Below are positions 1 through 64,000 of a stretch of DNA of 64,000 nt, piece after piece. The DNA comes from Nocardioides sp. zg-1308 (GTDB lineage Bacteria; Actinomycetota; Actinomycetes; Propionibacteriales; Nocardioidaceae). The DNA is taken from positions 1,798,001-1,862,000 of the forward strand of contig NZ_JABJQY010000002.1 in NCBI RefSeq assembly GCF_013155375.1, in the 5' to 3' direction. Made by a program: the position numbers and the translations under genes. The notes under the pieces are model-generated. The model saw nothing but the letters and a program-made list of their open reading frames with translations, had not been told where the DNA came from and made no database searches. Numbering within the stretch: the stretch's first letter is position 1; the number at the start of each line of letters is the position of its first letter.

Positions 1-239
1 CCGAGGCCGAGGCCGCCGCGTCCGGCGACAAGGGTGCCTCCACCACGCCGCGCAAGCCGGTCGAGGTCGCCGACTTCGACGTCTCCGACTCGGTGATGGT
101 CGTCGACGGCCCGTTCGCCACGCTGCACGCCACGATCACCGAGATCAACGCCGAGTCGCAGCGCGTCAAGGCGCTCGTCGAGATCTTCGGCCGCGAGACG
201 CCGGTCGAGCTGTCGTTCAGCCAGATCCAGCGCGTCTGA
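1..239 (+). CDS. nusG: NusG, transcription termination/antitermination factor (3' part only)
   Basis: The reading frame is open from the window edge (first full codon at base 3) to TGA at 237-239. The 78 visible residues hold the end of a charged linker and then the C-terminal KOW domain, with [15 protein letters not shown], a [15 protein letters not shown] strand pair and a terminal SQIQRV. This is the NusG C-terminus that contacts ribosomal protein S10 or Rho. Its place just before rplK is the standard bacterial secE-nusG-rplK order. The N-terminal NGN domain lies outside the window. Confidence 0.95.
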
Positions 240-342
240 CGATTTCGTCGCCTCCGTCCCGCGGAGCGACAATGGAACAAGCGACAACCCGTGGCAGGGG
301 GCATCGGCCCTCGTCATGACCACATGAGAGAAAGAGAAGGCA

Positions 343-771
343 ATGCCTCCCAAGAAAAAGATCGCCGCACTGGTCAAGGTGCAGCTGCAGGCCGGCTCGG
401 CCACCCCGGCCCCGCCGGTCGGTACGGCGCTCGGCCCGCACGGCGTCAACATCATGGACTTCTGCAAGGCCTACAACGCCCAGACCGAGTCCATGCGCGG
501 CAACGTCATCCCCGTCGAGATCACCATCTACGAGGACCGCACGTTCGACTTCATCACCAAGACGCCGCCGGCCGCTGAGCTGATCAAGAAGGCCGCCGGG
601 CTCTCCAAGGGCTCGGGCGTGCCGCACAAGGACAAGGTCGGCAAGCTGACCAAGGACCAGATCCGCGACATCGCCACCACCAAGCTGCCCGACCTCAACG
701 CCAACGACCTCGAGGCGGCCATGAAGATCGTCGAGGGCACCGCGCGCTCGATGGGCGTCACCACCGACTGA
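343..771 (+). CDS. rplK: 50S ribosomal protein L11
   Basis: 142 residues, the usual length for L11. The N-terminal domain has the proline-rich [20 protein letters not shown] segment, and the C-terminal rRNA-binding domain has [14 protein letters not shown] and the end motif [15 protein letters not shown]11 organises the GTPase-associated centre of 23S rRNA with L10 and L7/L12. The ATG at 343 follows GAGAAAGAGAAGG, a good ribosome binding site. It lies 103 bp after nusG and 62 bp before rplA, so the three genes are probably co-transcribed. Confidence 0.97.
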
Positions 772-833
772 CACGTGGGAGAGCCGCGCTGGCTCGCTGA
801 CCACATCCTTCGCACCACAGAAACGAGAAGACC

Positions 834-1556
834 ATGCAGCGCAGCAAGACCTACCGCGCGGCGGCAGAGTCGTTCGACAAGGACGAGATCTACGCCCCGC
901 TGACCGCCATCAAGATCGCCAAGGGCGGCTCCAAGAAGAAGTTCGACGAGACCCTCGACGTCGTCATGCGCCTGGGTGTCGACCCGCGCAAGGCCGACCA
1001 GATGGTCCGCGGCACCGTCAACCTCCCGCACGGCACCGGCAAGACCGCCCGTGTCCTCGTGTTCGCCAACGGCGACAAGGCCGACGCCGCCCGTGAGGCC
1101 GGCGCCGAGCACGTCGGCAGCGACGAGCTCATCGAGAAGGTCGCCGGCGGCTGGCTCGACTTCGACGCCGTCGTGGCGACGCCCGACATGATGGGCAAGG
1201 TCGGCCGCCTCGGTCGCGTCCTCGGCCCCCGCTCGCTCATGCCCAACCCCAAGACGGGCACGGTGACCCCCGACGTCGCCAAGGCCGTCTCGGACATCAA
1301 GGGCGGCAAGATCGAGTTCCGCGTCGACCGCCACGCCAACCTGCACTTCATCATCGGCAAGGCGTCCTTCTCCGAGGCCCAGCTCGCGGAGAACTACGCG
1401 GCTGCCCTCGAGGAGGTGCTGCGGCTCAAGCCGGCCAGCTCCAAGGGCCGCTACATCAAGAAGATCACCGTCTCGACGACGATGGGCCCCGGCATCCAGG
1501 TCGACCCCAACCGCGTCAAGAACGTCGCCTCGGAGGACGAGGCCGTCCAGGCCTGA
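834..1556 (+). CDS. rplA: 50S ribosomal protein L1
   Basis: 240 residues, typical of bacterial L1. It starts [16 protein letters not shown] and contains the L1 core segments [40 protein letters not shown] and [12 protein letters not shown]1 forms the mobile stalk at the ribosomal E site and commonly represses its own L11-L1 mRNA. It follows rplK by 62 bp. A GC-rich hairpin directly downstream suggests that the L11-L1 transcript ends here, before an unrelated lipoprotein gene. Confidence 0.97.
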
Positions 1557-1580
1557 GCCTGGCCCGTCCCCGGTCACGTC

Positions 1581-1621
1581 GGTCCGGTCGCCCCTCGGGG
1601 CGGCCGGACCGTCGTGCTTTT
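1581..1621 (+). terminator. Hairpin terminator after rplA
   Basis: GGTCCGG at 1581-1587 pairs with CCGGACC at 1604-1610, and the inner GCCCC/GGGGC extends the stem. The stem is followed by a short T run (CTTTT, 1617-1621). This looks like an intrinsic terminator for nusG-rplK-rplA. Confidence 0.65.
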
Positions 1622-1725
1622 CGGGGACGCCGTTTCGGTGTGGAAGCATCGGGTAGGAAGGGGTCGGGCGCACCGTCGCCCGTCCCCGATCGACCTCGAC
1701 CTCGCCTCGTTCCCAGGAGCTGCAC

Positions 1726-2583
1726 ATGCGTGTCACCACCCTTGCCCGCCGCCTCGGCACCGCCGCCCTGGTGCTGACGATCGGCGTCGGCGCCACCGCC
1801 TGCAGCGACGACTCGGAGTCGTCGGACTCCCCGAGCTCCGCCACCGACGAGGGCGCCGCCTCCACCGAGGAGAGCGACGCCCCCGAGGAGGAGGGTGACG
1901 CCGAGGCGGCCTCGCTCGCCGAGCTGTCGGCCGAGGACTTCTACCCCTCGGTGATGGCCGCGATGCGCGAGGCCGAGACGTTCAACTTCGAGACGGTCGC
2001 CGAGACCAACGGCCAGGCGCAGAACATGACCGGCCAGGCTCGCTTCGGCGACGACGGCGTCGAGATGAAGGCGTCGAGCACCGGCGCCCAGGCGATGGAG
2101 ATGATCCTGCTCGGCAAGGCGATGTACATGAAGTCGCCCGCGCTCGGCACCGGCGACAAGTGGATCAAGATCGACCTGAGCGACCCCAACTCGCTGTTCG
2201 GCATGATCGGCAAGGCCACCGACCCCGAGGTCATGTTCAAGGCCATGGAGACGCCCAAGAAGCTGGAGCTCGTGGGCACCGAGGACGTCGACGGCGTCGA
2301 GACCAACCACTACCGCATCACGCTCGACCCGACGAAGTACCTCGAGGCGATGGAGTTCCCGCCGGCCATGGCCGACATGCTGCCCCAGGAGCTCGTCACC
2401 GAGATGTGGGTCGACGCCGACGACCTGCCGCGCAAGTTCACCCAGACGCTGGAGCTGCCGGCCGCCGGTGGCGGCCCGGCCACGACCTCCACGACCGAGG
2501 GCACCTACTCCGACTTCGGCACCGACGTCGAGATCGAGGCGCCGCCGGCCAGCGAGGTCACCGAGGACTTCCCGGGCGCCTGA
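1726..2583 (+). CDS. LppX/LprAFG-type lipoprotein
   Basis: 285 residues. A signal peptide of about 25 residues ends in the lipobox GATAC, so Cys26 should be lipidated. A long Ser/Asp/Glu-rich spacer (residues 27-63) precedes a beta-rich domain with FNFETVAETNGQ, MKASSTGAQAMEMILLG and WVDADDLPRKFTQTL. That pattern matches the LppX_LprAFG family of actinobacteria, whose characterised members (LprG, LppX) carry lipids across the cell envelope. The ligand cannot be told from sequence. The ATG at 1726 has AGGAGC upstream. It lies alone between the rplA terminator and a convergent gene. Confidence 0.85.
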   Translation: MRVTTLARRLGTAALVLTIGVGATACSDDSESSDSPSSATDEGAASTEESDAPEEEGDAEAASLAELSAEDFYPSVMAAMREAETFNFETVAETNGQAQNMTGQARFGDDGVEMKASSTGAQAMEMILLGKAMYMKSPALGTGDKWIKIDLSDPNSLFGMIGKATDPEVMFKAMETPKKLELVGTEDVDGVETNHYRITLDPTKYLEAMEFPPAMADMLPQELVTEMWVDADDLPRKFTQTLELPAAGGGPATTSTTEGTYSDFGTDVEIEAPPASEVTEDFPGA

Positions 2584-2687
2584 TCCCGGGAGAGGACTGA
2601 GGACCCCGACCGCACGTCGGACGAGGACCTCGGCGAGGGCGTACGCGCTGCCGCACCGGCGCGTGCGCCCTCGTGCGTCGTCCGGGG

Positions 2688-3662
2688 TCAGTCCCGGAAG
2701 ATCCGCTCGTCGATCAGCTGCTCCTTGACCTCGGTGCCCTCGTGCTCGAAGCGGCCCTGGTCGAAGCGGGTGCGGTACTGCAGGACCGCACCGTCGCGGC
2801 CGAAGCGGTTCTTCTCGATCGTCACGACGGCGAAGTCGCGGAACCGCTCGGCGTTGGTGAGGTCGTACGTCAGGTGGTGGCGCGCGACGATGTCGTACTT
2901 GTTGTTGAGCACCAGCACCACGTCGGCCTCGTAGGCCAGCGCGCTCGAGCCGCGCAGGTCGCTGGCGCGCATCCGCTTGCCGGAGCGCAGCGCCTCCTTC
3001 TCGGCGGCGGCGATGGCCAGCACCGGGGCGCCGATGTCGATCGCGAGGTCCTTGAGCCCCTCGACCACCTCGGTCGAGCGGGCCACGTCGTCGACCTGCG
3101 TCGACTTCACCTTCTGCAGGTAGTCCACGACCACGAGCGGGGTGCCGCCCGACGCCTCGCGCACCTGCTGGATGGCGGCGCCGATGGCGGCCAGGTCAGT
3201 GCGGGTGCCGGTCGAGCGGTGGACGAAGAGCATCTCGGAGTAGTGCGCCACCTTGGCCAGCGCCTCGACGCCGCAGGGCACCGACTCGAGCCGGTGCTCG
3301 AGCGAGCTGACCCAGAGGTCGTCGAAGATGGACCGGATGCTGGTGACCCGCACCTGGTCGGAGTCGTCGAGCTCGCCGGCCTCCATGGCGATGAGCTTCT
3401 GGGTGATGTCCTCGGCGTCGTGCTCGTAGGAGAAGTAGAGGACCGGGCGTCCGGTCGCGGCGTTGTTGCGGGCCACCTGGAGGGCGAAGGTCGACTTGCC
3501 GAGTCCCTGCGGCCCGGCGAGCAGGACCAGCGAGCCGGCGCGCATCCCGCCACCGATCATCGGGTCGAGGGCGCCGAAGCCGGTCTTCCACACCCGACCG
3601 GCGGCGTTGCGCCCGGTGAGCATGCGTTCGTCGCTGCGGGCGAGGGAGGTCCCGACGGTCAT
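2688..3662 (-). CDS. DnaB-like RecA-fold ATPase (helicase C-domain homologue)
   Basis: From ATG at 3662 this gives 324 residues. The open frame runs 40 codons further upstream, but that part is low-complexity and basic. The core resembles the C-terminal ATPase of replicative DnaB: Walker A AGPQGLGKST, a YEHDAED segment, Walker B LVVVDYLQKV and an arginine-rich RGSSALAYEADVVLVL segment. The N-terminal DnaB domain is absent, so this is a stand-alone ATPase and not the replicative helicase. It is transcribed away from rplJ between the L11-L1 and L10-L7/L12 blocks. Its substrate and partners are not evident. Confidence 0.75.
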   Translation of the reverse strand: MTVGTSLARSDERMLTGRNAAGRVWKTGFGALDPMIGGGMRAGSLVLLAGPQGLGKSTFALQVARNNAATGRPVLYFSYEHDAEDITQKLIAMEAGELDDSDQVRVTSIRSIFDDLWVSSLEHRLESVPCGVEALAKVAHYSEMLFVHRSTGTRTDLAAIGAAIQQVREASGGTPLVVVDYLQKVKSTQVDDVARSTEVVEGLKDLAIDIGAPVLAIAAAEKEALRSGKRMRASDLRGSSALAYEADVVLVLNNKYDIVARHHLTYDLTNAERFRDFAVVTIEKNRFGRDGAVLQYRTRFDQGRFEHEGTEVKEQLIDERIFRD

Positions 3663-3748
3663 GAGCTGGTGGTCCACGCGCCCATGGAACCAGTCAAGGG
3701 CCCGCGTCGGCAGGCGAATGGGCACACGGCCCCGGGTCCGCCGCCGAT

Positions 3749-3777
3749 TTGTGTGGTGCGGACGCGGCGCGTACTGT
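3749..3777 (+). promoter_or_regulatory. Candidate promoter of rplJ-rplL
   Basis: A -35-like TTGTGT (3749-3754) and a -10-like TACTGT (3772-3777) are 17 bp apart. They would start transcription near 3784, at the beginning of the L10 leader. This is assigned by eye. Confidence 0.45.
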
Positions 3778-3785
3778 TCCAACTC

Positions 3786-3963
3786 GAAACCAGAGACCGC
3801 AGGTTGTCACGAGCTCCTCGCCCGTGACCGAAGGTTCGCAGCAGCGGACGGCCGGCGCAGGTGACAGAGCAGCGGCACTCGCCGCACCAACGCCCTGAGC
3901 CTGTGCTCGGGGCGTTCGTCGTCTGTGGCCCGGACGCCGGTGGTCGACCCCGGAAGGAGACCC
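3786..3963 (+). ncRNA. Ribosomal protein L10 leader (5' UTR of rplJ)
   Basis: About 180 bases before rplJ contain AGACCGCAGGTTGTC (3793-3807), CAGGTGACAGAGCAG (3858-3872) and a strong hairpin, AACGCCCTGAGC (3889-3900) against GCTC-GGGGCGTT (3905-3916). The order resembles the actinobacterial L10 leader, which L10(L7/L12)4 binds to repress its own synthesis. A covariance-model scan was not possible here. Confidence 0.6.
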
Positions 3964-4614
3964 ATGGCGCGGCCAGAAAAGACTGCCGCCGTCGCAGAGA
4001 TCGTTGACTCGTTCAACGACTCCGCCGGCGCTGTGCTGACCGAGTACCGCGGGCTCACCGTGAAGCAGCTGCAGGACCTGCGGCGAGCCCTCGGCGAGAA
4101 CGCCAACTACGCCGTGGTCAAGAACACGCTGGCCAAGATCGCCGCCACCGAGGTGGGCATCGACGGCTTCGACGACCTGCTGACCGGCCCCACCGCCATC
4201 GCCTTCATCAATGGAGACGTGGTCGAGGCCGCCAAGGGTCTGCGTGACTTTGCCAAGGCGAACCCCGCCCTTGTGATCAAGGGTGGAGTCCTCGACGGCA
4301 AGCCGCTCGACGCAGCCGAGGTGGCCAAGCTGGCCGACCTCGAGTCGCGCGAGGTGCTGCTGGGCAAGCTGGCGGGCGCGATGCTCGCGAGCCTCTCCCA
4401 GGCCGTCTACCTGCTCAACGCGCCGATCGCCCAGGCCGCCCGTCTCGCGGGTGCGCTCCAGGCCAAGGCCGAGCAGGACCCCTCGATCCTCGCAGGTGGT
4501 GCCGGCGTGCCGGCCGCTGCCGAGGACGCCCCGGCGGAGGAGGCCCCCGCGGCCGCCGAGCCCGAGGCGACCGACGAGGCGGCCGACTCGGCCGCCGAGT
4601 CCACCGACGCCTGA
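3964..4614 (+). CDS. rplJ: 50S ribosomal protein L10
   Basis: 216 residues from ATG at 3964, chosen because GGAAGGAG lies just upstream. An in-frame ATG at 3925 falls inside the leader RNA. It starts [13 protein letters not shown] and has [17 protein letters not shown] and NTLAKIA, typical of the L10 rRNA-binding domain. A C-terminal Ala/Glu-rich tail (residues 180-216) is longer than in E. coli and common in actinobacteria. L10 anchors the L7/L12 dimers. It is followed by rplL after 78 bp. Confidence 0.96.
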
Positions 4615-4692
4615 CCAGGCCGACGTACACCACCTGAAACCCGGCGCGGCCGCACCACCGCGGACGCGCCACACACGGAAGGAACCGCCACC

Positions 4693-5085
4693 ATGGCGAA
4701 GCTCAGCACCGACGAGCTCCTTGACGCCTTCAAGGAGATGACCCTGATCGAGCTCTCTGAGTTCGTGAAGCAGTTCGAGGACACCTTCGGCGTCACCGCC
4801 GCCGCCCCCGTCGCCGTGGCCGCCGCCCCGGCCGCCGGTGGCGCCGCCGGCGGTGCCGACGAGGCCGCCGCCCAGGACGAGTTCGACGTCGTCCTCGAGG
4901 CCGCTGGTGACAAGAAGATCAACGTCATCAAGGAGGTGCGCGCCCTCACGAGCCTCGGCCTGAAGGAGGCCAAGGACCTCGTCGAGGCCGCCCCGAAGCC
5001 GATCCTCGAGAAGGTCGACAAGGCTGCGGCCGACAAGGCGAAGGAGGCCCTCGAGGCCGCCGGCGCCACCGTCACCGTCAAGTGA
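4693..5085 (+). CDS. rplL: 50S ribosomal protein L7/L12
   Basis: 130 residues: an N-terminal dimerisation helix ([22 protein letters not shown]), an Ala/Gly hinge (residues 37-60) and the factor-binding C-terminal domain with [20 protein letters not shown] and the end [14 protein letters not shown]7/L12 recruits translational GTPases to the ribosome. The ATG follows GGAAGGA. In many bacteria rpoB comes next; here a terminator and about 33 kb of other genes intervene. Confidence 0.97.
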
Positions 5086-5102
5086 CGATCCGCTAGTCGC
5101 GC

Positions 5103-5147
5103 CACGAGGGGCGGTCACCGAGAGGTGGCCGCCCCTCGTGCCATTTC
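5103..5147 (+). terminator. Strong hairpin terminator after rplL
   Basis: A 17-bp stem (5103-5119 with 5124-5140, one G-T pair) closes a GAGA loop and is followed by CCATTTCC. It should end the rplJ-rplL transcript and separate it from rpoBC. Confidence 0.8.
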
Positions 5148-5223
5148 CGAGCGACCGGCGGGCCGATCCCGGCCGAGCAGGGTCTGTCGCGCGGCGCGAC
5201 GACGCACTAGAGTGAAAGCGCTC

Positions 5224-5259
5224 GATGCGTATCACGAAATGAGTTGCCTCATGCGCAAC
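5224..5259 (+). promoter_or_regulatory. Tandem 17-bp operator pair before metF (GTTGCG-N5-CGCAAC family)
   Basis: Site 1 (5224-5240) is GATGCG-TATCA-CGAAAT, with three differences from the consensus. Site 2 (5243-5259) is GTTGCC-TCATG-CGCAAC, with one difference. They are 2 bp apart, the same spacing as in the four operator pairs at 23-34 kb. The pair covers both candidate start codons of metF (5239 and 5251), so a bound protein would block the start of transcription or early elongation. Confidence 0.7.
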
Positions 5260-6096
5260 AAACGGACCGCCGCGACGCTGACCCGCCTGCTGGAGAACGC
5301 GCGCTACGAGGTGCTGCCCACCGCGTCCACGGAGGACAAGGTGCTCGAGCACCTGCCCCGGGACCGCACGGTCACGGTGACGGCCTCGCCCTCCAAGGGG
5401 CTCGAGGCGACCTTCGACCTCGCCGAGCGGCTCGCCGGCCACGGGTACGCCGTGGTGCCCCACGTCGCCGCTCGGATGGTGAGCGGCCGCACCGAGCTCG
5501 AGGAGATCGCCGACCGGCTGCTCGGCAAGGGCATCACCCGCGTCTTCGTCCCGGGCGGCGACGCCGAGCCGGCCGGGGACTACCCCGACGCGCTCGCCCT
5601 GCTGCAGGACCTCGCGGCCATGGGCTCGCCGTTCTCGCACGTCGGCATCACCGGCTATCCCGAGTCGCACCCGACGATCCACGACGACCTCACCGTGCAG
5701 TCGATGTGGGACAAGCGGCAGTTCGCCACCCACATCGTCAGCAACCTGACCTTCGACCCCACCCTGGTCCGCAGCTGGGTGCAGAGGCTGCGCGCCCGCG
5801 GGGTCGCGATGCCCCTGCTGCTCGGCATGCCCGGCCCGGTCGAGCGCACCAAGCTGCTGGGCATGGCCACGCGGATCGGGGTGGGGGAGTCGACGAAGTT
5901 CCTCGCCAAGAACAAGGGGCTCTTCGCGCGGCTCGCGGCGCCCGGCGGCTTCACCGGCGAGAGCTTCCTGGAGAAGTGCGCGCCCGCCCTCGGCGAGGAC
6001 GGGGCCCTGGTCGAGGGCCTGCACGTCTTCACGTTCAACCAGGTCGGCGAGACCGAGGCCTGGCGCACCGGCATGCTGGAGCGGTTGCGGGGCTAG
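5251..6096 (+). CDS. metF: Methylenetetrahydrofolate reductase family protein (MetF-like)
   Basis: 281 residues from ATG 5251; ATG 5239 and GTG 5212 are in-frame alternatives and none has a good ribosome binding site, so a leaderless or near-leaderless mRNA is possible. The TIM-barrel features are VTVTASPSKGLEATFDLAERLA near the N-terminus (FAD/folate-binding start), FVPGGDAEPAG, VGITGYPESHPTI and LLLGMPGPVERTKLL. MetF interconverts methyl-THF and methylene-THF. In this context it probably works in the oxidative direction on methyl-THF from the corrinoid system. It converges on the DUF1638 gene with a 4-bp overlap and carries the choline-block operator. Confidence 0.85.
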   Translation: MRNKRTAATLTRLLENARYEVLPTASTEDKVLEHLPRDRTVTVTASPSKGLEATFDLAERLAGHGYAVVPHVAARMVSGRTELEEIADRLLGKGITRVFVPGGDAEPAGDYPDALALLQDLAAMGSPFSHVGITGYPESHPTIHDDLTVQSMWDKRQFATHIVSNLTFDPTLVRSWVQRLRARGVAMPLLLGMPGPVERTKLLGMATRIGVGESTKFLAKNKGLFARLAAPGGFTGESFLEKCAPALGEDGALVEGLHVFTFNQVGETEAWRTGMLERLRG

Positions 6097-6776
6097 GTCG
6101 CCAGCCCCGCCCGTGGCGCGAGCCGCTGCTCCACGAGGTCGGCCAGCGCCTGCTCGAGCCCGCCGTGGCCCGTCTCGACGACGGTGAGCGGCAGCCCGAT
6201 GCGCGCCGCCGCGTCCTCGGCCAGCGCGCGCAGCTCGGCGTCGGGCGACTGCGCCAGCCACACGACGCGGGTGTAGTTGCCGAAGTAGGTGTCGCGCAGC
6301 TCGGGGTAGCGGTCGAGCCCCATCTCCTGGACGACCGTCCGGGAGAACGACCTGACCAGGAAGTCGGTCAGCAGGTAGGTGCCGGGCTGCTCGTCGAAGA
6401 ACCGCTCGAGCCGCGAGGGGCCGGCGAAGACGTCGTAGCAGTGCAGTCCCGCGAGCCGGGGCACCCCGAGCTGGAGGCACACCTCGTCGAGGGCTCCGTA
6501 GGTGCCGCAGTCGGCGTAGCCGATGACGACGTGGTCGTAGGACGTCCGCAGGTGGGTGGCCAGCACGTGGACCTCGTCAGCGATCCGGTCCGGGTGGTTG
6601 TGCAGGAGGGGCGGCAGCGGGTGCACGTCGAGCGGCCAGCCGCGCCGCTCGGCGACCGCGGCCGCGGGCTGGGCGATCGCCCCGCACGCGACGAGCGCGA
6701 CGCGACCGCGCCGGTCAGAAGGAAAGCTGCTCGACGAAGGCGTTGTTGAAGTCGGGCCGGTCCGAGAGCTCGACAT
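6093..6776 (-). CDS. DUF1638 family protein of corrinoid methyltransferase clusters
   Basis: 227 residues from ATG 6776. This start overlaps the preceding ASKHA gene by 62 bp, but it is well supported: GGAGGAGGTGACCT stands directly before it and no later ATG, GTG or TTG occurs before conserved sequence begins (VALVACGAIA, about residue 26). Conserved-looking parts include HPLPPLLHNHPDRIADEV, VIGYADCGTYGALDEVC and RLAGLHCYDVFAG, rich in Cys and His and possibly metal-binding. DUF1638 genes are typical companions of MttB-type methyltransferases; their function is unknown. It is the last gene of the leftward operon. Confidence 0.8.
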   Translation of the reverse strand: MSSSRTGPTSTTPSSSSFPSDRRGRVALVACGAIAQPAAAVAERRGWPLDVHPLPPLLHNHPDRIADEVHVLATHLRTSYDHVVIGYADCGTYGALDEVCLQLGVPRLAGLHCYDVFAGPSRLERFFDEQPGTYLLTDFLVRSFSRTVVQEMGLDRYPELRDTYFGNYTRVVWLAQSPDAELRALAEDAAARIGLPLTVVETGHGGLEQALADLVEQRLAPRAGLAT

Positions 6777-8697
6777 AGGTCACCTCCTCCAGCAGGGCCA
6801 GGGCGCCGGCCCGCTCGCGCACCGACAGCAGCGCCATCTTGGCGCCCTCGCCCGCGACGTTGCCAGCGGCGACGATGCGCAGCACCGGCAGCTGCGGCAC
6901 GAGCCCGATGCGTACGGCGGACGCGGGGGAGAGGTAGCTCCCGAACGAACCGGCGAGCAGCACCTGCTGCACGTCGCGGTGCTCGAGGCCGAGCTGCTCG
7001 AGCAGCAGCGACCAGCCGGTCGAGATCGCCGCCTTGGCGAACTGGAGCTCGCGGACGTCGCGCTGGGAGAGGTAGACGCACTCGGCCGGGTCCGACTCCG
7101 GGGTCGGCCGGTGCAGGATGAAGACCCGCTCCTCGCCGATGCGGGCGAGCCGGTCGGCCAGGGCGGGGGCGATCTCCTTCGCGGCCTCGTCGGGGACCAG
7201 CCGGCCGGTGGCGTCGAGCAGGCCGACGCGCACCAGCTCGGCGACCGCGTCGACGAGCCCCGAGCCGCACAGGCCCTTGGCCTCGACGTCGCCGATCACG
7301 CCGAGGGTGACGGCCGGGTCGTCGCCCAGGGCCGTCGGGTCGACCTTGATCACCTCGATGGCGCCGTCGGCCGCGCGCATGCCGCAGCGGATGGCGCCAC
7401 CCTCGAACGCCGGTCCGGCGGGCGCCGCGGTCGACAGGATGGTCTCGCCGTCGCTGAGCACGATCTCGCAGTTGGTGCCGACGTCGATGAAGAGCCGGGT
7501 GCGCTTGTCGCGGTCCATCCCGGTGGCGAGCATGCCGGCCACGATGTCGCCGCCGACGTAGGCGCCGAGGGCCGGGAAGAAGTACGCCCGCGCGCGCGGG
7601 TGCAGGGTGAGGCCGATCTCCGAGGCGAGCACCGAGGGCGGCTGCGAGGAGGACATGACGAACGGCGCGACGCCGAGCGGCTCCGGGTCGATGCCGAGCG
7701 CGAGCGCGGTCATCGTGGCGTTGCCGGCGACGGCGACCTCGTAGACCTGGGCCGGGTCGACGCCCGCCTCGCGGCAGACCTGCCCGGCCAGGGACGACAG
7801 GGTGCTGGCCGCCGCCTGCTGGAGCCGGCCGAGCGCCTCCTCGTCCATCATGGTGGCGCTGATCCGGGTGATCACGTCGCCGCCGAACGGCTGCTGCGCG
7901 TTGAGCATCGAGGTGACGGCCATGGGTGTCCCGGTGCCGACGTCGAGGAGGGTGCCGACGACCGTGGTGGTGCCGAGGTCGAAGGCGATCGCGTAGCGCG
8001 CCGCCGTCGTGTCGCCGGGCTCGACGTCGATGAGCGACTCGTCGAGGATCACCGCGGTGACCTTGAAGTCGGCCTCGCGCAGCACGGTCGACAGCCGCCG
8101 CAGGACGTGCAGGTCGGCGGTCAGCTCGAGGTCCTCGATGGCGTCGGTGAGCCGGACGAGGTCGGTGCGCTGGTCGGCGAGGGTGGCCTCGTCGAGCTCG
8201 ACGTAGCGCTTCTGCAGGGCCGGGCGCAGGATCACCTGGCGGCCGATGCCGACGGTCGCTGCCTTGGGCCGGGTGGTCAGCGGCGGCACCTCGACGGCGA
8301 GGTCGCGGGTGGCGTGGACCAGGCAGCCGAGGCGCCAGCCGTCCTCCAGCTGCGCCGGCGTGAACGTACGGACGTCGTGCCGGGTGACCGGCACCTCGCC
8401 GCCCGAGGTGACCTGCACCTTGCACTTGTGGCACGTGCCGTGGCCGCCGCAGGTGGAGTCGATGGCGATGCCGTTCCACGACGCGGCGTCGAAGACGGTC
8501 ACGCCCGGCGGCACGCGTACGCCGCGCTGGCTGGGCGGCACGGCGGTGCCGTCCTCGGCGCGGGTGTGGACGGTGAAGGACAGGTCGACCCGACCCGTTC
8601 CGTCGTGCGCGGCGGGGTCGGCTCCGGGCCGTTCGATGAGGCCCTCGCGGGCGACGTCCGCGAGGGAGAAGTCGGGCCCCTCGGGGGGTCGGGTCAC
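6715..8697 (-). CDS. Ferredoxin-ASKHA corrinoid activation protein (RACo-like, DUF4445)
   Basis: 660 residues from GTG 8697, chosen because it overlaps the stop of the upstream methyltransferase gene (GTGA) and because the frame further upstream is non-conserved. Residues about 30-110 are a plant-type [2Fe-2S] ferredoxin domain with the ligand pattern CGGHGTCHKC and a later Cys. The rest is an ASKHA ATPase-fold domain (AIAFDLGTTTVVGTLL, LFIDVGTNCEIVLSDG, CGSGLVDAVAELV, VLLAGSFGSYLSP). Such proteins use ATP to return inactive Co(II) corrinoid to Co(I). Its presence argues that the corrinoid protein turns over and needs repair, as expected in an aerobe. Confidence 0.88.
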   Translation of the reverse strand: MTRPPEGPDFSLADVAREGLIERPGADPAAHDGTGRVDLSFTVHTRAEDGTAVPPSQRGVRVPPGVTVFDAASWNGIAIDSTCGGHGTCHKCKVQVTSGGEVPVTRHDVRTFTPAQLEDGWRLGCLVHATRDLAVEVPPLTTRPKAATVGIGRQVILRPALQKRYVELDEATLADQRTDLVRLTDAIEDLELTADLHVLRRLSTVLREADFKVTAVILDESLIDVEPGDTTAARYAIAFDLGTTTVVGTLLDVGTGTPMAVTSMLNAQQPFGGDVITRISATMMDEEALGRLQQAAASTLSSLAGQVCREAGVDPAQVYEVAVAGNATMTALALGIDPEPLGVAPFVMSSSQPPSVLASEIGLTLHPRARAYFFPALGAYVGGDIVAGMLATGMDRDKRTRLFIDVGTNCEIVLSDGETILSTAAPAGPAFEGGAIRCGMRAADGAIEVIKVDPTALGDDPAVTLGVIGDVEAKGLCGSGLVDAVAELVRVGLLDATGRLVPDEAAKEIAPALADRLARIGEERVFILHRPTPESDPAECVYLSQRDVRELQFAKAAISTGWSLLLEQLGLEHRDVQQVLLAGSFGSYLSPASAVRIGLVPQLPVLRIVAAGNVAGEGAKMALLSVRERAGALALLEEVTYVELSDRPDFNNAFVEQLSF

Positions 8698-9574
8698 GTC
8701 GCGGCCGCCGCCGCCTGCTTGGCGCGGTGCGCCGAGATCCACGCCATGCCCCAGTCGTCGTGGCCGAGGAACACGTCGGCCGCCTTGACCGCCTCGACGA
8801 CGCGCGGCGTGCGGGTGTCCATGATCGCGCTGGTGAGCCCGGAGGTCATCGCCATCGGCAGCCACGAGGCGTTGAGGGTGTGCCGGTCGGGCATGCCGAA
8901 GGAGACGTTGGACGCGCCGCAGGTCATGTTGACGCCGAACTCGTCGCGGATGCGCCGCATCACCTCGAAGGTGACCAGCGTGGTGCTGGTGTCGGCGCCG
9001 ATCGGCATGGCCAGCGGGTCGATGACGATGTCGGCCTGCGCGAGACCGTACTCCTCGGTGGCCACCCGGATGATCTTGGCGGTGAGGTCGAGGCGCTTGT
9101 CGGCCTCCATCGGGATCTCGTCGTGGTCGTTGGGGAGCGCGATCACGGCCGCGTCGTACTTCTTGACGAGCGGGAGGATCGCCGCCATGCGGTCGTCCTC
9201 GGCGGTGATCGAGTTGACCAGCGCACGGCCCTGGTATACCGCGAGCCCCGCCTCGAGCGCCTCGACGACGGAGGAGTCGATGCAGATCGGCAGGTCGGTG
9301 AGCTCCTGCACCATCTGGATCGCCTTGGCGAGCAGCTCGGGCTCGTCGGTGAGCGGAACCCCCATGTTGATGTCGAGGACGTCGGCGCCGCCCTCCACCT
9401 GGGCCTTGACGTCGCGCTCGATCGCGGAGAAGTCGCCCGCGCGCAGCTGCTCCTGGAAGATCCTGCGACCCGTGGGGTTGATGCGCTCGCCGATGAGGCA
9501 GAACGGCCGGTCGTGGCCGATGACGACCTCGCGGGAGGCCGAGCGCAGGACGGTGTGCAGCCCGGTGGCGGACA

Positions 9575-9575
<1 letters not shown>
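8694..9575 (-). CDS. Methylcorrinoid:tetrahydrofolate methyltransferase (MtgA/MtrH type)
   Basis: 293 residues with a DHPS-like pterin-binding TIM barrel: CLIGERINPTGRR near the N-terminus, GADVLDINMG, PICIDSSVVEALEAGL, ALVNSITAEDDR, VIDPLAMPIG and GASNVSFGMPDR. This is the family of AcsE, the MetH folate domain and MtgA, which pass a methyl group between a corrinoid protein and THF. Here the direction is probably methyl-Co(III) to methyl-THF, which the nearby MetF can oxidise. Its ATG shares one base with the stop of the corrinoid protein gene (TGATG), and its stop overlaps the GTG of the activator gene. Confidence 0.9.
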
Positions 9576-10236
<661 letters not shown>

Positions 10237-10240
<4 letters not shown>

Positions 10241-11064
10241 GCGACCACCTCCTGGGTGCGTGCTGATCGGTGGGCGGGTCGGTGGTCCGAGCGGTGGGGC
10301 GGGTGGGTGGTGCGCCGGGCGGGTCCGCGCAGCAGGCTCGACAGCGCGGTGGACCGGTCGAGCAGGCGGCGGCCGAGCTCGTCGAGCCGCGCCTCCAGAC
10401 GGGGGGTGGGCCCGGAGATCCCGAGGGAGGCGACGAGGTCGCCGTGCACGCCGAAGACCGGGACGGCGATGCCGGTGAGGCCGATCTCGAGCTCGTCGCG
10501 GGTCAGCGCCCAGCCGCGCTCGCGGGTGCGCAGGCAGTCGCGGCGTACGTCGTCGCGGCCGGCGAGGGTGGCGGGCGTGGGCCGCTCCAGCTCGCCGTCG
10601 GGCAGCTCGAGGGCGTCCCAGGCGAGGAAGACCTTGCCGAGCGCGGAGCAGTGGGCCGGCACGTCGACCTCGGTCCAGTCGCGGGTGCCGAGCAGGAAGG
10701 TGGAGTCGACCTGCGCCACCTGCACGACGCGCTCGCCGCGGGTGACGCTGAGGTGGACGGTCTCGCCGGTGTCGGCGCCGATGTCGTCCATGACCGGACG
10801 AGCCAGCCGCACCAGCTCGTCCCAGGGGTCGTGGCGCGCGGCGTAGAGCCAGAACAGCCGGCCGGCGACGTAGGACCCGGCGGCGTCGCGCTCGAGCAGG
10901 CCGGAGCGCTCGAGGGCGGTCAGCAGCCGCGAGGTGGTCGACTTGGCCAGCCCGCTCGCGTCCTGGAGGTCGGCGAAGCTCATCGGCTCGTCGGCGTGCA
11001 CGACGGTGGCCACCAGGTCGGCGGCGCGGTCCAGCGCTCGCGTGCCGGTGGCGGGGTCGCTCAC
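10237..11064 (-). CDS. IclR-family regulator of the corrinoid operon
   Basis: 275 residues from GTG 11064. The N-terminal winged helix-turn-helix (about residues 8-70) has FADLQDASGLAKSTTSRLLTALE. The C-terminal effector domain has DTGETVHLSVTRGERVVQVAQV, HCSALGKVFLAW and GLTGIAVPVFGVHGDLVASLGISG. It is the first gene of the leftward operon (iclR, corrinoid protein, methyltransferase, activator, DUF1638) and faces the MttB-type gene across a 105-bp region holding a perfect palindrome. That arrangement suggests autoregulation and control of both directions. The effector could be a betaine or its product; the sequence does not show which. Confidence 0.92.
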
Positions 11065-11095
11065 GACGGCTCCTTCGCTGGAGGGGTTCCCTCGG

Positions 11096-11133
11096 GTTCC
11101 ATGATGTGGAACCGTGGTTCCACATCATGAGGC
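11096..11133. promoter_or_regulatory. Palindromic operator between iclR and the MttB-type gene
   Basis: GTTCCA-TGATG-TGGAAC (11096-11112) is a perfect 6-5-6 inverted repeat. A second copy with a degenerate right arm (GTTCCA-CATCA-TGAGGC, 11117-11133) follows 21 bp later. The two also form one larger perfect palindrome, with arms of 13 bases at 11101-11113 and 11116-11128 around GT. The region separates divergent genes, so one regulator can control both; the adjacent IclR protein is the obvious candidate. Confidence 0.8.
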
Positions 11134-11169
11134 TAGAAGCCCGCATGAGCCGAGGTCAAGGAGGAGCCC

Positions 11170-12609
11170 GTGTTCCGCAACACGATGCCGCGCTACGAGG
11201 TGCTGTCCGAGGACGCGATGGCGACCCTCGACAAGGGGTGGCGCCGACTGATGACCGAGATCGGCGTCGAGTTCATGGACGAGCGCGCCCTCGAGCTGTT
11301 CCGCCAGGCGGGCCAGCGCGTCGAGGACAACACCGTCTTCCTCGACCCCGACTTCGTCCTGGAGCAGGTCGCCAAGGCGCCGCGCGAGTTCGACGTGCAG
11401 GCGCGCAACCCCGAGAACTCCATCCACATCGGTGGCGACTCGATGGCGTTCGGCGCGGTCTACGGCCCGCCGTTCGTGCGGCAGGGCGACGTACGCCGCG
11501 ACGCGACGATGGAGGACTTCCGCAGCTTCACCAAGCTGGCGCAGTCGTTCGCGGTGCTCGACTCGGCCGGCGGGGTGATCTGCGAGCCCAACGACACCCC
11601 GCTCGACAGCCGCCACCTCGACATGACCTACGCGCTCCAGACGCTGACCGACAAGGTCTACATGGGCAACGTCGTGTCCGGGGTCAACGCCGCGGACACC
11701 CTCGCGATGACCTCGATCCTCTTCGGCTCGCGCGAGGCGATCGAGGACACCCCCGCCACGATCTCGCTGATCAACTGCAACTCGCCGCTGCGCTGGGACG
11801 ACCGGATGCTGGAGGCGCAGTTCGAGTACTCCCACGCCGGCCAGCCGGTGGTGCTCACGCCGTTCATCCTCATGGGCGCGATGTCGCCGGTGACGATCCC
11901 CGCGGCCCTGGTGCAGCAGATCGTCGAGGCGCTCTCCGGCATCGCGCTGTCGCAGCTGATCCGGCCGGGCACGCCCGTCATCTTCGGGTCCTTCCTGTCC
12001 AACATCGACATGCAGTCGGGGTCGCCGACGTTCGGCACGCCGGAGTCCGGCCTCGGGCTGCTGTGCACGGGCCAGATCGCCCGGCACTTCGGGCTGCCGT
12101 TCCGCACCGGCGGCGGGCTGACGTCCTCGCAGGTGGCGGACGCCCAGGCGGGCTACGAGGCGCTGATGACCCTGATGCCGACCTTCCTGGCCGGCGCCAA
12201 CTGGGTGATGCACTCGGCCGGCTGGCTCGAGGGCGGCCTGGTCGCCGGCTACGAGAAGTTCATCGTCGACATCGAGCTGCTGCAGATGCTGCGCCACGAG
12301 TTCACGCCGCTGGAGATCGACGAGGCGTCGATGGCCTTCGACGCCCACCAGGAGGTCGGCCACGGCGGGCACTTCCTCGGCGCCATGCACACGATGGAGC
12401 GCTTCCGCACCTGCTTCTACCGCCCGCTGCTGTCGTCGTCGGAGAACTACGAGCGGTGGATGCGCAACGGCGGCCACGATGCCAACGACCGCGCGACCGC
12501 GGCCTACCAGAAGACGCTGGCGGACTACGAGCAGCCGGCCCTCGACGACGCCGTGCGCGAGGAGCTCGAGGACTACGTCATCCGGCGGCGGGCCGAGCTG
12601 GGGGACTGA
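11170..12609 (+). CDS. MttB-family trimethylamine/betaine:corrinoid methyltransferase (non-pyrrolysine, MtgB-like)
   Basis: 479 residues from GTG 11170 with AAGGAGGAG upstream. Recognisable parts are YEVLSEDAMATLDKGWRRLM at the N-terminus, GVICEPNDTPLDSRHLDMTY, VLTPFILMGAMSPVTIPAAL, FRTGGGLTSSQVADAQAGYE and the C-terminal GHGGHFLGAMHTMERFRTCF. The frame has no in-frame TAG, so it is of the non-pyrrolysine branch. Characterised members of that branch demethylate glycine betaine (MtgB), proline betaine, carnitine or butyrobetaine. With choline oxidation genes nearby, glycine betaine is the most likely substrate, giving dimethylglycine. This substrate call is inference. Confidence 0.88.
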   Translation: MFRNTMPRYEVLSEDAMATLDKGWRRLMTEIGVEFMDERALELFRQAGQRVEDNTVFLDPDFVLEQVAKAPREFDVQARNPENSIHIGGDSMAFGAVYGPPFVRQGDVRRDATMEDFRSFTKLAQSFAVLDSAGGVICEPNDTPLDSRHLDMTYALQTLTDKVYMGNVVSGVNAADTLAMTSILFGSREAIEDTPATISLINCNSPLRWDDRMLEAQFEYSHAGQPVVLTPFILMGAMSPVTIPAALVQQIVEALSGIALSQLIRPGTPVIFGSFLSNIDMQSGSPTFGTPESGLGLLCTGQIARHFGLPFRTGGGLTSSQVADAQAGYEALMTLMPTFLAGANWVMHSAGWLEGGLVAGYEKFIVDIELLQMLRHEFTPLEIDEASMAFDAHQEVGHGGHFLGAMHTMERFRTCFYRPLLSSSENYERWMRNGGHDANDRATAAYQKTLADYEQPALDDAVREELEDYVIRRRAELGD

Positions 12610-13465
12610 CGCCGTCGCTGTGGTGGACGCTGTTCACCCAGACCGGCTCGGGATGGGTCTCGTCGCCGGCGGCCACGTCGGCGGCGGTCCGGAGCTTGGC
12701 GACCTTGTGGATCAGCATGCCGAAACCGACCTTCGCGATGACGTCGGCGGCTGAGAACGCCACGTGGATGGTCGTGGTCCACCATCCGCCGTCGAAGAAG
12801 ATCGGGATCAGGTAGACGACCGGGTAGACGAAGAAGACGGACAGCAGCACCGTGGCGGCCTGGCCGAGGCCGCGTCCCACATCGGCCGGCAGGCTCCTGA
12901 CCGAGGTCACCACCACGGGGACGAGCACCGCGTAGATCACCACGAAGCAGGCCATACTGACGCCCCACCACAGCCAGAGCCAGAAGGTGCTCTCACCCTC
13001 CTTGAACACCTGGTCCCCGAGGTAGCCGGTGACGATCATCGCGAACGCCGCAGCCATCACCACCGCTCGTGTGCCGGCGAGCTTGCGGCCGACGAGTGTG
13101 CACACGGCGAGGAGCTCGGCCATCAGCAGCGGCACGGTGACGGCCCAGTCCATGTAGCGCGAGGTGATGGTCGACAGCGCCTCGGAGTTCGGTACGTAGC
13201 TGCCGCCCGAGTAGTCGTAGCCACTTTGGACCTGCAGGAACACCATGAGGTACGACAGGCTCGCGACGCCCGCGATGCACAGGCTCGCCAGCACAGCCGG
13301 CCGGTAGCGCGAGCTCACCTCCCCCAGGCTGGTCCAGCTGTAGAGGAGCTGGGCGACGAGGGCGAAGCCCGCCACCACGATGCAGAAGACGATCAGGTCG
13401 TGCTGGGCCGAGCTCAGCACGACCCTCTCGGGAGCCGTGACATCGGCGGACGCGGCGAGGAGCAT
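12578..13465 (-). CDS. Microbial rhodopsin, proton-pump type (actinorhodopsin/xanthorhodopsin-like)
   Basis: 295 residues with seven hydrophobic helices. Helix C reads RYMDWAVTVPLLMAELL: Arg103, proton-acceptor Asp106, Thr110 and proton-donor Glu117 form the DTE motif of outward proton pumps. Helix G has ADVIAKVGFG, with counter-ion Asp241 and the retinal lysine Lys245. Leu114 aligns with proteorhodopsin Leu105, which predicts green absorption. The helix B position of proteorhodopsin His75 is Ser here. Retinal synthesis genes are not in the window. Its 3' end overlaps the MttB-type gene by 32 bp in convergent orientation; a truncated marR lies 100 bp upstream on the same strand. Confidence 0.93.
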   Translation of the reverse strand: MLLAASADVTAPERVVLSSAQHDLIVFCIVVAGFALVAQLLYSWTSLGEVSSRYRPAVLASLCIAGVASLSYLMVFLQVQSGYDYSGGSYVPNSEALSTITSRYMDWAVTVPLLMAELLAVCTLVGRKLAGTRAVVMAAAFAMIVTGYLGDQVFKEGESTFWLWLWWGVSMACFVVIYAVLVPVVVTSVRSLPADVGRGLGQAATVLLSVFFVYPVVYLIPIFFDGGWWTTTIHVAFSAADVIAKVGFGMLIHKVAKLRTAADVAAGDETHPEPVWVNSVHHSDGVSPPARPAAG

Positions 13466-13565
13466 TCAGCGATCCTCTCGACGGTTCGGCCGCTCGCACG
13501 TGTGCGCACGTGCTGGCCCGGCCGGTACCCCGGCGGGGGTCGAGCATGTGGCGAGGCCCGGCGGG

Positions 13566-13970
13566 TCACTCTGATGTCTCGCTGGGGGGGAGGAGCCCGC
13601 GTTCGAGCATCCGGTCGGCGGACGTGATGGCGTCCTGGACGAACCTGGCCGTCAGGCGGGTGTACTCCTCGACCTCGCCCGGCGACCAGCCCTGGAGGAC
13701 CTCGGCAATCATCCGGTCGCCCAGGGCGTACACGCCACGGGCTGCGGTCTCCCCGTCCTGGGTGAGCGTGACCAGGGTGGCCCGGCGATCGGACGGGTCG
13801 GCCGATCGTCGCACGAGTCCGTCAGCCTCGAGCCGTCGCACGATCTTGCTGATGTAGGACGCCCCGATGTCGAGCACCTCGGCCAGGGCGGTCGGGCGCA
13901 TCGGGCCCCGCGCGAGGAGGTGCCGGAGCGCCTGGTGGGAGGGCTGGTCGAGCGACTCCCCTGCGCGACT
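13566..13970 (-). pseudogene. MarR-family regulator lacking its N-terminus
   Basis: The winged helix is clear (MRPTALAEVLDIGASYISKIVRRLEADGLV, then the DPSDRRATLVTLTQDGE wing), and MarR-like coding continues upstream to about 13970 (ESLDQPSHQALRHLLARGP). Further upstream the frame has no ATG, GTG or TTG before a stop, and the first dimerisation helices (about 35 residues) are missing. The first usable codon, ATG 13901, would give only 111 residues. The break point abuts a fragment of an unrelated gene on the other strand, so a deletion or rearrangement has probably removed its start. Confidence 0.7.
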
Positions 13971-13979
13971 CCGTGCAGC

Positions 13980-14381
13980 GCGCCAGCGCTCCGGCTCGTG
14001 GGTTTCACGGGGACGGGCCTGGAGGTGGGCCGGCCCGTGCTGTCCGCACGATCAGTGGCATGGATCGGCTCGCTCTCGTTCAGCGCGACGATCACCAACG
14101 ACGGTCCGTCGGAGGCGCGGGTGGCGATCGACTACTCGATCGGGTTCCGGCGGGCCAACGGCGCCATCCATCCCAGGACGTTCAAGCTGGCCTCGCGTCG
14201 GATCGCGCCCGGGGAGTCAGTCGTCGTGGACAAGACGCACTCCTTCCGCCCGATCAGCACCCGGAACCACTATCCGGGGGAGCACGTCGTGACAATGCAG
14301 GCCAACGGGGTGGTGTCAGGCGAGTCGCGCTTCGTCCTCAGTCCGGACGGAACTGGCTCGACGCCGCGAAGTTCACGCTGA
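13980..14381 (+). pseudogene. 3' remnant of a DNA alkylation repair protein
   Basis: The frame ending at 14381 encodes the C-terminal beta domain found after the HEAT-repeat region of actinobacterial DNA alkylation repair (AlkD-like) proteins: FSATITNDGPSEARVAIDYS, ANGAIHPRTFKLAS, APGESVVVDKTHSFRPISTR, then HYPGEHVVTMQANG. The N-terminal glycosylase part is absent. Homology begins near 13995, a few bases from where the marR homology on the opposite strand ends. A GTG at 13998 could start a 127-residue product, but without the catalytic domain it would not repair DNA. Confidence 0.65.
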
Positions 14382-14961
14382 TACGGGGGCCTGATGGCCC
14401 GACCTCCTTGGGCACCGAGTGACGCCAGTCGACCTGGCAACGGCCACCCATCACGATGAGGTCACCGGCCAGTGGCCGGAACGTCCTGCTCGGGCCGCCC
14501 GTCGTCGGCCGCACCAGGAAACGCCGCGGGGTGCCGAGACTCAGCACCGGGACGACGCACTCGCGCCGGCGCGCCGAGGCACCGTCGCCGTGCCATCCGG
14601 TGCTGTCGCGATGGGTGCGGTAGAGGTTGATCCACAGGCGGTCGTAGGTGACGCCATAGTGCGCGGTCAGCGTGCGCGCCATGTCGCGCAGCATCTCGTG
14701 GGCGTCGCCGAGGTCGCGGTGCTCGGCGGTCAGGCGGGGCTCCTCGACCCTCGTGCCGTACATCCGGCGCCACCGCTGCTGCCAATCGGCACCCGCGAGC
14801 AGGTCCCTGAACAGCTCGTCGGCACCGAGCAGCCAACCTGGAACGTGCTCCACCCAGGAGTGCGCGTCGAGCTGCACCCGGTGCGCCGTGCCGAAGGTCT
14901 CGTCCACCCCGGAGACATGACGGTCGCTGCCGCCGAAGAGTGGAAGCGCGCCTTCGTCCAT
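14338..14961 (-). CDS. alkB: AlkB-like 2-oxoglutarate/Fe(II) dioxygenase
   Basis: 207 residues from ATG 14961; an ATG 16 codons upstream is possible. Iron ligands are visible in STGWHGDG (His-x-Asp) and in DWRHSVPK (distal His), and the 2OG-binding arginines in GPRISVNFA. YDRLWINLYRTHRDS and LSLGTPRRFLVRP are further AlkB-family strands. AlkB proteins oxidatively remove methyl groups from 1-meA and 3-meC in DNA. Its 3' end overlaps the alkylation-repair remnant by 44 bp, so the pair was probably a DNA-methylation-damage module. Confidence 0.85.
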   Translation of the reverse strand: MDEGALPLFGGSDRHVSGVDETFGTAHRVQLDAHSWVEHVPGWLLGADELFRDLLAGADWQQRWRRMYGTRVEEPRLTAEHRDLGDAHEMLRDMARTLTAHYGVTYDRLWINLYRTHRDSTGWHGDGASARRRECVVPVLSLGTPRRFLVRPTTGGPSRTFRPLAGDLIVMGGRCQVDWRHSVPKEVGPSGPRISVNFAASSQFRPD

Positions 14962-15117
14962 GGTCGCAGTCCTACCAGCCGCCACCGACAACCGGGCACC
15001 GTGCTCCACGGTGTCCCTGCGTGGACCCGGGCTAGGGGCTAGGACCCGCGTATCACGGTGACGTCAACCAGCGGCCACAGGCGACTGATCCAAACAGCAG
15101 CGACTAACGTGACTTTC

Positions 15118-16611
15118 ATGCAGCAGTCGCGGCGCGCACTCGCCCTCGTGGTCCTGAGCTGGTTCGTCGCATCCCTGGCCCTCACCGGAGGTGCGGCGTC
15201 GGCGGAGTCGACGGGCACCCCGGCGGAGGCGCGCACGGTCCGCGTCGGGACCGAGGGGACGTACCCGCCCTTCACGTTCCACGATCCCGGAACCGACGAG
15301 CTCACCGGCTTCGACATCGAAGTCATCCGCGCCGTGGCCGACGAGGCCGGGTGGGACCTGGAGTTCGTCGAGGCGCCCTTCGACTCGATCTTCCCGGCGC
15401 TGGACGCCGGCCGGGTCGACGTGATCGCCAACCAGATCACGATCAACCCCGAGCGCGAGGCGCGGTACCTCTTCTCGACGCCCTACACCTACTCCCGCGG
15501 CGTGATCGTCACCGCCGCCGGCAATGACGACGTGAGGACGCTCGACGACATCGACGGCCTGGTGGCCGCGGAGTCCGAGACGAGCAACTGGGCGCAGGTC
15601 GCCCGCGACGCCGGCGCCGAGATCCGCGCGGTCGACCAGTTCGCCCAGGCGGCTGAGCTGCTCGTGCAGGGGCGCGTCGATGTCGTCGTCAACGACAACA
15701 TCGCTGTCCTCGACTACCTCGCCTCCACGGGGTCGGACGAGATCGAGATCGTCGGCGACGCCGGCGAGGACGTCGGTCAGCAGGCGCTCACCTTTCGCCA
15801 GGACAGTCCCGAGCTGCAGCAGGAGGCCGACGACGCGCTCGCCAGGCTCGCCGACGACGGCACGCTCGCAGACATCTCGGAGGACTACTTCGGCGCCGAC
15901 GTGACCGTCGAGGACGCCGCCGAGGTCACCGACGTCAGGGGCTCCGACACCCGCTCGACCGCCGAGGTCGTGCGGGGCGCAGCGTGGCCCATGCTCAAGG
16001 GACTGCTGGTCTACACGCTCCCGCTCACTGTCGCCAGCTTCGCGATCGGCCTGGTGCTGGCGCTGGTCACGGCACTGGCCAGGATGTCGTCCAACCGGCT
16101 CGTCCAGCTGCCCGCCCGCGTCTACATCTCCGCGATCCGCGGCACCCCGCTCCTGGTCCAGCTCTTCATCGTGTTCTACGGCCTCGGCCAGATCGGGCTG
16201 ACGATCCCGCCCGTGCCCGCCGCCATCATCGCGCTCAGCCTCAACGTCGGCGGCTACGCCGCTGAGATCATCCGCGGCTCGATCCTGTCCGTCCCACGCG
16301 GGCAGTACGAGGCAGCCACCACGATCGGCATGCGCTACCCGCAGCTGATGCGCCGGATCGTGCTGCCGCAGGCCGCGCGGATCGCGGTGCCGCCGCTGTC
16401 CAACACGCTGCTCTCGCTGATCAAGGACACCTCGCTGGCCTCGGTCATCCTCGTGCCCGAGCTGCTGAGACGGGCGATCAACGCCGCGTCGCCAAGTGCG
16501 GACTTCATGCCGCTCTACCTCTTCGCGGCGCTCTACTACTGGATCGTCTGCTTCATCGTGGCGCAGGCGCAGGAGCCGCTGGAGCGGCGACTCGGGAGGT
16601 ACGCAGCGTGA
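15118..16611 (+). CDS. Amino-acid ABC transporter: binding protein fused to permease
   Basis: 497 residues from ATG 15118. A signal peptide (MQQSRRALALVVLSWFVASL, then an Ala-rich cleavage region) is followed by an SBP_bac_3 domain (residues 40-270: VRVGTEGTYPPFTF, LTGFDIEVIRAVADEAG, FDSIFPALDAGRVDVI). A HisM/GlnP-type permease follows (from about residue 290), with ISAIRGTPLLVQLFIVFYG and an AAEIIRGSILSVPRGQYEAA coupling loop. The gene imports a polar amino acid, perhaps glutamine or an opine. It overlaps the ATPase gene by four bases (GTGA). Confidence 0.92.
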   Translation: MQQSRRALALVVLSWFVASLALTGGAASAESTGTPAEARTVRVGTEGTYPPFTFHDPGTDELTGFDIEVIRAVADEAGWDLEFVEAPFDSIFPALDAGRVDVIANQITINPEREARYLFSTPYTYSRGVIVTAAGNDDVRTLDDIDGLVAAESETSNWAQVARDAGAEIRAVDQFAQAAELLVQGRVDVVVNDNIAVLDYLASTGSDEIEIVGDAGEDVGQQALTFRQDSPELQQEADDALARLADDGTLADISEDYFGADVTVEDAAEVTDVRGSDTRSTAEVVRGAAWPMLKGLLVYTLPLTVASFAIGLVLALVTALARMSSNRLVQLPARVYISAIRGTPLLVQLFIVFYGLGQIGLTIPPVPAAIIALSLNVGGYAAEIIRGSILSVPRGQYEAATTIGMRYPQLMRRIVLPQAARIAVPPLSNTLLSLIKDTSLASVILVPELLRRAINAASPSADFMPLYLFAALYYWIVCFIVAQAQEPLERRLGRYAA

Positions 16612-17378
16612 GCACCACGCCACTGATCGAAGCCCGCGGGCTGCGCAAGGCCTTCGGCGACAACGTCGTGCTCAGGGGCGTCGACCTCAGCGCCGACGAC
16701 GGGACCGCCACCGCCCTCATCGGTCCGTCGGGCTCAGGCAAGACGACCATCCTCCGCTCCCTCAACGTCCTCGAGGTGCCGGACAGCGGGACCGTACGCA
16801 TCGCTGACGCCACCGTCGACTTCGGCGACACCTCGGTCGACCGGTCCACCCGGCGCGCCGAGGTGAACGCGCTGCGCTCGCACAGCGGCATGGTCTTCCA
16901 GTCGCACCACCTCTTCCCACACAAGACCGTCCTGCAGAACCTGCTCGAGGGGCCGGTCCAGGTACAGGGCCGCGAGGTCGAGGAAGCCACCGCCGACGCC
17001 CGCCGGCTGCTCGAGCAGGTCGGCCTCGACGGCCGCGAGGACCAGTACCCCTCGCAGCTCTCCGGAGGCCAGCAACAGCGCGTCGGCATCGCCCGCGCGC
17101 TCGCCCTCAACCCGAAGGTCGTGCTGCTCGACGAGCCCACCTCCGCGCTCGACCCCGAGCTGGTCGGCGAGGTGCTGGCTGTCATCCGCGACCTGGCGAC
17201 CTCGGGCTGGACCCTCATGATCGTCACCCACGAGATCCGCTTCGCCCGCGACGTCGCCGACCAGGTGCTGTTCCTCGACGGCGGCGTCATCGCCGAGCAG
17301 GGCAGCGCCGAAGTGCTCCACGACCCGCAGCAGGAGCGCACGAAGCAATTCCTGCGGCGGGTGCTCGAGCCGGGCTGA
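16608..17378 (+). CDS. Amino-acid ABC transporter ATP-binding protein (GlnQ/HisP type)
   Basis: 256 residues from GTG 16608. Walker A IGPSGSGKTT, Q-loop MVFQSHHLFPHKTV, signature SGGQQQRVGIARAL, Walker B VVLLDEPTSALDPEL and the switch His in IVTHEIRFA are all intact. It energises the fused binding protein/permease encoded immediately upstream. The two genes form a complete compact importer because the binding domain is tethered to the permease. Confidence 0.95.
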   Translation: MSTTPLIEARGLRKAFGDNVVLRGVDLSADDGTATALIGPSGSGKTTILRSLNVLEVPDSGTVRIADATVDFGDTSVDRSTRRAEVNALRSHSGMVFQSHHLFPHKTVLQNLLEGPVQVQGREVEEATADARRLLEQVGLDGREDQYPSQLSGGQQQRVGIARALALNPKVVLLDEPTSALDPELVGEVLAVIRDLATSGWTLMIVTHEIRFARDVADQVLFLDGGVIAEQGSAEVLHDPQQERTKQFLRRVLEPG

Positions 17379-17598
17379 ACAACCCGGCCGGCAGGTGCCG
17401 CGATGCGGTTGACCTCCCGACATGTCCGGGGAGCTCGTCCTGGTGCTGACGCCACTCGTGTTGGTCGTGCTGATCCTCCGGGCCTCTGTTGGCACTCCGT
17501 TCTCGCGTAGAGAGGCGGATCGAACCCGCAGGGGGACCGGACTATCCCGCCGCCGCATCGCGGCGGAGTGACGCTGTCGGCCGCGGCGCGCTTCCCAG

Positions 17599-17805
17599 TC
17601 AGCCCACCTTCCGATACTTGCGGTGCATGGTCTGCCGAGTCACACCCAGCAGGGTTCCGATCTCCGCCCAGCTCAGCCCATGGTGGCGCGCTCGTCGCAC
17701 CGCGACGTCCTCGCGCCGGGCCAGGACTCGCTTCGCCTCCGCGACCGCCGCCAGCTCAGCCACTACTCCACCATCGTCGCCGTGGGCATCTATCGAGGTC
17801 TCCAT
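17599..17805 (-). CDS. Small helix-turn-helix protein
   Basis: 68 residues from ATG 17805. The C-terminal half is a compact HTH: VAVRRARHHGLSWAEIGTLLG followed by VTRQTMHRKYRKVG, resembling the small sigma-region-4-like DNA-binding proteins common in actinobacteria. A perfect palindrome (TGTCAGC-ATAG-GCTGACA) begins four bases upstream of its start, so it probably represses itself. Its other targets are unknown. Confidence 0.7.
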   Translation of the reverse strand: METSIDAHGDDGGVVAELAAVAEAKRVLARREDVAVRRARHHGLSWAEIGTLLGVTRQTMHRKYRKVG

Positions 17806-17808
17806 GGC

Positions 17809-17826
17809 TGTCAGCATAGGCTGACA
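17809..17826. promoter_or_regulatory. Palindrome upstream of the small HTH gene
   Basis: TGTCAGC (17809-17815) and GCTGACA (17820-17826) are a perfect inverted repeat around ATAG. It lies directly before the start codon of the leftward HTH gene, where a bound dimer would occlude the promoter or ribosome binding site. Confidence 0.6.
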
Positions 17827-17972
17827 CATCAAGGCGTGGGCGTCCTCCATGCGGCGCCCTGGAGCACGGCCTCGGGGGTACGAACTTCGAGCATGCGTTG
17901 GCCGGCGTGCTCGGCCTCCCGGCGGCGCGGACCGTGCTGCGACGAGCCGGCCGAGTCAGTAGCCTCCTGACC

Positions 17973-18250
17973 ATGGATGCGCGGACACCGGTGACGCATG
18001 AGAACAGCGACCACGTGCCCGGACCGTTCCTTCACGGCACCAAGGCCGAGCTACGCCCCGGGGACGAGCTGCGCGCGGGCCACTCCTCGAACTTCCAGAC
18101 GGGGCGGGTGTCGAACCACATCTACTTCACCACCCTTGAGAGCACCGCGGCGTGGGGCGCACAGCTGGCGACAGCGCTCGCGGGTCTGGACGGGCGAGGC
18201 CACATCTACGCCGTCGAGCCGATGGGGCCCTTCGAGGACGACCCGAAAAG
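17973..18250 (+). pseudogene. arr: Truncated rifamycin ADP-ribosyltransferase (Arr)
   Basis: From ATG 17973 the first 92 or so residues match Arr closely: GPFLHGTKAELRPGDELRAGH, GRVSNHIYFTTLESTAAWGAQLA, GRGHIYAVEPMGPFEDDP. Arr proteins are about 140 residues and continue with a PGNPTRSYR-type segment that is absent here. After FEDDPK the frame runs on to 18530 in unrelated sequence. The missing third includes conserved parts of the fold, so rifamycin inactivation is unlikely. The rpoB in this window has a wild-type rifamycin-binding region. Confidence 0.75.
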
Positions 18251-18669
18251 GTTGAGACTGGCGAGGCCAGGCGCGAGCTCGGACTCTCACCAGAACTGCG
18301 TTCAGAACCCGAGGATTGATGACCTCTCTAGAGCCGTCCGCGGCGCCAGCGCGCGGCCGGAATTCACTACAGGCAGGCGGCGAAGTGACGCACTCATCGC
18401 GGCAGATCCGGGCGTTTGCGATGGTGCGAACGGATGCCCTTCGGCCGCTACAGCGAAATCCAGTAGCGCCGCTCCGACCCACGTGGACTCGGGCGCTCGT
18501 CCTTCAACGTCCCGCCGTTTCGCTCGATGACCCTTCTGGAACCCACGTCGGCGCTGTCGCATATGCGCGCGGCCAGATCCGAGAGCAGTTGACCGTACAG
18601 CGCGTTGCACGCTCATCGGCATGTGCGGATGCGCAGATTCGGGGGTCCTGCTGGTCGCCCGGCCCCGTC
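18251..18669. other. Unassigned segment between the arr remnant and an ArsR gene
   Basis: About 420 bases follow the break in arr. Its base composition looks less GC-rich than the surroundings, and no reading frame on either strand shows a recognisable domain or good codon bias. I see no inverted terminal repeats or transposase motif. It is probably debris left by the event that cut arr. Confidence 0.4.
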
Positions 18670-19692
18670 TCAGGTCGAGCTGGTGACCAGTGCTTCACCC
18701 AAGGGTGTGCGGACGTGCAGCACTCGTGTGCCGTCGCGACGGCTGTCAACGACGCCGGCGTCGCGGAGGCGGGACAGGTGGAACGAGGCGGTGGACACGG
18801 CGAGGTCGCACGACGTGCCGATCTCGGTCGTGCTCATCGGCCCGTTCAGGGAGACGAGCACCTTGGCCCGTCCGGCTCCCAGGATGCCTTCAAGTGCGTG
18901 GGTGTCGCGTTCGAGCTGCCACCGCTCCGAGACGCCCATGGCCGGGTAGAAGATGGCCGCACGACCGGCTGTGTGGGTGAGCACGGTGCACCGCAAGGGG
19001 TTCATCACCGAGGGTACGAGGACGAGGCCACTGCCGGCGCAGTCGACGTCGTCGCCGTAGGACGTGGTGGACACACGGACCGCGTCCGACTGCCAGCTGA
19101 TCGTGCTGTGCAGGGTGTCGACCATCGCGGCCAGTCCCTCCTCCGCCATGCGGCGCACGCGTAGTCCGATGTCGGCGCGCAGGATGCGCTCGAGCTGGGC
19201 CCAGCTGGGTGAGAGCAGGGCGTCAAAGAGCTCGTCCCATGCTTCCGCGAGTTCGGCGAGGCCGGCGCCCGGGTCCGCGGCGAGTCGGTCGAGATGGGCG
19301 CGGCCAACAGGCCCGGCATGGCCCGGGAGAGGCGGTCGCCGGAGGGCGCGCCCGATGTCGACAGCGAACGCGTGGTGCGCCGTGGCGCGTATCCGAGCGA
19401 GCTCCGTAGCAAGCGTCGTGTCCCACTCGGGGGCGACGGTGAGGAAGTCGGGGAAGTAGCCCTGGTCGCCCACCACTGAAGCAACAAGCTCGAACGCCTT
19501 CGTCGGCACTCGGTCGCGCAGCGAGCGCAGCCAGCCCCAGTGCAGCGGCTGACTGCCGGGCGACAGCAGCACCCGCACGGCGAGAGCGAGCTCGTGGGAG
19601 GGAGAAACGCCGAAACGGATGGCTGAGACGTCAGCTGCGCCGAGGTGGAACAAGGCACGAGGACCGCTCGGCGCTGACGCGTTTCGATGCAC
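18670..19692 (-). CDS. ArsR-type winged-helix regulator with DUF5937-like N-terminus
   Basis: 340 residues. The N-terminal two thirds (IRFGVSPSHELALAVRVLL, then a long helical region) resembles DUF5937, found with a C-terminal ArsR/SmtB wHTH in many actinobacterial regulators. The wHTH is at residues about 265-335: VLVSLNGPMSTTEIGTSCDLAVSTASFHLSRLRDAGVV and the wing DSRRDGTRVLHVRTPLG. No metal-binding CxC motif is visible, so a metal sensor role is unlikely. It is divergent from a DUF4287 gene; the target is unknown. Confidence 0.8.
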   Translation of the reverse strand: MHRNASAPSGPRALFHLGAADVSAIRFGVSPSHELALAVRVLLSPGSQPLHWGWLRSLRDRVPTKAFELVASVVGDQGYFPDFLTVAPEWDTTLATELARIRATAHHAFAVDIGRALRRPPLPGHAGPVGRAHLDRLAADPGAGLAELAEAWDELFDALLSPSWAQLERILRADIGLRVRRMAEEGLAAMVDTLHSTISWQSDAVRVSTTSYGDDVDCAGSGLVLVPSVMNPLRCTVLTHTAGRAAIFYPAMGVSERWQLERDTHALEGILGAGRAKVLVSLNGPMSTTEIGTSCDLAVSTASFHLSRLRDAGVVDSRRDGTRVLHVRTPLGEALVTSST

Positions 19693-19780
19693 GTCGAAAG
19701 CCTAGTCAGGCGGGCTCGGGTACCGCGAAGGTTCTGCACGCACCGTCCTCACCGATCCCCACAGCGCAGGAGCATCCACG

Positions 19781-20041
19781 ATGAGCGGGTTCCAGACCTA
19801 CCTCGACAACGCCGAACGACAGACCGGCATCACGCCGCGACGCTTCCTCGAGCTCGCCACCGAGAAAGGCCTCGACGGCGCAAAGGCTGCCGACGTCATC
19901 ACCTGGCTCAAGACGGACCACGACCTGGGCCACGGCCACGCGGCCAACCTCGCTCAGCTCATCACCAAGAGCCCCGACTTCGTCGCCGAGAAGTACGGCG
20001 ACAACGGTGTCCTGCACCTCGACGGCATCAGCGCACGCTGA
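19781..20041 (+). CDS. DUF4287 domain protein
   Basis: 86 residues, all DUF4287: FQTYLDNAERQTGITPRRFL, KAADVITWLKTDHDLGHGHA and ANLAQLITKSPDF. The domain is small and helical and occurs alone or before DUF5655. Function is unknown. It is divergent from the ArsR-type gene, 88 bp away, and 49 bp before a YCII-type gene, so the two small genes may share a transcript. Confidence 0.8.
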   Translation: MSGFQTYLDNAERQTGITPRRFLELATEKGLDGAKAADVITWLKTDHDLGHGHAANLAQLITKSPDFVAEKYGDNGVLHLDGISAR

Positions 20042-20090
20042 CCCCTACAACGCTCATTGTCTTGCGCGACCTACGAAGGAGAAACTACTC

Positions 20091-20477
20091 ATGACTCAGC
20101 ACCTGCTGTCCCTGCCCCACGACACCGACGAGTCGCCCACGCTGGAGTCCATGGACCCCGCAGTGGCAGAGGCTGCGATGGCCGCGGCCGGCGCCTTCAT
20201 CGAAGAGCTGATGGGCTCGGGCGCGTTCGTCTTCGCCGGTGGCCTGCACCCGCCGTCGACGGCGGTCACCGTCGACAACACTGGCGAGTCCCTCATCCGA
20301 ACTGACGGCCCGTTCGTCGAAGCGCCGGAGTACCTCGGCGGCTTCTGGGTCATCGATGTCGCCGACCACGAGACCGCCGTCGACTGGGCGTCCAAGGCGT
20401 CGAAGGCCCTGGAGTCGCGTGTCGAAGTGCGAGCACTGCAGGAGGCGCCCGAAGAGGCCGACCAACACGCGTCCTGA
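20091..20477 (+). CDS. YCII/DGPF-domain protein
   Basis: 128 residues from ATG 20091, with GAAGGAGA upstream. The DGPF signature is present (RTDGPFVEAPEYLGGFWVIDVADHETAVDWA) together with the C-terminal VEVRALQEAPEE of the YCII fold. These ferredoxin-like alpha/beta proteins are often encoded beside ECF sigma factors; none is seen here. Enzymatic role unknown. A strong terminator follows. Confidence 0.85.
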   Translation: MTQHLLSLPHDTDESPTLESMDPAVAEAAMAAAGAFIEELMGSGAFVFAGGLHPPSTAVTVDNTGESLIRTDGPFVEAPEYLGGFWVIDVADHETAVDWASKASKALESRVEVRALQEAPEEADQHAS

Positions 20478-20492
20478 CACCGACGAGACTGC

Positions 20493-20520
20493 TGAGGGCC
20501 CGCTAGGTCGCGGGCCCTCA
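20493..20520 (+). terminator. Hairpin after the YCII gene
   Basis: TGAGGGCCCGC (20493-20503) and GCGGGCCCTCA (20510-20520) form a perfect 11-bp stem with loop TAGGTC. There is no long T tract, as is usual in actinobacteria. It marks the boundary between the accessory block and the one-carbon genes. Confidence 0.65.
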
Positions 20521-20649
20521 GTCATATCCGGACAACAACCCCGGTGCAACCCAACGCCCGGTGAGCACGGACATCGGCAGCTCCGCGCGCTCGGCCGTGC
20601 CCGCAAGTAGGCAGATCCAGACGTCCCCGACAGGCGGCGGACTGCCCGC

Positions 20650-22329
20650 CTACGACAGCCCGATGATCGTCCCGTCGTCCGCCAGGTCGATCCGCGCCGC
20701 GGAGGGCTCGCGGGGCAGCCCGGGCATGGTCATCATGTCGCCGCAGACCACCACCACGAACCCGGCGCCGGCGGAGAGGCGTACCTCCCGCACGTGCAGC
20801 TCGTGGCCCGAGGGCGCGCCGAGCGACTTGGGGTCGGTGGAGAACGAGTACTGGGTCTTGGCGATGCAGACGGGCAGGCCGGAGTAGCCGTCGCGCTCGA
20901 TGCGCTCCAGCCGGCGGCGCGCCTTGGCGTCCCACGTCACCAGCCCGGAGCCGTAGAGCCGGGTGGCGATCGCCTCGACCTTCTCCGTCAGCGACAGGTC
21001 GTCGTCGTAGGTGAAGGAGAACTCCTGGGCGGACGGCTCGGCCAGCGTGGCGAGAACGCCCTCGGCGAGGTCCTTGGCGCCGTTGCCGCCGTCGGCGAAG
21101 TGCGTGGCGGGGAATGCGCGCACGCCCTCGTCGGCGACGAGCTCGACCACCCGGGCCACCTCGGCGTCGGTGTCGGTGGGGAAGCGGTTGACCGCGACGA
21201 CGCACGGGATGCCGTAGACGTCACGGACGTTGGCGAGGTGCCGGCGCAGGTTGGCCATGCCGGCCTTGACCGCGGCGACGTCCTCGGTGCCGAGGTCGGT
21301 GAGCGCCACGCCGCCGTGGTACTTGAGGGCACGGACGGTGGCGACGACGACCGCCACGTCGGGGCGCAGGCCGGACTTGCGGCACTTGATGTCGACGAAC
21401 TTCTCCGCGCCGAGGTCGGCGCCGAAGCCCGCTTCGGTGACGACGAAGTCCGCCAGCCGCAGCCCCGCCCGGGTGGCCATCACCGAGCTGCAGCCGTGGG
21501 CGATGTTGGCGAACGGGCCGCCGTGCACGAAGGCCGGCGCCCCTTCGAGGGTCTGGACGAGGTTGGGTGCCAGCGCGGTGCTCAGCAGGACGGCCATCGC
21601 GCCGTCGGCACCGAGGTCGCGCGCGGTGACCGGCTTGGTCGAGCGGTCGTAGCCGATCACGATGTCGCCGATGCGGCGCTTGAGGTCGGCGCGCGACTCG
21701 GTGAGGCAGAAGATCGCCATCAGCTCGGAGGCGACGACGATGTCGAACCCGTCCTCGCGCGGGAAGCCGTTGGCGTGCCCGCCCATCGCCACGACGACCT
21801 CGCGCAGCGCCCGGTCGTTGGTGTCCAGCACGCGCTTCCACGTCACGCTGCGCACGTCGATGTCGAGCTCGTTGCCGTGGTGGACGTGGTTGTCGATGAG
21901 GGCGGCGAGCAGGTTGTTGGCCGCCGCGATGGCCGCGAAGTCGCCGGTGAAGTGCAGGTTGATGTCGGTCATCGGCACGACCTGGCTCCACCCGCCGCCG
22001 GCGGCGCCGCCCTTCATGCCGAAGACCGGTCCCATCGACGGCTCCCGCAGGCAGGCGACCGTGCGGTGGCCCAGTCCGTGCAGCGCGTCGGTGAGGCCGA
22101 CGGTGGTGGTGGTCTTGCCCTCGCCCGGCGGGGTCGGCGACAGCGCCGTCACCAGGACGAGCTTGCCGAGGGGGCGGTCCGCCAGCGAGGTGAGGTAGCC
22201 GATGTCGACCTTCGCCTTGTCGTGCCCGTAGGGCACCAGGTGCTCCTCCGCGATGCCCAGCGTCTCCTCGGCGATCTCCCGGATGGGGCGCAGGACGGCG
22301 GCGTTGGCGATCTCGATGTCGGACTGCAT
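20650..22329 (-). CDS. fhs: Formate-tetrahydrofolate ligase
   Basis: 559 residues, the normal length. The P-loop region reads [40 protein letters not shown] and [16 protein letters not shown] are further family signatures. Fhs makes 10-formyl-THF from formate, THF and ATP, and can run backwards to yield ATP and formate. Beside PurU and a methyl-group catabolic pathway it probably helps to dispose of formyl-THF or re-enter formate. It is 30 bp downstream of purU in the same direction, so it shares the purU promoter and operator. Confidence 0.97.
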
Positions 22330-22359
22330 GGCGGCTCCCTCAGTGGTGGTGCCGTCGGT

Positions 22360-23226
22360 TCAGCGGAACACGACGGTGCGCTCGCCGTTGAGCAGGACCC
22401 GCGACTGGGCGTGCCAGCGCACCGCCCGCGAGAGCACCTGCGCCTCCACGTCGCGTCCTGCCGAGACGAGCATGTCCTGGTCGTAGCCGTGGTCCACGCG
22501 CAGGACGTCCTGCTCGATGATCGGCCCCTCGTCGAGGTCGCCGGTCACGTAGTGCGCGGTCGCGCCCACCAGCTTCACGCCACGGTCGAAGGCCTGGTGG
22601 TAGGGCCGGGCTCCCTTGAAGCTCGGCAGGAACGAGTGGTGGATGTTGATCGCCCGCCCGGACAGCTGGCGGCACAGGTCGTCGGAGAGCACCTGCATGT
22701 AACGGGCGAGCACGACCAGGTGGGCGCCGGTCTCGTCGACCAGCTCCATCAGCCGCTTCTCGGCGTCCGCCTTGGTCTCGGGGGTCACCGGGACGTGGTG
22801 GAACTCCACGCCGTACGACCTCGCCAGCGCGCCGGCGTCGGGGTGGTTGGACACGACGGCCGGGATCTCGATCTGCAGGGCGCCGGTGCTGGCGCGGAAC
22901 AGCAGGTCGTTGAGGCAGTGCAGGTGCTTGGAGACCATGATCAGCGTGCGGTAAGGCGCGGCCGCCGCCCACAGCTCGAACTCCATGCCGAACCGCTCGG
23001 CGACCCCCGCGAAGTCACCGCGGAGCGCGTCGGCGCCGCGGGGAGCGTCGGCGTCGAAGCCGATCCGCATGAAGAAGGTGTCGGTGAGGCGGTCGCCGAA
23101 CTGCTGGCTCTCCACGATGTTGGCCCCCTGCTCCACCAGGAAGCCCGAGACGGCGTGGACGATGCCGGGGCGGTCGGGGCACGAGAGGGTGAGGACGTAC
23201 GCGGCTCCGCCGGGGCCGTGCGGCAT
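22360..23226 (-). CDS. purU: Formyltetrahydrofolate deformylase
   Basis: 288 residues from ATG 23226 (AGGAGA upstream); an earlier in-frame ATG at 23301 would add low-complexity sequence and overlap the operator. An N-terminal ACT domain (YVLTLSCPDRPGIVHAVSGFL) precedes the hydrolase with NHPDAGALARSYGVEFHHVP, VLARYMQVLSDDL, INIHHSFLPSFKGARPYHQA and ATAHYVTGDLDEGPIIEQD (catalytic Asn/His/Asp set of formyltransferase folds). It hydrolyses 10-formyl-THF to formate and THF, freeing folate when much methyl carbon is being oxidised. Confidence 0.96.
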   Translation of the reverse strand: MPHGPGGAAYVLTLSCPDRPGIVHAVSGFLVEQGANIVESQQFGDRLTDTFFMRIGFDADAPRGADALRGDFAGVAERFGMEFELWAAAAPYRTLIMVSKHLHCLNDLLFRASTGALQIEIPAVVSNHPDAGALARSYGVEFHHVPVTPETKADAEKRLMELVDETGAHLVVLARYMQVLSDDLCRQLSGRAINIHHSFLPSFKGARPYHQAFDRGVKLVGATAHYVTGDLDEGPIIEQDVLRVDHGYDQDMLVSAGRDVEAQVLSRAVRWHAQSRVLLNGERTVVFR

Positions 23227-23289
23227 GGTGTCTCCTGACGAGTGGTCGGCCGTGGTGGCCGGCGTGGTGGTGGCGATGGGACCGCTGCT

Positions 23290-23325
23290 GTTGCGCTCCA
23301 CGGAACGCAGTCTGCGATACGCAAC
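23290..23325. promoter_or_regulatory. Tandem 17-bp operator pair between purU and iclR
   Basis: Site 1 (23290-23306) is GTTGCG-CTCCA-CGGAAC. Site 2 (23309-23325) is AGTCTG-CGATA-CGCAAC, with a good right arm and a poor left arm. They keep the 2-bp gap seen at the other four places. The pair lies between divergent purU-fhs and iclR, so it could control both. A possible iclR -10 element, TAGTGT (23337-23342), would start transcription almost at the iclR ATG (23349). Confidence 0.65.
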
Positions 23326-23348
23326 AGCCGCTGCGCTAGTGTCCCCCC

Positions 23349-24167
23349 ATGGCGAAGGGTGCCGACGTGCAGGACCGGGGCGAGGAGCAGGCGCCCGCGA
23401 GCTCCGCCGTGACGGGTGCGGGTGTGCAGTCGGTCGACCGCGCGCTGGGGATCCTCGAGGTGCTGGCGCGCACCGGCGAGTCCGGCGTCACCGAGATCGC
23501 CGGCGAGCTCGGCGTCCACAAGAGCACCGCCTTCCGGCTGGTCGCGACGCTCGAGGCGCACCGCCTCGTCGAGCAGACCGCCGACCGGGGGCGCTACCGC
23601 CTCGGGATGGGCATCCTCCGACTGGCGGGCGCCACGACGGCACGCCTCGACCTCGTGCAGGAGGCCCGGCCGATCGCGCGCCAGCTCGCGGCCGACACGG
23701 GCGAGACGGTCAACATCGCCGTCCTCGCCGAGAGCTCGGCGCTCTACCTCGACCAGGTCGCCGGCTCCTCGGCCCTCCAGCCGCACAACTGGGTCGGGCA
23801 GCACATCCCGCTCCACGCGACGAGCAACGGCAAGGTGCTGCTGGCCGGGCTGGACGAGCCCGGCCTGGAGGCCGTCCTCGGCCAGCTGGCGACGTACACC
23901 CCCCACACGATCACCCGGCGCGCGCAGCTGCGCGAGGAGCTGGCCCAGGTCCGCGAGCAGGGCCACGCCGTCGCCGTCGACGAGCTGGAGGTCGGCCTCA
24001 CCGCGGTCGCCGCGCCGATCCGCAACGCGCACGGCGACGTGGTCGCCTCGATCAGCGTCTCCGGACCGTCGTTCCGGCTGCCCGAGGACCGGTTGGCCGA
24101 GGTGGTCCGGGCGGTCGTCGAAGCCGCCCGCGAGGTGTCCCACCGTCTCGGGTGGGGTCACAGGTAG
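23349..24167 (+). CDS. IclR-family regulator, proposed master regulator of the choline/betaine block
   Basis: 272 residues from ATG 23349. The wHTH has VTEIAGELGVHKSTAFRLVATLE and RLVEQTADRGRYRLG. The effector domain has DTGETVNIAVLAESSALYLDQV, PLHATSNGKVLLAGL and GLTAVAAPIRNAHGDVVASISVSG. It sits in the middle of the block, between purU-fhs (divergent) and the betB operon (same strand). It is the natural candidate to bind the tandem GTTGCG-N5-CGCAAC operators found before itself and before four neighbouring transcription units. Because those sites lie downstream of or over promoters, repression lifted by choline or a betaine metabolite is most likely. Confidence 0.92.
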   Translation: MAKGADVQDRGEEQAPASSAVTGAGVQSVDRALGILEVLARTGESGVTEIAGELGVHKSTAFRLVATLEAHRLVEQTADRGRYRLGMGILRLAGATTARLDLVQEARPIARQLAADTGETVNIAVLAESSALYLDQVAGSSALQPHNWVGQHIPLHATSNGKVLLAGLDEPGLEAVLGQLATYTPHTITRRAQLREELAQVREQGHAVAVDELEVGLTAVAAPIRNAHGDVVASISVSGPSFRLPEDRLAEVVRAVVEAAREVSHRLGWGHR

Positions 24168-24245
24168 GTCACACTGTCCCCACCACCCGGGGCTCGGCCC
24201 TTGACGGGACAAGGGCTTCGCACCATCCTTCGGGGTGTCTCGCCG

Positions 24246-24281
24246 GTTGCGCTCGGAGCACCTGGTTGCGACATGCGCAAC
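24246..24281 (+). promoter_or_regulatory. Tandem 17-bp operator pair before the betB operon
   Basis: Site 1 (24246-24262) is GTTGCG-CTCGG-AGCACC; site 2 (24265-24281) is GTTGCG-ACATG-CGCAAC, a perfect arm pair. The gap is 2 bp. A -35-like TTGACG (24201-24206) lies upstream within a GCCCTTG/CAAGGGC inverted repeat (24197-24216); no convincing -10 is visible. The sites end 23 bp before the betB GTG. Confidence 0.8.
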
Positions 24282-24304
24282 AACTCACCGAGGGCAGGAC
24301 ACGC

Positions 24305-25786
24305 GTGCCGGATCTCTACATCGACGGAGCGTGGGCGACCGCGCTCTCCGGGGCGCGCCGCGAGATCCGGTGCCCGGCCGACGGCACCCTCGTCGCCGAG
24401 GTCGACGAGGCCGAGGCCGTCGACACCGAGGCCGCCATCGCCGCCGCCCACGCGGCCTTCCACGACGGACCCTGGCCCACCACCTCCGGCCGGGAGCGCG
24501 GCGACCTGCTGCTGCGGCTCGCCGACCTCCTCGAGCGCGACACCGACCTGATCGCGCGGATGGAGGCCCTCGACACCGGCAAGCGCTTCGTGGAGGGGCA
24601 GTACGACGTCGCCGACGTGGTCTCGGTGTTCCGGCACTACGGCCGCACGGCGACCGAGGAGGCGGGCCGGGTGGTCGACACCGGTCGGCCCGACGTGGTC
24701 AGCCGGATCGTGCACGAGCCGATCGGGGTGTGCGCCCTCATCACCCCCTGGAACTACCCGCTCCTCCAGGTCTCCTGGAAGGTCGCGCCCTGCCTGGCCA
24801 CGGGCAACACGTTCGTGCTCAAGCCCAGCGAGCTGACCCCGCACTCCGCCATCCACCTCATGCGGCTGCTCGAGGAGGCGGGACTGCCGCCCGGGGTGGG
24901 CAACCTCGTCCTGGGCGCCGGTGCCACCGCCGGGGCGCCGCTCTCGACGGACCCGCGGGTCGACATGGTGTCCTTCACCGGCGGCATCGAGACCGGGCGC
25001 CGGATCGGCGCAGCCGCCGCGGCGACGGTCAAGAAGGTGGCGCTCGAGCTCGGCGGCAAGAACCCCAACATCGTCTTCGCCGACGCCGACCGCGACGTGG
25101 CGCTCGACTACGCCCTGACCGCGGTCTTCCTGCACTCCGGCCAGGTCTGCTCCGCGGGTGCGCGCCTCCTCGTCGAGGAGTCGATCCACGACGAGTTCGT
25201 CGACGCCCTCGTCGCCCGCGCTCGCGTGATCCGCCTCGGCGGTCCCTTCGACGACGACGCCGAGACCGGTCCGCTCACCAGCTCCGCCCACCGCGACAAG
25301 GTGGAGGCGTACGTCGCCCGCGGGCTGGCCGAGGGAGCGGTGCTGCGCTGCGGCGGTGCCCGCCCCGACGACCCGGCGCTGGCCGACGGCTTCTACTACC
25401 TCCCGACGGTCCTCGACCGCTGCACGACGTCGATGGCGGTGGTGCAGGACGAGTCGTTCGGGCCGGTGCTCACCGTCGAGACGTTCCGCGACGAGGACGA
25501 GGCGGTGGCCATCGCCAACGACAGCATCTACGGCCTCGCCGGTGCGGTGTGGACCCAGGACGCCGGCCGCGCCGAGCGCGTCGCCGCGCGGCTGCGCATG
25601 GGCACCGTGTGGATCAACGACTACCACCCCTACGTCCCCCAGGCCGAGTGGGGCGGCTACAAGCAGTCGGGCACCGGGCGCGAGCTCGGGCTCGCCGGGC
25701 TCGAGGAGTACCGCGAGACCAAGCATGTCTGGCACAACGTCCGGCCGGCGGTGCAGAGCTGGTTCTCGCCGAGGATGCCGGGGTAG
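24305..25786 (+). CDS. betB: Betaine aldehyde dehydrogenase-type aldehyde dehydrogenase
   Basis: 493 residues from GTG 24305. It has the NAD-binding and oxyanion segment ITPWNYPLLQVSWK, KPSELTPHSAIHLMRLLEEAGLPPGV, FTGGIETGRRIGAAAA, catalytic Glu in LELGGKNPNIVF and catalytic Cys in FLHSGQVCSAGARLLVEES. BetB oxidises betaine aldehyde to glycine betaine with NAD(P)+. The substrate is inferred from the choline dehydrogenase gene three bases downstream. It is the first gene of a five-gene operon (betB, betA, ATPase, permease, binding protein). Confidence 0.88.
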   Translation: MPDLYIDGAWATALSGARREIRCPADGTLVAEVDEAEAVDTEAAIAAAHAAFHDGPWPTTSGRERGDLLLRLADLLERDTDLIARMEALDTGKRFVEGQYDVADVVSVFRHYGRTATEEAGRVVDTGRPDVVSRIVHEPIGVCALITPWNYPLLQVSWKVAPCLATGNTFVLKPSELTPHSAIHLMRLLEEAGLPPGVGNLVLGAGATAGAPLSTDPRVDMVSFTGGIETGRRIGAAAAATVKKVALELGGKNPNIVFADADRDVALDYALTAVFLHSGQVCSAGARLLVEESIHDEFVDALVARARVIRLGGPFDDDAETGPLTSSAHRDKVEAYVARGLAEGAVLRCGGARPDDPALADGFYYLPTVLDRCTTSMAVVQDESFGPVLTVETFRDEDEAVAIANDSIYGLAGAVWTQDAGRAERVAARLRMGTVWINDYHPYVPQAEWGGYKQSGTGRELGLAGLEEYRETKHVWHNVRPAVQSWFSPRMPG

Positions 25787-25789
25787 GCC

Positions 25790-27544
25790 GTGGCTGCGAA
25801 CCGGTACGACGTCGTCATCGTGGGTGGTGGGTCGGCCGGCTGCGCGCTCGCGAACCGCCTCTCCGCGGACCCCTCCACGTCGGTGCTCGTGCTCGAGGCG
25901 GGCCGCACCGACCGCTTCGACCCGCTCATCCACGCCCCGGCGGCGCTGCCGTTCCCGATCGGCAACTCCCTCTACGACTGGAAGTACGAGTCGGAGCCGG
26001 AGCCGGCGATGGGAGGGCGCCGGATCTACCACGCCCGCGGCAGGGTCCTCGGCGGCTCGTCCTCGATCAACGGGATGATCTTCCAGCGCGGCAACCCGAT
26101 GGACTACGAGCGGTGGGCCCGCGAGCCGGGAATGGAGGCGTGGGACTACCGCCACTGCCTGCCCTACTTCAAGCGGATGGAGTCGCTGGTCATGCCCGAC
26201 GGGCAGGTCGGCGCCGACGCCTGGCGGGGCGGGTCGGGTCCGCTGGTGCTCGAGCGGAGCCCGGCCACCAACCCGCTCTTCAGCGCGTTCTTCGAGGCGG
26301 CGCAGCAGGCCGGCTACCCCCTGACCGACGACGTCAACGGCTACCGCCAGGAGGGCTTCGGGCGCTTCGACCGCAACATCGTCAAGGGCGTGCGGATGTC
26401 GGCCGCCCGGGCCTACCTCCACCCGGTCATGAAGCGCAAGAACCTCACGGTCGAGACCTTCGCCCAGGCCACCCGCATCCGCTTCGAGGGCACCCGCGCG
26501 GTCGGCGTCGACTACCTCCGCGCCGGCCGCCGCCACGAGCAGGTGAGCGCGGGCGAGGTCATCCTCTGCGGCGGCGCGATCAACTCCCCGCAGCTGCTGC
26601 AGCTGTCCGGTGTCGGCAACGCGGAGCACCTGCGGCCGCTGGGCGTGGAGATGGTGCAGGACCTGCCCGGCGTGGGGGAGAACCTCCAGGACCACCTCGA
26701 GGTCTACATCCAGTACGCCTCGCTCCAGCCGGTCTCGATCGTCGAGGGCCTCAAGTGGCGCAACCGGCCGCTGGTCGGGCTGGAGTGGCTGTTCAGGCGC
26801 ACCGGCACGGCGGCCTCCAACCACTTCGAGGGCGGCGGCTTCTGCCGCTCCAACGAGGACGTCGACTGGCCCAACCTCATGTTCCACTTCCTGCCGATCG
26901 CGATCCGCTACGACGGCTCCGCGCCCGCGGGGCAGGACAAGTACGCCCACGGCTACCAGGTCCACATCGGCCCGATGTACGCCGACACCCGCGGGTGGGT
27001 GCGGATCGCCTCGACCGACCCGCGGCAGAAGCCGCGGATGCTCTTCAACTACCTCTCGACCGACAACGACAGGAGGGAGTGGGTCGAGGCCGTGCGCGTC
27101 GCCCGCGACATCCTCAACCAGCCGGCGTTCGCTCCGTTCAACGGCGGCGAGCTGTCGCCCGGTCCGTCGGTGAGCACCGACGAGGAGGTCCTCGACTGGG
27201 TGCGCCGCGACGCCGAGACCGCGCTGCACCCCTCGTGCACCGCCAAGATGGGCACCGACGACCTGTCCGTCACCGACCCCGCGAGCCTCCGGGTGCACGG
27301 CACCGAGGGCCTGCGCGTGGTGGACGCCAGCGTCTTCCCGTTCGTCACCAACGGCAACATCTACGCGCCCGTGATGATGGTCGCCGAGAAGGCTGCCGAC
27401 CTCATTCTGGGTAATACGCCGCTCGCTCCCGCCGAGGTGCCCTACTACCGGCACCGTGACCAGTCCCCGCTCCACCCGCCCGGGGACCCGCGCAACGCGG
27501 TCCCCGCCGGTTCCGTCCACCACCCAGCGGAGGAGCAGCCATGA
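25790..27544 (+). CDS. betA: Choline dehydrogenase-type GMC flavoprotein
   Basis: 584 residues from GTG 25790. FAD-binding N-terminus [23 protein letters not shown] signature [15 protein letters not shown]; second signature [16 protein letters not shown]; catalytic His in [13 protein letters not shown] and the C-terminal [20 protein letters not shown]. BetA oxidises choline to betaine aldehyde and can carry out the second step. It is slightly longer than the E. coli enzyme because of a C-terminal tail of about 40 residues. The stop overlaps the ATPase start (ATGA). Confidence 0.9.
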
Positions 27545-28566
27545 CGGCAGCCCTGTCGGTCGACAGTCTCTGGAAGATCTTCGGTCCCCGCTCGGACCGC
27601 ATCATCGGCACGGCCGACGCCGAGCTGTCGCGCGCCGAGCTCAAGACCAAGACCGGCAACGTGGTCGGGGTCAAGGACGTGTCGTTCGAGGTCGCACCCG
27701 GCGAGGTGTTCGTCGTGATGGGCCTCTCCGGGTCGGGCAAGTCGACGCTCGTGCGGCTCCTCACCCGCCTCATCGAGCCCACCAGCGGGACGGTGTCGCT
27801 CAACGGGATGGACATCACCTCGGCCTCGGAGAGCCAGCTGCGCGACGTACGCCGCACCCAGGTCTCCATGGTGTTCCAGCACTTCGGGTTGCTGCCGCAC
27901 CGGCAGGTCATCGACAACGTCGCCTACGGGCTCGAGGTGCGCGGCGTCCCCAAGAAGGAGCGGCGGGAGAAGGCCGGGCAGGTCGTCGACCTCGTCGGTC
28001 TCACCGGCTACGAGAAGTCCTACCCCGACCAGCTCTCCGGCGGCATGCAGCAGCGGGTCGGTCTGGCCCGCGCCCTGGCCGGCGACCCGGAGATGCTGCT
28101 CTTCGACGAGCCGTTCTCCGCGCTCGACCCCCTGATCCGCCGCGACATGCAGAACGAGGTCATCCGGCTGCACCGCGAGCTCGGCAAGACGATGGTCTTC
28201 ATCACCCACGACCTCGCCGAGGCCCTCAAGCTCGGTGACCGGATCATGATCCTGCGCGACGGGGCGATCGTGCAGATCGGCACCCCCGACGAGGTCGTGG
28301 CCCGCCCGGCCGACGACTACGTCAAGGACTTCGTCTCGGAGGTCCCGAAGTCGCACGTGCTGACGCTGAAGTGGGTGATGCGCGAGCCGCGACCCGGTGA
28401 GTCGATGGACGGGCCGGCGCTGCCGGTCTCGACGATCGTGCGCCAGGCCGCCCGGGCCGCCATCGCCTCCGAGCACCCGATCCGGGTCGTCGACGGCGAC
28501 CGGCTCGTCGGGGTGGTCGACGAGGAGGACATCATGCGCGTCGTCGTGGCCGAGGAGGAGCCGTGA
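27541..28566 (+). CDS. Glycine betaine/proline ABC transporter ATP-binding protein (ProV/OpuAA type)
   Basis: 341 residues. The N-terminal extension ([12 protein letters not shown]) and the [20 protein letters not shown] segment are typical of ProV. Walker [12 protein letters not shown]-loop [12 protein letters not shown], signature [15 protein letters not shown] and Walker [15 protein letters not shown] are intact. A C-terminal region (residues 275-341), with [22 protein letters not shown], is a CBS-type motif; such domains sense ionic strength in OpuA. It couples to the permease gene by a GTGA overlap. Confidence 0.93.
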
Positions 28567-30623
28567 CCGCCACCGCGACCGATCCGGAGGCCGCACCGCG
28601 GCGCGTCGAGCCGGGCGCGCCGCCGCCGGTCGAGGCCGAGGCCCACCTCAGCCGCTGGATCCCCGCCTCCGCGGTCGTGGTGGCGTGGATCGTCGTGTGG
28701 TCCTTCACCGAGGGCACGGACACGCTGCCGCTTCCGGGCGTGGCCCGCACCGAGCTGCACGACAGCTTCACCGAGCTCCAGAACTGGCTCCTGGCCGGGC
28801 GCGACACCAACCCGGTCATGCAGGTGACCAACGCGATCGCCGAGTTCTTCCGCTCCTGGGTCGACTGGCTGCAGCGGATGGTCGTCAAGCCCAACCTGCC
28901 CCGGCCCGTGCCGGAGATCGGCTGGCTCGGCGTGGTCGCGCTGGCGACGTACGTCGGGCTGGCGATCGCGAGCTGGCGGATCGCGATCCTGGTGTGCGCC
29001 TCCTTCCTGTCCTTCGGCGTCCTCGGCTTCTGGCAGGACTCGCTCGACCTGCTCATCGTCACCGGCATCGCGGTGACGATGGTCGTGGTCATCGGGATGC
29101 CGCTGGCGGTGCTCATTGGCACGCACGCCGGCGCCAATCGGGTGGTCACGGTCTTCCTCGACCTGATGCAGACGATGCCGACCTTCGTCTACCTGCTGCC
29201 GATCGTGCTCTTCTTCGGCATCGGCACGAGCGCCGCGGTCGTCGCGACGCTCATCTACGCGCTGCCGCCCCTGATCCGCATCGCCGGCTTCGGCATCCGG
29301 GAGGTGCCCGAGACGACCATCGAGGCGACCGACTCGGCCGGGCAGACCTCCTGGCAGCGGCTGCTCAAGGTGCAGGTCCCGATGGCGCGCAAGACCATCA
29401 TCGTGGGCCTCAACCAGACCACGCTGGCCGCACTGTCGATGGCGACGCTGGCCGCGTTCGTCGACGGCCCGGGGCTCGGCCAGCCGGTGCTGGATGCACT
29501 GCGGATCAACGACGTCGGCGCCGCCGTCGTCCCCGGCGCACTGATCGTGGTGATGGCGGTGATGCTCGACCGCACCACGACGGCGGCGAGCGAGCGCGCG
29601 GAGAAGGTCGCGCGGGGCGGGGGTGGTGACCCGCGGGTGCGCCGCGTGCTGCTCCTGGTCGGGGCCGCGGCCACGCTGGTGGCCGTCTACCTGTCGCGCA
29701 CCTACGTCACCCTCGCCGAGTTCCCGACCTACAGCATCGGAGACCGGATCGGGTCCGCGGTCGGCGACGGCGTCGACTGGTTCACCGACACCTTCGGCGA
29801 GCTCACCGGGGCGTTCAAGGACGCGATCACCAACGCGCTGCTCAACCCCATGCAGTCGCTCCTCGCGGAGTCGCCGTGGTACGTGTCGTTCGCCGCGATC
29901 TCCGCGCTCGCGTTCGTCTTTGGCGGCGCGCGGGCGCTGGTCTCGACGCTCGTCTGCCTGGCCGGCATCTACTACCTCGACCTGTGGCACGACGCGATGA
30001 TCACCCTGACCATGACCATGGTCGCCACCGTGCTGGTGATGGCGCTGGCCCTCGTCTTCGGGGTCTGGATGGCCCGGGACCGGAGGGTGGACCTCGGCAT
30101 CCGGCCGGTCCTCGACGCCGGGCAGACCATCCCGCCGTTCGTCTACCTCATCCCCGTGCTGGCCCTCTTCGGCCCCTCGCGTTTCACCGCCATCGTCGCC
30201 GCCATCGTCTACGCCGCCCCGGCGGCCATCAAGCTGGTCGCCGACGGGGTCAAGGGCGTCTCGCCCACGACGATCGAGGCGGGTCGCTCGACCGGGCAGA
30301 CCACGTGGCAGGAGATCGTCAAGGTGCAGCTCCCGATGGCGCGGGGCTCGCTGGTGCTGGCCACCAACCAGGGCCTGCTCTACGTCTTGTCGATGACGGT
30401 CATCGGCGGCCTCGTGGGAGCCGGTGCGCTCGGCTTCGGCGTCGTCTACGGCTTCTCCCGCAGCGAGGCCTGGGGCAAGGGCCTGGCCGCCGGCCTCGCC
30501 ATCGTGCTCCTCGGCATCATGCTCGACCGGATCACCCGCGCGGCGGCCGACGTGCGCCGCGACGACGGCCCCGGCACGCGGCGGGCCTTCCACATCCGGC
30601 TGCCGATCGGGCCGCCCCACTGA
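28563..30623 (+). CDS. Glycine betaine ABC permease, two permease halves in one polypeptide
   Basis: 686 residues from GTG 28563. Two copies of a ProW-like membrane domain are joined. Each has its own coupling loop: [17 protein letters not shown] near residue 260 and [17 protein letters not shown] near residue 577, each preceded by a TTIEA-type motif. [16 protein letters not shown] and [16 protein letters not shown] are matching helices of the two halves. Usual ProW proteins of about 350 residues act as homodimers; here the dimer is covalent and the halves can diverge. The SBP gene follows 45 bp later. Confidence 0.9.
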
Positions 30624-30668
30624 CAACCACCGGTCCTGTCGACCGCTGAGGAGAGAAGGAGAACCACC

Positions 30669-31667
30669 ATGAGGATCGTCACGAGCCGGGGGGCTCGGCT
30701 GGGGGCACTCGCCACCGTCGCCACCCTGGCCCTCTCTGCGTGCGGGGGCGGGTCCATCGAGGCCGAGACCGAGGCCAACGAGTCGCAGGCCGCCGAGGCC
30801 GCCGAGGCCGGCGGCGAGTGCGGTGAGCTCAACATGGCCGTCAACCCCTGGGTGGGCTACGAGGCCAGCGCCTACGTCGTCGGCACCGTCGCCCAGGACC
30901 AGCTGGGCTGCACGGTGAACTACAAGGACCTCAAGGAGGACGTGTCCTGGCAGGGCTTCGGCACCGGCGAGGTCGACGTCGTCATCGAGGACTGGGGCCA
31001 CCCCGACCTCGAGAAGAAGTTCTTCGAGGGCGAGGGCGACGGCACCGCGATGGACATGGGGCCGCAGGGCAACGTCGGCATCATCGGCTGGTACGTCCCG
31101 CCGTGGCTCGCCGAGGAGCACCCCGACATCCTCGAGTGGGAGAACCTCAACAAGTACGCCGCCGACTTCGCCACCTCCGAGTCCGGCGGCCAGGGCCAGT
31201 TCCTCGGCGCCGACCCGTCGTACGTCCAGTTCGACGAGGCGATCGTGAGCAACCTCGACCTCGACTTCAAGGTCGTGTTCTCCGGGTCCGAGGCCGCCAG
31301 CATCGAGGCGTTCCGCAAGGCCGAGGAGAACAAGGAGTTCCTCATCGGCTACTTCTACGAGCCGCAGTACTTCATGGCCGAGGTGCCGCTCGCCAAGGTC
31401 GCCCTGCCGCCCTACGAGGAGGGTTGCCAGGCGGACCCGCAGGACGTCGCCTGCGACTACCCCGAGACCGAGCTCAAGAAGATCGTCGGCACCGACTGGG
31501 CCGCCTCCGACTCCACCGCCGTCGGGCTGGTCGAGAACTTCGAGTGGACCAACGAGGACCAGAACGTCGTGGCCGGCTACATCGCGGGCGACGGCATGTC
31601 CCCGGAGGAGGCCGCGACGACGTGGATCGAGGACAACCAGGACAAGGTCGACGCCTGGCTCGGCTGA
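30669..31667 (+). CDS. Glycine betaine-type substrate-binding lipoprotein
   Basis: 332 residues. The signal peptide ends in lipobox LSAC (Cys22 region), followed by a Glu/Ala-rich linker. The OpuAC-type domain shows MAVNPWVGYEASAYVVGTVA, GFGTGEVDVVIEDWGHPDLE, a WYVPPWLAEEHPD segment and aromatic residues suited to a quaternary-amine cage. It would deliver betaine or choline to the ABC importer. The start has GGAGAGAAGGAG upstream. A GC-rich inverted repeat 10 bp after the stop may end the operon. Confidence 0.88.
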   Translation: MRIVTSRGARLGALATVATLALSACGGGSIEAETEANESQAAEAAEAGGECGELNMAVNPWVGYEASAYVVGTVAQDQLGCTVNYKDLKEDVSWQGFGTGEVDVVIEDWGHPDLEKKFFEGEGDGTAMDMGPQGNVGIIGWYVPPWLAEEHPDILEWENLNKYAADFATSESGGQGQFLGADPSYVQFDEAIVSNLDLDFKVVFSGSEAASIEAFRKAEENKEFLIGYFYEPQYFMAEVPLAKVALPPYEEGCQADPQDVACDYPETELKKIVGTDWAASDSTAVGLVENFEWTNEDQNVVAGYIAGDGMSPEEAATTWIEDNQDKVDAWLG

Positions 31668-31677
31668 CGGCCGCCGT

Positions 31678-31705
31678 CCCGGTCGACCCTTGACAGTCGA
31701 CCGGG
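31678..31705. promoter_or_regulatory. Inverted repeat enclosing a TTGACA element before the BCCT gene
   Basis: CCCGGTCGAC (31678-31687) and GTCGACCGGG (31696-31705) are a perfect 10-bp inverted repeat. The loop holds TTGACA (31690-31695), a consensus -35; CACTGT (31713-31718) is a possible -10 at 17 bp. The repeat may also act as a terminator for the upstream operon. The same design occurs at 33624-33660. Confidence 0.55.
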
Positions 31706-31720
31706 GCGGGGCCACTGTGT

Positions 31721-31756
31721 GTTGCTAACCACGCACTAGGTTGCGCAACGCGCAAC
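31721..31756 (+). promoter_or_regulatory. Tandem 17-bp operator pair before the BCCT gene
   Basis: Site 1 (31721-31737) is GTTGCT-AACCA-CGCACT; site 2 (31740-31756) is GTTGCG-CAACG-CGCAAC, a perfect arm pair. The gap is 2 bp (AG). The pair lies just downstream of the presumed promoter and 15 bp before the ATG at 31772. Confidence 0.8.
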
Positions 31757-31771
31757 GGAATGGGGCGGACC

Positions 31772-33592
31772 ATGGCACTCAAGGAACCCATCGGGGGACC
31801 GGACACCCGGGTGCCCACGCCCGGCGACGGCGGCCGGACCGGGGACGGTCACTTCCCGCTCGACAAGGTCACCTTCGGGGTCGCCGCAGCGCTCGCCTGT
31901 GCCTTCCTGCTGTGGGGGATCCTCGACTCCGAGGGCATGGGCACCGGCACCGGGGAGGTGCTCGGCTGGCTGACGCGGTCCTTCGGCTGGCTGTTCATCC
32001 TGGTCAGCGCGATGTTCCTGCTGTTCTCGGCCTACCTGGCGCTCACCCGCTACGGCAACATCAAGCTCGGCCCGGACGACTCCACCCCCGAGTTCTCCAC
32101 CTTCTCCTGGGTCTCAATGATGTTCGCCACCGGCATGGGCATCGGCCTCATGTTCTGGGGCGTCGCGGAGCCGCTGACCTACCTCACCGCCACCGACGCC
32201 GCGAGCATCCCGCCCGGCCGCGGCGACCCGTCCACCCCCGACAGCGCCCGCGTCGCGATGGAGTACGCCTTCTTCCACTGGGGCTTCCACCCCTGGTCGA
32301 TGTACGCCGTGATCGGCCTCGCCATCGGATACTTCGCCTACCGCAAGGGGTCCGGCAACCTCGTGTCCGGCGCCTTCGGGCCACTGCTCGGCCGGCACGC
32401 CAAGGGCGGCCCGGGCAAGGCCATCGACGTGATCGCGATCTTCGCCACGCTCTTCGGCTCCGCCACCTCGCTGGGCCTCGGCGCGCTGCAGATCACCGGC
32501 GGGCTCGACGACGTCTTCGGCAGCGGCCAGTCGAGGTGGCTCACGGTCGGCGTCATCGCGGTCCTGACCCTCTGCTTCGTGCTGTCGGCGGTCACGGGCG
32601 TCGACAAGGGCGTCCAGATCCTCTCCAACGCCAACGCGGTCGCCGCGCTGCTGCTGGTGCTCTTCCTCTTCGTCGTCGGTCCGACGGTGTTCATCCTCAG
32701 CACCTTCACCGAGTCGCTGGGCGGCTACCTCACGCACCTGCCGACGATGGCGTTCCGCACCGGCGCCTTCGGCGGCACCGAGTTCCTGAGCGCCTGGACG
32801 ATCTTCTACTGGGCCTGGTGGATCTCGTGGACGCCCTTCGTCGGGATGTTCATCGCGCGCATCTCGAAGGGCCGCACGATCCGCCAGTTCGTCATCTACG
32901 TGATCCTGGTGCCGAGCCTGGTGTCGTTCGTGTGGTTCTCGATCATGGCCGGCTCGGCCTTCGACCTGCAGCTCTCCGGTGCGCGCGACTTCACCGACGA
33001 GCTCGCGACGGGCAGCGAGGGCGCGCTGTTCGCCATGCTGCGGGAGTACCCCCTCGCGAGCATCACCGTGGTGCTGGCCGTCTTCCTCGTGGCGATCTTC
33101 TTCATCACCGGCGCCGACTCCGCCTCCATCGTGATGGGCATGCTGAGCCAGAACGGCAAGGAGGAGCCGATGCGCTGGCTGGTCGTCTTCTGGGGCGTCG
33201 CCCAGGGCGCGGTGGCTGCGATCCTGCTCTTCTCCGGCGGACTCGGGGCGCTGCAGACACTGGTGATCATCGTGGCCGGCCCCTTCATGCTGGTCATCTG
33301 CGCGATGTGCGTGTCGCTGATGAAGGCGCTGCGCGAGGAGCCGTACGAGTCCACGCTGCCGCCGCGGGTGCGCAAGGCCGTCCTCCACGCCCAGCGCTAC
33401 GACTCCATGGAGAACCACTCCGTCGCGCTCGCCGCGCTCGGGGCCGACCCCGACGACGTGAGCCCGGGCCCCGCGGGGAGCGGCGCCAGCGGGAGCACCG
33501 ACGCGAGGACCGGCGCGAGGGCCCGGACGAGCACCGAGGCGGGCACCGAGGCGAGCGCCGAGGCCGCCCGGGAGCAGCGCCGCACCGACTGA
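31772..33592 (+). CDS. BCCT-family choline/glycine betaine transporter
   Basis: 606 residues from ATG 31772 (GGGGCGG upstream); ATG 31760 in the same frame is close to the operator and less likely. About twelve membrane segments. The family signature is clear: GMGIGLMFWGVAEPLTYL, FFHWGFHPWSMYAVIGL and FYWAWWISWTPFVGMFIARISKGRTIRQF in shorter conserved parts. The Trp-rich substrate site is preserved. The C-terminal tail (about 75 residues) is hydrophilic and Ala/Ser/Glu-rich. It is sodium- or proton-coupled in known members. It forms its own transcription unit with its own operator pair. Confidence 0.93.
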   Translation: MALKEPIGGPDTRVPTPGDGGRTGDGHFPLDKVTFGVAAALACAFLLWGILDSEGMGTGTGEVLGWLTRSFGWLFILVSAMFLLFSAYLALTRYGNIKLGPDDSTPEFSTFSWVSMMFATGMGIGLMFWGVAEPLTYLTATDAASIPPGRGDPSTPDSARVAMEYAFFHWGFHPWSMYAVIGLAIGYFAYRKGSGNLVSGAFGPLLGRHAKGGPGKAIDVIAIFATLFGSATSLGLGALQITGGLDDVFGSGQSRWLTVGVIAVLTLCFVLSAVTGVDKGVQILSNANAVAALLLVLFLFVVGPTVFILSTFTESLGGYLTHLPTMAFRTGAFGGTEFLSAWTIFYWAWWISWTPFVGMFIARISKGRTIRQFVIYVILVPSLVSFVWFSIMAGSAFDLQLSGARDFTDELATGSEGALFAMLREYPLASITVVLAVFLVAIFFITGADSASIVMGMLSQNGKEEPMRWLVVFWGVAQGAVAAILLFSGGLGALQTLVIIVAGPFMLVICAMCVSLMKALREEPYESTLPPRVRKAVLHAQRYDSMENHSVALAALGADPDDVSPGPAGSGASGSTDARTGARARTSTEAGTEASAEAAREQRRTD

Positions 33593-33623
33593 CCGGTCCA
33601 CCGCGGCCGCGTCACCCCGCCGA

Positions 33624-33660
33624 CCGCTCCCCGGACATCCTTGACAGTGCCGGGGAGCGG
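33624..33660. promoter_or_regulatory. Inverted repeat enclosing a TTGACA element before the flavoprotein-ETF operon
   Basis: CCGCTCCCCGG (33624-33634) and CCGGGGAGCGG (33650-33660) are a perfect 11-bp inverted repeat, with TTGACA (33641-33646) in the loop. TACATT (33666-33671) or the overlapping GTACAT could be the -10. The repeat may double as the terminator of the BCCT gene. Confidence 0.55.
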
Positions 33661-33678
33661 CGGCGTACATTTCTGCAT

Positions 33679-33714
33679 GTCGCACATGACGCAACGTGTT
33701 GCGTGATACGCAAC
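33679..33714 (+). promoter_or_regulatory. Tandem 17-bp operator pair before the flavoprotein-ETF operon
   Basis: Site 1 (33679-33695) is GTCGCA-CATGA-CGCAAC; site 2 (33698-33714) is GTTGCG-TGATA-CGCAAC, a perfect arm pair. The gap is 2 bp (GT). They start 8 bp after the presumed -10, so they cover the transcription start, as expected for a repressor site. Confidence 0.8.
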
Positions 33715-33749
33715 CACAGCGCTACTCACTCGCCCCAGGAAGGTCAGCC

Positions 33750-36290
33750 ATGGCAGAGGTCCCCGCGACCGCGGACGTCGTCGTGATCGGAGCCGGCATC
33801 GTCGGCAACAGCCTCGTGCACCACCTGACCCGGCTCGGGTGGAAGAACGTGGTGCAGATCGACAAGGGAGCGCTGCCCAACCCGGGCGGCTCGACCGGCC
33901 ACGCGTCCAACTTCATCTTCACCGTCGACCACTCCCGCGAGATCACCGACCTCACCCTCGACTCGGTCGTGCAGTACGAGGAGATGGGCGTCTTCACGCA
34001 GTCGGGCGGGTTCGAGATCGCCCGCACCGAGGAGCGGATGGAGGAGCTGCGGCGCCGGATGTCGAGCGCCCGCGCGTGGGGCATCGAGGCCGAGCTGGTC
34101 AGCCCCGCGTTCGTGAAGGAGAAGGTCCCCTTCATCGAGGAGGACCAGTTCATCGGGGCGTTCTGGACGCCCGGGGTCGGCGTCGTCGACTCCCTGCGCG
34201 CCGGCACCATCATGCGCGAGCGCGCGCTCGCCACCGGCGAGCTGACCGTCGTCCCCACGGTCGAGGTCGTCGGCCTCGACACCGAGGAGGGCGCCAACGG
34301 CAACCGGCGCATCACCCGCGTGCGCACCACGGGCGGCGACATCGAGGCCGGCACCGTCGTCATCGCGGCCGGCGTCTGGAGCCCCAAGCTCGGCGACATG
34401 GCCGGCATCAGCATCCCGCTGACCCCCGCCGTCCACCAGATGATCAGCGTCGGCCCCTGCCCGCAGCTGGCCGAGCGGGAGGGCGAGATCTCCTTCCCGA
34501 TCGTCCGCGACATGGACACCTTCTGCTACGAGCGCCAGCACGGCGCCGACATGGAGGTCGGCTCGTACGCCCACCGCGCGATCCTCCACGAGCCCGAGGA
34601 CATCCCCTCGATCGAGCAGGCCAAGCTGTCGCCGACCGAGATGCCGTTCACCTCCGACGACTTCGACCCCCAGCTCGAGCAGGCCTACGAGCTGATGCCG
34701 GAGCTGCTGGGCGCCGAGGGTGCGGAGATGCGCTACGCCATCAACGGCCTGCTGTCGCTCACCTGCGACGGCAACCCCATCCTGGGCGAGAGCGAGGTCG
34801 CCGGCCTCTGGACGGCCTCGGCTGTCTGGATCAAGGAGGGGCCCGGCGTGGGCCGCGCGGTCGCGGAGTGGATGACCCACGGCCACTCCGAGATCGACCT
34901 GCACCACAGCGACATCGCGCGGTTCCACGAGCACCAGAAGCGCCGCGAGCACACCCGCCTGCGCACGACCGAGTCGTTCATCAAGACCTACGGCATCATC
35001 CACCCCGGCGAGCAGTACGAGTCCGACCGCGACCAGCGGCTCTCGCCGATGCACGACTCGCAGGCCAAGCTCGGCGCCGTCTTCTTCGAGACCGCCGGGT
35101 GGGAGCGACCCTTCTGGTACGAGTCCAACGCCTCGCTGCTCGAGCAGTACGGCGACGCGGTGATGCCGCGTGAGCACGAGTGGGACTCGCGCTGGTGGAG
35201 CCCGATCATCAACGCCGAGCACCTGCGGATGCGCGAGGCCGCCGCGGTGATCGACCTGTCGGCGTTCTGCATCTTCGACATCACCGGCCCCGGGGCGCTC
35301 GACGTCGTCCAGGGGACCTGTGTGGCGCAGTGCGACGTCGCCACCGGAAAGGTCGTCTACACGCCGGTGCTCGACGCCAAGGGCGGCTTCCGCTCCGACC
35401 TGACCGTGATGCGCCTCGGCGACGACCACTTCCGGGTCGTCACCGGCGGTGCGCACGGGATGGCCGACCGGGCCTGGTTCTCGGGGCACCTGCCCGAGGA
35501 CGGCTCCACCCGGCTCACCGACCTCACCGACGACGTCTCCACGATCGGCGTCTGGGGTCCGCGAGCGCGCGACATCCTGACCTCGCTCACCTCCGACGAC
35601 GTCTCCGACGGCGGCTTCGGCTTCCTGACGTGCCGCGAGATCACGGTCTCCGCGGGCTCGGGGGAGGGGATCACGGTCCTGGCGTCCCGCATCTCCTACG
35701 TCGGCGAGCTCGGCTGGGAGCTCTACGTCCCGATGTCGCAGGCGGCCGACCTCTGGGAGGCGCTCCTCGAGGCCGGCGCCCCGCACGGTGCGGTCCCGGC
35801 CGGCATCGGCGTCTACGGCACGACGGGCCGGATCGAGAAGGGCTACCGCGCCTTCGGTGCCGAGCTCGACGCCGAGCGCAGCATCGTCGAGGCCGGGATG
35901 CAGCGGCCCAAGGTGAAGGCGGCCGACTTCGTCGGCAAGGAGGCCTACCTCGCGCAGCGTGACGCCGCCCCGCAGTCGGTGCTCTGCACCCTCACCGTCG
36001 ACGACCACACGTCGGCGTCCGGCACCAAGCGATACATGCTCGGTGGCGAGCCGATCCTCACCCGCGACGGAGGTGTCCTCACCGACGGGCACGGCCACCA
36101 CCCCTACGTCACCAGCGCGGGCTCCGCGCCCTCGCTCGGCGCCCACGTGCTGATGGCCTACCTCCCGCCCGACCAGGCCGTCCTCGGCAACGAGCTCGCC
36201 GTGTCCTACATGGAGGAGCTCTACCCGGTCACCGTCGGCTCGGTCGACGCCACCCCACTGCTCGACCCGACCAACGAGCGTCTGAAGTGA
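33750..36290 (+). CDS. Dimethylglycine/sarcosine dehydrogenase-type FAD oxidoreductase with GcvT domains
   Basis: 846 residues from ATG 33750 with CCAGGAAGG upstream. Residues 1-400 are a DAO-type FAD domain (ADVVVIGAGIVGNSLVHHL; GGSTGHASNFIF near the flavin). From about residue 430 follow a linker and aminomethyltransferase (GcvT) domains with WWSPIINAEHLRMREAAAVIDLS and the C-terminal CTLTVDDHTSASG. This architecture is that of mitochondrial dimethylglycine and sarcosine dehydrogenases, which oxidise an N-methyl group and capture it as methylene-THF. The next two genes encode ETF, the known electron acceptor of such enzymes. Whether it takes dimethylglycine, sarcosine or both cannot be read here. 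Confidence 0.88.
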   Translation: MAEVPATADVVVIGAGIVGNSLVHHLTRLGWKNVVQIDKGALPNPGGSTGHASNFIFTVDHSREITDLTLDSVVQYEEMGVFTQSGGFEIARTEERMEELRRRMSSARAWGIEAELVSPAFVKEKVPFIEEDQFIGAFWTPGVGVVDSLRAGTIMRERALATGELTVVPTVEVVGLDTEEGANGNRRITRVRTTGGDIEAGTVVIAAGVWSPKLGDMAGISIPLTPAVHQMISVGPCPQLAEREGEISFPIVRDMDTFCYERQHGADMEVGSYAHRAILHEPEDIPSIEQAKLSPTEMPFTSDDFDPQLEQAYELMPELLGAEGAEMRYAINGLLSLTCDGNPILGESEVAGLWTASAVWIKEGPGVGRAVAEWMTHGHSEIDLHHSDIARFHEHQKRREHTRLRTTESFIKTYGIIHPGEQYESDRDQRLSPMHDSQAKLGAVFFETAGWERPFWYESNASLLEQYGDAVMPREHEWDSRWWSPIINAEHLRMREAAAVIDLSAFCIFDITGPGALDVVQGTCVAQCDVATGKVVYTPVLDAKGGFRSDLTVMRLGDDHFRVVTGGAHGMADRAWFSGHLPEDGSTRLTDLTDDVSTIGVWGPRARDILTSLTSDDVSDGGFGFLTCREITVSAGSGEGITVLASRISYVGELGWELYVPMSQAADLWEALLEAGAPHGAVPAGIGVYGTTGRIEKGYRAFGAELDAERSIVEAGMQRPKVKAADFVGKEAYLAQRDAAPQSVLCTLTVDDHTSASGTKRYMLGGEPILTRDGGVLTDGHGHHPYVTSAGSAPSLGAHVLMAYLPPDQAVLGNELAVSYMEELYPVTVGSVDATPLLDPTNERLK

Positions 36291-37060
36291 CCTCGCCCCT
36301 CGTCTGCGTCAAGCGCGTCGTCGACTCCTCGAGCGAGGTCGTCCTCACCGAGGACGGCCAGGGCGTCGACGGCCGCTTCGCGGGCTTCACCACGAGCGCC
36401 CACGAGGAGTGCGCCGTCGAGCTCGCCGTCCGGGTCGCCGCGGCCGACGGCGGCACGGCCACGGTGATGACGCTCGGCGACGCCGACGCGGTGGAGCAGC
36501 TGCGCTCCGCGCTCGCGGTCGGGTGCGGCGCCGCGACGCACGTCGTCGCCGACCCGCAGGGCTACGGCCCGGCCGACGTCGCCCGCGAGATCGCCGCCGT
36601 CGTCCGCGACCACGAGGCGGCCGGCTCGCCGCACCAGCTCGTGCTGCTCGGCAACGACGCCGCCGACACCGGCGACTTCCAGGTCGGCATCCGCCTGGCC
36701 TACGAGCTCGGCTGGCCGGTCGTCAACGGCGTCAGCACGGTCTCGGTGTCCGACGGCGAGGTGACCGCGAGCGGCGCCGGCCCCGACGGCTTCGAGACCT
36801 ACCGGTTGCCGCTGCCCGCTGTGGTCACGATCCTCGAGGGCGGCGTGGAGCCCCGCTACCCGACCGTGCCCGGCCGGATGAAGGCCAAGAAGGCCCCGAT
36901 CGAGGAGCGCGAGCCCACCGGCGAGCCGGTCGGCCCGTCGCGGGTGCGGCTCGTGCTGCCGCCGCCGTCGGCCTCGAGCGTCCAAGTGCTCGGCGAAGGC
37001 GCCGGCGCCGCGGCCGCCGTCGTCGACCTGTTCGAGGAGCTGGGGGTGCTGGCCCGATGA
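36287..37060 (+). CDS. etfB: Electron transfer flavoprotein beta subunit
   Basis: 257 residues from GTG 36287, overlapping the preceding stop (GTGA). It begins VCVKRVVDSSSEVVLTEDG and has FTTSAHEECAVELAVRVA, VMTLGDADAVEQLRSALAVG and ILEGGVEPRYPTVPGRMKAKKAPIEE, a typical EtfB adenine-nucleotide fold. With EtfA it carries electrons from the flavoprotein dehydrogenase to the respiratory chain. The dedicated copy in this operon supports an oxidative, aerobic pathway. Confidence 0.92.
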   Translation: MTSPLVCVKRVVDSSSEVVLTEDGQGVDGRFAGFTTSAHEECAVELAVRVAAADGGTATVMTLGDADAVEQLRSALAVGCGAATHVVADPQGYGPADVAREIAAVVRDHEAAGSPHQLVLLGNDAADTGDFQVGIRLAYELGWPVVNGVSTVSVSDGEVTASGAGPDGFETYRLPLPAVVTILEGGVEPRYPTVPGRMKAKKAPIEEREPTGEPVGPSRVRLVLPPPSASSVQVLGEGAGAAAAVVDLFEELGVLAR

Positions 37061-38037
37061 TCCTGGTCCTGGTGGAGGTCACGCCCGCGGGCGAGGCCGT
37101 CGAGACCTCGTGCGAGGCCCTCACGTTCGCCCGCGACCTCTCCGCCGCCGGCGGCGGGGTCGCCATCGACGCCGTCGTCGTCGGCCGGCCCGACGACGCG
37201 CTCGTCGGCGAGCTCGCGTCCTACGGCGTCCGGCGCGTCCACGCGCTCACCGGGTCGGCGTACGACGCCTATGCCGGTGCAGCCTGGGCCGCCGGGATGC
37301 TCGCGGTCCGCGAGCGGGCGGGCTCGGTGGTGCTGATGGCCGCCGGCACGTCCCGCGGCAACGAGGTGCTGGCCCACGCAGCGGCACGCACCGGCGTGCC
37401 GATGGCCGCCAACGCCGTCTCCTTCGGCGGCCTGTCGCCCTTCACGGTGACCCGCCAGGTCGTGGGCGGCGCCGCGCTGGAGGAGATGCAGCTCGGGCAG
37501 CGGCCCGCCGTGTTCACGGTCGCCGGGCACGCCGTGCAGGCCACCCCCGCCGACGCCCCCGGTGCGGGCGAGCTCGTCATCGAGACGCCGGACGTCGCCG
37601 AGGCCGACCTCGTCGCGCGCGTGGTGTCCACCGACGAGCCCGCGCCCGACCTGTCCGGCGCGCTGAAGTCGGCGCGCGTCGTCGTCGGCGCGGGGCGCGG
37701 GGCCGGCTCGGCCGACGGCTTCGGCGAGATCCTCGAGCTCGTCGACCTCCTCGACGCCTCCCTCGGGGTCTCGCGCGTGGTGACCTCGCTCGGCTGGCGC
37801 CCCCACCACGAGCAGGTGGGCCAGACCGGGAGCCGGATCGCGCCCGACCTCTACATCCCGTGCGGCATCAGCGGTGCCATCCAGCACTGGGCGGGCTGCA
37901 GCAGCGCCAAGGCCATCCTGGCCATCAACACCGACCCCGACGCACCGATGGTCACCAAGGCCACCCACGCGGTGATCGGCGACCTCCACGAGGTCATCCC
38001 GGCGGTCAACGCCGAGATCCGCCGCCGGCGCGGCTGA
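37057..38037 (+). CDS. etfA: Electron transfer flavoprotein alpha subunit
   Basis: 326 residues from ATG 37057 (ATGA overlap with etfB). The N-terminal domain starts ILVLVEVTPAGEAVETS. The C-terminal FAD domain has VVVGAGRGAGSADGFGEILELVDLL and IPCGISGAIQHWAGCSSAK followed by AILAINTDPDAP, the classical EtfA FAD-binding motif. An ETF:quinone oxidoreductase gene is not in the window. It is the last gene before rpoB. Confidence 0.93.
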   Translation: MILVLVEVTPAGEAVETSCEALTFARDLSAAGGGVAIDAVVVGRPDDALVGELASYGVRRVHALTGSAYDAYAGAAWAAGMLAVRERAGSVVLMAAGTSRGNEVLAHAAARTGVPMAANAVSFGGLSPFTVTRQVVGGAALEEMQLGQRPAVFTVAGHAVQATPADAPGAGELVIETPDVAEADLVARVVSTDEPAPDLSGALKSARVVVGAGRGAGSADGFGEILELVDLLDASLGVSRVVTSLGWRPHHEQVGQTGSRIAPDLYIPCGISGAIQHWAGCSSAKAILAINTDPDAPMVTKATHAVIGDLHEVIPAVNAEIRRRRG

Positions 38038-38121
38038 CCCGAACGGGCCCCGGGCCGCCCGCGGGCGGGTGGTCGGGGCCGTGCCGGGGGCGCCCATGCG
38101 GGTGGTCACGGCGCGTTCTGC

Positions 38122-38150
38122 TTGACCCGGGGCCCCGCGACGTTCATAGT
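38122..38150 (+). promoter_or_regulatory. Candidate rpoBC promoter
   Basis: TTGACC (38122-38127) and CATAGT (38145-38150) are 17 bp apart in the 284-bp gap between etfA and rpoB. A start near 38157 gives a leader of about 165 bases. The rest of the gap holds no gene that I can support. Because rplL has its own terminator, rpoBC needs a promoter of its own here. Confidence 0.6.
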
Positions 38151-38321
38151 CGTGGCCAACGCGTGGCACTCTCCCTTCGGGAATCGACCCCGCGTTTGAA
38201 GCGTGTCCGCAGTTGCGCTATCGTAGTTCCTTGCGCCTGCCCTCAGATGCCCGACGCCTTCGGACGGTTGTTGCGGTGGTCGGCCGGCGCCAGATCACTT
38301 GATCATTCGTGAGGACACCTC

Positions 38322-41903
<3,582 letters not shown>

Positions 41904-41910
41904 GCGCGTC

Positions 41911-41936
41911 GGTACGCCGGCTCCGGCCGGCGTACC
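41911..41936 (+). other. Intergenic hairpin between rpoB and rpoC
   Basis: GGTACGCCGG (41911-41920) and CCGGCGTACC (41927-41936) form a perfect 10-bp stem with loop CTCCGG and no T tract. It is more likely an RNA-processing or partial attenuation element than a full terminator, since rpoC must be transcribed through it. Confidence 0.5.
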
Positions 41937-41990
41937 GCCCTCAGTCCCAGCACCACTCTTTCCCAGAACTAACGAAGGACATCAGCCATC

Positions 41991-45836
<3,846 letters not shown>

Positions 45837-45848
45837 GTCGGATCGACA

Positions 45849-45883
45849 GGCCCCGGTCTCCCTCACGGGAGGCCGGGGCCTTT
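45849..45883 (+). terminator. rpoC terminator
   Basis: GGCCCCGG (45849-45856) pairs with CCGGGGCC (45873-45880); TCTCCC/GGGAGG extend the stem around a TCAC loop, and TTTC follows. This is a clear intrinsic terminator for rpoBC. Confidence 0.85.
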
Positions 45884-45920
45884 CGTCATGCCCTCATGTC
45901 GAGACGGGCGCGACTTTTGA

Positions 45921-45949
45921 TTGACCTCCGACACAAGTCGGCCTAGCGT
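45921..45949 (+). promoter_or_regulatory. Candidate promoter of the Tat-exported isomerase-like gene
   Basis: TTGACC (45921-45926) and TAGCGT (45944-45949) have a 17-bp spacer and lie 55 bp before the ATG at 46005. Confidence 0.55.
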
Positions 45950-46004
45950 CGAGACGCGATGTGACGACCACCACGTCGCACCCCTCGGACGAAAGGTGGC
46001 CACC

Positions 46005-47027
46005 ATGTGCTTCGGACATGACGGGGACGCGGCGCTCGAGCGCTCCCTCGCCCAGAAGGGCGCCAGCCGGCGCGGACTGCTCCGCGGAGCGGCAGGCGTC
46101 GCGGCGGGAGCCGCCGCGGTCGGCGCGACGGCGACGCCGGCGCTCGCCCAGGGCCGCGGACCGGGCCACGGCCACGGCCACGGGCACGGGCGGCGCCGCG
46201 AGGTGCCGCACGACCGCATCAGCATCCAGCTCTACACGCTCCGCTCGGCGGCCGACGAGCTCGTCGTGGGCGACCCGGTGAAGATCGGCTACCTGCGGGT
46301 GCTGGAAGCGCTCGCTCGCTACGGCTACGAGCGGGTGGAGCTCGCCGGTCTCTACGGGCAGACGGCGGCCGCGATGCGCGCCACCCTCGACGACCTCGGC
46401 CTGCGGGCCACGTCGAGCCACGACGGCATCAGCGCCACCATCGGTGCCGCGCACCTGAAGTTCCAGAACGCCCGGACGCTGGGCCAGCGCTACGTCAACG
46501 TGCCCTACCTCAACTCCGACAAGCTCGCCGACTGGCAGAGGTGGGCGGACCAGATGAACGAGGAGGCCAGGGTCGCGAGGAGCTACGGGCTGCGCTACGG
46601 CTACCACAACCACGCCCACGAGTTCACGATCGACCTCGGCGGCGGGCTGACACCGTGGGAGGTGTTCATGGACCGCCTCGACCGCCGGTTCGTGCACCTC
46701 GAGGTCGACCTCTACTGGGCCTTCACCGCCGGCGTGAACACCGGGCACACGACCGCCGAGTCGGCGCTCGAGTTCGCGAAGGACGTCGTCAACGACGCCC
46801 CGCTCGCGGTCCGGCAGTACCACGTCAAGGACCGCACCGCGATGGGCACGACCCAGGCCGAGGCCGACATGTGCGACCTGGGCGTCGGGGTCATCGACTT
46901 CCCCGAGCTCTTCCGCAACCACGAGGTCGAGGAGTACATCGTCGAGAACGACACCCCCGACAACCCTGCGGCACCGCTGCTCTCGGCGGCGGTCGGTCAC
47001 CTCTACCTCGACCACCTGGAGTACTGA
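46005..47027 (+). CDS. Tat-exported sugar phosphate isomerase/epimerase-like TIM barrel
   Basis: 340 residues from ATG 46005 (GAAAGGTGG upstream). The N-terminus has a twin-arginine signal, SRRGLLRGAAGVAAG..., ending near ALAQ, then a His/Gly-rich stretch. The barrel has ISIQLYTLRSA, YGYERVELAGLYG, LRYGYHNHAHEF, VHLEVDLYWAFTAG and YHVKD, with metal ligands (Glu, Asp, His, Glu) typical of the AP-endonuclease-2 superfamily. Such exported members are common in actinobacteria, but their substrates are mostly unknown. Confidence 0.85.
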   Translation: MCFGHDGDAALERSLAQKGASRRGLLRGAAGVAAGAAAVGATATPALAQGRGPGHGHGHGHGRRREVPHDRISIQLYTLRSAADELVVGDPVKIGYLRVLEALARYGYERVELAGLYGQTAAAMRATLDDLGLRATSSHDGISATIGAAHLKFQNARTLGQRYVNVPYLNSDKLADWQRWADQMNEEARVARSYGLRYGYHNHAHEFTIDLGGGLTPWEVFMDRLDRRFVHLEVDLYWAFTAGVNTGHTTAESALEFAKDVVNDAPLAVRQYHVKDRTAMGTTQAEADMCDLGVGVIDFPELFRNHEVEEYIVENDTPDNPAAPLLSAAVGHLYLDHLEY

Positions 47028-47076
47028 GGTCGCGACTGGTCCGCGACCGGCTGGGGAGGTCTGAGAGGATTCCGGC

Positions 47077-48324
47077 GTGACCGCGCCCTCCTCGCGACCG
47101 ACCTCGGCCGACGTCCTCGTCGTCGGCGCCGGGCCTGCGGGCTCGGCCGCCGCGGCGTGGGCGGCGCGGGCCGGGCTCGAGGTCGTGCTGGTCGACGCGG
47201 CGACGTTCCCGCGTGACAAGACCTGCGGCGACGGTCTCACCCCGCGCGCGATCGGGGAGATGCAGAGGCTCGGCCTCGAGGACTGGCTGCGCGCCCATAC
47301 GGTCAACGAGGGACTGCGCGCGCACGGCTTCGGCCAGACGCTGCTGCTGCCCTGGCCGGGCGGCTCGCTCCCCGACTGGGGCTCGGCCGTGGCCCGCACC
47401 GAGCTCGACGACCACCTGCGCACGGTGGCGATCAAGAGCGGCGCCCAGGCGGTCGACGGCACCCGCGCGGTCGGCGTACGACGCGACGGCGAGCGGGTGG
47501 CCGCGGTCGAGCTGCGCGACGGCGCGGGCACCTACGAGGTCGCCTGCCGGTGGCTCGTGGTGGCCGACGGCGTGCGCTCGCCACTGGGCAAGGTGCTGGG
47601 CCGCGAGTGGCACCGCGACACGGTGTACGCCGTCGCCGGCCGGTCCTACGTCGACTCCGAGCTGTCCGACGACCCGTGGATCAGCTCCCACCTCGAGCTC
47701 CGCGACGAGGCGGGCGAGCTGGTCCCGGGCTACGGCTGGATCTTCCCGCTGGGCAACGGCACCGTGAACCTCGGCGCCGGCACGCTGGCGACGAGCCGAC
47801 GGCCCGCCGAGGTGGCCATCAAGCCGCTCATGCAGACCTACGCCGACACGATCGGCGCGGACTTCGGGCTGTCCGGCGAGCTGAGGATGCCGACCTCGGC
47901 GCTGCTGCCGATGGGCGGTGCCGTCAGCAACGTCGCGGGCCCCAACTGGGCGCTCATCGGCGACGCCGCCGCGTGCGTGAACCCGCTCAACGGCGAGGGC
48001 ATCGACTACGGCCTGGAGACCGGCCGCTTCGTCGCCGAGCACATCGCCGGGGGAGCCGGGCTCGGCGAGGCGTGGCGCTCGACGCTGGTGGAGCACTACG
48101 GCGAGGCGTTCTCCATCGCCCGGCGCCTGGCGGGGATCGCGACCCAGCCCCGGGTCGTGGCCGCGCTCGGCCCGGCCGGCATGCGCTCGGACTGGCTGAT
48201 GACGTTGGCGCTGCGGTGGATGGGCAACCTCGTCGACGACGCGGACCGTGACCGCGCCGCTCGGGTGTGGCGGTGGGCCGGCCGCCGGTCGATGGCCCGC
48301 GACGCGCGGCCGCCCTTTTCCTGA
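47077..48324 (+). CDS. Geranylgeranyl reductase-family flavoprotein (possible menaquinone reductase, MenJ-like)
   Basis: 415 residues from GTG 47077. FAD-binding start ADVLVVGAGPAGSAAAAWAAR, the GGR signature DAATFPRDKTCGDGLTPRA, GYGWIFPLGNGTVNLG and the second FAD motif ALIGDAAACVNPLNGEGIDYG. Family members saturate isoprenoid chains; the mycobacterial homologue MenJ reduces one isoprene unit of menaquinone-9. With menaquinone as the only actinobacterial quinone, this is the best guess. It is a single gene 49 bp after the isomerase. Confidence 0.8.
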   Translation: MTAPSSRPTSADVLVVGAGPAGSAAAAWAARAGLEVVLVDAATFPRDKTCGDGLTPRAIGEMQRLGLEDWLRAHTVNEGLRAHGFGQTLLLPWPGGSLPDWGSAVARTELDDHLRTVAIKSGAQAVDGTRAVGVRRDGERVAAVELRDGAGTYEVACRWLVVADGVRSPLGKVLGREWHRDTVYAVAGRSYVDSELSDDPWISSHLELRDEAGELVPGYGWIFPLGNGTVNLGAGTLATSRRPAEVAIKPLMQTYADTIGADFGLSGELRMPTSALLPMGGAVSNVAGPNWALIGDAAACVNPLNGEGIDYGLETGRFVAEHIAGGAGLGEAWRSTLVEHYGEAFSIARRLAGIATQPRVVAALGPAGMRSDWLMTLALRWMGNLVDDADRDRAARVWRWAGRRSMARDARPPFS

Positions 48325-48346
48325 GCACGCTCGGGCGGGCGGGTCC

Positions 48347-49381
48347 TCAGGCCGAGGTGCGCTCCGAACGGGTGCTCCTGCGGCGCTGCTCGATCCAGCC
48401 GAGCGGGTTGGTGAACGGCTCGAGCACGCGACGGACCGGCGGGCTGGCGAGCAGGAGGGCGAGCGCGACCGCACCCAGGATCGTCAGCACCAGCCCGAGG
48501 ATGGGCTGCGCCGCGGTGAAGTCCGGCCAGCCGAGCGCCAGGAACGTCTTGATGACGAAGCCGTGGAACAGGTAGATGACCATCGTCGCCGTGCCCATGG
48601 TGGTGAACCAGCCGAGGTCGCGCCGGGGCACGAGGGCCATCGCGGCGAACGCCCCCGCCAGGCCGACCATCATCACCGTCAGCCGCGTCTGGAACGCGAT
48701 CTCGTTGTCGATGGGCAGGTCGGAGTAGCCGGTGTCGTACCAGAGCAGCGCCGTCTCGGCCCACGTGTCGGTGTAGACCGCCATGATGCCGATGCCGACC
48801 AGCGTCGGGACCGCGGCGAGGCGGACCCACACGTCGTCGAGGTGCGCGAGGTGGCGCGGCTTGAGGTGCAGGCCCAGCACGAAGAAGGGGAGCAGGCCGA
48901 GGAAGCGCGGCATCATCAGGGCGTCGTCGGTCCACAGCCCGCCGAGCAGGCTGACGATCACCGAGAGCGGCAGGAACAGCCAGTGCAGCTTGAGGATCGG
49001 CGTCACCAACCGCCACATGAGCAGCACGATGAGGTACCACATCGTCCAGTGCGGCTCGAGCCACAACGGACCGGTCACGCCCTCCCCGACGACCTCGCGC
49101 CGGTAGTAGAACAGCGCCGGCTCGAAGAGCAGGTAGGGCACCGCCAGGGTGTAGACGAGGTTCTTCAGCCGCCGCCGGTCCCACTCGAACGACTTGGAGA
49201 GATAGCCGCTGATGAAGACGAACGCCGGGATGTGCCACAGGTAGATGAAGTCGTAGACCCAGTGGCTGCCCTTGGTCTCCTCGACCAACCCGATCGCGTG
49301 ACCGACCACGACCAGGGTCACGAGCACCATCTTGACGTTGTCGAGCCACGGGTCACGGGACGCGGGGGACACGGCGGACAA
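48347..49381 (-). CDS. Acyltransferase family 3 membrane protein
   Basis: 344 residues from TTG 49381; GTG 49372 is an alternative. About ten membrane helices. RDPWLDNVKMVLVTLVVVGHA with its His, FVFISGYLSKSFEWDRRRLKNL and the later membrane pairs match acyltransferase-3 proteins such as OafA and Fuc4NAc acetyltransferase. These O-acetylate cell-wall or exported glycans. It is convergent with the GGR gene (22-bp gap) and divergent from a NUDIX gene. The acceptor is unknown. Confidence 0.82.
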   Translation of the reverse strand: MSAVSPASRDPWLDNVKMVLVTLVVVGHAIGLVEETKGSHWVYDFIYLWHIPAFVFISGYLSKSFEWDRRRLKNLVYTLAVPYLLFEPALFYYRREVVGEGVTGPLWLEPHWTMWYLIVLLMWRLVTPILKLHWLFLPLSVIVSLLGGLWTDDALMMPRFLGLLPFFVLGLHLKPRHLAHLDDVWVRLAAVPTLVGIGIMAVYTDTWAETALLWYDTGYSDLPIDNEIAFQTRLTVMMVGLAGAFAAMALVPRRDLGWFTTMGTATMVIYLFHGFVIKTFLALGWPDFTAAQPILGLVLTILGAVALALLLASPPVRRVLEPFTNPLGWIEQRRRSTRSERTSA

Positions 49382-49412
49382 CCTACTTCACCTTCTTCAC
49401 TAGGTTGGAGGC

Positions 49413-50303
49413 ATGGGTTCCCTGCCGAGGAGACAGCGAGTGGCGGCGTACGCCGTCATGCTCCGCGAGCGTGGAGGGCGCGTCGAGATCCTGCTCAGCC
49501 GCCTCGCGCCCCGGGTCTCGCGCGCCGAGATGTGGACGCTCCCGGGCGGCGGCGTCGACCACGGTGAGGACCCCCGTGCAGCGCTGGTGCGCGAGATCCA
49601 CGAGGAGACCGGGCTCGCCGCCGCGGTCGGTGAGACGGCCCACGTCTACAGCGCCCACATGCCTCGCGCGCCCCGCGACGGGCTGCTCGTGGACGCCCAC
49701 GCGATCCGCATCGTCTACGACGCCTGGGTCCCGCCGGACGCCCCGGCGCCCCGGGTCGTCGAGGTCGACGGGTCCACCATCGAGGCCGCCTGGCACCGGC
49801 TCGAGGACGTGGCCTCCGGCGCCGTCCCGGTCGCGACGCAGGTGACCGACGCCCTCGTCGACCACCAGCCCCACCGGCTGCAGCGCGTCGCGGCGTACGC
49901 CCTGGTCCGCCGCGGCGACGACGTGCTGCTCACCCGGCTCTCCACGCGCGCCGCGCACCCGGGGAGCTGGACGCTGCCCGGCGGTGGGGTCGACCACGGC
50001 GAGCACCCGTCCGTGGCGCTGGCCCGCGAGGTCGAGGAGGAGTGCGGCCTGCCCTGCGAGGTGACCGGGCTGCTCGGCGTCCACGACACCCACTTCGCCG
50101 GGCACGCGCCGTCGGGTCGGATCGAGGACTACCACGGCATCCACCTCGTCTACGCCGCCACGGTCGGCGAGGGCGAGCCGCACGTGCAGGAGGTCGACGG
50201 CACCACCGACGCGGTCGCATGGGTGCCGATGGCCGACATCGAGGCCGGCGCCGTCGACGTCCTCGACCTGGTCCGCTATGCCACGAGGAGCACGCATGAC
50301 TGA
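49413..50303 (+). CDS. Tandem two-domain NUDIX hydrolase
   Basis: 296 residues. Two NUDIX domains in a row, both with intact catalytic boxes: GGVDHGEDPRAALVREIHEE (about residues 48-70) and GGVDHGEHPSVALAREVEEE (about residues 190-212). The halves share the QRVAAYA start (residues 8 and 155), so a duplication within the gene is clear. Substrates of NUDIX enzymes range from oxidised nucleotides to ADP-ribose, and the sequence does not decide. Its end overlaps the following dehydrogenase by eight bases. Confidence 0.88.
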   Translation: MGSLPRRQRVAAYAVMLRERGGRVEILLSRLAPRVSRAEMWTLPGGGVDHGEDPRAALVREIHEETGLAAAVGETAHVYSAHMPRAPRDGLLVDAHAIRIVYDAWVPPDAPAPRVVEVDGSTIEAAWHRLEDVASGAVPVATQVTDALVDHQPHRLQRVAAYALVRRGDDVLLTRLSTRAAHPGSWTLPGGGVDHGEHPSVALAREVEEECGLPCEVTGLLGVHDTHFAGHAPSGRIEDYHGIHLVYAATVGEGEPHVQEVDGTTDAVAWVPMADIEAGAVDVLDLVRYATRSTHD

Positions 50304-51558
50304 GACCGTCTTCACCTACGCCGCACCCGGCCTGAAGTTCGGCCGCGGCGCCAGCGACGAGATCGGCTGGGACGTCGAGCAGCTCGTCGCCACCGCGGGC
50401 CCGGCCCGGCGGGTGCTGCTGGTCACCGACCCCGGCGTGGCGGCGACCGGCAGCCCCGACCGGGTGGCGGCGTCGATGACCGCGCGGGGCCTCGACGTCA
50501 CGGTGTTCGCCGGCGCTCGGGTCGAGCCGACGGACGCCTCGCTCGAGGAGGCCATCGCCTTCGCGCGCGACGCCGGGCCCTTCGACGCCGTCGTCGCCGT
50601 CGGCGGCGGGTCCGCGATCGACACCGCCAAGGCCGTCGACCTGCTGCTGACCAACGCCGGGTCGCTGATGGACTACGTCAACGCGCCCGTCGGCGGCGGC
50701 CGGGCCCCCGAGCACCCTCTGCTCCCGCTCGTCGCCGTCCCGACCACCACCGGCACCGGGGCGGAGTCGACGACCATCTGCGTCCTCGACGTGCTCGCGC
50801 TCAAGGTCAAGACCGGCATCTCCCACGCCCGCCTGCGGCCCACCCTGGCCGTCGTCGACCCGGACCTCACCATGACGCAGCCGGCGATGGTGACCGCCTC
50901 GTGCGGGATGGACATCCTGTGCCACGCCCTCGAGAGCTGGACCGCGCGCTGGTTCGGCGACTTCGACGCCAAGCAGCCCGAGCAGCGGGTGCCCTACTGC
51001 GGCGCCAACCCGATCGCCGACATGTGGGCGGAGAAGTCGCTGTCACTGCTCGCCGGTGCGTTCCGGACCGCGGTGCGCGACGGCAGCGACCGCGAGGCGC
51101 GCGAGCAGATGGCGCTGGCCGCCACCTTCGCCGGGCTCGGCTTCGGCAACGCCGGCGTGCACGTCCCCCACGCCTGCGCGTACCCGATCGCCGGCCGCGT
51201 CCGGGACTACCGGCCCGAGGGCTACCCGGCCGACGAGCCCATCGTCCCGCACGGCATGGCCGTCGTGATGACGGCGCCCGCAGCCTTTGCGCTCACCCAC
51301 GAGGCGTCGCCCGAGCGGCACCGACGTGCGGCCGAGCTGCTCGGCGGTGACGGCGAGCCACTCCCTGCCGTGCTGCGCGGGCTGATGCGCGACGTGGGCC
51401 TGCCGAGCGGCCTGGCCGAGCTCGGCTACGGCGGGGCCGACGTCGACGACCTGGTGGAGGGCGCGCTCAAGCAGCAGCGACTGCTCGCGACCGCCCCCAT
51501 CGCGGTCACGGCCGAGGACCTGGCGAGGGTGTTCCGGGAGTCGCTCGAGCACTGGTGA
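50296..51558 (+). CDS. Iron-containing alcohol dehydrogenase, hydroxyacid-oxoacid transhydrogenase type
   Basis: 420 residues from ATG 50296, which overlaps the NUDIX stop. NAD-binding VVAVGGGSAIDTAKAVDLLL and PTTTGTGAESTTICVLD, then metal-site residues in GMDILCHALESWTA, HVPHACAYPIAG and PIVPHGMAVVM. Length and the ETVFTYAAPGLKFGRGA start resemble ADHFE1-type transhydrogenases, which couple 4-hydroxybutyrate oxidation to 2-oxoglutarate reduction. Actual substrate is uncertain. Confidence 0.83.
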   Translation: MTETVFTYAAPGLKFGRGASDEIGWDVEQLVATAGPARRVLLVTDPGVAATGSPDRVAASMTARGLDVTVFAGARVEPTDASLEEAIAFARDAGPFDAVVAVGGGSAIDTAKAVDLLLTNAGSLMDYVNAPVGGGRAPEHPLLPLVAVPTTTGTGAESTTICVLDVLALKVKTGISHARLRPTLAVVDPDLTMTQPAMVTASCGMDILCHALESWTARWFGDFDAKQPEQRVPYCGANPIADMWAEKSLSLLAGAFRTAVRDGSDREAREQMALAATFAGLGFGNAGVHVPHACAYPIAGRVRDYRPEGYPADEPIVPHGMAVVMTAPAAFALTHEASPERHRRAAELLGGDGEPLPAVLRGLMRDVGLPSGLAELGYGGADVDDLVEGALKQQRLLATAPIAVTAEDLARVFRESLEHW

Positions 51559-51757
51559 CCCGCGCCCGCGCGGCCGTCCGAGCAGTCGATGTTCACCGCC
51601 AGGTGTACGCAAGTGCCCGGGGGGGCTTCCGTACAGGTGGAGCCGAACAACGACTGCGCCTGACAGGGCCGCTGGCGCACGGCACTCCGTCGAGACCATC
51701 CGAACCCGGCTGTGGAGGACGGCCCGTTCGCCCGCTCCGGTCCCTACCGTCGAGGAC

Positions 51758-52429
51758 ATGGAGCTCTGGACCGAGCGGCAGGCGACCAGGCACCTGATGG
51801 TGCCCGGCGTCGGTCGCGACGCAGCGCGCAGTGCCCTGAAGGCCAACGTGGCGGGACGCCCGCTGTCGGCAGGGGGCACGCTCCTGTACGACGCCCGCGC
51901 CGTGTGTGCCGTCCTCGATCGGATGGACCCGCCGTGCGAGATCCGACAGCGGACGGGACGGCCGATCTTCGTGGCGCGCGTTGCGCCACGCACCCCAGAT
52001 CCGGCGAGCTCGTGGCGGACGTGGCGCGGGGCCGACGTCCTGGCGCCACGCCCCCAGCAGCTCGACGCGGTGCGAGGGTGGTGGCACCTGGGGTTCCGGC
52101 TGGAGGCGCTCCTGCGCGGCGTGGGGCAGTACAAGGGCGTGCCCTTCGTCGCGACCTGCGGTGGGATCGTGGTGCTCGGGGCCGAGATCCGCGGCATCGA
52201 CGCCGCGCTGGCGGACGAGGGCGCGGCGCTCAGCGAGGCGCGCATCGCCTCCTCCCCGCCCGGGTCGGACTACACGCGGCGGGCCTATGCCTTCGTGCTC
52301 GGCGAGGCGGGAGCCTGGTTCGACGGCCAGCGCGGCCGGCGGTTCACGACCGGAGCAGGGGGCCCGTTCCGGCTGCTCCACGGCAGGAAGCGGGATGCCT
52401 CGACCGGGCGACCTAGGATGGAAGCATGA
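51758..52429 (+). CDS. Uncharacterised protein with an HTH-like N-terminus
   Basis: 223 residues from ATG 51758 (GAGGAC upstream). I do not recognise the family. The first 55 residues (ERQATRHLMVPGVGRDAARS, then a LLYDARAV segment) read like the HTH of excisionase/MerR-type proteins. The remainder is Arg/Gly/Trp-rich, with LDAVRGWWHLGFRLEALLRG and FVATCGGIVVLGAEIRG, and no membrane helix. It begins a chain of overlapping starts and stops: its TGA overlaps the ATG of a 27-residue gene. Confidence 0.55.
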   Translation: MELWTERQATRHLMVPGVGRDAARSALKANVAGRPLSAGGTLLYDARAVCAVLDRMDPPCEIRQRTGRPIFVARVAPRTPDPASSWRTWRGADVLAPRPQQLDAVRGWWHLGFRLEALLRGVGQYKGVPFVATCGGIVVLGAEIRGIDAALADEGAALSEARIASSPPGSDYTRRAYAFVLGEAGAWFDGQRGRRFTTGAGGPFRLLHGRKRDASTGRPRMEA

Positions 52430-52509
52430 ACCCCCGCCACCGCCGACTCGTGATCCCGGTGGCACTGGGGACGCTCATCCTCATCGTCGTCCTCGCCGCG
52501 GTCCTGTGA
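52426..52509 (+). CDS. 27-residue single-pass membrane peptide
   Basis: The frame ATG (52426) to TGA (52509) encodes a basic start (MNPRHRRL) and one hydrophobic helix (VIPVALGTLILIVVLAAVL). Its start overlaps the stop of the upstream gene (ATGA) and its stop overlaps the GTG of the methyltransferase gene (GTGA), so it fills the exact space between two coding regions. Tight coupling on both sides and a plausible membrane helix argue that it is a real small protein and not chance. Function unknown. Confidence 0.6.
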   Translation: MNPRHRRLVIPVALGTLILIVVLAAVL

Positions 52510-53753
52510 GTGCACCGGACCTCACGCACGAGCTCCGCGACAGCGCCGAGTGGTCGCGGCTGCGGGCCGCGCTGCTCGACGCCGACCAGCTCGTCCGCGG
52601 ACTGGCCAGTGGTCGGCGCAGGGGGCAGCCGGCGCCGGTGACGGGTGGCCGCGAGGTGCAGCGGCTCGAGGTCCGGGTCGTCGACCTGCGGGCCGGGCGC
52701 CACCTGCAGGTGACGTCGTACGACGCGACGCAGGCGCACACCGCCAACCACCTCCTGGGGGAGGCCGCCGAGGCGGCGGTCGACGAGCTGCTGGCGCAGC
52801 CGTTCGCCAACTGGCACGTCGAGACGGCGACCGAGACCCACCAGCTGCGGGTGACCAAGAAGGGCGTGCCGATGCTCCACACCTCGGCCCGCGCGGAGGC
52901 GGTCGAGGTGACCCGCGCCCACGACCGCGACAAGGACCGGCTGCTGCGCGGCGACGACCCGGTGCTGGTCGCCCTCGGCATCAGCGACGCCCAGGGGCGG
53001 GTGAAGCCGAGCCGGCAGGCGAAGTACCGCCAGGTGGAGGAGTTCCTCCGGCTGCTCGACGCCAGCCTGTCCGACGGCCTGGTCAAGGGTCACGTCCGCA
53101 CCCCGACGCCCGACGACCCGCTGCGGATCGTGGACCTGGGCTGCGGCAACGCCTACCTCACCTTCGCCGCGCACCAGTTCCTCACCATGCCGACCGACCG
53201 GGGCGGACGCGGCCTGCCGGTCCGGATGACCGGCGTCGACGTGAAGCAGCAGTCGGCCGACCACAACGCGTCGGTCGCGGCCGGGCTGGGGATCGAGGCG
53301 GACTTCGTCGTCGGCTCCATCGAGGACGCCCGGCTCGAGCAGGCGCCCGACGTGGTGCTCGCCCTCCACGCCTGCGACACCGCCACCGACGACGCGCTCG
53401 CCCGGGCCGTGGAGTGGGAGGCCGCGCTGGTGCTTGCGGCGCCCTGCTGCCACCACGACATCGCGGCCCAGCTCCGCAAGGCGCCCCCGCCCGCGCCGTA
53501 CGCCGCGCTGACCCGCGACGGCATCCTGCGCGAGCGGCTGGCCGACACGTTGACCGACGCGCTGCGGGCCGAGCTGCTGCGGGGGACGGGCTACCGGGTC
53601 GACGTGGTCCAGTTCGTGGAGAGCGCGCACACCCCGCGCAACACCCTCATCCGCGCGGTGCGGACCGACGGCGCTCACCGGTCCCGCGGCGAGTACGACG
53701 ACCTCGTCGCCGCCTGGGGCGTCCGCCCCCGGCTCGGCGAGCTCCTCAGCTGA
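52506..53753 (+). CDS. SAM-dependent methyltransferase (Methyltransf_32-like)
   Basis: 415 residues from GTG 52506, which overlaps the small gene stop. An N-terminal region of about 190 residues (QAKYRQVEEFLRLLDASL at its end) precedes a Rossmann fold with motif I VDLGCGNAYLTFAA, MTGVDVKQQSADHNASVAA, VLALHACDTATDDALARAV and APCCHHDIAAQL. The CCHHD motif marks a family of probable RNA or protein methyltransferases related to human GSTCD. The target is unknown. Confidence 0.82.
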   Translation: MSAPDLTHELRDSAEWSRLRAALLDADQLVRGLASGRRRGQPAPVTGGREVQRLEVRVVDLRAGRHLQVTSYDATQAHTANHLLGEAAEAAVDELLAQPFANWHVETATETHQLRVTKKGVPMLHTSARAEAVEVTRAHDRDKDRLLRGDDPVLVALGISDAQGRVKPSRQAKYRQVEEFLRLLDASLSDGLVKGHVRTPTPDDPLRIVDLGCGNAYLTFAAHQFLTMPTDRGGRGLPVRMTGVDVKQQSADHNASVAAGLGIEADFVVGSIEDARLEQAPDVVLALHACDTATDDALARAVEWEAALVLAAPCCHHDIAAQLRKAPPPAPYAALTRDGILRERLADTLTDALRAELLRGTGYRVDVVQFVESAHTPRNTLIRAVRTDGAHRSRGEYDDLVAAWGVRPRLGELLS

Positions 53754-53808
53754 TCGAGCTCCTGGGCTGATCGTGCTGCCGGCCTGACCCCGCGGCTACC
53801 GTGGGCCC

Positions 53809-54699
53809 ATGGAGGTCCGACGGGTGGCAGTGGGTGCGGTGGTCGCGCTGCCGTTCCTGCTCGGCGCCGCCGCCGGTGCGCCCGGTGCAGCCGAGGACGT
53901 CGCCTTCCGGTTCTCCGACACCGACGTGGTCGAGTCGAGCGGCCTCGTGGTGCTCGAGGGTCCTGCGGCCGGCGGCCTCGTCGTCACCACCAACGACTCC
54001 GGTGACTCCGGACGGGTGTTCGCCGTCGACCCGGACACCGGTGACACCGTGGGCGTGACCTCGTGGGCCGGCGACCCGGTCGACGTCGAGGCACTCGCCC
54101 CGGCCGGTCCCGGCCACGTCTGGGTCGGCGACATCGGCGACAACGCCCGCGCGCGCGACTCCGTCGAGGTCCTGCGCGTGCCGGTCGGCCGCGGCGACCG
54201 CAGCGTGACGCCCGAGTCGTACGAGCTGGTCTATCCCGAGGGCGCCGGCGACGCCGAGGCCCTGCTGGCGGACCCGCTGACGGGCCGCCTCCTCGTGGTC
54301 ACCAAGGGCGTCTTCGCCGGCACGGCGTACGCCGCCCCGCTCCCGCTGCGGGCCGACCGGCCCAACCGGCTCGTGGAGGTCGGCGACGCCCCGGGGCTCG
54401 TCACCGACGCCACGTTCCTGCCGGGCGGGGGTGGCGTCGTGATGCGGACCTACTCCCACGCCCACCTCGTCGCGTTCCCGTCGTGGGCGCCCGTCTCGTC
54501 ATGGGAGCTGCCGCAGCAGGACCAGGGCGAGGGCATCGCGCTGGCCGGCCGGAACCTGCTGGTCAGCACGGAGGGTGCCCGGTCGCAGGTCCTGGAGGTG
54601 GACCTGCCGCCCGCGGCCCGCACCACCGCCCTGCAGTCGCCGGCGTGGACGGCGCTGCGGTGGCTCGCGACCGCGACGGGGAGGCCGCTCCCGGCCTAG
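53809..54699 (+). CDS. Secreted protein, likely beta-propeller
   Basis: 296 residues. A signal peptide (MEVRRVAVGAVVALPFLLGAA, then an AGAPGAAEDV cleavage region) is followed by repeated beta strands with DVVESSGLVV, GRVFAVDPDTGD, GHVWVGDIGDNAR and GDAEALLADPLTGRLLVVTK. The ESSG and GD-DNA-type motifs are those of esterase-like or phytase-like propellers predicted in secreted actinobacterial proteins. No catalytic set can be named. Its stop overlaps the stop of the convergent racemase gene by four bases. Confidence 0.65.
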   Translation: MEVRRVAVGAVVALPFLLGAAAGAPGAAEDVAFRFSDTDVVESSGLVVLEGPAAGGLVVTTNDSGDSGRVFAVDPDTGDTVGVTSWAGDPVDVEALAPAGPGHVWVGDIGDNARARDSVEVLRVPVGRGDRSVTPESYELVYPEGAGDAEALLADPLTGRLLVVTKGVFAGTAYAAPLPLRADRPNRLVEVGDAPGLVTDATFLPGGGGVVMRTYSHAHLVAFPSWAPVSSWELPQQDQGEGIALAGRNLLVSTEGARSQVLEVDLPPAARTTALQSPAWTALRWLATATGRPLPA

Positions 54700-55421
54700 G
54701 CCCGGGCCTGGACCTGCGCCGAGGCAGAGGGCTCGGCGAGCGCCTCGTCGAGCGCGGCCTGGACGTGCAGCGTCGTGCACGGGAAGACGGGCAGCTCGAC
54801 GTCGGCCTGCTTGACGAGCAGCTCGAGCTCGGTGCACCCGAGCAGCACGCCGCCGGCCCCGGCGTCCCACAGCTCCTCGATGATCTCCACGACCCGGTTG
54901 CGGGTGCGGGGCAGCACGACGCCGTGGACGAGCTCCTCGTAGATCGCGTCGTTGAGGAAGTCGTGGTGGCGAGCGTCGGGGACGACGACCGAGAGGCCGT
55001 GGCCCCGCAGCCGGTCGACGAAGAACGGCTCCTGCATCGCGACCTTGGTCCCGATGAGCCCGACCGTCTCGACGCCCGCCTCACGCACCGCGGCGGCGAC
55101 GACGTCGGCGAGGTGCAGCACCGGGATGTCGACGGCCTCCTCGACCTGGTCGGCGACCTTGTGGAAGGTCGTCGTGCAGAGCAGCAGGAAGTCCGCGCCG
55201 GCCCGCTCGACGCCCCGCGCCGCCTCGGCGAGCAGCGAGCCGACCTGGTCCCAGCGCTCGTCGTCCTCGAGGTGGGTGACCTCGGCGAAGTCGACCGTCG
55301 TCAGGGCAAGCCTGGGGGAGGAGAGCCCGCCGAGGCGCTCGCGCATCCCGAGGTTGAGGTCGCGGTAGTAGACCGCGCTGCTCTCCCAGCTCATGCCGCC
55401 GACGAGTCCGATGGTCTTCAC
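54696..55421 (-). CDS. Aspartate/glutamate racemase family protein
   Basis: 241 residues from GTG 55421; the upstream frame is not conserved. N-terminal KTIGLVGGMSWESSAVYYRDLN is diagnostic of aspartate racemase-like proteins. The two catalytic cysteines lie in FLLLCTTTFHKVAD (first, about residue 85) and GGVLLGCTELELL (second, about residue 195). It interconverts amino-acid enantiomers, probably aspartate. It may be co-transcribed with the short-chain dehydrogenase gene, whose stop is 21 bp upstream. Confidence 0.9.
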   Translation of the reverse strand: MKTIGLVGGMSWESSAVYYRDLNLGMRERLGGLSSPRLALTTVDFAEVTHLEDDERWDQVGSLLAEAARGVERAGADFLLLCTTTFHKVADQVEEAVDIPVLHLADVVAAAVREAGVETVGLIGTKVAMQEPFFVDRLRGHGLSVVVPDARHHDFLNDAIYEELVHGVVLPRTRNRVVEIIEELWDAGAGGVLLGCTELELLVKQADVELPVFPCTTLHVQAALDEALAEPSASAQVQARA

Positions 55422-55441
55422 GCGCGGCAGTCTCCCACGTC

Positions 55442-56230
55442 TCAGGCCCGGTGCACCTTGTGCGCCGCGGCCTGGGCACGCGGCTTGATGACCAGCTCGT
55501 CGATGTCGACGTGCGACGGCCGGGTGGCCACCCACGCGATGGCGTCGGCGACGTCCTCGGCGAGCAGCGGCTCGGCGACGCCGGCGTACACCGCGTCGGC
55601 CTTCTCCTGGTCACCGCCGAAGCGGACCAGGGAGAACTCCTCCGTGCGCACCATCCCGGGCGCCACCTCGGTGATCCGGATCGGCTCGCCGTTGAGCTCG
55701 AGCCGCAGCGTCTCGGTCACCACCTTCACGCCGTGCTTGGCCGCGGTGTAGCCGCCGCCGCCCTCGTAGGCCCAGCGCCCGGCGGTCGAGCCGACGTTGA
55801 CGATGACCGCGTCGCCGCTCGCGCGGAGCGAGGGGAGCAGGGCCTGGGTGACCCGGACGAGGCCGAGCACGTTGACGTCGTACATCCAGCGCCAGGCGTC
55901 GAGGTCGGCCGCGTCGACCCGGTCGACGCCGACCGCTCCGCCGGCGTTGTTGACCAGCACGTGGCACACCGGGACGGCCGCGGCCAGGGCCTCGACCGAC
56001 GCCGCGTCGGTGATGTCGCAGGTGATCGCCTCGCCACCGATCTCGGCGGCCAGGTCCTCGATGCGGTCGGTGCGCCGGGCGGCGCAGACGACGCGGAAGC
56101 CCTGCGCGGCCAGGGCGCGCGCGGTGGCGGCGCCGATGCCGCTGGAGGCGCCGGTGACGACGGCGGTGCGGGGGTGGGCAGGATCGTGGGGCCCGCCGTG
56201 GGGGTGGTCGTGGGGGTGGTCCTGGGTCAT
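55442..56230 (-). CDS. Short-chain dehydrogenase/reductase
   Basis: 262 residues from ATG 56230. A His/Pro-rich start (residues 2-20) precedes the Rossmann fold: TAVVTGASSGIGAATARALA, NNAGGAVGVD, a catalytic Ser in VNVGSTAGRWAYEG and the YTAAKHG (Tyr-x-x-x-Lys) pair. It resembles the YdfG/serine dehydrogenase-type SDRs. Substrate not evident. It is divergent from the RNase H gene across 25 bp. Confidence 0.88.
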   Translation of the reverse strand: MTQDHPHDHPHGGPHDPAHPRTAVVTGASSGIGAATARALAAQGFRVVCAARRTDRIEDLAAEIGGEAITCDITDAASVEALAAAVPVCHVLVNNAGGAVGVDRVDAADLDAWRWMYDVNVLGLVRVTQALLPSLRASGDAVIVNVGSTAGRWAYEGGGGYTAAKHGVKVVTETLRLELNGEPIRITEVAPGMVRTEEFSLVRFGGDQEKADAVYAGVAEPLLAEDVADAIAWVATRPSHVDIDELVIKPRAQAAAHKVHRA

Positions 56231-56255
56231 GGAGCCATCCTGCCAAGATGTCCCG

Positions 56256-56990
56256 GTGATCATCGCGGCGGCAGACGGTTCGGCCCTCGGCAACCCCGGT
56301 CCGGCCGGCTGGGCGTGGTACGTCGACGACGACTGCTGGGCCTCGGGCGGGTGGCCCCACGGCACCAACAACATGGGCGAGCTGATGGCCGTGCTCGACC
56401 TGCTGCAGCAGACCGCGCACCTCGACGACGAGCTCCGCGTCTACTGCGACAGCACCTACGTCATCAACACCGTGACGAAGTGGATGGCCGGCTGGAAGCG
56501 GCGCGGCTGGCGCAAGGGCGACGGCAAGCCGGTGATGAACGTCGAGCTGGTCAAGGGCCTCGATGCTGCCATGCAGGGCCGCCGGGTCGACTTCGTGTGG
56601 GTCAAGGGCCACGCCGGGCACGAGCTCAACGAGGCGGCCGACCGGCTCGCCAACGCCGCCGCGGCGGCGTACCGCGACGGGCGCGAGCCCGACCCCGGAC
56701 CGGGGATCCCGGACAGCTCGACCGCCCACCCCGCCGCCAGCGTCGGGCAGGTCGAGCCGGAGCCGGACCTGTTCTCCGGCCTGGGCCCGGAGGAGCCGGA
56801 CGTCGTCGTCCTCGCCGACGCGGCTCCGGCGCCCACCGCGCCCGACGTCGAGGTGGTGTCGCTCGACCTGCTGGACGGCGACACGGTCCGGCTCGGCTGG
56901 CGGGTCCCGGGCGACCCGTCCGCAGCGGTGCGCAGCGGCGTCTGGGAGCGCGCGGGGGACCAGTGGCGCCGGCGGGCCGACGGGTCGTGA
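56256..56990 (+). CDS. Ribonuclease HI with C-terminal extension
   Basis: 244 residues from GTG 56256. Residues 1-140 are RNase HI: IIAAADGSALGNPGPAGWAW (first Asp), NNMGELMAVLDLL (Glu), VYCDSTYVINTV (second Asp) and WVKGHAGHELNEAADRLA (His and final Asp). It cleaves RNA in RNA-DNA hybrids. After a Pro-rich linker, a domain of about 75 residues (VVSLDLLDGDTVRLGWRVPG, then GVWERAGDQWRRR) is added. This extension is not part of classical RnhA and its role is unknown. Confidence 0.88.
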   Translation: MIIAAADGSALGNPGPAGWAWYVDDDCWASGGWPHGTNNMGELMAVLDLLQQTAHLDDELRVYCDSTYVINTVTKWMAGWKRRGWRKGDGKPVMNVELVKGLDAAMQGRRVDFVWVKGHAGHELNEAADRLANAAAAAYRDGREPDPGPGIPDSSTAHPAASVGQVEPEPDLFSGLGPEEPDVVVLADAAPAPTAPDVEVVSLDLLDGDTVRLGWRVPGDPSAAVRSGVWERAGDQWRRRADGS

Positions 56991-57028
56991 GCCGCGCCGG
57001 CGCCGGGCCGCCGTGGCACACTTCCGGG

Positions 57029-57400
57029 ATGCCTCCAGCGAAGCTCGCCGCAGCCGCGGCACTCCTCGGCGGCCTGCTCTGGGTCGTCCGTGCCCTCCTC
57101 GGCGGCGGCTCCGACCCGCTCGCCGGCACGCTGTTCCTCATCGGCCTGGCGCTCCTGCTCGTCGGGGCGGCCGTCTTCGGCACGACGCTCGTGCGGAGCG
57201 ACGCGGTCGCGATGCGGGTGACCGTGGGCCTGGCGGCCGGGCTCCTCGCGCTGTCCCTCACCGAGGCCTTCCGCCCCGCCGACACCCCCTGGTACGACGG
57301 CGGCTGGGGCGTCCTCGCCGTCCTGCTGGGCGGACTGGGCCTCGTGCGCGGCAGGCGCGGCGCCTCCGGCCGGCCCGGGGCCGGCGCCCACTCGCGCTGA
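57029..57400 (+). CDS. Small membrane protein, unknown function
   Basis: 123 residues from ATG 57029. Four hydrophobic stretches are visible (LAAAAALLGGLLWVVRALLG, TLFLIGLALLLVGAAVFGTT, VTVGLAAGLLALSL and WGVLAVLLGGLGLVRG), with a Pro/Gly/Arg tail. No family assigned. It lies 38 bp after the RNase H gene and before mshA. Confidence 0.6.
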   Translation: MPPAKLAAAAALLGGLLWVVRALLGGGSDPLAGTLFLIGLALLLVGAAVFGTTLVRSDAVAMRVTVGLAAGLLALSLTEAFRPADTPWYDGGWGVLAVLLGGLGLVRGRRGASGRPGAGAHSR

Positions 57401-57517
57401 ACCCACCCCTCCGGGCGCGGTGGGAGACACCACCGGGAACACCGGGGCCCCTCGCGCGGTTGCACCGGAGGTGCCCGCGTCCGGGCACTCCCAGGACGGG
57501 CGGACACAGGAGGCAGC

Positions 57518-58774
57518 GTGGGCGAGCGGGTGGCGATGATCAGCCTGCACACCTCTCCCCTGGACCAGCCGGGCACCGGTGACGCCGGGGGGATGAACGT
57601 CTACGTGATCGAGCTCTCCAAGCGGCTGGCCGCCCAGGGCATCGACGTCGACGTCTTCACCCGCGCCACGTCCTCGGCGCTGCCGCAGGTCGTCGAGGCC
57701 GCCGACGGGGTGCTGGTGCGCCACGTCGCCGCCGGGCCCTTCGAGGGCCTCACCAAGGGCGAGCTGCCGGGCCAGCTGTGCACCTTCGCCCGCGAGGTGC
57801 TGCGAGCCGAGGCGATGCAGCCGCTCGGGCACTACGACGCCGTGCACTCCCACTACTGGCTCTCCGGCCAGGTCGGGGCGCTGGCCCGCGACCGGTGGAA
57901 CGTGCCGCTCGTGCACTCCATGCACACCATGGCCAAGGTCAAGAACGAGGCGCTCGCCGCCGGCGACACCCCCGAGCCGCTGTCGCGCGTCATCGGCGAG
58001 GAGCAGGTGGTGGAGGCCGCCGACCTGCTGGTCGCCAACACCGACACCGAGGCGCGCCAGCTGGTCGACCTCTACGAGGCGAGCCCGGACGCGGTCGAGG
58101 TGATCCACCCCGGGGTGGACCTGTCGGTCTTCGCCCCCCGCGGGCGCGCCGAGGCCCGCCGTGAGCTGGGCCTTCCCGAGGACGCCGTCGTGCTGCTGTT
58201 CGCGGGCCGCATCCAGCCGCTCAAGGCGCCCGACGTGCTGCTCCGCGCCGTGGCGGTGCTGCTCGACGAGGACCCGTCGCTGCGGGGGCGCCTCGTCGTA
58301 CCCGTGGTGGGCGGCCCCTCCGGCTCCGGGCTCGAGCACCCCACCTCCCTTGCCGACCTGGCCGCCGACCTCGGCATCAGCGACGTGGTCCGCTTCGTCC
58401 CGCCGGTCACGCAGGCCGAGCTGGCCGTGTGGTCCTCGGCGGCCACCGCGGTGGCGGTGCCGTCCTACAACGAGTCCTTCGGCCTGGTGGCCGTCGAGGC
58501 GCAGGCGACCGGTACGCCGGTGGTCGCGGCCGCGGTCGGTGGCCTCACCACCGTGGTGCGGGACGGCGTCAGCGGCCTGCTGGTCGCCACCCACGAGCCC
58601 CGCGACTGGGCGGCCAGCCTCCGCCGCCTCGTCGACGACCCGGCGCTCGTGGAGCGGCTCGGACGCGGTGCCGTGGCGCACGCCCAGGAGTTCTCGTGGG
58701 AGCACACCGCCGCCCTGACGCTGAAGGCCTACGAGCGCGCCGCCGGCCGGATGCGTGCTGAGATGGCCTCATGA
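57518..58774 (+). CDS. mshA: D-inositol-3-phosphate glycosyltransferase (mycothiol synthesis)
   Basis: 418 residues from GTG 57518 (ACAGGAGG upstream). GT4 fold: [20 protein letters not shown] near the N-terminus, [43 protein letters not shown] and [20 protein letters not shown]. MshA transfers GlcNAc to inositol-3-phosphate, the first step of mycothiol synthesis, the main thiol of actinobacteria. Its stop overlaps the start of the YbjN-domain gene (ATGA). Confidence 0.95.
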
Positions 58775-59271
58775 GCGCCGTCGAGACGATCCGCGCCTAC
58801 CTCGCCGACAACGAGATCGAGCACGAGGAGACGAGTCGCGAGGGCGTCCCCGGCGCCCGCTTCTCGCTGACCCTGCCGGGCGAGAAGAAGCTGCAGACCC
58901 CCGTGCGCCTCGACGTCGGCCCGCACGCGCTCGGCGTGCACGCCTTCGTGTGCCGCAACCCCGACGAGAACCACGCGCGCGTCCACCGCTGGCTGCTCGA
59001 GCGCAACCTGCGGATGTACGCCGTCTCCTTCGCCGTCGACCGCCACGGCGACATCTACCTCGAGGCCCGGCTGCCGCTGGCCGCGGTCAGCGCCGACGAG
59101 CTCGACCGGATCCTCGGCTCGGTGCTCGCGAACGCCGACGAGTCCTTCAACGCCATCCTCGAGCTCGGCTTCGCCTCCTCGATCCGCAAGGAGTGGGAGT
59201 GGCGGACCTCCCGCGGGGAGTCGACCCGCAACCTCGAGGCGTTCCGCGGCTGGCTCGAGGCCCAGCCGTGA
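58771..59271 (+). CDS. YbjN-domain protein
   Basis: 166 residues. It has the YbjN/type III chaperone-like fold: [59 protein letters not shown] and [20 protein letters not shown]. Such genes commonly follow mshA in actinobacteria, suggesting an accessory role, but no function is established. It is translationally coupled to mshA. Confidence 0.85.
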
Positions 59272-59304
59272 CCTCCCAGCCGTGAGGACCGGCGCCCGGA
59301 TCCC

Positions 59305-60225
59305 CTAGGCCCCGGCGCGGGGCTTGCGCCGGGTCATCAGCACGCCGACGATCGCGAGCGCCCCGCCGACGAACGTCAGGGACGGCGGCACCTCGTCGAT
59401 CGTCAGCCAGGCGATCAGCGTCGCGATGCCGGGCACCAGGAACGTGGTGAGCGACAGCGCGCCCGCGTCGGTGTGGGTGAGGGCGTAGGCCCAGGTCGTG
59501 AACGCGACCGCGGTCGGCAGGACGCCGAGGTAGACGATCCACCACAGCTCGGCACCGCCGTCGGCGACGATGCCCGGCAGGTCGCCCGAGAAGGGCAGGC
59601 AGACCACCGCGCCCATGAGGAACGACACGAACACCACCTGCACCGAGGGGAGCCGGCGCAGCAGCACCTTCTGCGTCAGCACGCCGACGGCGTACATCGC
59701 CGCCGCGAGCAGCACGAGCAGCACGCCCAGCACGCTCGCACCGGCCTCGGTGGAGGACCCACGGGCGATGACCGCGACGCCAGCGAAGCCGACGACCATG
59801 CCGGCGAGCAGCCAGCCGTGGAGACGCTCCCCGAACAGCGGCACCGCGAGCAGCGCGACGATGACGGGGCCGATCTGGATGATCATCGCCGCCGTGCCGG
59901 CATCGACGTGCCGCTCACCCGCGTTGAGCGCCAGGTTGTAGACGCCGAACCAGCCGATCCCGCCGACGGCGAGCAGCGTCCACTCGCGCCGCGTCGGACG
60001 GACCCAGCCGTGGCGCAGGACCAGCGGCAGGACGACGAGCGCGGCCACGAGCAGCCGGCCGGAGCCGAGCGCGCCCGGGCTGACGTCGTGGGCGACGTGG
60101 CGGATCACCACGAACGCCGAGGCCCACATCACGAGCGTGACGCCACCGGCCGCGACGGGGAGCCAGGCGGGCGGTGCCCCGGTCTCGCCGGGTGCGCCGG
60201 TGGGGGACTGCGTCGTGGTTGTCAC
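59305..60225 (-). CDS. EamA/DMT-family transporter
   Basis: 306 residues from GTG 60225. Ten predicted membrane helices in two EamA repeats (GGVTLVMWASAFVVIRHVAH and LLVLLAAAMYAVGVLTQKVL begin them). The family exports amino acids or other metabolites. Convergent with the YbjN gene, 33 bp apart. Substrate unknown. Confidence 0.88.
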   Translation of the reverse strand: MTTTTQSPTGAPGETGAPPAWLPVAAGGVTLVMWASAFVVIRHVAHDVSPGALGSGRLLVAALVVLPLVLRHGWVRPTRREWTLLAVGGIGWFGVYNLALNAGERHVDAGTAAMIIQIGPVIVALLAVPLFGERLHGWLLAGMVVGFAGVAVIARGSSTEAGASVLGVLLVLLAAAMYAVGVLTQKVLLRRLPSVQVVFVSFLMGAVVCLPFSGDLPGIVADGGAELWWIVYLGVLPTAVAFTTWAYALTHTDAGALSLTTFLVPGIATLIAWLTIDEVPPSLTFVGGALAIVGVLMTRRKPRAGA

Positions 60226-60299
60226 GAGTCAAGGCTAGGTACGGTCATGACCGGGCGCCAGCGGTTTTCGGACGCCGAACGCCGACATCCCGCCGTGCC

Positions 60300-60977
60300 T
60301 CAGAGGTCGAGCTTGTAGCCCAGCCCGCGCACGGTGACGAGGTACTTCGGCTCGCCCGGGTCGGGCTCGAGCTTGGCGCGCAGCCGCTTGACGTGGACGT
60401 CGAGGGTCTTGGTGTCGCCAACGTAGTCGGAGCCCCAGACCCGGTCGATCAGCTGGCCGCGGGTCAGCACCCGCCCCGGGTTGCGCAGGAACATCTCCAG
60501 CAGCTCGAACTCCTTGAGCGGCAGCCGCTGCTCGGAGCCGTCCACCGTCACCACGTGCCGCTCGACGTCCATCCGCACCGGCCCGGCCTCGAGGGTGTCG
60601 GGCATGAGGTCCGGCTCGTGCCCGCGCCGCAGCACGGCCCGGATGCGCGCCACGAGCTCGCGGGGGGAGTAGGGCTTGGTGACGTAGTCGTCGGCGCCGA
60701 GCTCGAGCCCGACCACCTTGTCCACCTCGTCGTCCTTGGCGCTGACCATGATGACCGGGACCGAGGAGGTCTGGCGGATCTGGCGGCACACCTCCGTGCC
60801 CGGGATGCCGGGGAGCATCAGGTCGAGGAGCACGATGTCGGGCCCGAAGCGATCGAACTCCGTGAGGGCTGTGTTGCCGTCGGCGGCGATGGCCACCTCG
60901 TAGCCCTCCTTGCGGAGCATGTAGGCGAGCGCGTCGCTGTAGCTCTCTTCGTCCTCGACGACGAGTACCCGTGTCAC
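60300..60977 (-). CDS. regX3: OmpR-family response regulator (RegX3/PhoP)
   Basis: 225 residues from GTG 60977, which overlaps the kinase stop (GTGA). Receiver domain: VLVVEDEESYSDALAYMLRKEG, phospho-acceptor Asp in IVLLDLMLPGIPG and Lys in DDYVTKPYSPRE. Winged-helix DNA-binding domain: LPLKEFELLEMFLRNPGRVL and VKRLRAKLEPDPGEPKYLVTVRGLGYKL. With SenX3 it senses phosphate limitation; PhoU lies divergently next door. Confidence 0.93.
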   Translation of the reverse strand: MTRVLVVEDEESYSDALAYMLRKEGYEVAIAADGNTALTEFDRFGPDIVLLDLMLPGIPGTEVCRQIRQTSSVPVIMVSAKDDEVDKVVGLELGADDYVTKPYSPRELVARIRAVLRRGHEPDLMPDTLEAGPVRMDVERHVVTVDGSEQRLPLKEFELLEMFLRNPGRVLTRGQLIDRVWGSDYVGDTKTLDVHVKRLRAKLEPDPGEPKYLVTVRGLGYKLDL

Positions 60978-62203
60978 GGGCGTACCTCCTGCTGGTTCCT
61001 GCGTGGGGTGGACGTGGTGGCGGGCCGTGCCGGCACGACGAGCTCGACGGGCGTGCGCCCGGAGCCCTGGTCGGTCTCGGCGTTGCGGGGGAGCGTCAAC
61101 GTGAACGTCGAGCCCTGGCCCTGCACGGACCACACCGAGATGTCGCCGCCGTGGGTCGCCGCGACGTGCTTGACGATGGCCAGCCCGAGGCCGGTGCCGC
61201 CGGTGGAGCGGTGCCGGGCGGGGTCGACGCGGTAGAACCGCTCGAAGATCCGGTCGATGTCCTCGGCGGGGATGCCGATGCCCTGGTCGACCACGCTGAT
61301 CTGGATCTGCTCGCCCTCGGAGCGGGTGGTGACCACCACGCGCGAGCCGCTGTTGGAGTAGGCGACGGCGTTGGCGACCAGGTTGCTGATGGCGGCGCCG
61401 ATCTGCTCCTGCGAGCCGAAGACCTCCAGGCCGTGCTGGCCGCGCGACTCGACGGTGATCTGCTTGGCGGCGGCCTCCATCGCGCTGGTGTCGACGGCGG
61501 TGGCGACGGCGGCGTCGAGGTCGACCATGACCGGCGTCTCGAACGGGTCGTGGCCCTGCAGCCGGGACAGCTCGATGATCTGCTGCACGAGCTTGGAGAG
61601 CCGGTCGCTCTCCTTGAGCATCCGGTTGGCGAAGCGCTGCACCGCCTCCGGGTCGTCGGCGGCGTCGGTGACCGCCTCGGCCAGCAGCCGGATGGCGCCG
61701 ACGGGGGTCTTGAGCTCGTGGCTGACGTTGGCCACGAAGTCGCGGCGCACCGCCTCGACGCGCCTCTCGCGGGTGCGGTCCTCGACCAGGGCCAGCACGA
61801 GCCGGGCGCCCAGGGGCGCCACGCGCGCGGTCAGCGTGCGGTCGATGCCGCCGGCGGCCGCGGGCATCTCGAGCTCGCTCTCGCGGATCTGACCGTCGCG
61901 GCGCACCTGCGCGACGACGTCGAGCAGCTCGGGGACCACGACCGTGCTGCCGCGCACCAGCCCGAAGGCGTACGCCGGCGCCGAGGCCTTGAGGACCTGG
62001 TCGGACGCGTCGACCACGATCGCGCTCGAGCGCAGGATGCTGAGCACGGCGGCCACGCCGGCCTGCACGACCGGCTCCTCCGCGGCGGGCAGCGTGTGGC
62101 GCTGGCGCTCGCTGATGTGCCAGGCGAGGACCGCACCGCCGGCGACGATGGCCCCGACGATCGCGGCCAGACCAGCCTGCATCGTCGGGTCCACGCCCAC
62201 CAT
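60974..62203 (-). CDS. senX3: Phosphate-sensing histidine kinase (SenX3/PhoR)
   Basis: 409 residues from ATG 62203, close to the length of mycobacterial SenX3; GTG 62200, GTG 62194 and ATG 62182 are alternatives. One N-terminal membrane helix (LAAIVGAIVAGGAVLAWHI), a PAS-like region, then H-box NVSHELKTPVGAIRLL, N-box SNLVANAVAYSNSG, G1 VDQGIGIPAEDIDRIFERFY and G2 GTGLGLAIVKHVA. It acts on RegX3. The short extracytoplasmic part suggests that it senses through the Pst system and PhoU. Confidence 0.9.
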   Translation of the reverse strand: MVGVDPTMQAGLAAIVGAIVAGGAVLAWHISERQRHTLPAAEEPVVQAGVAAVLSILRSSAIVVDASDQVLKASAPAYAFGLVRGSTVVVPELLDVVAQVRRDGQIRESELEMPAAAGGIDRTLTARVAPLGARLVLALVEDRTRERRVEAVRRDFVANVSHELKTPVGAIRLLAEAVTDAADDPEAVQRFANRMLKESDRLSKLVQQIIELSRLQGHDPFETPVMVDLDAAVATAVDTSAMEAAAKQITVESRGQHGLEVFGSQEQIGAAISNLVANAVAYSNSGSRVVVTTRSEGEQIQISVVDQGIGIPAEDIDRIFERFYRVDPARHRSTGGTGLGLAIVKHVAATHGGDISVWSVQGQGSTFTLTLPRNAETDQGSGRTPVELVVPARPATTSTPRRNQQEVRP

Positions 62204-62254
62204 CGTACGCAACCGGCACGACCGTCCAGACGGGTTGGACACCGGGCGCCGACT

Positions 62255-62276
62255 GTTCACGCGCCGTTCATCGGGC
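62255..62276. promoter_or_regulatory. PHO box between senX3 and phoU
   Basis: Two adjacent 11-bp direct repeats, GTTCACGCGCC (62255-62265) and GTTCATCGGGC (62266-62276), fit the actinomycete PHO-box unit (GTTCA followed by a six-base GC-rich part). They lie in the divergent gap of senX3 and phoU, where the response regulator is expected to bind and control both directions. Confidence 0.75.
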
Positions 62277-62314
62277 ACGTACGTGTGTTCGCTTCGGCTC
62301 CCTAGGGTGGCGGC

Positions 62315-62965
62315 ATGCGTGAGGCCTTCCATGACCAGCTCGACGGCATCTTCGCCGACCTCTCCGAGATCTGCGGGCAGGTCGAGGTCGCGGTGCGCGA
62401 GGCGACCAAGGCCCTGATGACCGGCGACATCCACACCGCCGACCAGGTCATCAGCGGCGACAAGGCGATCGACGCCGCCCGCGAGCGCGTCGACGACACC
62501 GCGTTCGCCCTGCTGTCGCTGCAGCAGCCCGTCGCCGGCGACCTCCGGATGATCGTGTCCGCGCTGCGCATGGTGAGCGAGCTCGAGCGGATGGGCGACC
62601 TGTCGGTGCACGTCGCGAAGATCGCTCGGCTGCGCGTCCCCGCCGTCGCGGTGCCGGACGAGCTGCGACCCACCATGGAGCGGATGGCCGAGACGGCCGA
62701 GGACATGGTGCGTCGCGTGCGCGGCATCATCGTCGACCGCGACGTCGAGGCCGCCATCGAGCTCGGCCGCGACGACGAGGTCATGGACCAGCTGCGCCGC
62801 CGCAGCTTCACCGAGCTGCTCTCCACCGACTGGCAGCACGGCGTCGAGGCCGCGGTCGACATCGCCCTGCTCGGCCGCTACTACGAGCGCATCGCCGACC
62901 ACTCGGTGTCGGTCGCGAACCGGGTGGTCTTCGTGGTCACCGGGGACCTGCCGCCCCGCGACTGA
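62315..62965 (+). CDS. phoU: Phosphate-specific transport regulator PhoU
   Basis: 216 residues forming two three-helix PhoU repeats: MREAFHDQLDGIFADLSEIC, a VISGDKAIDAARERVDDTAF segment, then LQQPVAGDLRMIVSALRMVSELERMGD (first metal cluster) and ALLGRYYERIADHSVSVANRV (second). PhoU links phosphate uptake to the SenX3 kinase and keeps the system off in phosphate excess. It is divergent from senX3 with a PHO box between. Confidence 0.95.
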   Translation: MREAFHDQLDGIFADLSEICGQVEVAVREATKALMTGDIHTADQVISGDKAIDAARERVDDTAFALLSLQQPVAGDLRMIVSALRMVSELERMGDLSVHVAKIARLRVPAVAVPDELRPTMERMAETAEDMVRRVRGIIVDRDVEAAIELGRDDEVMDQLRRRSFTELLSTDWQHGVEAAVDIALLGRYYERIADHSVSVANRVVFVVTGDLPPRD

Positions 62966-63002
62966 GCCGGGGGCCCAGCGGCCCCGGCTCAGCTGCCCGG
63001 AC

Positions 63003-63746
63003 TCAGCGGCCCTGGTTGGCGACCGCGGCCGCGGCTGCTGCCGCCGCCTCGGGGTCGAGGTACTCGCCGCGGGCGACCGTCGGGCGCAGGTCCTCGTCGA
63101 GGCGGTAGACCAGCGGCATGCCGGTGGGGATGTTGAGCCCGGCGATCTCCTCGTCGCTGATCTTGTCGAGGTGCTTGACCAGGGCGCGCAGGCTGTTGCC
63201 GTGGGCCGCGACCAGGACGGTCTTGCCGCTCTGCAGGTCGGGCACGATCTCGGCGTCCCACCACGGCAGGAACCGGGCGATGACGTCCTTGAGGCACTCG
63301 GTGCGCGGGAGCTCGTCGCCGAGGTCGGCGTAGCGCGGGTCGCCGGCCTGGGAGTACTCGTCGGCGTCGTCGAGCGGCGGCGGCGGGACGTCGAAGGAGC
63401 GACGCCAGAGCATGAACTGCTCCTCGCCGTACTCCTCGAGCGTCTGCTTCTTGTCCTTGCCCTGCAGGGCGCCGTAGTGGCGCTCGTTGAGGCGCCAGCT
63501 GCGCTTCACCGGGATCCAGTGGCGGTCGGCGGCGTCGAGCGCCAGCGCGGCCGTGTTGATCGCGCGGCGCTGCAGCGAGGTGTGCACGACGTCGGGGGTG
63601 AGCCCGGCCTCGCGGATGAGCTGGCCGCCGCGCACCGCCTCGGCCCGGCCCTTCTCGGTGAGCGCGACGTCGACCCAGCCGGTGAAGAGGTTCTTGGCGT
63701 TCCACTCGCTCTCGCCGTGGCGGAGCAGGACCAACGTGTGCGTCAT
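63003..63746 (-). CDS. gpmA: 2,3-bisphosphoglycerate-dependent phosphoglycerate mutase
   Basis: 247 residues. The phosphohistidine motif is [20 protein letters not shown]; further GpmA features are [28 protein letters not shown], and [18 protein letters not shown] with the second catalytic His. It interconverts 3- and 2-phosphoglycerate in glycolysis. Its ATG overlaps the stop of the gene beyond (ATGA). A low-complexity Ala-rich C-terminus is present. Confidence 0.95.
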
Positions 63747-64000
63747 GAGACGTCCAGACCTTCCCAGTAGCCGCTGTCGTCGGGCATCACGGGGACCTTC
63801 ATGGTGACGGTCTCGCCGTTGCCGAACTCGATCGCCAGCGGGACGAAGTCGCCGGCGGTGAACTCGCCGGTCAGCACGATGCCCACCGGGGGCTCCGCGA
63901 GGTTGACGAAGCCGCCGGCCGGGATGGCCACCGGCTCGAACTCGGCTGCAGTGATCGACTCGCCCTCGTCGCCCCCGACGCCGGTGAAGCTCTGCTCCTC
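63743..64000 (-). CDS. PCu(A)C-like copper chaperone/DUF461 protein (C-terminal part)
   Basis: The frame is open from the window edge to TGA at 63743-63745 and gives 85 residues. [30 protein letters not shown] and [12 protein letters not shown] resemble the C-terminal strands of DUF461/PCu(A)C proteins, including a Met-rich metal-site region. Such exported proteins supply copper to cytochrome oxidase. The signal peptide and most of the protein are outside the window, so the assignment is moderate. It overlaps gpmA by four bases. Confidence 0.55.

Follow-up and report, generated by a model that had tools for sequence, protein, structure and literature searches.

Gene organization around the corrinoid operon

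The window, by which we mean the whole 64-kb stretch of DNA analyzed here, carries a tightly packed corrinoid operon, in the order iclR1, mtgC, pterin methyltransferase, ramA and DUF1638, that faces a divergent gene of the MttB superfamily across a gap of 105 bp.

6093–6776, minus strand: DUF1638 protein (PF07796), a corrinoid recharging partner in the role proposed in PMC12478193
6715–8697, minus strand: RamA/RACo-type corrinoid reductive activase (PF14574, PF17651, PF17650, Fer2)
8694–9575, minus strand: pterin-binding methyltransferase in the MtgA/MtgD role (PF00809; NF005719 above cut-off)
9575–10243, minus strand: MtgC-like corrinoid protein (PF02310, PF02607), overlapping the end of iclR1 by 7 bp
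10237–11064, minus strand: IclR1 (PF09339 and PF01614), first gene of the corrinoid operon
11170–12609, plus strand: MttB-superfamily methyltransferase (non-pyrrolysine), MtgB-like, the divergent target (PF06253, E=4e-188)

IclR1 is placed in the IclR family by both of its domains (PF09339, 48.9 bits against a cut-off of 22; PF01614, 98.2 bits against 24), and the earlier note's assignment of an IclR protein to the corrinoid operon is borne out, as IclR1 heads that operon. The MtgC-like protein has MtgC (NF047996) as its best NCBIfam match, at a score below cut-off, and the MttB-superfamily protein has a relative in the PDB described as “Glycine betaine methyltransferase” (9yce, E=9.5e-121). 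The locus thereby holds the components of an MtgBC gene set, namely a non-pyrrolysine MttB homologue, a corrinoid protein, a pterin methyltransferase and RamA. The surrounding betaine uptake and oxidation genes, together with the replacement by GbcA-like enzymes described below, suggest that the substrate of the MttB system is glycine betaine. IclR1 very probably controls a vitamin-B12-type glycine-betaine demethylase.

A three-box element in the divergent promoter region

The gap between iclR1 and the MttB gene contains a perfect dyad, GTTCCA-N5-TGGAAC (GTTCCATGATGTGGAAC, 11096–11112), with two 6-bp arms around a 5-bp spacer, as the earlier note had described. The second copy of the palindrome that the same note placed 21 bp further on proved to be a left arm alone, at 11117, where the right arm reads TGAGGC rather than TGGAAC. 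What had been missed is that this second GTTCCA and the right arm of the first dyad lie opposite each other in a perfect inverted repeat with 14-bp arms (CATGATGTGGAACC-GT-GGTTCCACATCATG, 11100–11113/11116–11129). Three boxes in alternating direction (GTTCCA> <TGGAAC GTTCCA>) thus make up one element at about 11096–11122, one pair being of group 1 and the other of group 2, which is the arrangement of an IclR three-box operator.

11085–11091, plus strand: extra half-site GGTTCCC, 10–11 bp upstream of box 1
11096–11101, plus strand: box 1, GTTCCA, outer half-site of the group-1 dyad
11107–11112, minus strand: box 2, TGGAAC, half-site common to both dyads
11117–11122, plus strand: box 3, GTTCCA, whose partner is box 2 and not a fourth box
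11134–11139, plus strand: TAGAAG, a hexamer resembling a −10 box in the mttB promoter; box 3 starts 17 bp away

Within the 64-kb window, a single dyad match is found at up to two mismatches against 0.99 expected, which by itself is within chance; the significance of the dyad comes instead from the comparison across genomes. Across 59 genomes of the genus there are 23 instances of the exact dyad (GTTCCAYNNNRTGGAAC), of which 21 adjoin an IclR1 gene, and the reversed control pattern has no match in the same genomes. The exact dyad is present in all 21 genomes with IclR1 and in 1 of the 38 without, a co-occurrence whose formal significance (Fisher p = 4e-15) is inflated because the genomes are related and no correction for this was made. 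Outside the window’s own genome, 20 of 21 dyad sites flank an IclR1 gene, and the sole exception to the pattern (L125) resembles a match inside a gene.

A matrix built from 10 distant, class-level loci was applied to 77 independent, nearer intergenic regions; 73 of these scored higher than the 99th percentile of dinucleotide-shuffled sequences, and 70 higher than any shuffle. In the alignment of 77 loci with a readable iclR1–mttB gap, the window counted among them, box 2 is the best conserved (at most one mismatch in 72), followed by box 3 (56) and box 1 (54), the last having been lost in Phycicoccus and relatives. Boxes 1 and 2 are both present at this stringency in 53 loci, and all three in 39. 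Class-level relatives (L158–L169) retain box 3, and the three-box arrangement recurs across the class at about 45–55% IclR identity. The extra half-site at 11085 (GGTTCC) is confined to close relatives of the window’s locus, the nearest of which are Nocardioides species. The element is a deeply conserved, IclR-adjacent DNA switch in soil actinobacteria, and its three-box feature is very probably functional.

We also considered the long inverted repeat as the conserved unit. At least 9 of 13 arm positions are complementary in 69 of the 77 loci, and the full 14-bp arms hold in Nocardioidaceae; since distant relatives keep the boxes alone, the extension of the repeat is either lineage-specific or part of the promoter.

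Statements about the whole 4.38-Mb genome derive from pattern searches. These returned the iclR1/mttB site and one other GTTCCA-type site. This second near-copy of the operator, GTTCCACGATGTGGAAC-GTG-GTTCGACAT, lies on the minus strand at L081:1501-1517 (G000:C2:1103647-1103663) and, allowing one gap, is almost identical to the mttB site along about 35 bp. It stands upstream of a gene whose secreted product has a 5'-nucleotidase C-terminal domain and a 3-keto-disaccharide-hydrolase domain, and a search of relatives for a second site of this type found no similar one.

The site follows the regulator rather than the enzyme

Three genomes (G029, G076 and G005) have no MttB anywhere and nevertheless retain an IclR1-type regulator with its site. 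In each, the place of the MttB gene beside the regulator (L139, L140 and L146) is taken by an operon for a Rieske ferredoxin and a GbcA-like Rieske oxygenase, whose matches to the GbcA model, at 201–226 bits, fall far below the curated cut-off of 670; a ferredoxin reductase was identified in the operons of G076 and G005. The regulators of these three loci nest inside the MttB-linked IclR1 clade in the tree. G005 keeps all three boxes and a 17-bp spacing to TAGGGT ahead of the Rieske operon. Box 3 is missing in G029 and G076, and a separate TTGACA stands about 100 bp downstream of the site, so that control of the oxygenase is uncertain in these two.

The converse case is provided by G195, which has MttB and no IclR1: here the site has decayed, with box 1 altered and box 3 gone, and neither IclR1 nor IclR2 is encoded near the MttB locus (L179). 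That the site is kept without MttB and decays without IclR1 argues that it belongs to IclR1. Against this stand two related genomes (G008 and G031; L142 and L143), which encode an IclR1-like protein, lack MttB altogether and show no recognizable operator next to the regulator. At L179, upstream of 5830, an IclR2-type half-site (GACGCAAC) occupies the position of box 3.

A second IclR circuit in the same pathway

A second regulator, IclR2, falls in a clade separate from that of IclR1 (SH-aLRT 100). Its motif, GTTGCG-N5-CGCAAC, has exactly three perfect sites in the genome, at 24265, 31740 and 33698, all within the choline/betaine uptake and oxidation cluster, and degenerate tandem copies stand 19 bp upstream of two of them, at 24246 and 33679.

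5243–5259, plus strand: IclR2-type site with one mismatch, spanning the start codon of an MTHFR-like gene at 5251
23349–24167, plus strand: IclR2 (PF09339 and PF01614), the second regulator
24246–24281, plus strand: IclR2 tandem operator for an aldehyde dehydrogenase and downstream genes, with a TTGAC-type promoter upstream
31740–31756, plus strand: IclR2 operator for a BCCT transporter gene, perfect motif
33679–33714, plus strand: IclR2 tandem operator for a dimethylglycine/sarcosine-dehydrogenase-like gene, a perfect and a degenerate copy

The two motifs partition their targets genome-wide, which supports a division of labor between the regulators. The earlier note had held that the arm sequences of the two families differ and that two IclR proteins split one pathway, and both points are supported, the arms being GTTCCA for IclR1 and GTTGCG for IclR2. 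It gave the oxidation half and metF to one regulator; the three perfect sites lie in the oxidation cluster, and the MTHFR-like gene has a site with one mismatch and a weak Pfam match (23.4 bits against a cut-off of 24). The idea of a parallel operator design with equal geometry is not supported, because the IclR1 site consists of three boxes and not of two dyads, the 19-bp tandem spacing of IclR2 differs from the three-box arrangement, and the promoter contexts are opposite. A further IclR2-type site with one mismatch, at 23290–23306 between a formyltransferase/ACT gene (PurU-like) and iclR2, suggests autoregulation of IclR2.

Two attempts to read motif preference from the proteins were uninformative. 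Covariation of the recognition helix with motif variants failed because the helix is too conserved, and the residue–base rules of PMC8222616 fit IclR1 (Lys28 and the flanking G) without predicting the GTTGCG of IclR2, so we do not count them as evidence.

Promoter layout and direction of regulation

The two circuits differ in where the sites lie relative to the promoter. The mttB promoter shows no −35 box across the 77 loci (mean TTGACA match of 1.74/6 against 2.55 for random positions), whereas among perfect IclR2 sites in relatives 30 of 31 have TTGAC within 75 bp upstream, and most also have a GTTGCG about 19 bp before them. In 68 of 77 loci the TA of the −10-like hexamer (TAGGAT in many relatives) lies 17 or 18 bp from box 3, and the distance from box 3 to the start codon ranges between 32 and 213 bp. 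The position of the IclR1 site in place of a −35 box would suit an activator, and that of the IclR2 sites downstream of TTGAC-type promoters a repressor.

The missing −35 box and the rigid spacing favor activation of mttB, and the layout agrees with a PcaU/PobR-type activator circuit, in which the site lies at the −35 region of the divergent promoter. PcaU and PobR activate their divergent target and repress their own gene, and for PcaU the third box was shown to be necessary for binding; in the present element, the conservation of box 3 suggests such a need. Many actinobacterial promoters lack a −35 box, so its absence here is no proof of activation, and a dimer on the −35 region would also repress.

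A shared tryptophan in the effector region

Trp130 sits immediately ahead of the conserved SALGK segment in the ligand domain. It is invariant in IclR1 (118/118) and IclR2 (12/12) and is missing from the genome's four other IclR proteins and from the five closest PDB relatives listed. For this residue one would naturally suppose a cation–pi contact with a quaternary amine, and both regulators may sense such a compound. The earlier note had suggested that the demethylase could respond to betaine alone; as Trp130 is found in both regulators, the sequence gives no support for this in either one.

Proposed mechanism and alternatives

We consider it the best explanation, with a probability of about two in three, that the element is a three-box IclR1 operator that autorepresses the iclR1 side and activates mttB in response to a quaternary amine, IclR2 forming a separate repressor circuit. 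IclR1 would read the three alternating half-sites at about 11096–11122 as its operator, boxes 1 and 2 forming the wide (group 1) dyad and boxes 2 and 3 the narrow (group 2) dyad, and would probably sit on one face of the DNA as a dimer of dimers. The analysis shows the sequence, the tie of the site to IclR1 and its specificity, and from there we infer binding, a tetrameric state, activation and an effector. A single operator would then serve two divergent promoters. On the side of iclR1-mtgC-mtgA-ramA-DUF1638 it is at most about 31 bp away from the start and would bring about autorepression; on the mttB side it replaces the missing −35 box at a fixed distance from the −10, where effector-bound IclR1 most likely activates, as modeled on PcaU and PobR with their three-box sites. 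As for the signal, a quaternary amine is likely, glycine betaine being the simplest candidate, and IclR2 would act through its different motif, in a repressor-type layout, on genes of choline/betaine uptake and oxidation.

The direction of control is where another reading has the most to say. IclR1 could be a plain repressor of both divergent promoters at the same operator, released by betaine or a breakdown product: the site overlaps the mttB −35 region and adjoins the iclR1 start, the paired regulator IclR2 shows a repressor layout, and HmgR, another three-box IclR protein, acts as a repressor. We regard this as unlikely, since no −35-like hexamer is seen at the mttB promoter over the 77 loci and the spacing between box 3 and −10 is rigid, whereas repressors accept more positions, as the IclR2 sites do.

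Other readings concern what the element is or which protein binds it. The recurrence of GTTCCA at 21 bp invites the view that two independent dyads each hold a full IclR dimer, tandem IclR sites with 18–22 bp between centers being common (PMC8222616); this is very improbable, because a right arm for the second dyad is absent from all 77 loci even at one mismatch, TGAGGC or TGAGGT stands there in 68, and class-level relatives have unrelated sequence after box 3. It is scarcely credible that the conservation reflects an element of the mttB core promoter or of its RNA (hairpin or attenuator) instead of a regulator site. The long inverted repeat could fold into an RNA hairpin and the 3' part (ATGAGGcTAGGAT), −10 included, is strongly conserved; against this, the repeat is upstream of the −10 and would therefore be left out of the mttB transcript, the element has no Rfam match, box 1 is left unexplained, and the site persists with IclR1 in genomes without MttB and decays where IclR1 is missing. 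That IclR2 or another regulator is the binder is likewise most unlikely: IclR1 and IclR2 have most recognition-helix residues in common (KST.[SF]R), but their motifs (GTTCCA and GTTGCG) and targets differ, and the presence of the site tracks IclR1 in the 59 genomes.

Relation to known systems

The kind of operator is known, three-box and tandem IclR-family operators having been described by Suvorova & Gelfand 2021 (PMC8222616); PcaU, PobR and HmgR are regulators of this kind. The site resembles the described ones in that one pair fits GKTYCRYW3-4RYGRAMC and the other TGRAACAN1-2TGTTYCA, in its two-turn spacing and in the divergent gene adjoining the regulator. It departs from the group-2 consensus by one mismatch per half (TGGAACC-GT-GGTTCCA for boxes 2 and 3) and from the group-1 consensus in its 3-bp core, which is GAT and not W3. 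The target, an operon for a corrinoid betaine demethylase, also differs; betaine, trimethylamine and corrinoid go unmentioned in the main text of PMC8222616.

Mausz et al. 2025 (PMC12478193) demonstrated by genetic means that MtgBCD carries out aerobic, B12-dependent demethylation of betaine in the marine Ruegeria pomeroyi. The present locus shares with it an MttB-type MtgB, MtgC, a pterin methyltransferase, RamA, DUF1638, an MTHFR-like gene and later demethylation genes nearby, and differs in its actinobacterial operon organization and two IclR regulators, no IclR being named in the MtgBCD account of that paper. Our literature search found no IclR regulator of betaine demethylation and no account of MtgBCD regulation in actinobacteria. 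The Rieske monooxygenase GbcAB carries out the same first demethylation step as the MtgB system; in three genomes a GbcA-like operon adjoins an IclR1-type regulator that has kept the same site, and the window holds no such operon.

This operator of a known kind comes with an uncharacterized regulator and an informative exchange of enzymes. We put forward, tentatively and at somewhat less than even odds, that an actinomycete IclR activator sensing quaternary amines and its three-box operator form a betaine demethylation switch that was kept through the exchange of MtgB and Rieske GbcA-like enzymes, with a logic opposite to that of the sister IclR repressor of choline/betaine uptake and oxidation. 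Such an exchange under a conserved regulator and site would mean that the signal, and not the enzyme chemistry, defines the regulon. The site, the regulator and the contrasting sister circuit yield direct, testable predictions, and site and regulator may be usable as a betaine sensor part.

Two other genes of the window were recorded in passing. A bacteriorhodopsin-like protein (PF01036) is encoded directly after mttB and convergent with it (12578–13465, minus strand), and an ORF with a rifampin ADP-ribosyltransferase (Arr-ms) domain (PF12120) lies at 17898–18530 on the plus strand.

Follow-up and report, generated by a model that had tools for sequence, protein, structure and literature searches.

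Between an upstream reading frame and a methyltransferase gene on the plus strand of the window (the whole stretch of 64,000 nucleotides analysed here) lies a frame of 27 codons, which begins with the ATG at 52426, ends with the TGA at 52509 and would encode the peptide MNPRHRRLVIPVALGTLILIVVLAAVL. Is so short a frame a gene and, if it is, what might its product do? A preliminary description of this DNA had reported the frame at exactly these positions, with a basic N-terminus, a single hydrophobic helix and start/stop overlaps at both ends, and all of this was recovered from the sequence and the list of open reading frames (ORFs). The ATGA at 52426-52429 contains the stop codon of an upstream ORF of 223 aa (51758-52429, plus strand), and the GTGA at 52506-52509 contains the start codon of the downstream methyltransferase gene (52506-53753, plus strand; PF13679, Methyltransf_32, Pfam E-value 5.5e-30), whose translation could thereby be coupled to that of the peptide. 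The codons for the basic residues NPRHRR (residues 2-7, the best conserved part in the alignments A1, A2 and A4 described below) occupy positions 52429-52446 and those for the helix (residues 8-27) positions 52447-52506, with a maximum Kyte-Doolittle mean of 3.02 over 15 residues.

We compared the frame with every ORF of 20-40 aa on the plus strand of the window, 202 in all, and with shuffled versions of the DNA. RTGA overlaps at both ends were found for 14 of the 202 ORFs, against a mean of 25.4 after dinucleotide shuffling; because shuffled DNA yields more such ORFs, the double overlap is no evidence by itself, and we rejected it as an argument for a gene. Two features set the 27-aa frame apart: a strongly hydrophobic stretch (shuffled mean 0.0) and a TANNNT sequence 6-7 nt ahead of its start codon (shuffled mean 0.4), each of which was seen in no other ORF of the 202.

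Conservation of the frame in relatives, which the preliminary description had proposed as a check, was found throughout the genus. The methyltransferase is present in 35 of 37 genus genomes, including that of the window, and all 35 carry an intact frame of 27 aa (15 genomes), 28 aa (18) or 29 aa (2) directly upstream of it, in 35 distinct DNA sequences with no frameshift; the DNA pattern of the peptide had no match in the two genus genomes without the methyltransferase. The genus peptides follow the pattern [M/V]NPRHRRLVIP and then the helix, two of them starting with TP or SP, and residues M1, P3, R6 and R7 are invariant in an alignment of 27 of them (A1). Differences at the first, second and third codon positions of the 35 sequences numbered 3793, 1570 and 6820, and pN/pS was 0.41 in the coding frame; reading these columns in the +1 and +2 frames gave 1.11 and 2.88. 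This substitution pattern indicates that purifying selection acts on the coding frame, and together with the conservation it indicates that the 27-residue frame is a real, conserved gene selected at the protein level. A raw pN/pS near 0.4 is moderate, and we counted it against our best explanation.

The overlaps themselves fared unevenly across the same 35 loci. The frame had been described as locked between two genes: the downstream half of that statement held, with methyltransferase start and peptide stop sharing 4 or 1 nt at 22 of 35 loci and standing 7-49 nt apart at the other 13, but the upstream half did not, since a 4-nt overlap with the preceding gene occurred in only 8 of 35 loci and with unrelated genes. 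An upstream ORF was called at 28 of the 35 loci; these neighbours fell into 8 groups, the largest of which (12 members) is not related to the upstream ORF of the window. This ORF had been labelled HTH-like, a label we dropped, as it returned no Pfam match at an E-value of 0.01; an overlap with this particular gene was seen only in the window genome and in one distant copy (L010). Its relatives are patchy (62-71% identity in L062 and L079, 28-34% in L010, L053 and L080), and we rejected it as a partner of the peptide because few relatives have it and other genes occupy its place. Two side observations concern the upstream region. At 12 of the 35 genus loci (L011, L013, L017-L021, L023, L024, L027, L032 and L034), a protein of 410-455 aa, whose N-terminus is cysteine-rich and by eye iron-sulphur-like, ends at or adjoining the start of the peptide. 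In the window, a gene for a protein with two NUDIX stretches (49413-50303) overlaps the first part of the gene for an iron-type alcohol dehydrogenase (50278-51558).

To follow the peptide beyond the genus we used three profiles, built from the 27 genus peptides (A1), from 23 diverse peptides (A2) and from 46 peptides (A4). In the taxonomic family, A1 matched 287 of 294 genomes at an E-value of 0.1, covering 26 of 26 genera (260 of 262 genomes among those of good quality), and in the class it gave weaker matches that were themselves frames of 26-31 aa. A2 matched 262 of 394 class genomes at an E-value of 0.05 and A4 matched 238 of 394 at 0.001, in 77 of 137 genera, counts that are partly self-fulfilling for the lineages whose members had entered A2 and A4 in earlier rounds. 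Nearly all class genomes matched had a single A4 match; the 156 of 394 class genomes with no A4 match included all listed genomes of lineages f7, f6 and f21. The distant family f22, which has large genomes, was missed at first, and a seed of its own then found a frame of the 28-aa type in 19 of 19 f22 genomes tested. As a control, we searched 396 genomes spread over the phylum, of which three had a match outside the class, all of them partial, inside frames of 305-807 aa and chance-like. Selection in distant lineages resembled that in the genus, with a pN/pS of 0.43 for f22 (19 sequences) and 0.37 for f29 (12 sequences). Conservation reached at least 90% at P3, R6 and R7 in the A2 alignment and at R6 in A4. 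The window peptide fits the resulting family profile, which describes peptides of 26-31 aa with the motif M-x-P-R-x-R-R, a single helix and L14, scoring E-values of 8.4e-15 with A1 and 1.3e-9 with A4, in both of which it is itself a row. The preliminary description had seen the frame correctly and missed its class-wide spread. We consider it probable, by a modest margin of confidence, that the gene encodes a core membrane miniprotein, present in single copy and passed on vertically from the ancestor of the class, kept even in genomes of 1.2-1.5 Mb, mostly leaderless and un-annotated.

The TANNNT sequence ahead of the frame is a putative -10 promoter box, TAGGAT (52414-52419, plus strand), which sits 6 nt ahead of the start codon, within the last codons of the upstream ORF. 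Of the 35 genus loci, 34 have a TANNNT exactly 6 or 7 nt ahead of the start codon (shuffled mean 0.5, maximum 4); in the one remaining locus it stands 17 nt ahead. For distant lineages we hand-picked loci from the match list for family spread and left out 24 loci from L103 on, as repeats or family members, before counting neighbours and TANNNT boxes. The box was found at a spacer of 5-9 nt in 40 of 61 distant loci (shuffled mean 2.7, maximum 9) and was missing at that spacing from the other 21; in f22 it stands at 6 or 7 nt in 19 of 19 genomes. In the f29 loci that were read the box is missing, and in f29 (11 genomes) the gene follows another gene, which gives it a leadered or operonic look. 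We also scanned named genome contigs for the box followed by 5-9 free bases and R/ATG-[ND]PRTRR, which yielded 25 stretches with spacers of 6 nt (10), 7 nt (9) and 8 nt (6), and none at the permitted 5 or 9 nt. Most of these stretches belong to actinobacterial MAGs and one to Microlunatus kandeliicorticis; the pattern also matched contigs with archaeal titles (L203, L225) and an Acidobacteria MAG (L220), likely by chance or through misbinned contigs. A scan of 51500-54900 for consensus sigma-70 promoters, which requires a -35 box, and for terminators returned nothing.

Start-site mapping in M. tuberculosis, as reported in PMC3898074, places TANNNT centred 7-12 bp ahead of most primary starts, and from this and the spacing of the box we predict that transcription starts at or adjoining the A of the ATG at 52426, which would make the mRNA leaderless. 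In mycobacteria, leaderless initiation is reported to depend on a 5'-terminal ATG or GTG and to need nothing else (PMC4633059). Judged by its spacing in relatives, it is the -10 box, which the preliminary description had missed, and not the upstream overlap that fixes the peptide start, and we infer that the peptide mRNA is leaderless in most lineages.

What the peptide may do was approached through its neighbours. We called a neighbour only when its ORF had matches in at least two other loci and assigned gene names by Pfam. Clustering of the ORFs within 3 kb of the peptide at 62 distant loci brought out one recurrent set of genes: DUF3027 (32 loci), a class-V aminotransferase (32), two MFS types (29 and 29), DUF2530 (24), a propeller-like protein (20), a cold-shock protein (20), MarR (15), a LigT-like RNA ligase (14), an aldo/keto reductase and the methyltransferase. 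In the window, the methyltransferase and then the propeller gene follow the peptide gene, and a search for seven other neighbour types of the class-wide block found no match there. In most f22 loci the peptide stands between the LigT-like gene and a convergent aldo/keto reductase gene, and in f29, whose genomes measure 1.2-2.2 Mb, it comes after one MFS gene and ends against another, convergent one. No single neighbour is kept in all lineages. The methyltransferase was rejected as an obligate partner: it gave one match (G109) in 20 other genomes, while the peptide motif is present in 12 of these (all g26), and in other families the peptide occurs with no methyltransferase nearby.

The best lead to a partner, where it is present, is the propeller-like protein, a predicted secreted product of the third gene (53809-54699, plus strand) with a weak match to PF13449 (E-value 0.0059, below its cut-off); we found no PDB relatives for it or for the methyltransferase. 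The peptide could be dedicated to this protein as a membrane anchor, export aid or regulator, a reading that we consider unlikely, though less so than the other rivals. The propeller-like protein is conserved, occurs with the peptide in many families, and its gene lies downstream of the peptide on the same strand wherever it was called. The start of the propeller gene in f37 and f2 lies 1 nt past the peptide stop (L110, L125) or at -4 nt (L118, L174); the comparison took in one rival start per ORF, and in it distances at starts far upstream carry no meaning. In g26 the peptide motif forms the N-terminus of the propeller protein itself, with a fused match in 12 of 12 genomes tested, none of which yielded a methyltransferase. 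In one genome of the window's own genus (G035, 98% complete) all three genes, those for peptide, methyltransferase and propeller, are missing, which looks like the loss of a whole block. Against a dedicated partnership, the fused form carries AxA-like motifs after the helix (L092, L094, L095, L097, L101, L102, L104, L107), and having acquired them it may be merely a signal peptide; in g26 the small gene may have turned into a signal sequence or an anchor. The propeller was found in 28 of 52 genomes with the peptide and in 2 of 14 without it, yet was absent at an E-value of 1e-6 from 24 of the 52, among them 11 of 11 from f29, 2 of 2 from f42 and 3 of 3 from f8. We therefore rejected it as an obligate partner and regard it as a frequent companion that is not required or universal.

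Less likely still, and in our judgement doubtful, is that the gene acts only in cis, as a leader that loads ribosomes on a leaderless mRNA and hands them over at the RTGA, the peptide itself having no job. In mycobacteria, RTGA-coupled small ORFs are reported to be over-represented, and leaderless RTG small ORFs coupled in this way are described as experimentally known (PMC4633059). The overlap with the methyltransferase in most genus loci would suit such a role, as would the like overlap that joins the peptide to the propeller gene in f37 and f2. A leader would not account for an amino-acid sequence kept across the class with differing downstream genes or none. Moreover, the nearest called downstream gene within 150 nt is convergent in 29 of 61 distant loci, including those of f29 and most of f22, co-directional in 11 and not called in 21; with a convergent next gene in so many loci and similar purifying selection, a pure leader role is insufficient, and we favour a peptide that acts in trans.

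Type I toxins are likewise small, basic and hydrophobic, and the peptide could by its look be a toxin of this kind that damages membranes. We hold this to be very improbable given a single copy in nearly every class genome, a stable place and purifying selection; a scan of 51500-54900 returned no antisense RNA or Rfam match, a result that extends to antitoxins of known families. That the frame arose by chance in GC-rich DNA, in which double RTGA overlaps are common without selection, can practically be dismissed, being refuted by the family-wide presence, the pN/pS and codon-position bias in the genus and the class-wide spread.

The reading we prefer, and to which we give somewhat better than even chances, is that the small gene is a single-copy, class-wide gene for a predicted single-pass membrane miniprotein of 26-31 aa, leaderless and trans-acting, likely a docking subunit. 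Transcription would begin at the start codon, set by the -10 box, and ribosomes would initiate on the terminal ATG or GTG of the leaderless mRNA. The peptide would insert in the membrane as a single pass, its basic N-terminus facing the cytoplasm. In this genus, a ribosome ending at the TGA at 52507-52509 could restart at the GTG at 52506, and peptide and methyltransferase might thereby be made together. In trans, the peptide may serve as an accessory or tethering subunit whose conserved PRxRR end docks a larger protein at the membrane; this docking role of the M-x-P-R-x-R-R end is suggested by form and by the analogy to known miniproteins.

The expectation that annotation programs would overlook the frame was borne out, as the window peptide matches neither Pfam nor NCBIfam models. 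The best E-values among the 23 A2 members were 0.0076 (Pfam) and 0.023 (NCBIfam), with unrelated names and curated cut-offs not reached, and among PDB chains the sole match for the peptide was LptC at an E-value of 0.83. In the literature searched we found no paper printing the strings MDPRTRR, MNPRTRR, MSPRTRR, MNPRHRR or MTPRTRR and none on the peptide family in titles or the starts of abstracts; a listing in an earlier supplement or in sORFdb is possible. If our reading is correct, the miniprotein is among the most widely kept proteins of unknown function in the class. A gene of about 80 nt that is under selection in most lineages of a class so important to medicine and industry, and that matched no curated family searched here, points to an unknown membrane function and illustrates that length cut-offs still hide conserved genes.

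Among known systems, the leaderless RTGA small proteins of mycobacteria (Shell et al., 2015, PMC4633059) are alike in being un-annotated small ORFs whose GTG or ATG start codon is predicted to form the 5' end of the mRNA and which have a 4-nt RTGA link; as described there, that set differs in consisting mostly of upstream ORFs beside particular genes and in being backed by footprint data. The family reported here is class-wide, of membrane type, often without a downstream partner and predicted from sequence, and it had no match in f7 genomes. Prli42 of Listeria, reportedly a membrane miniprotein of 31 aa with a link to the stressosome, is likewise a very short conserved single-helix membrane protein that was overlooked by annotation and for which membrane docking is proposed; it belongs to another phylum, there is no stressosome link here, and the likeness is one of form only. 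CydX and KdpF, small accessory subunits of membrane complexes, share the length of about 30 residues and the one helix, but are encoded in an operon with their complex, whereas the present family has no universal neighbour. The kind, a conserved small membrane protein made from a leaderless mRNA, is known, and the family appears to be new.
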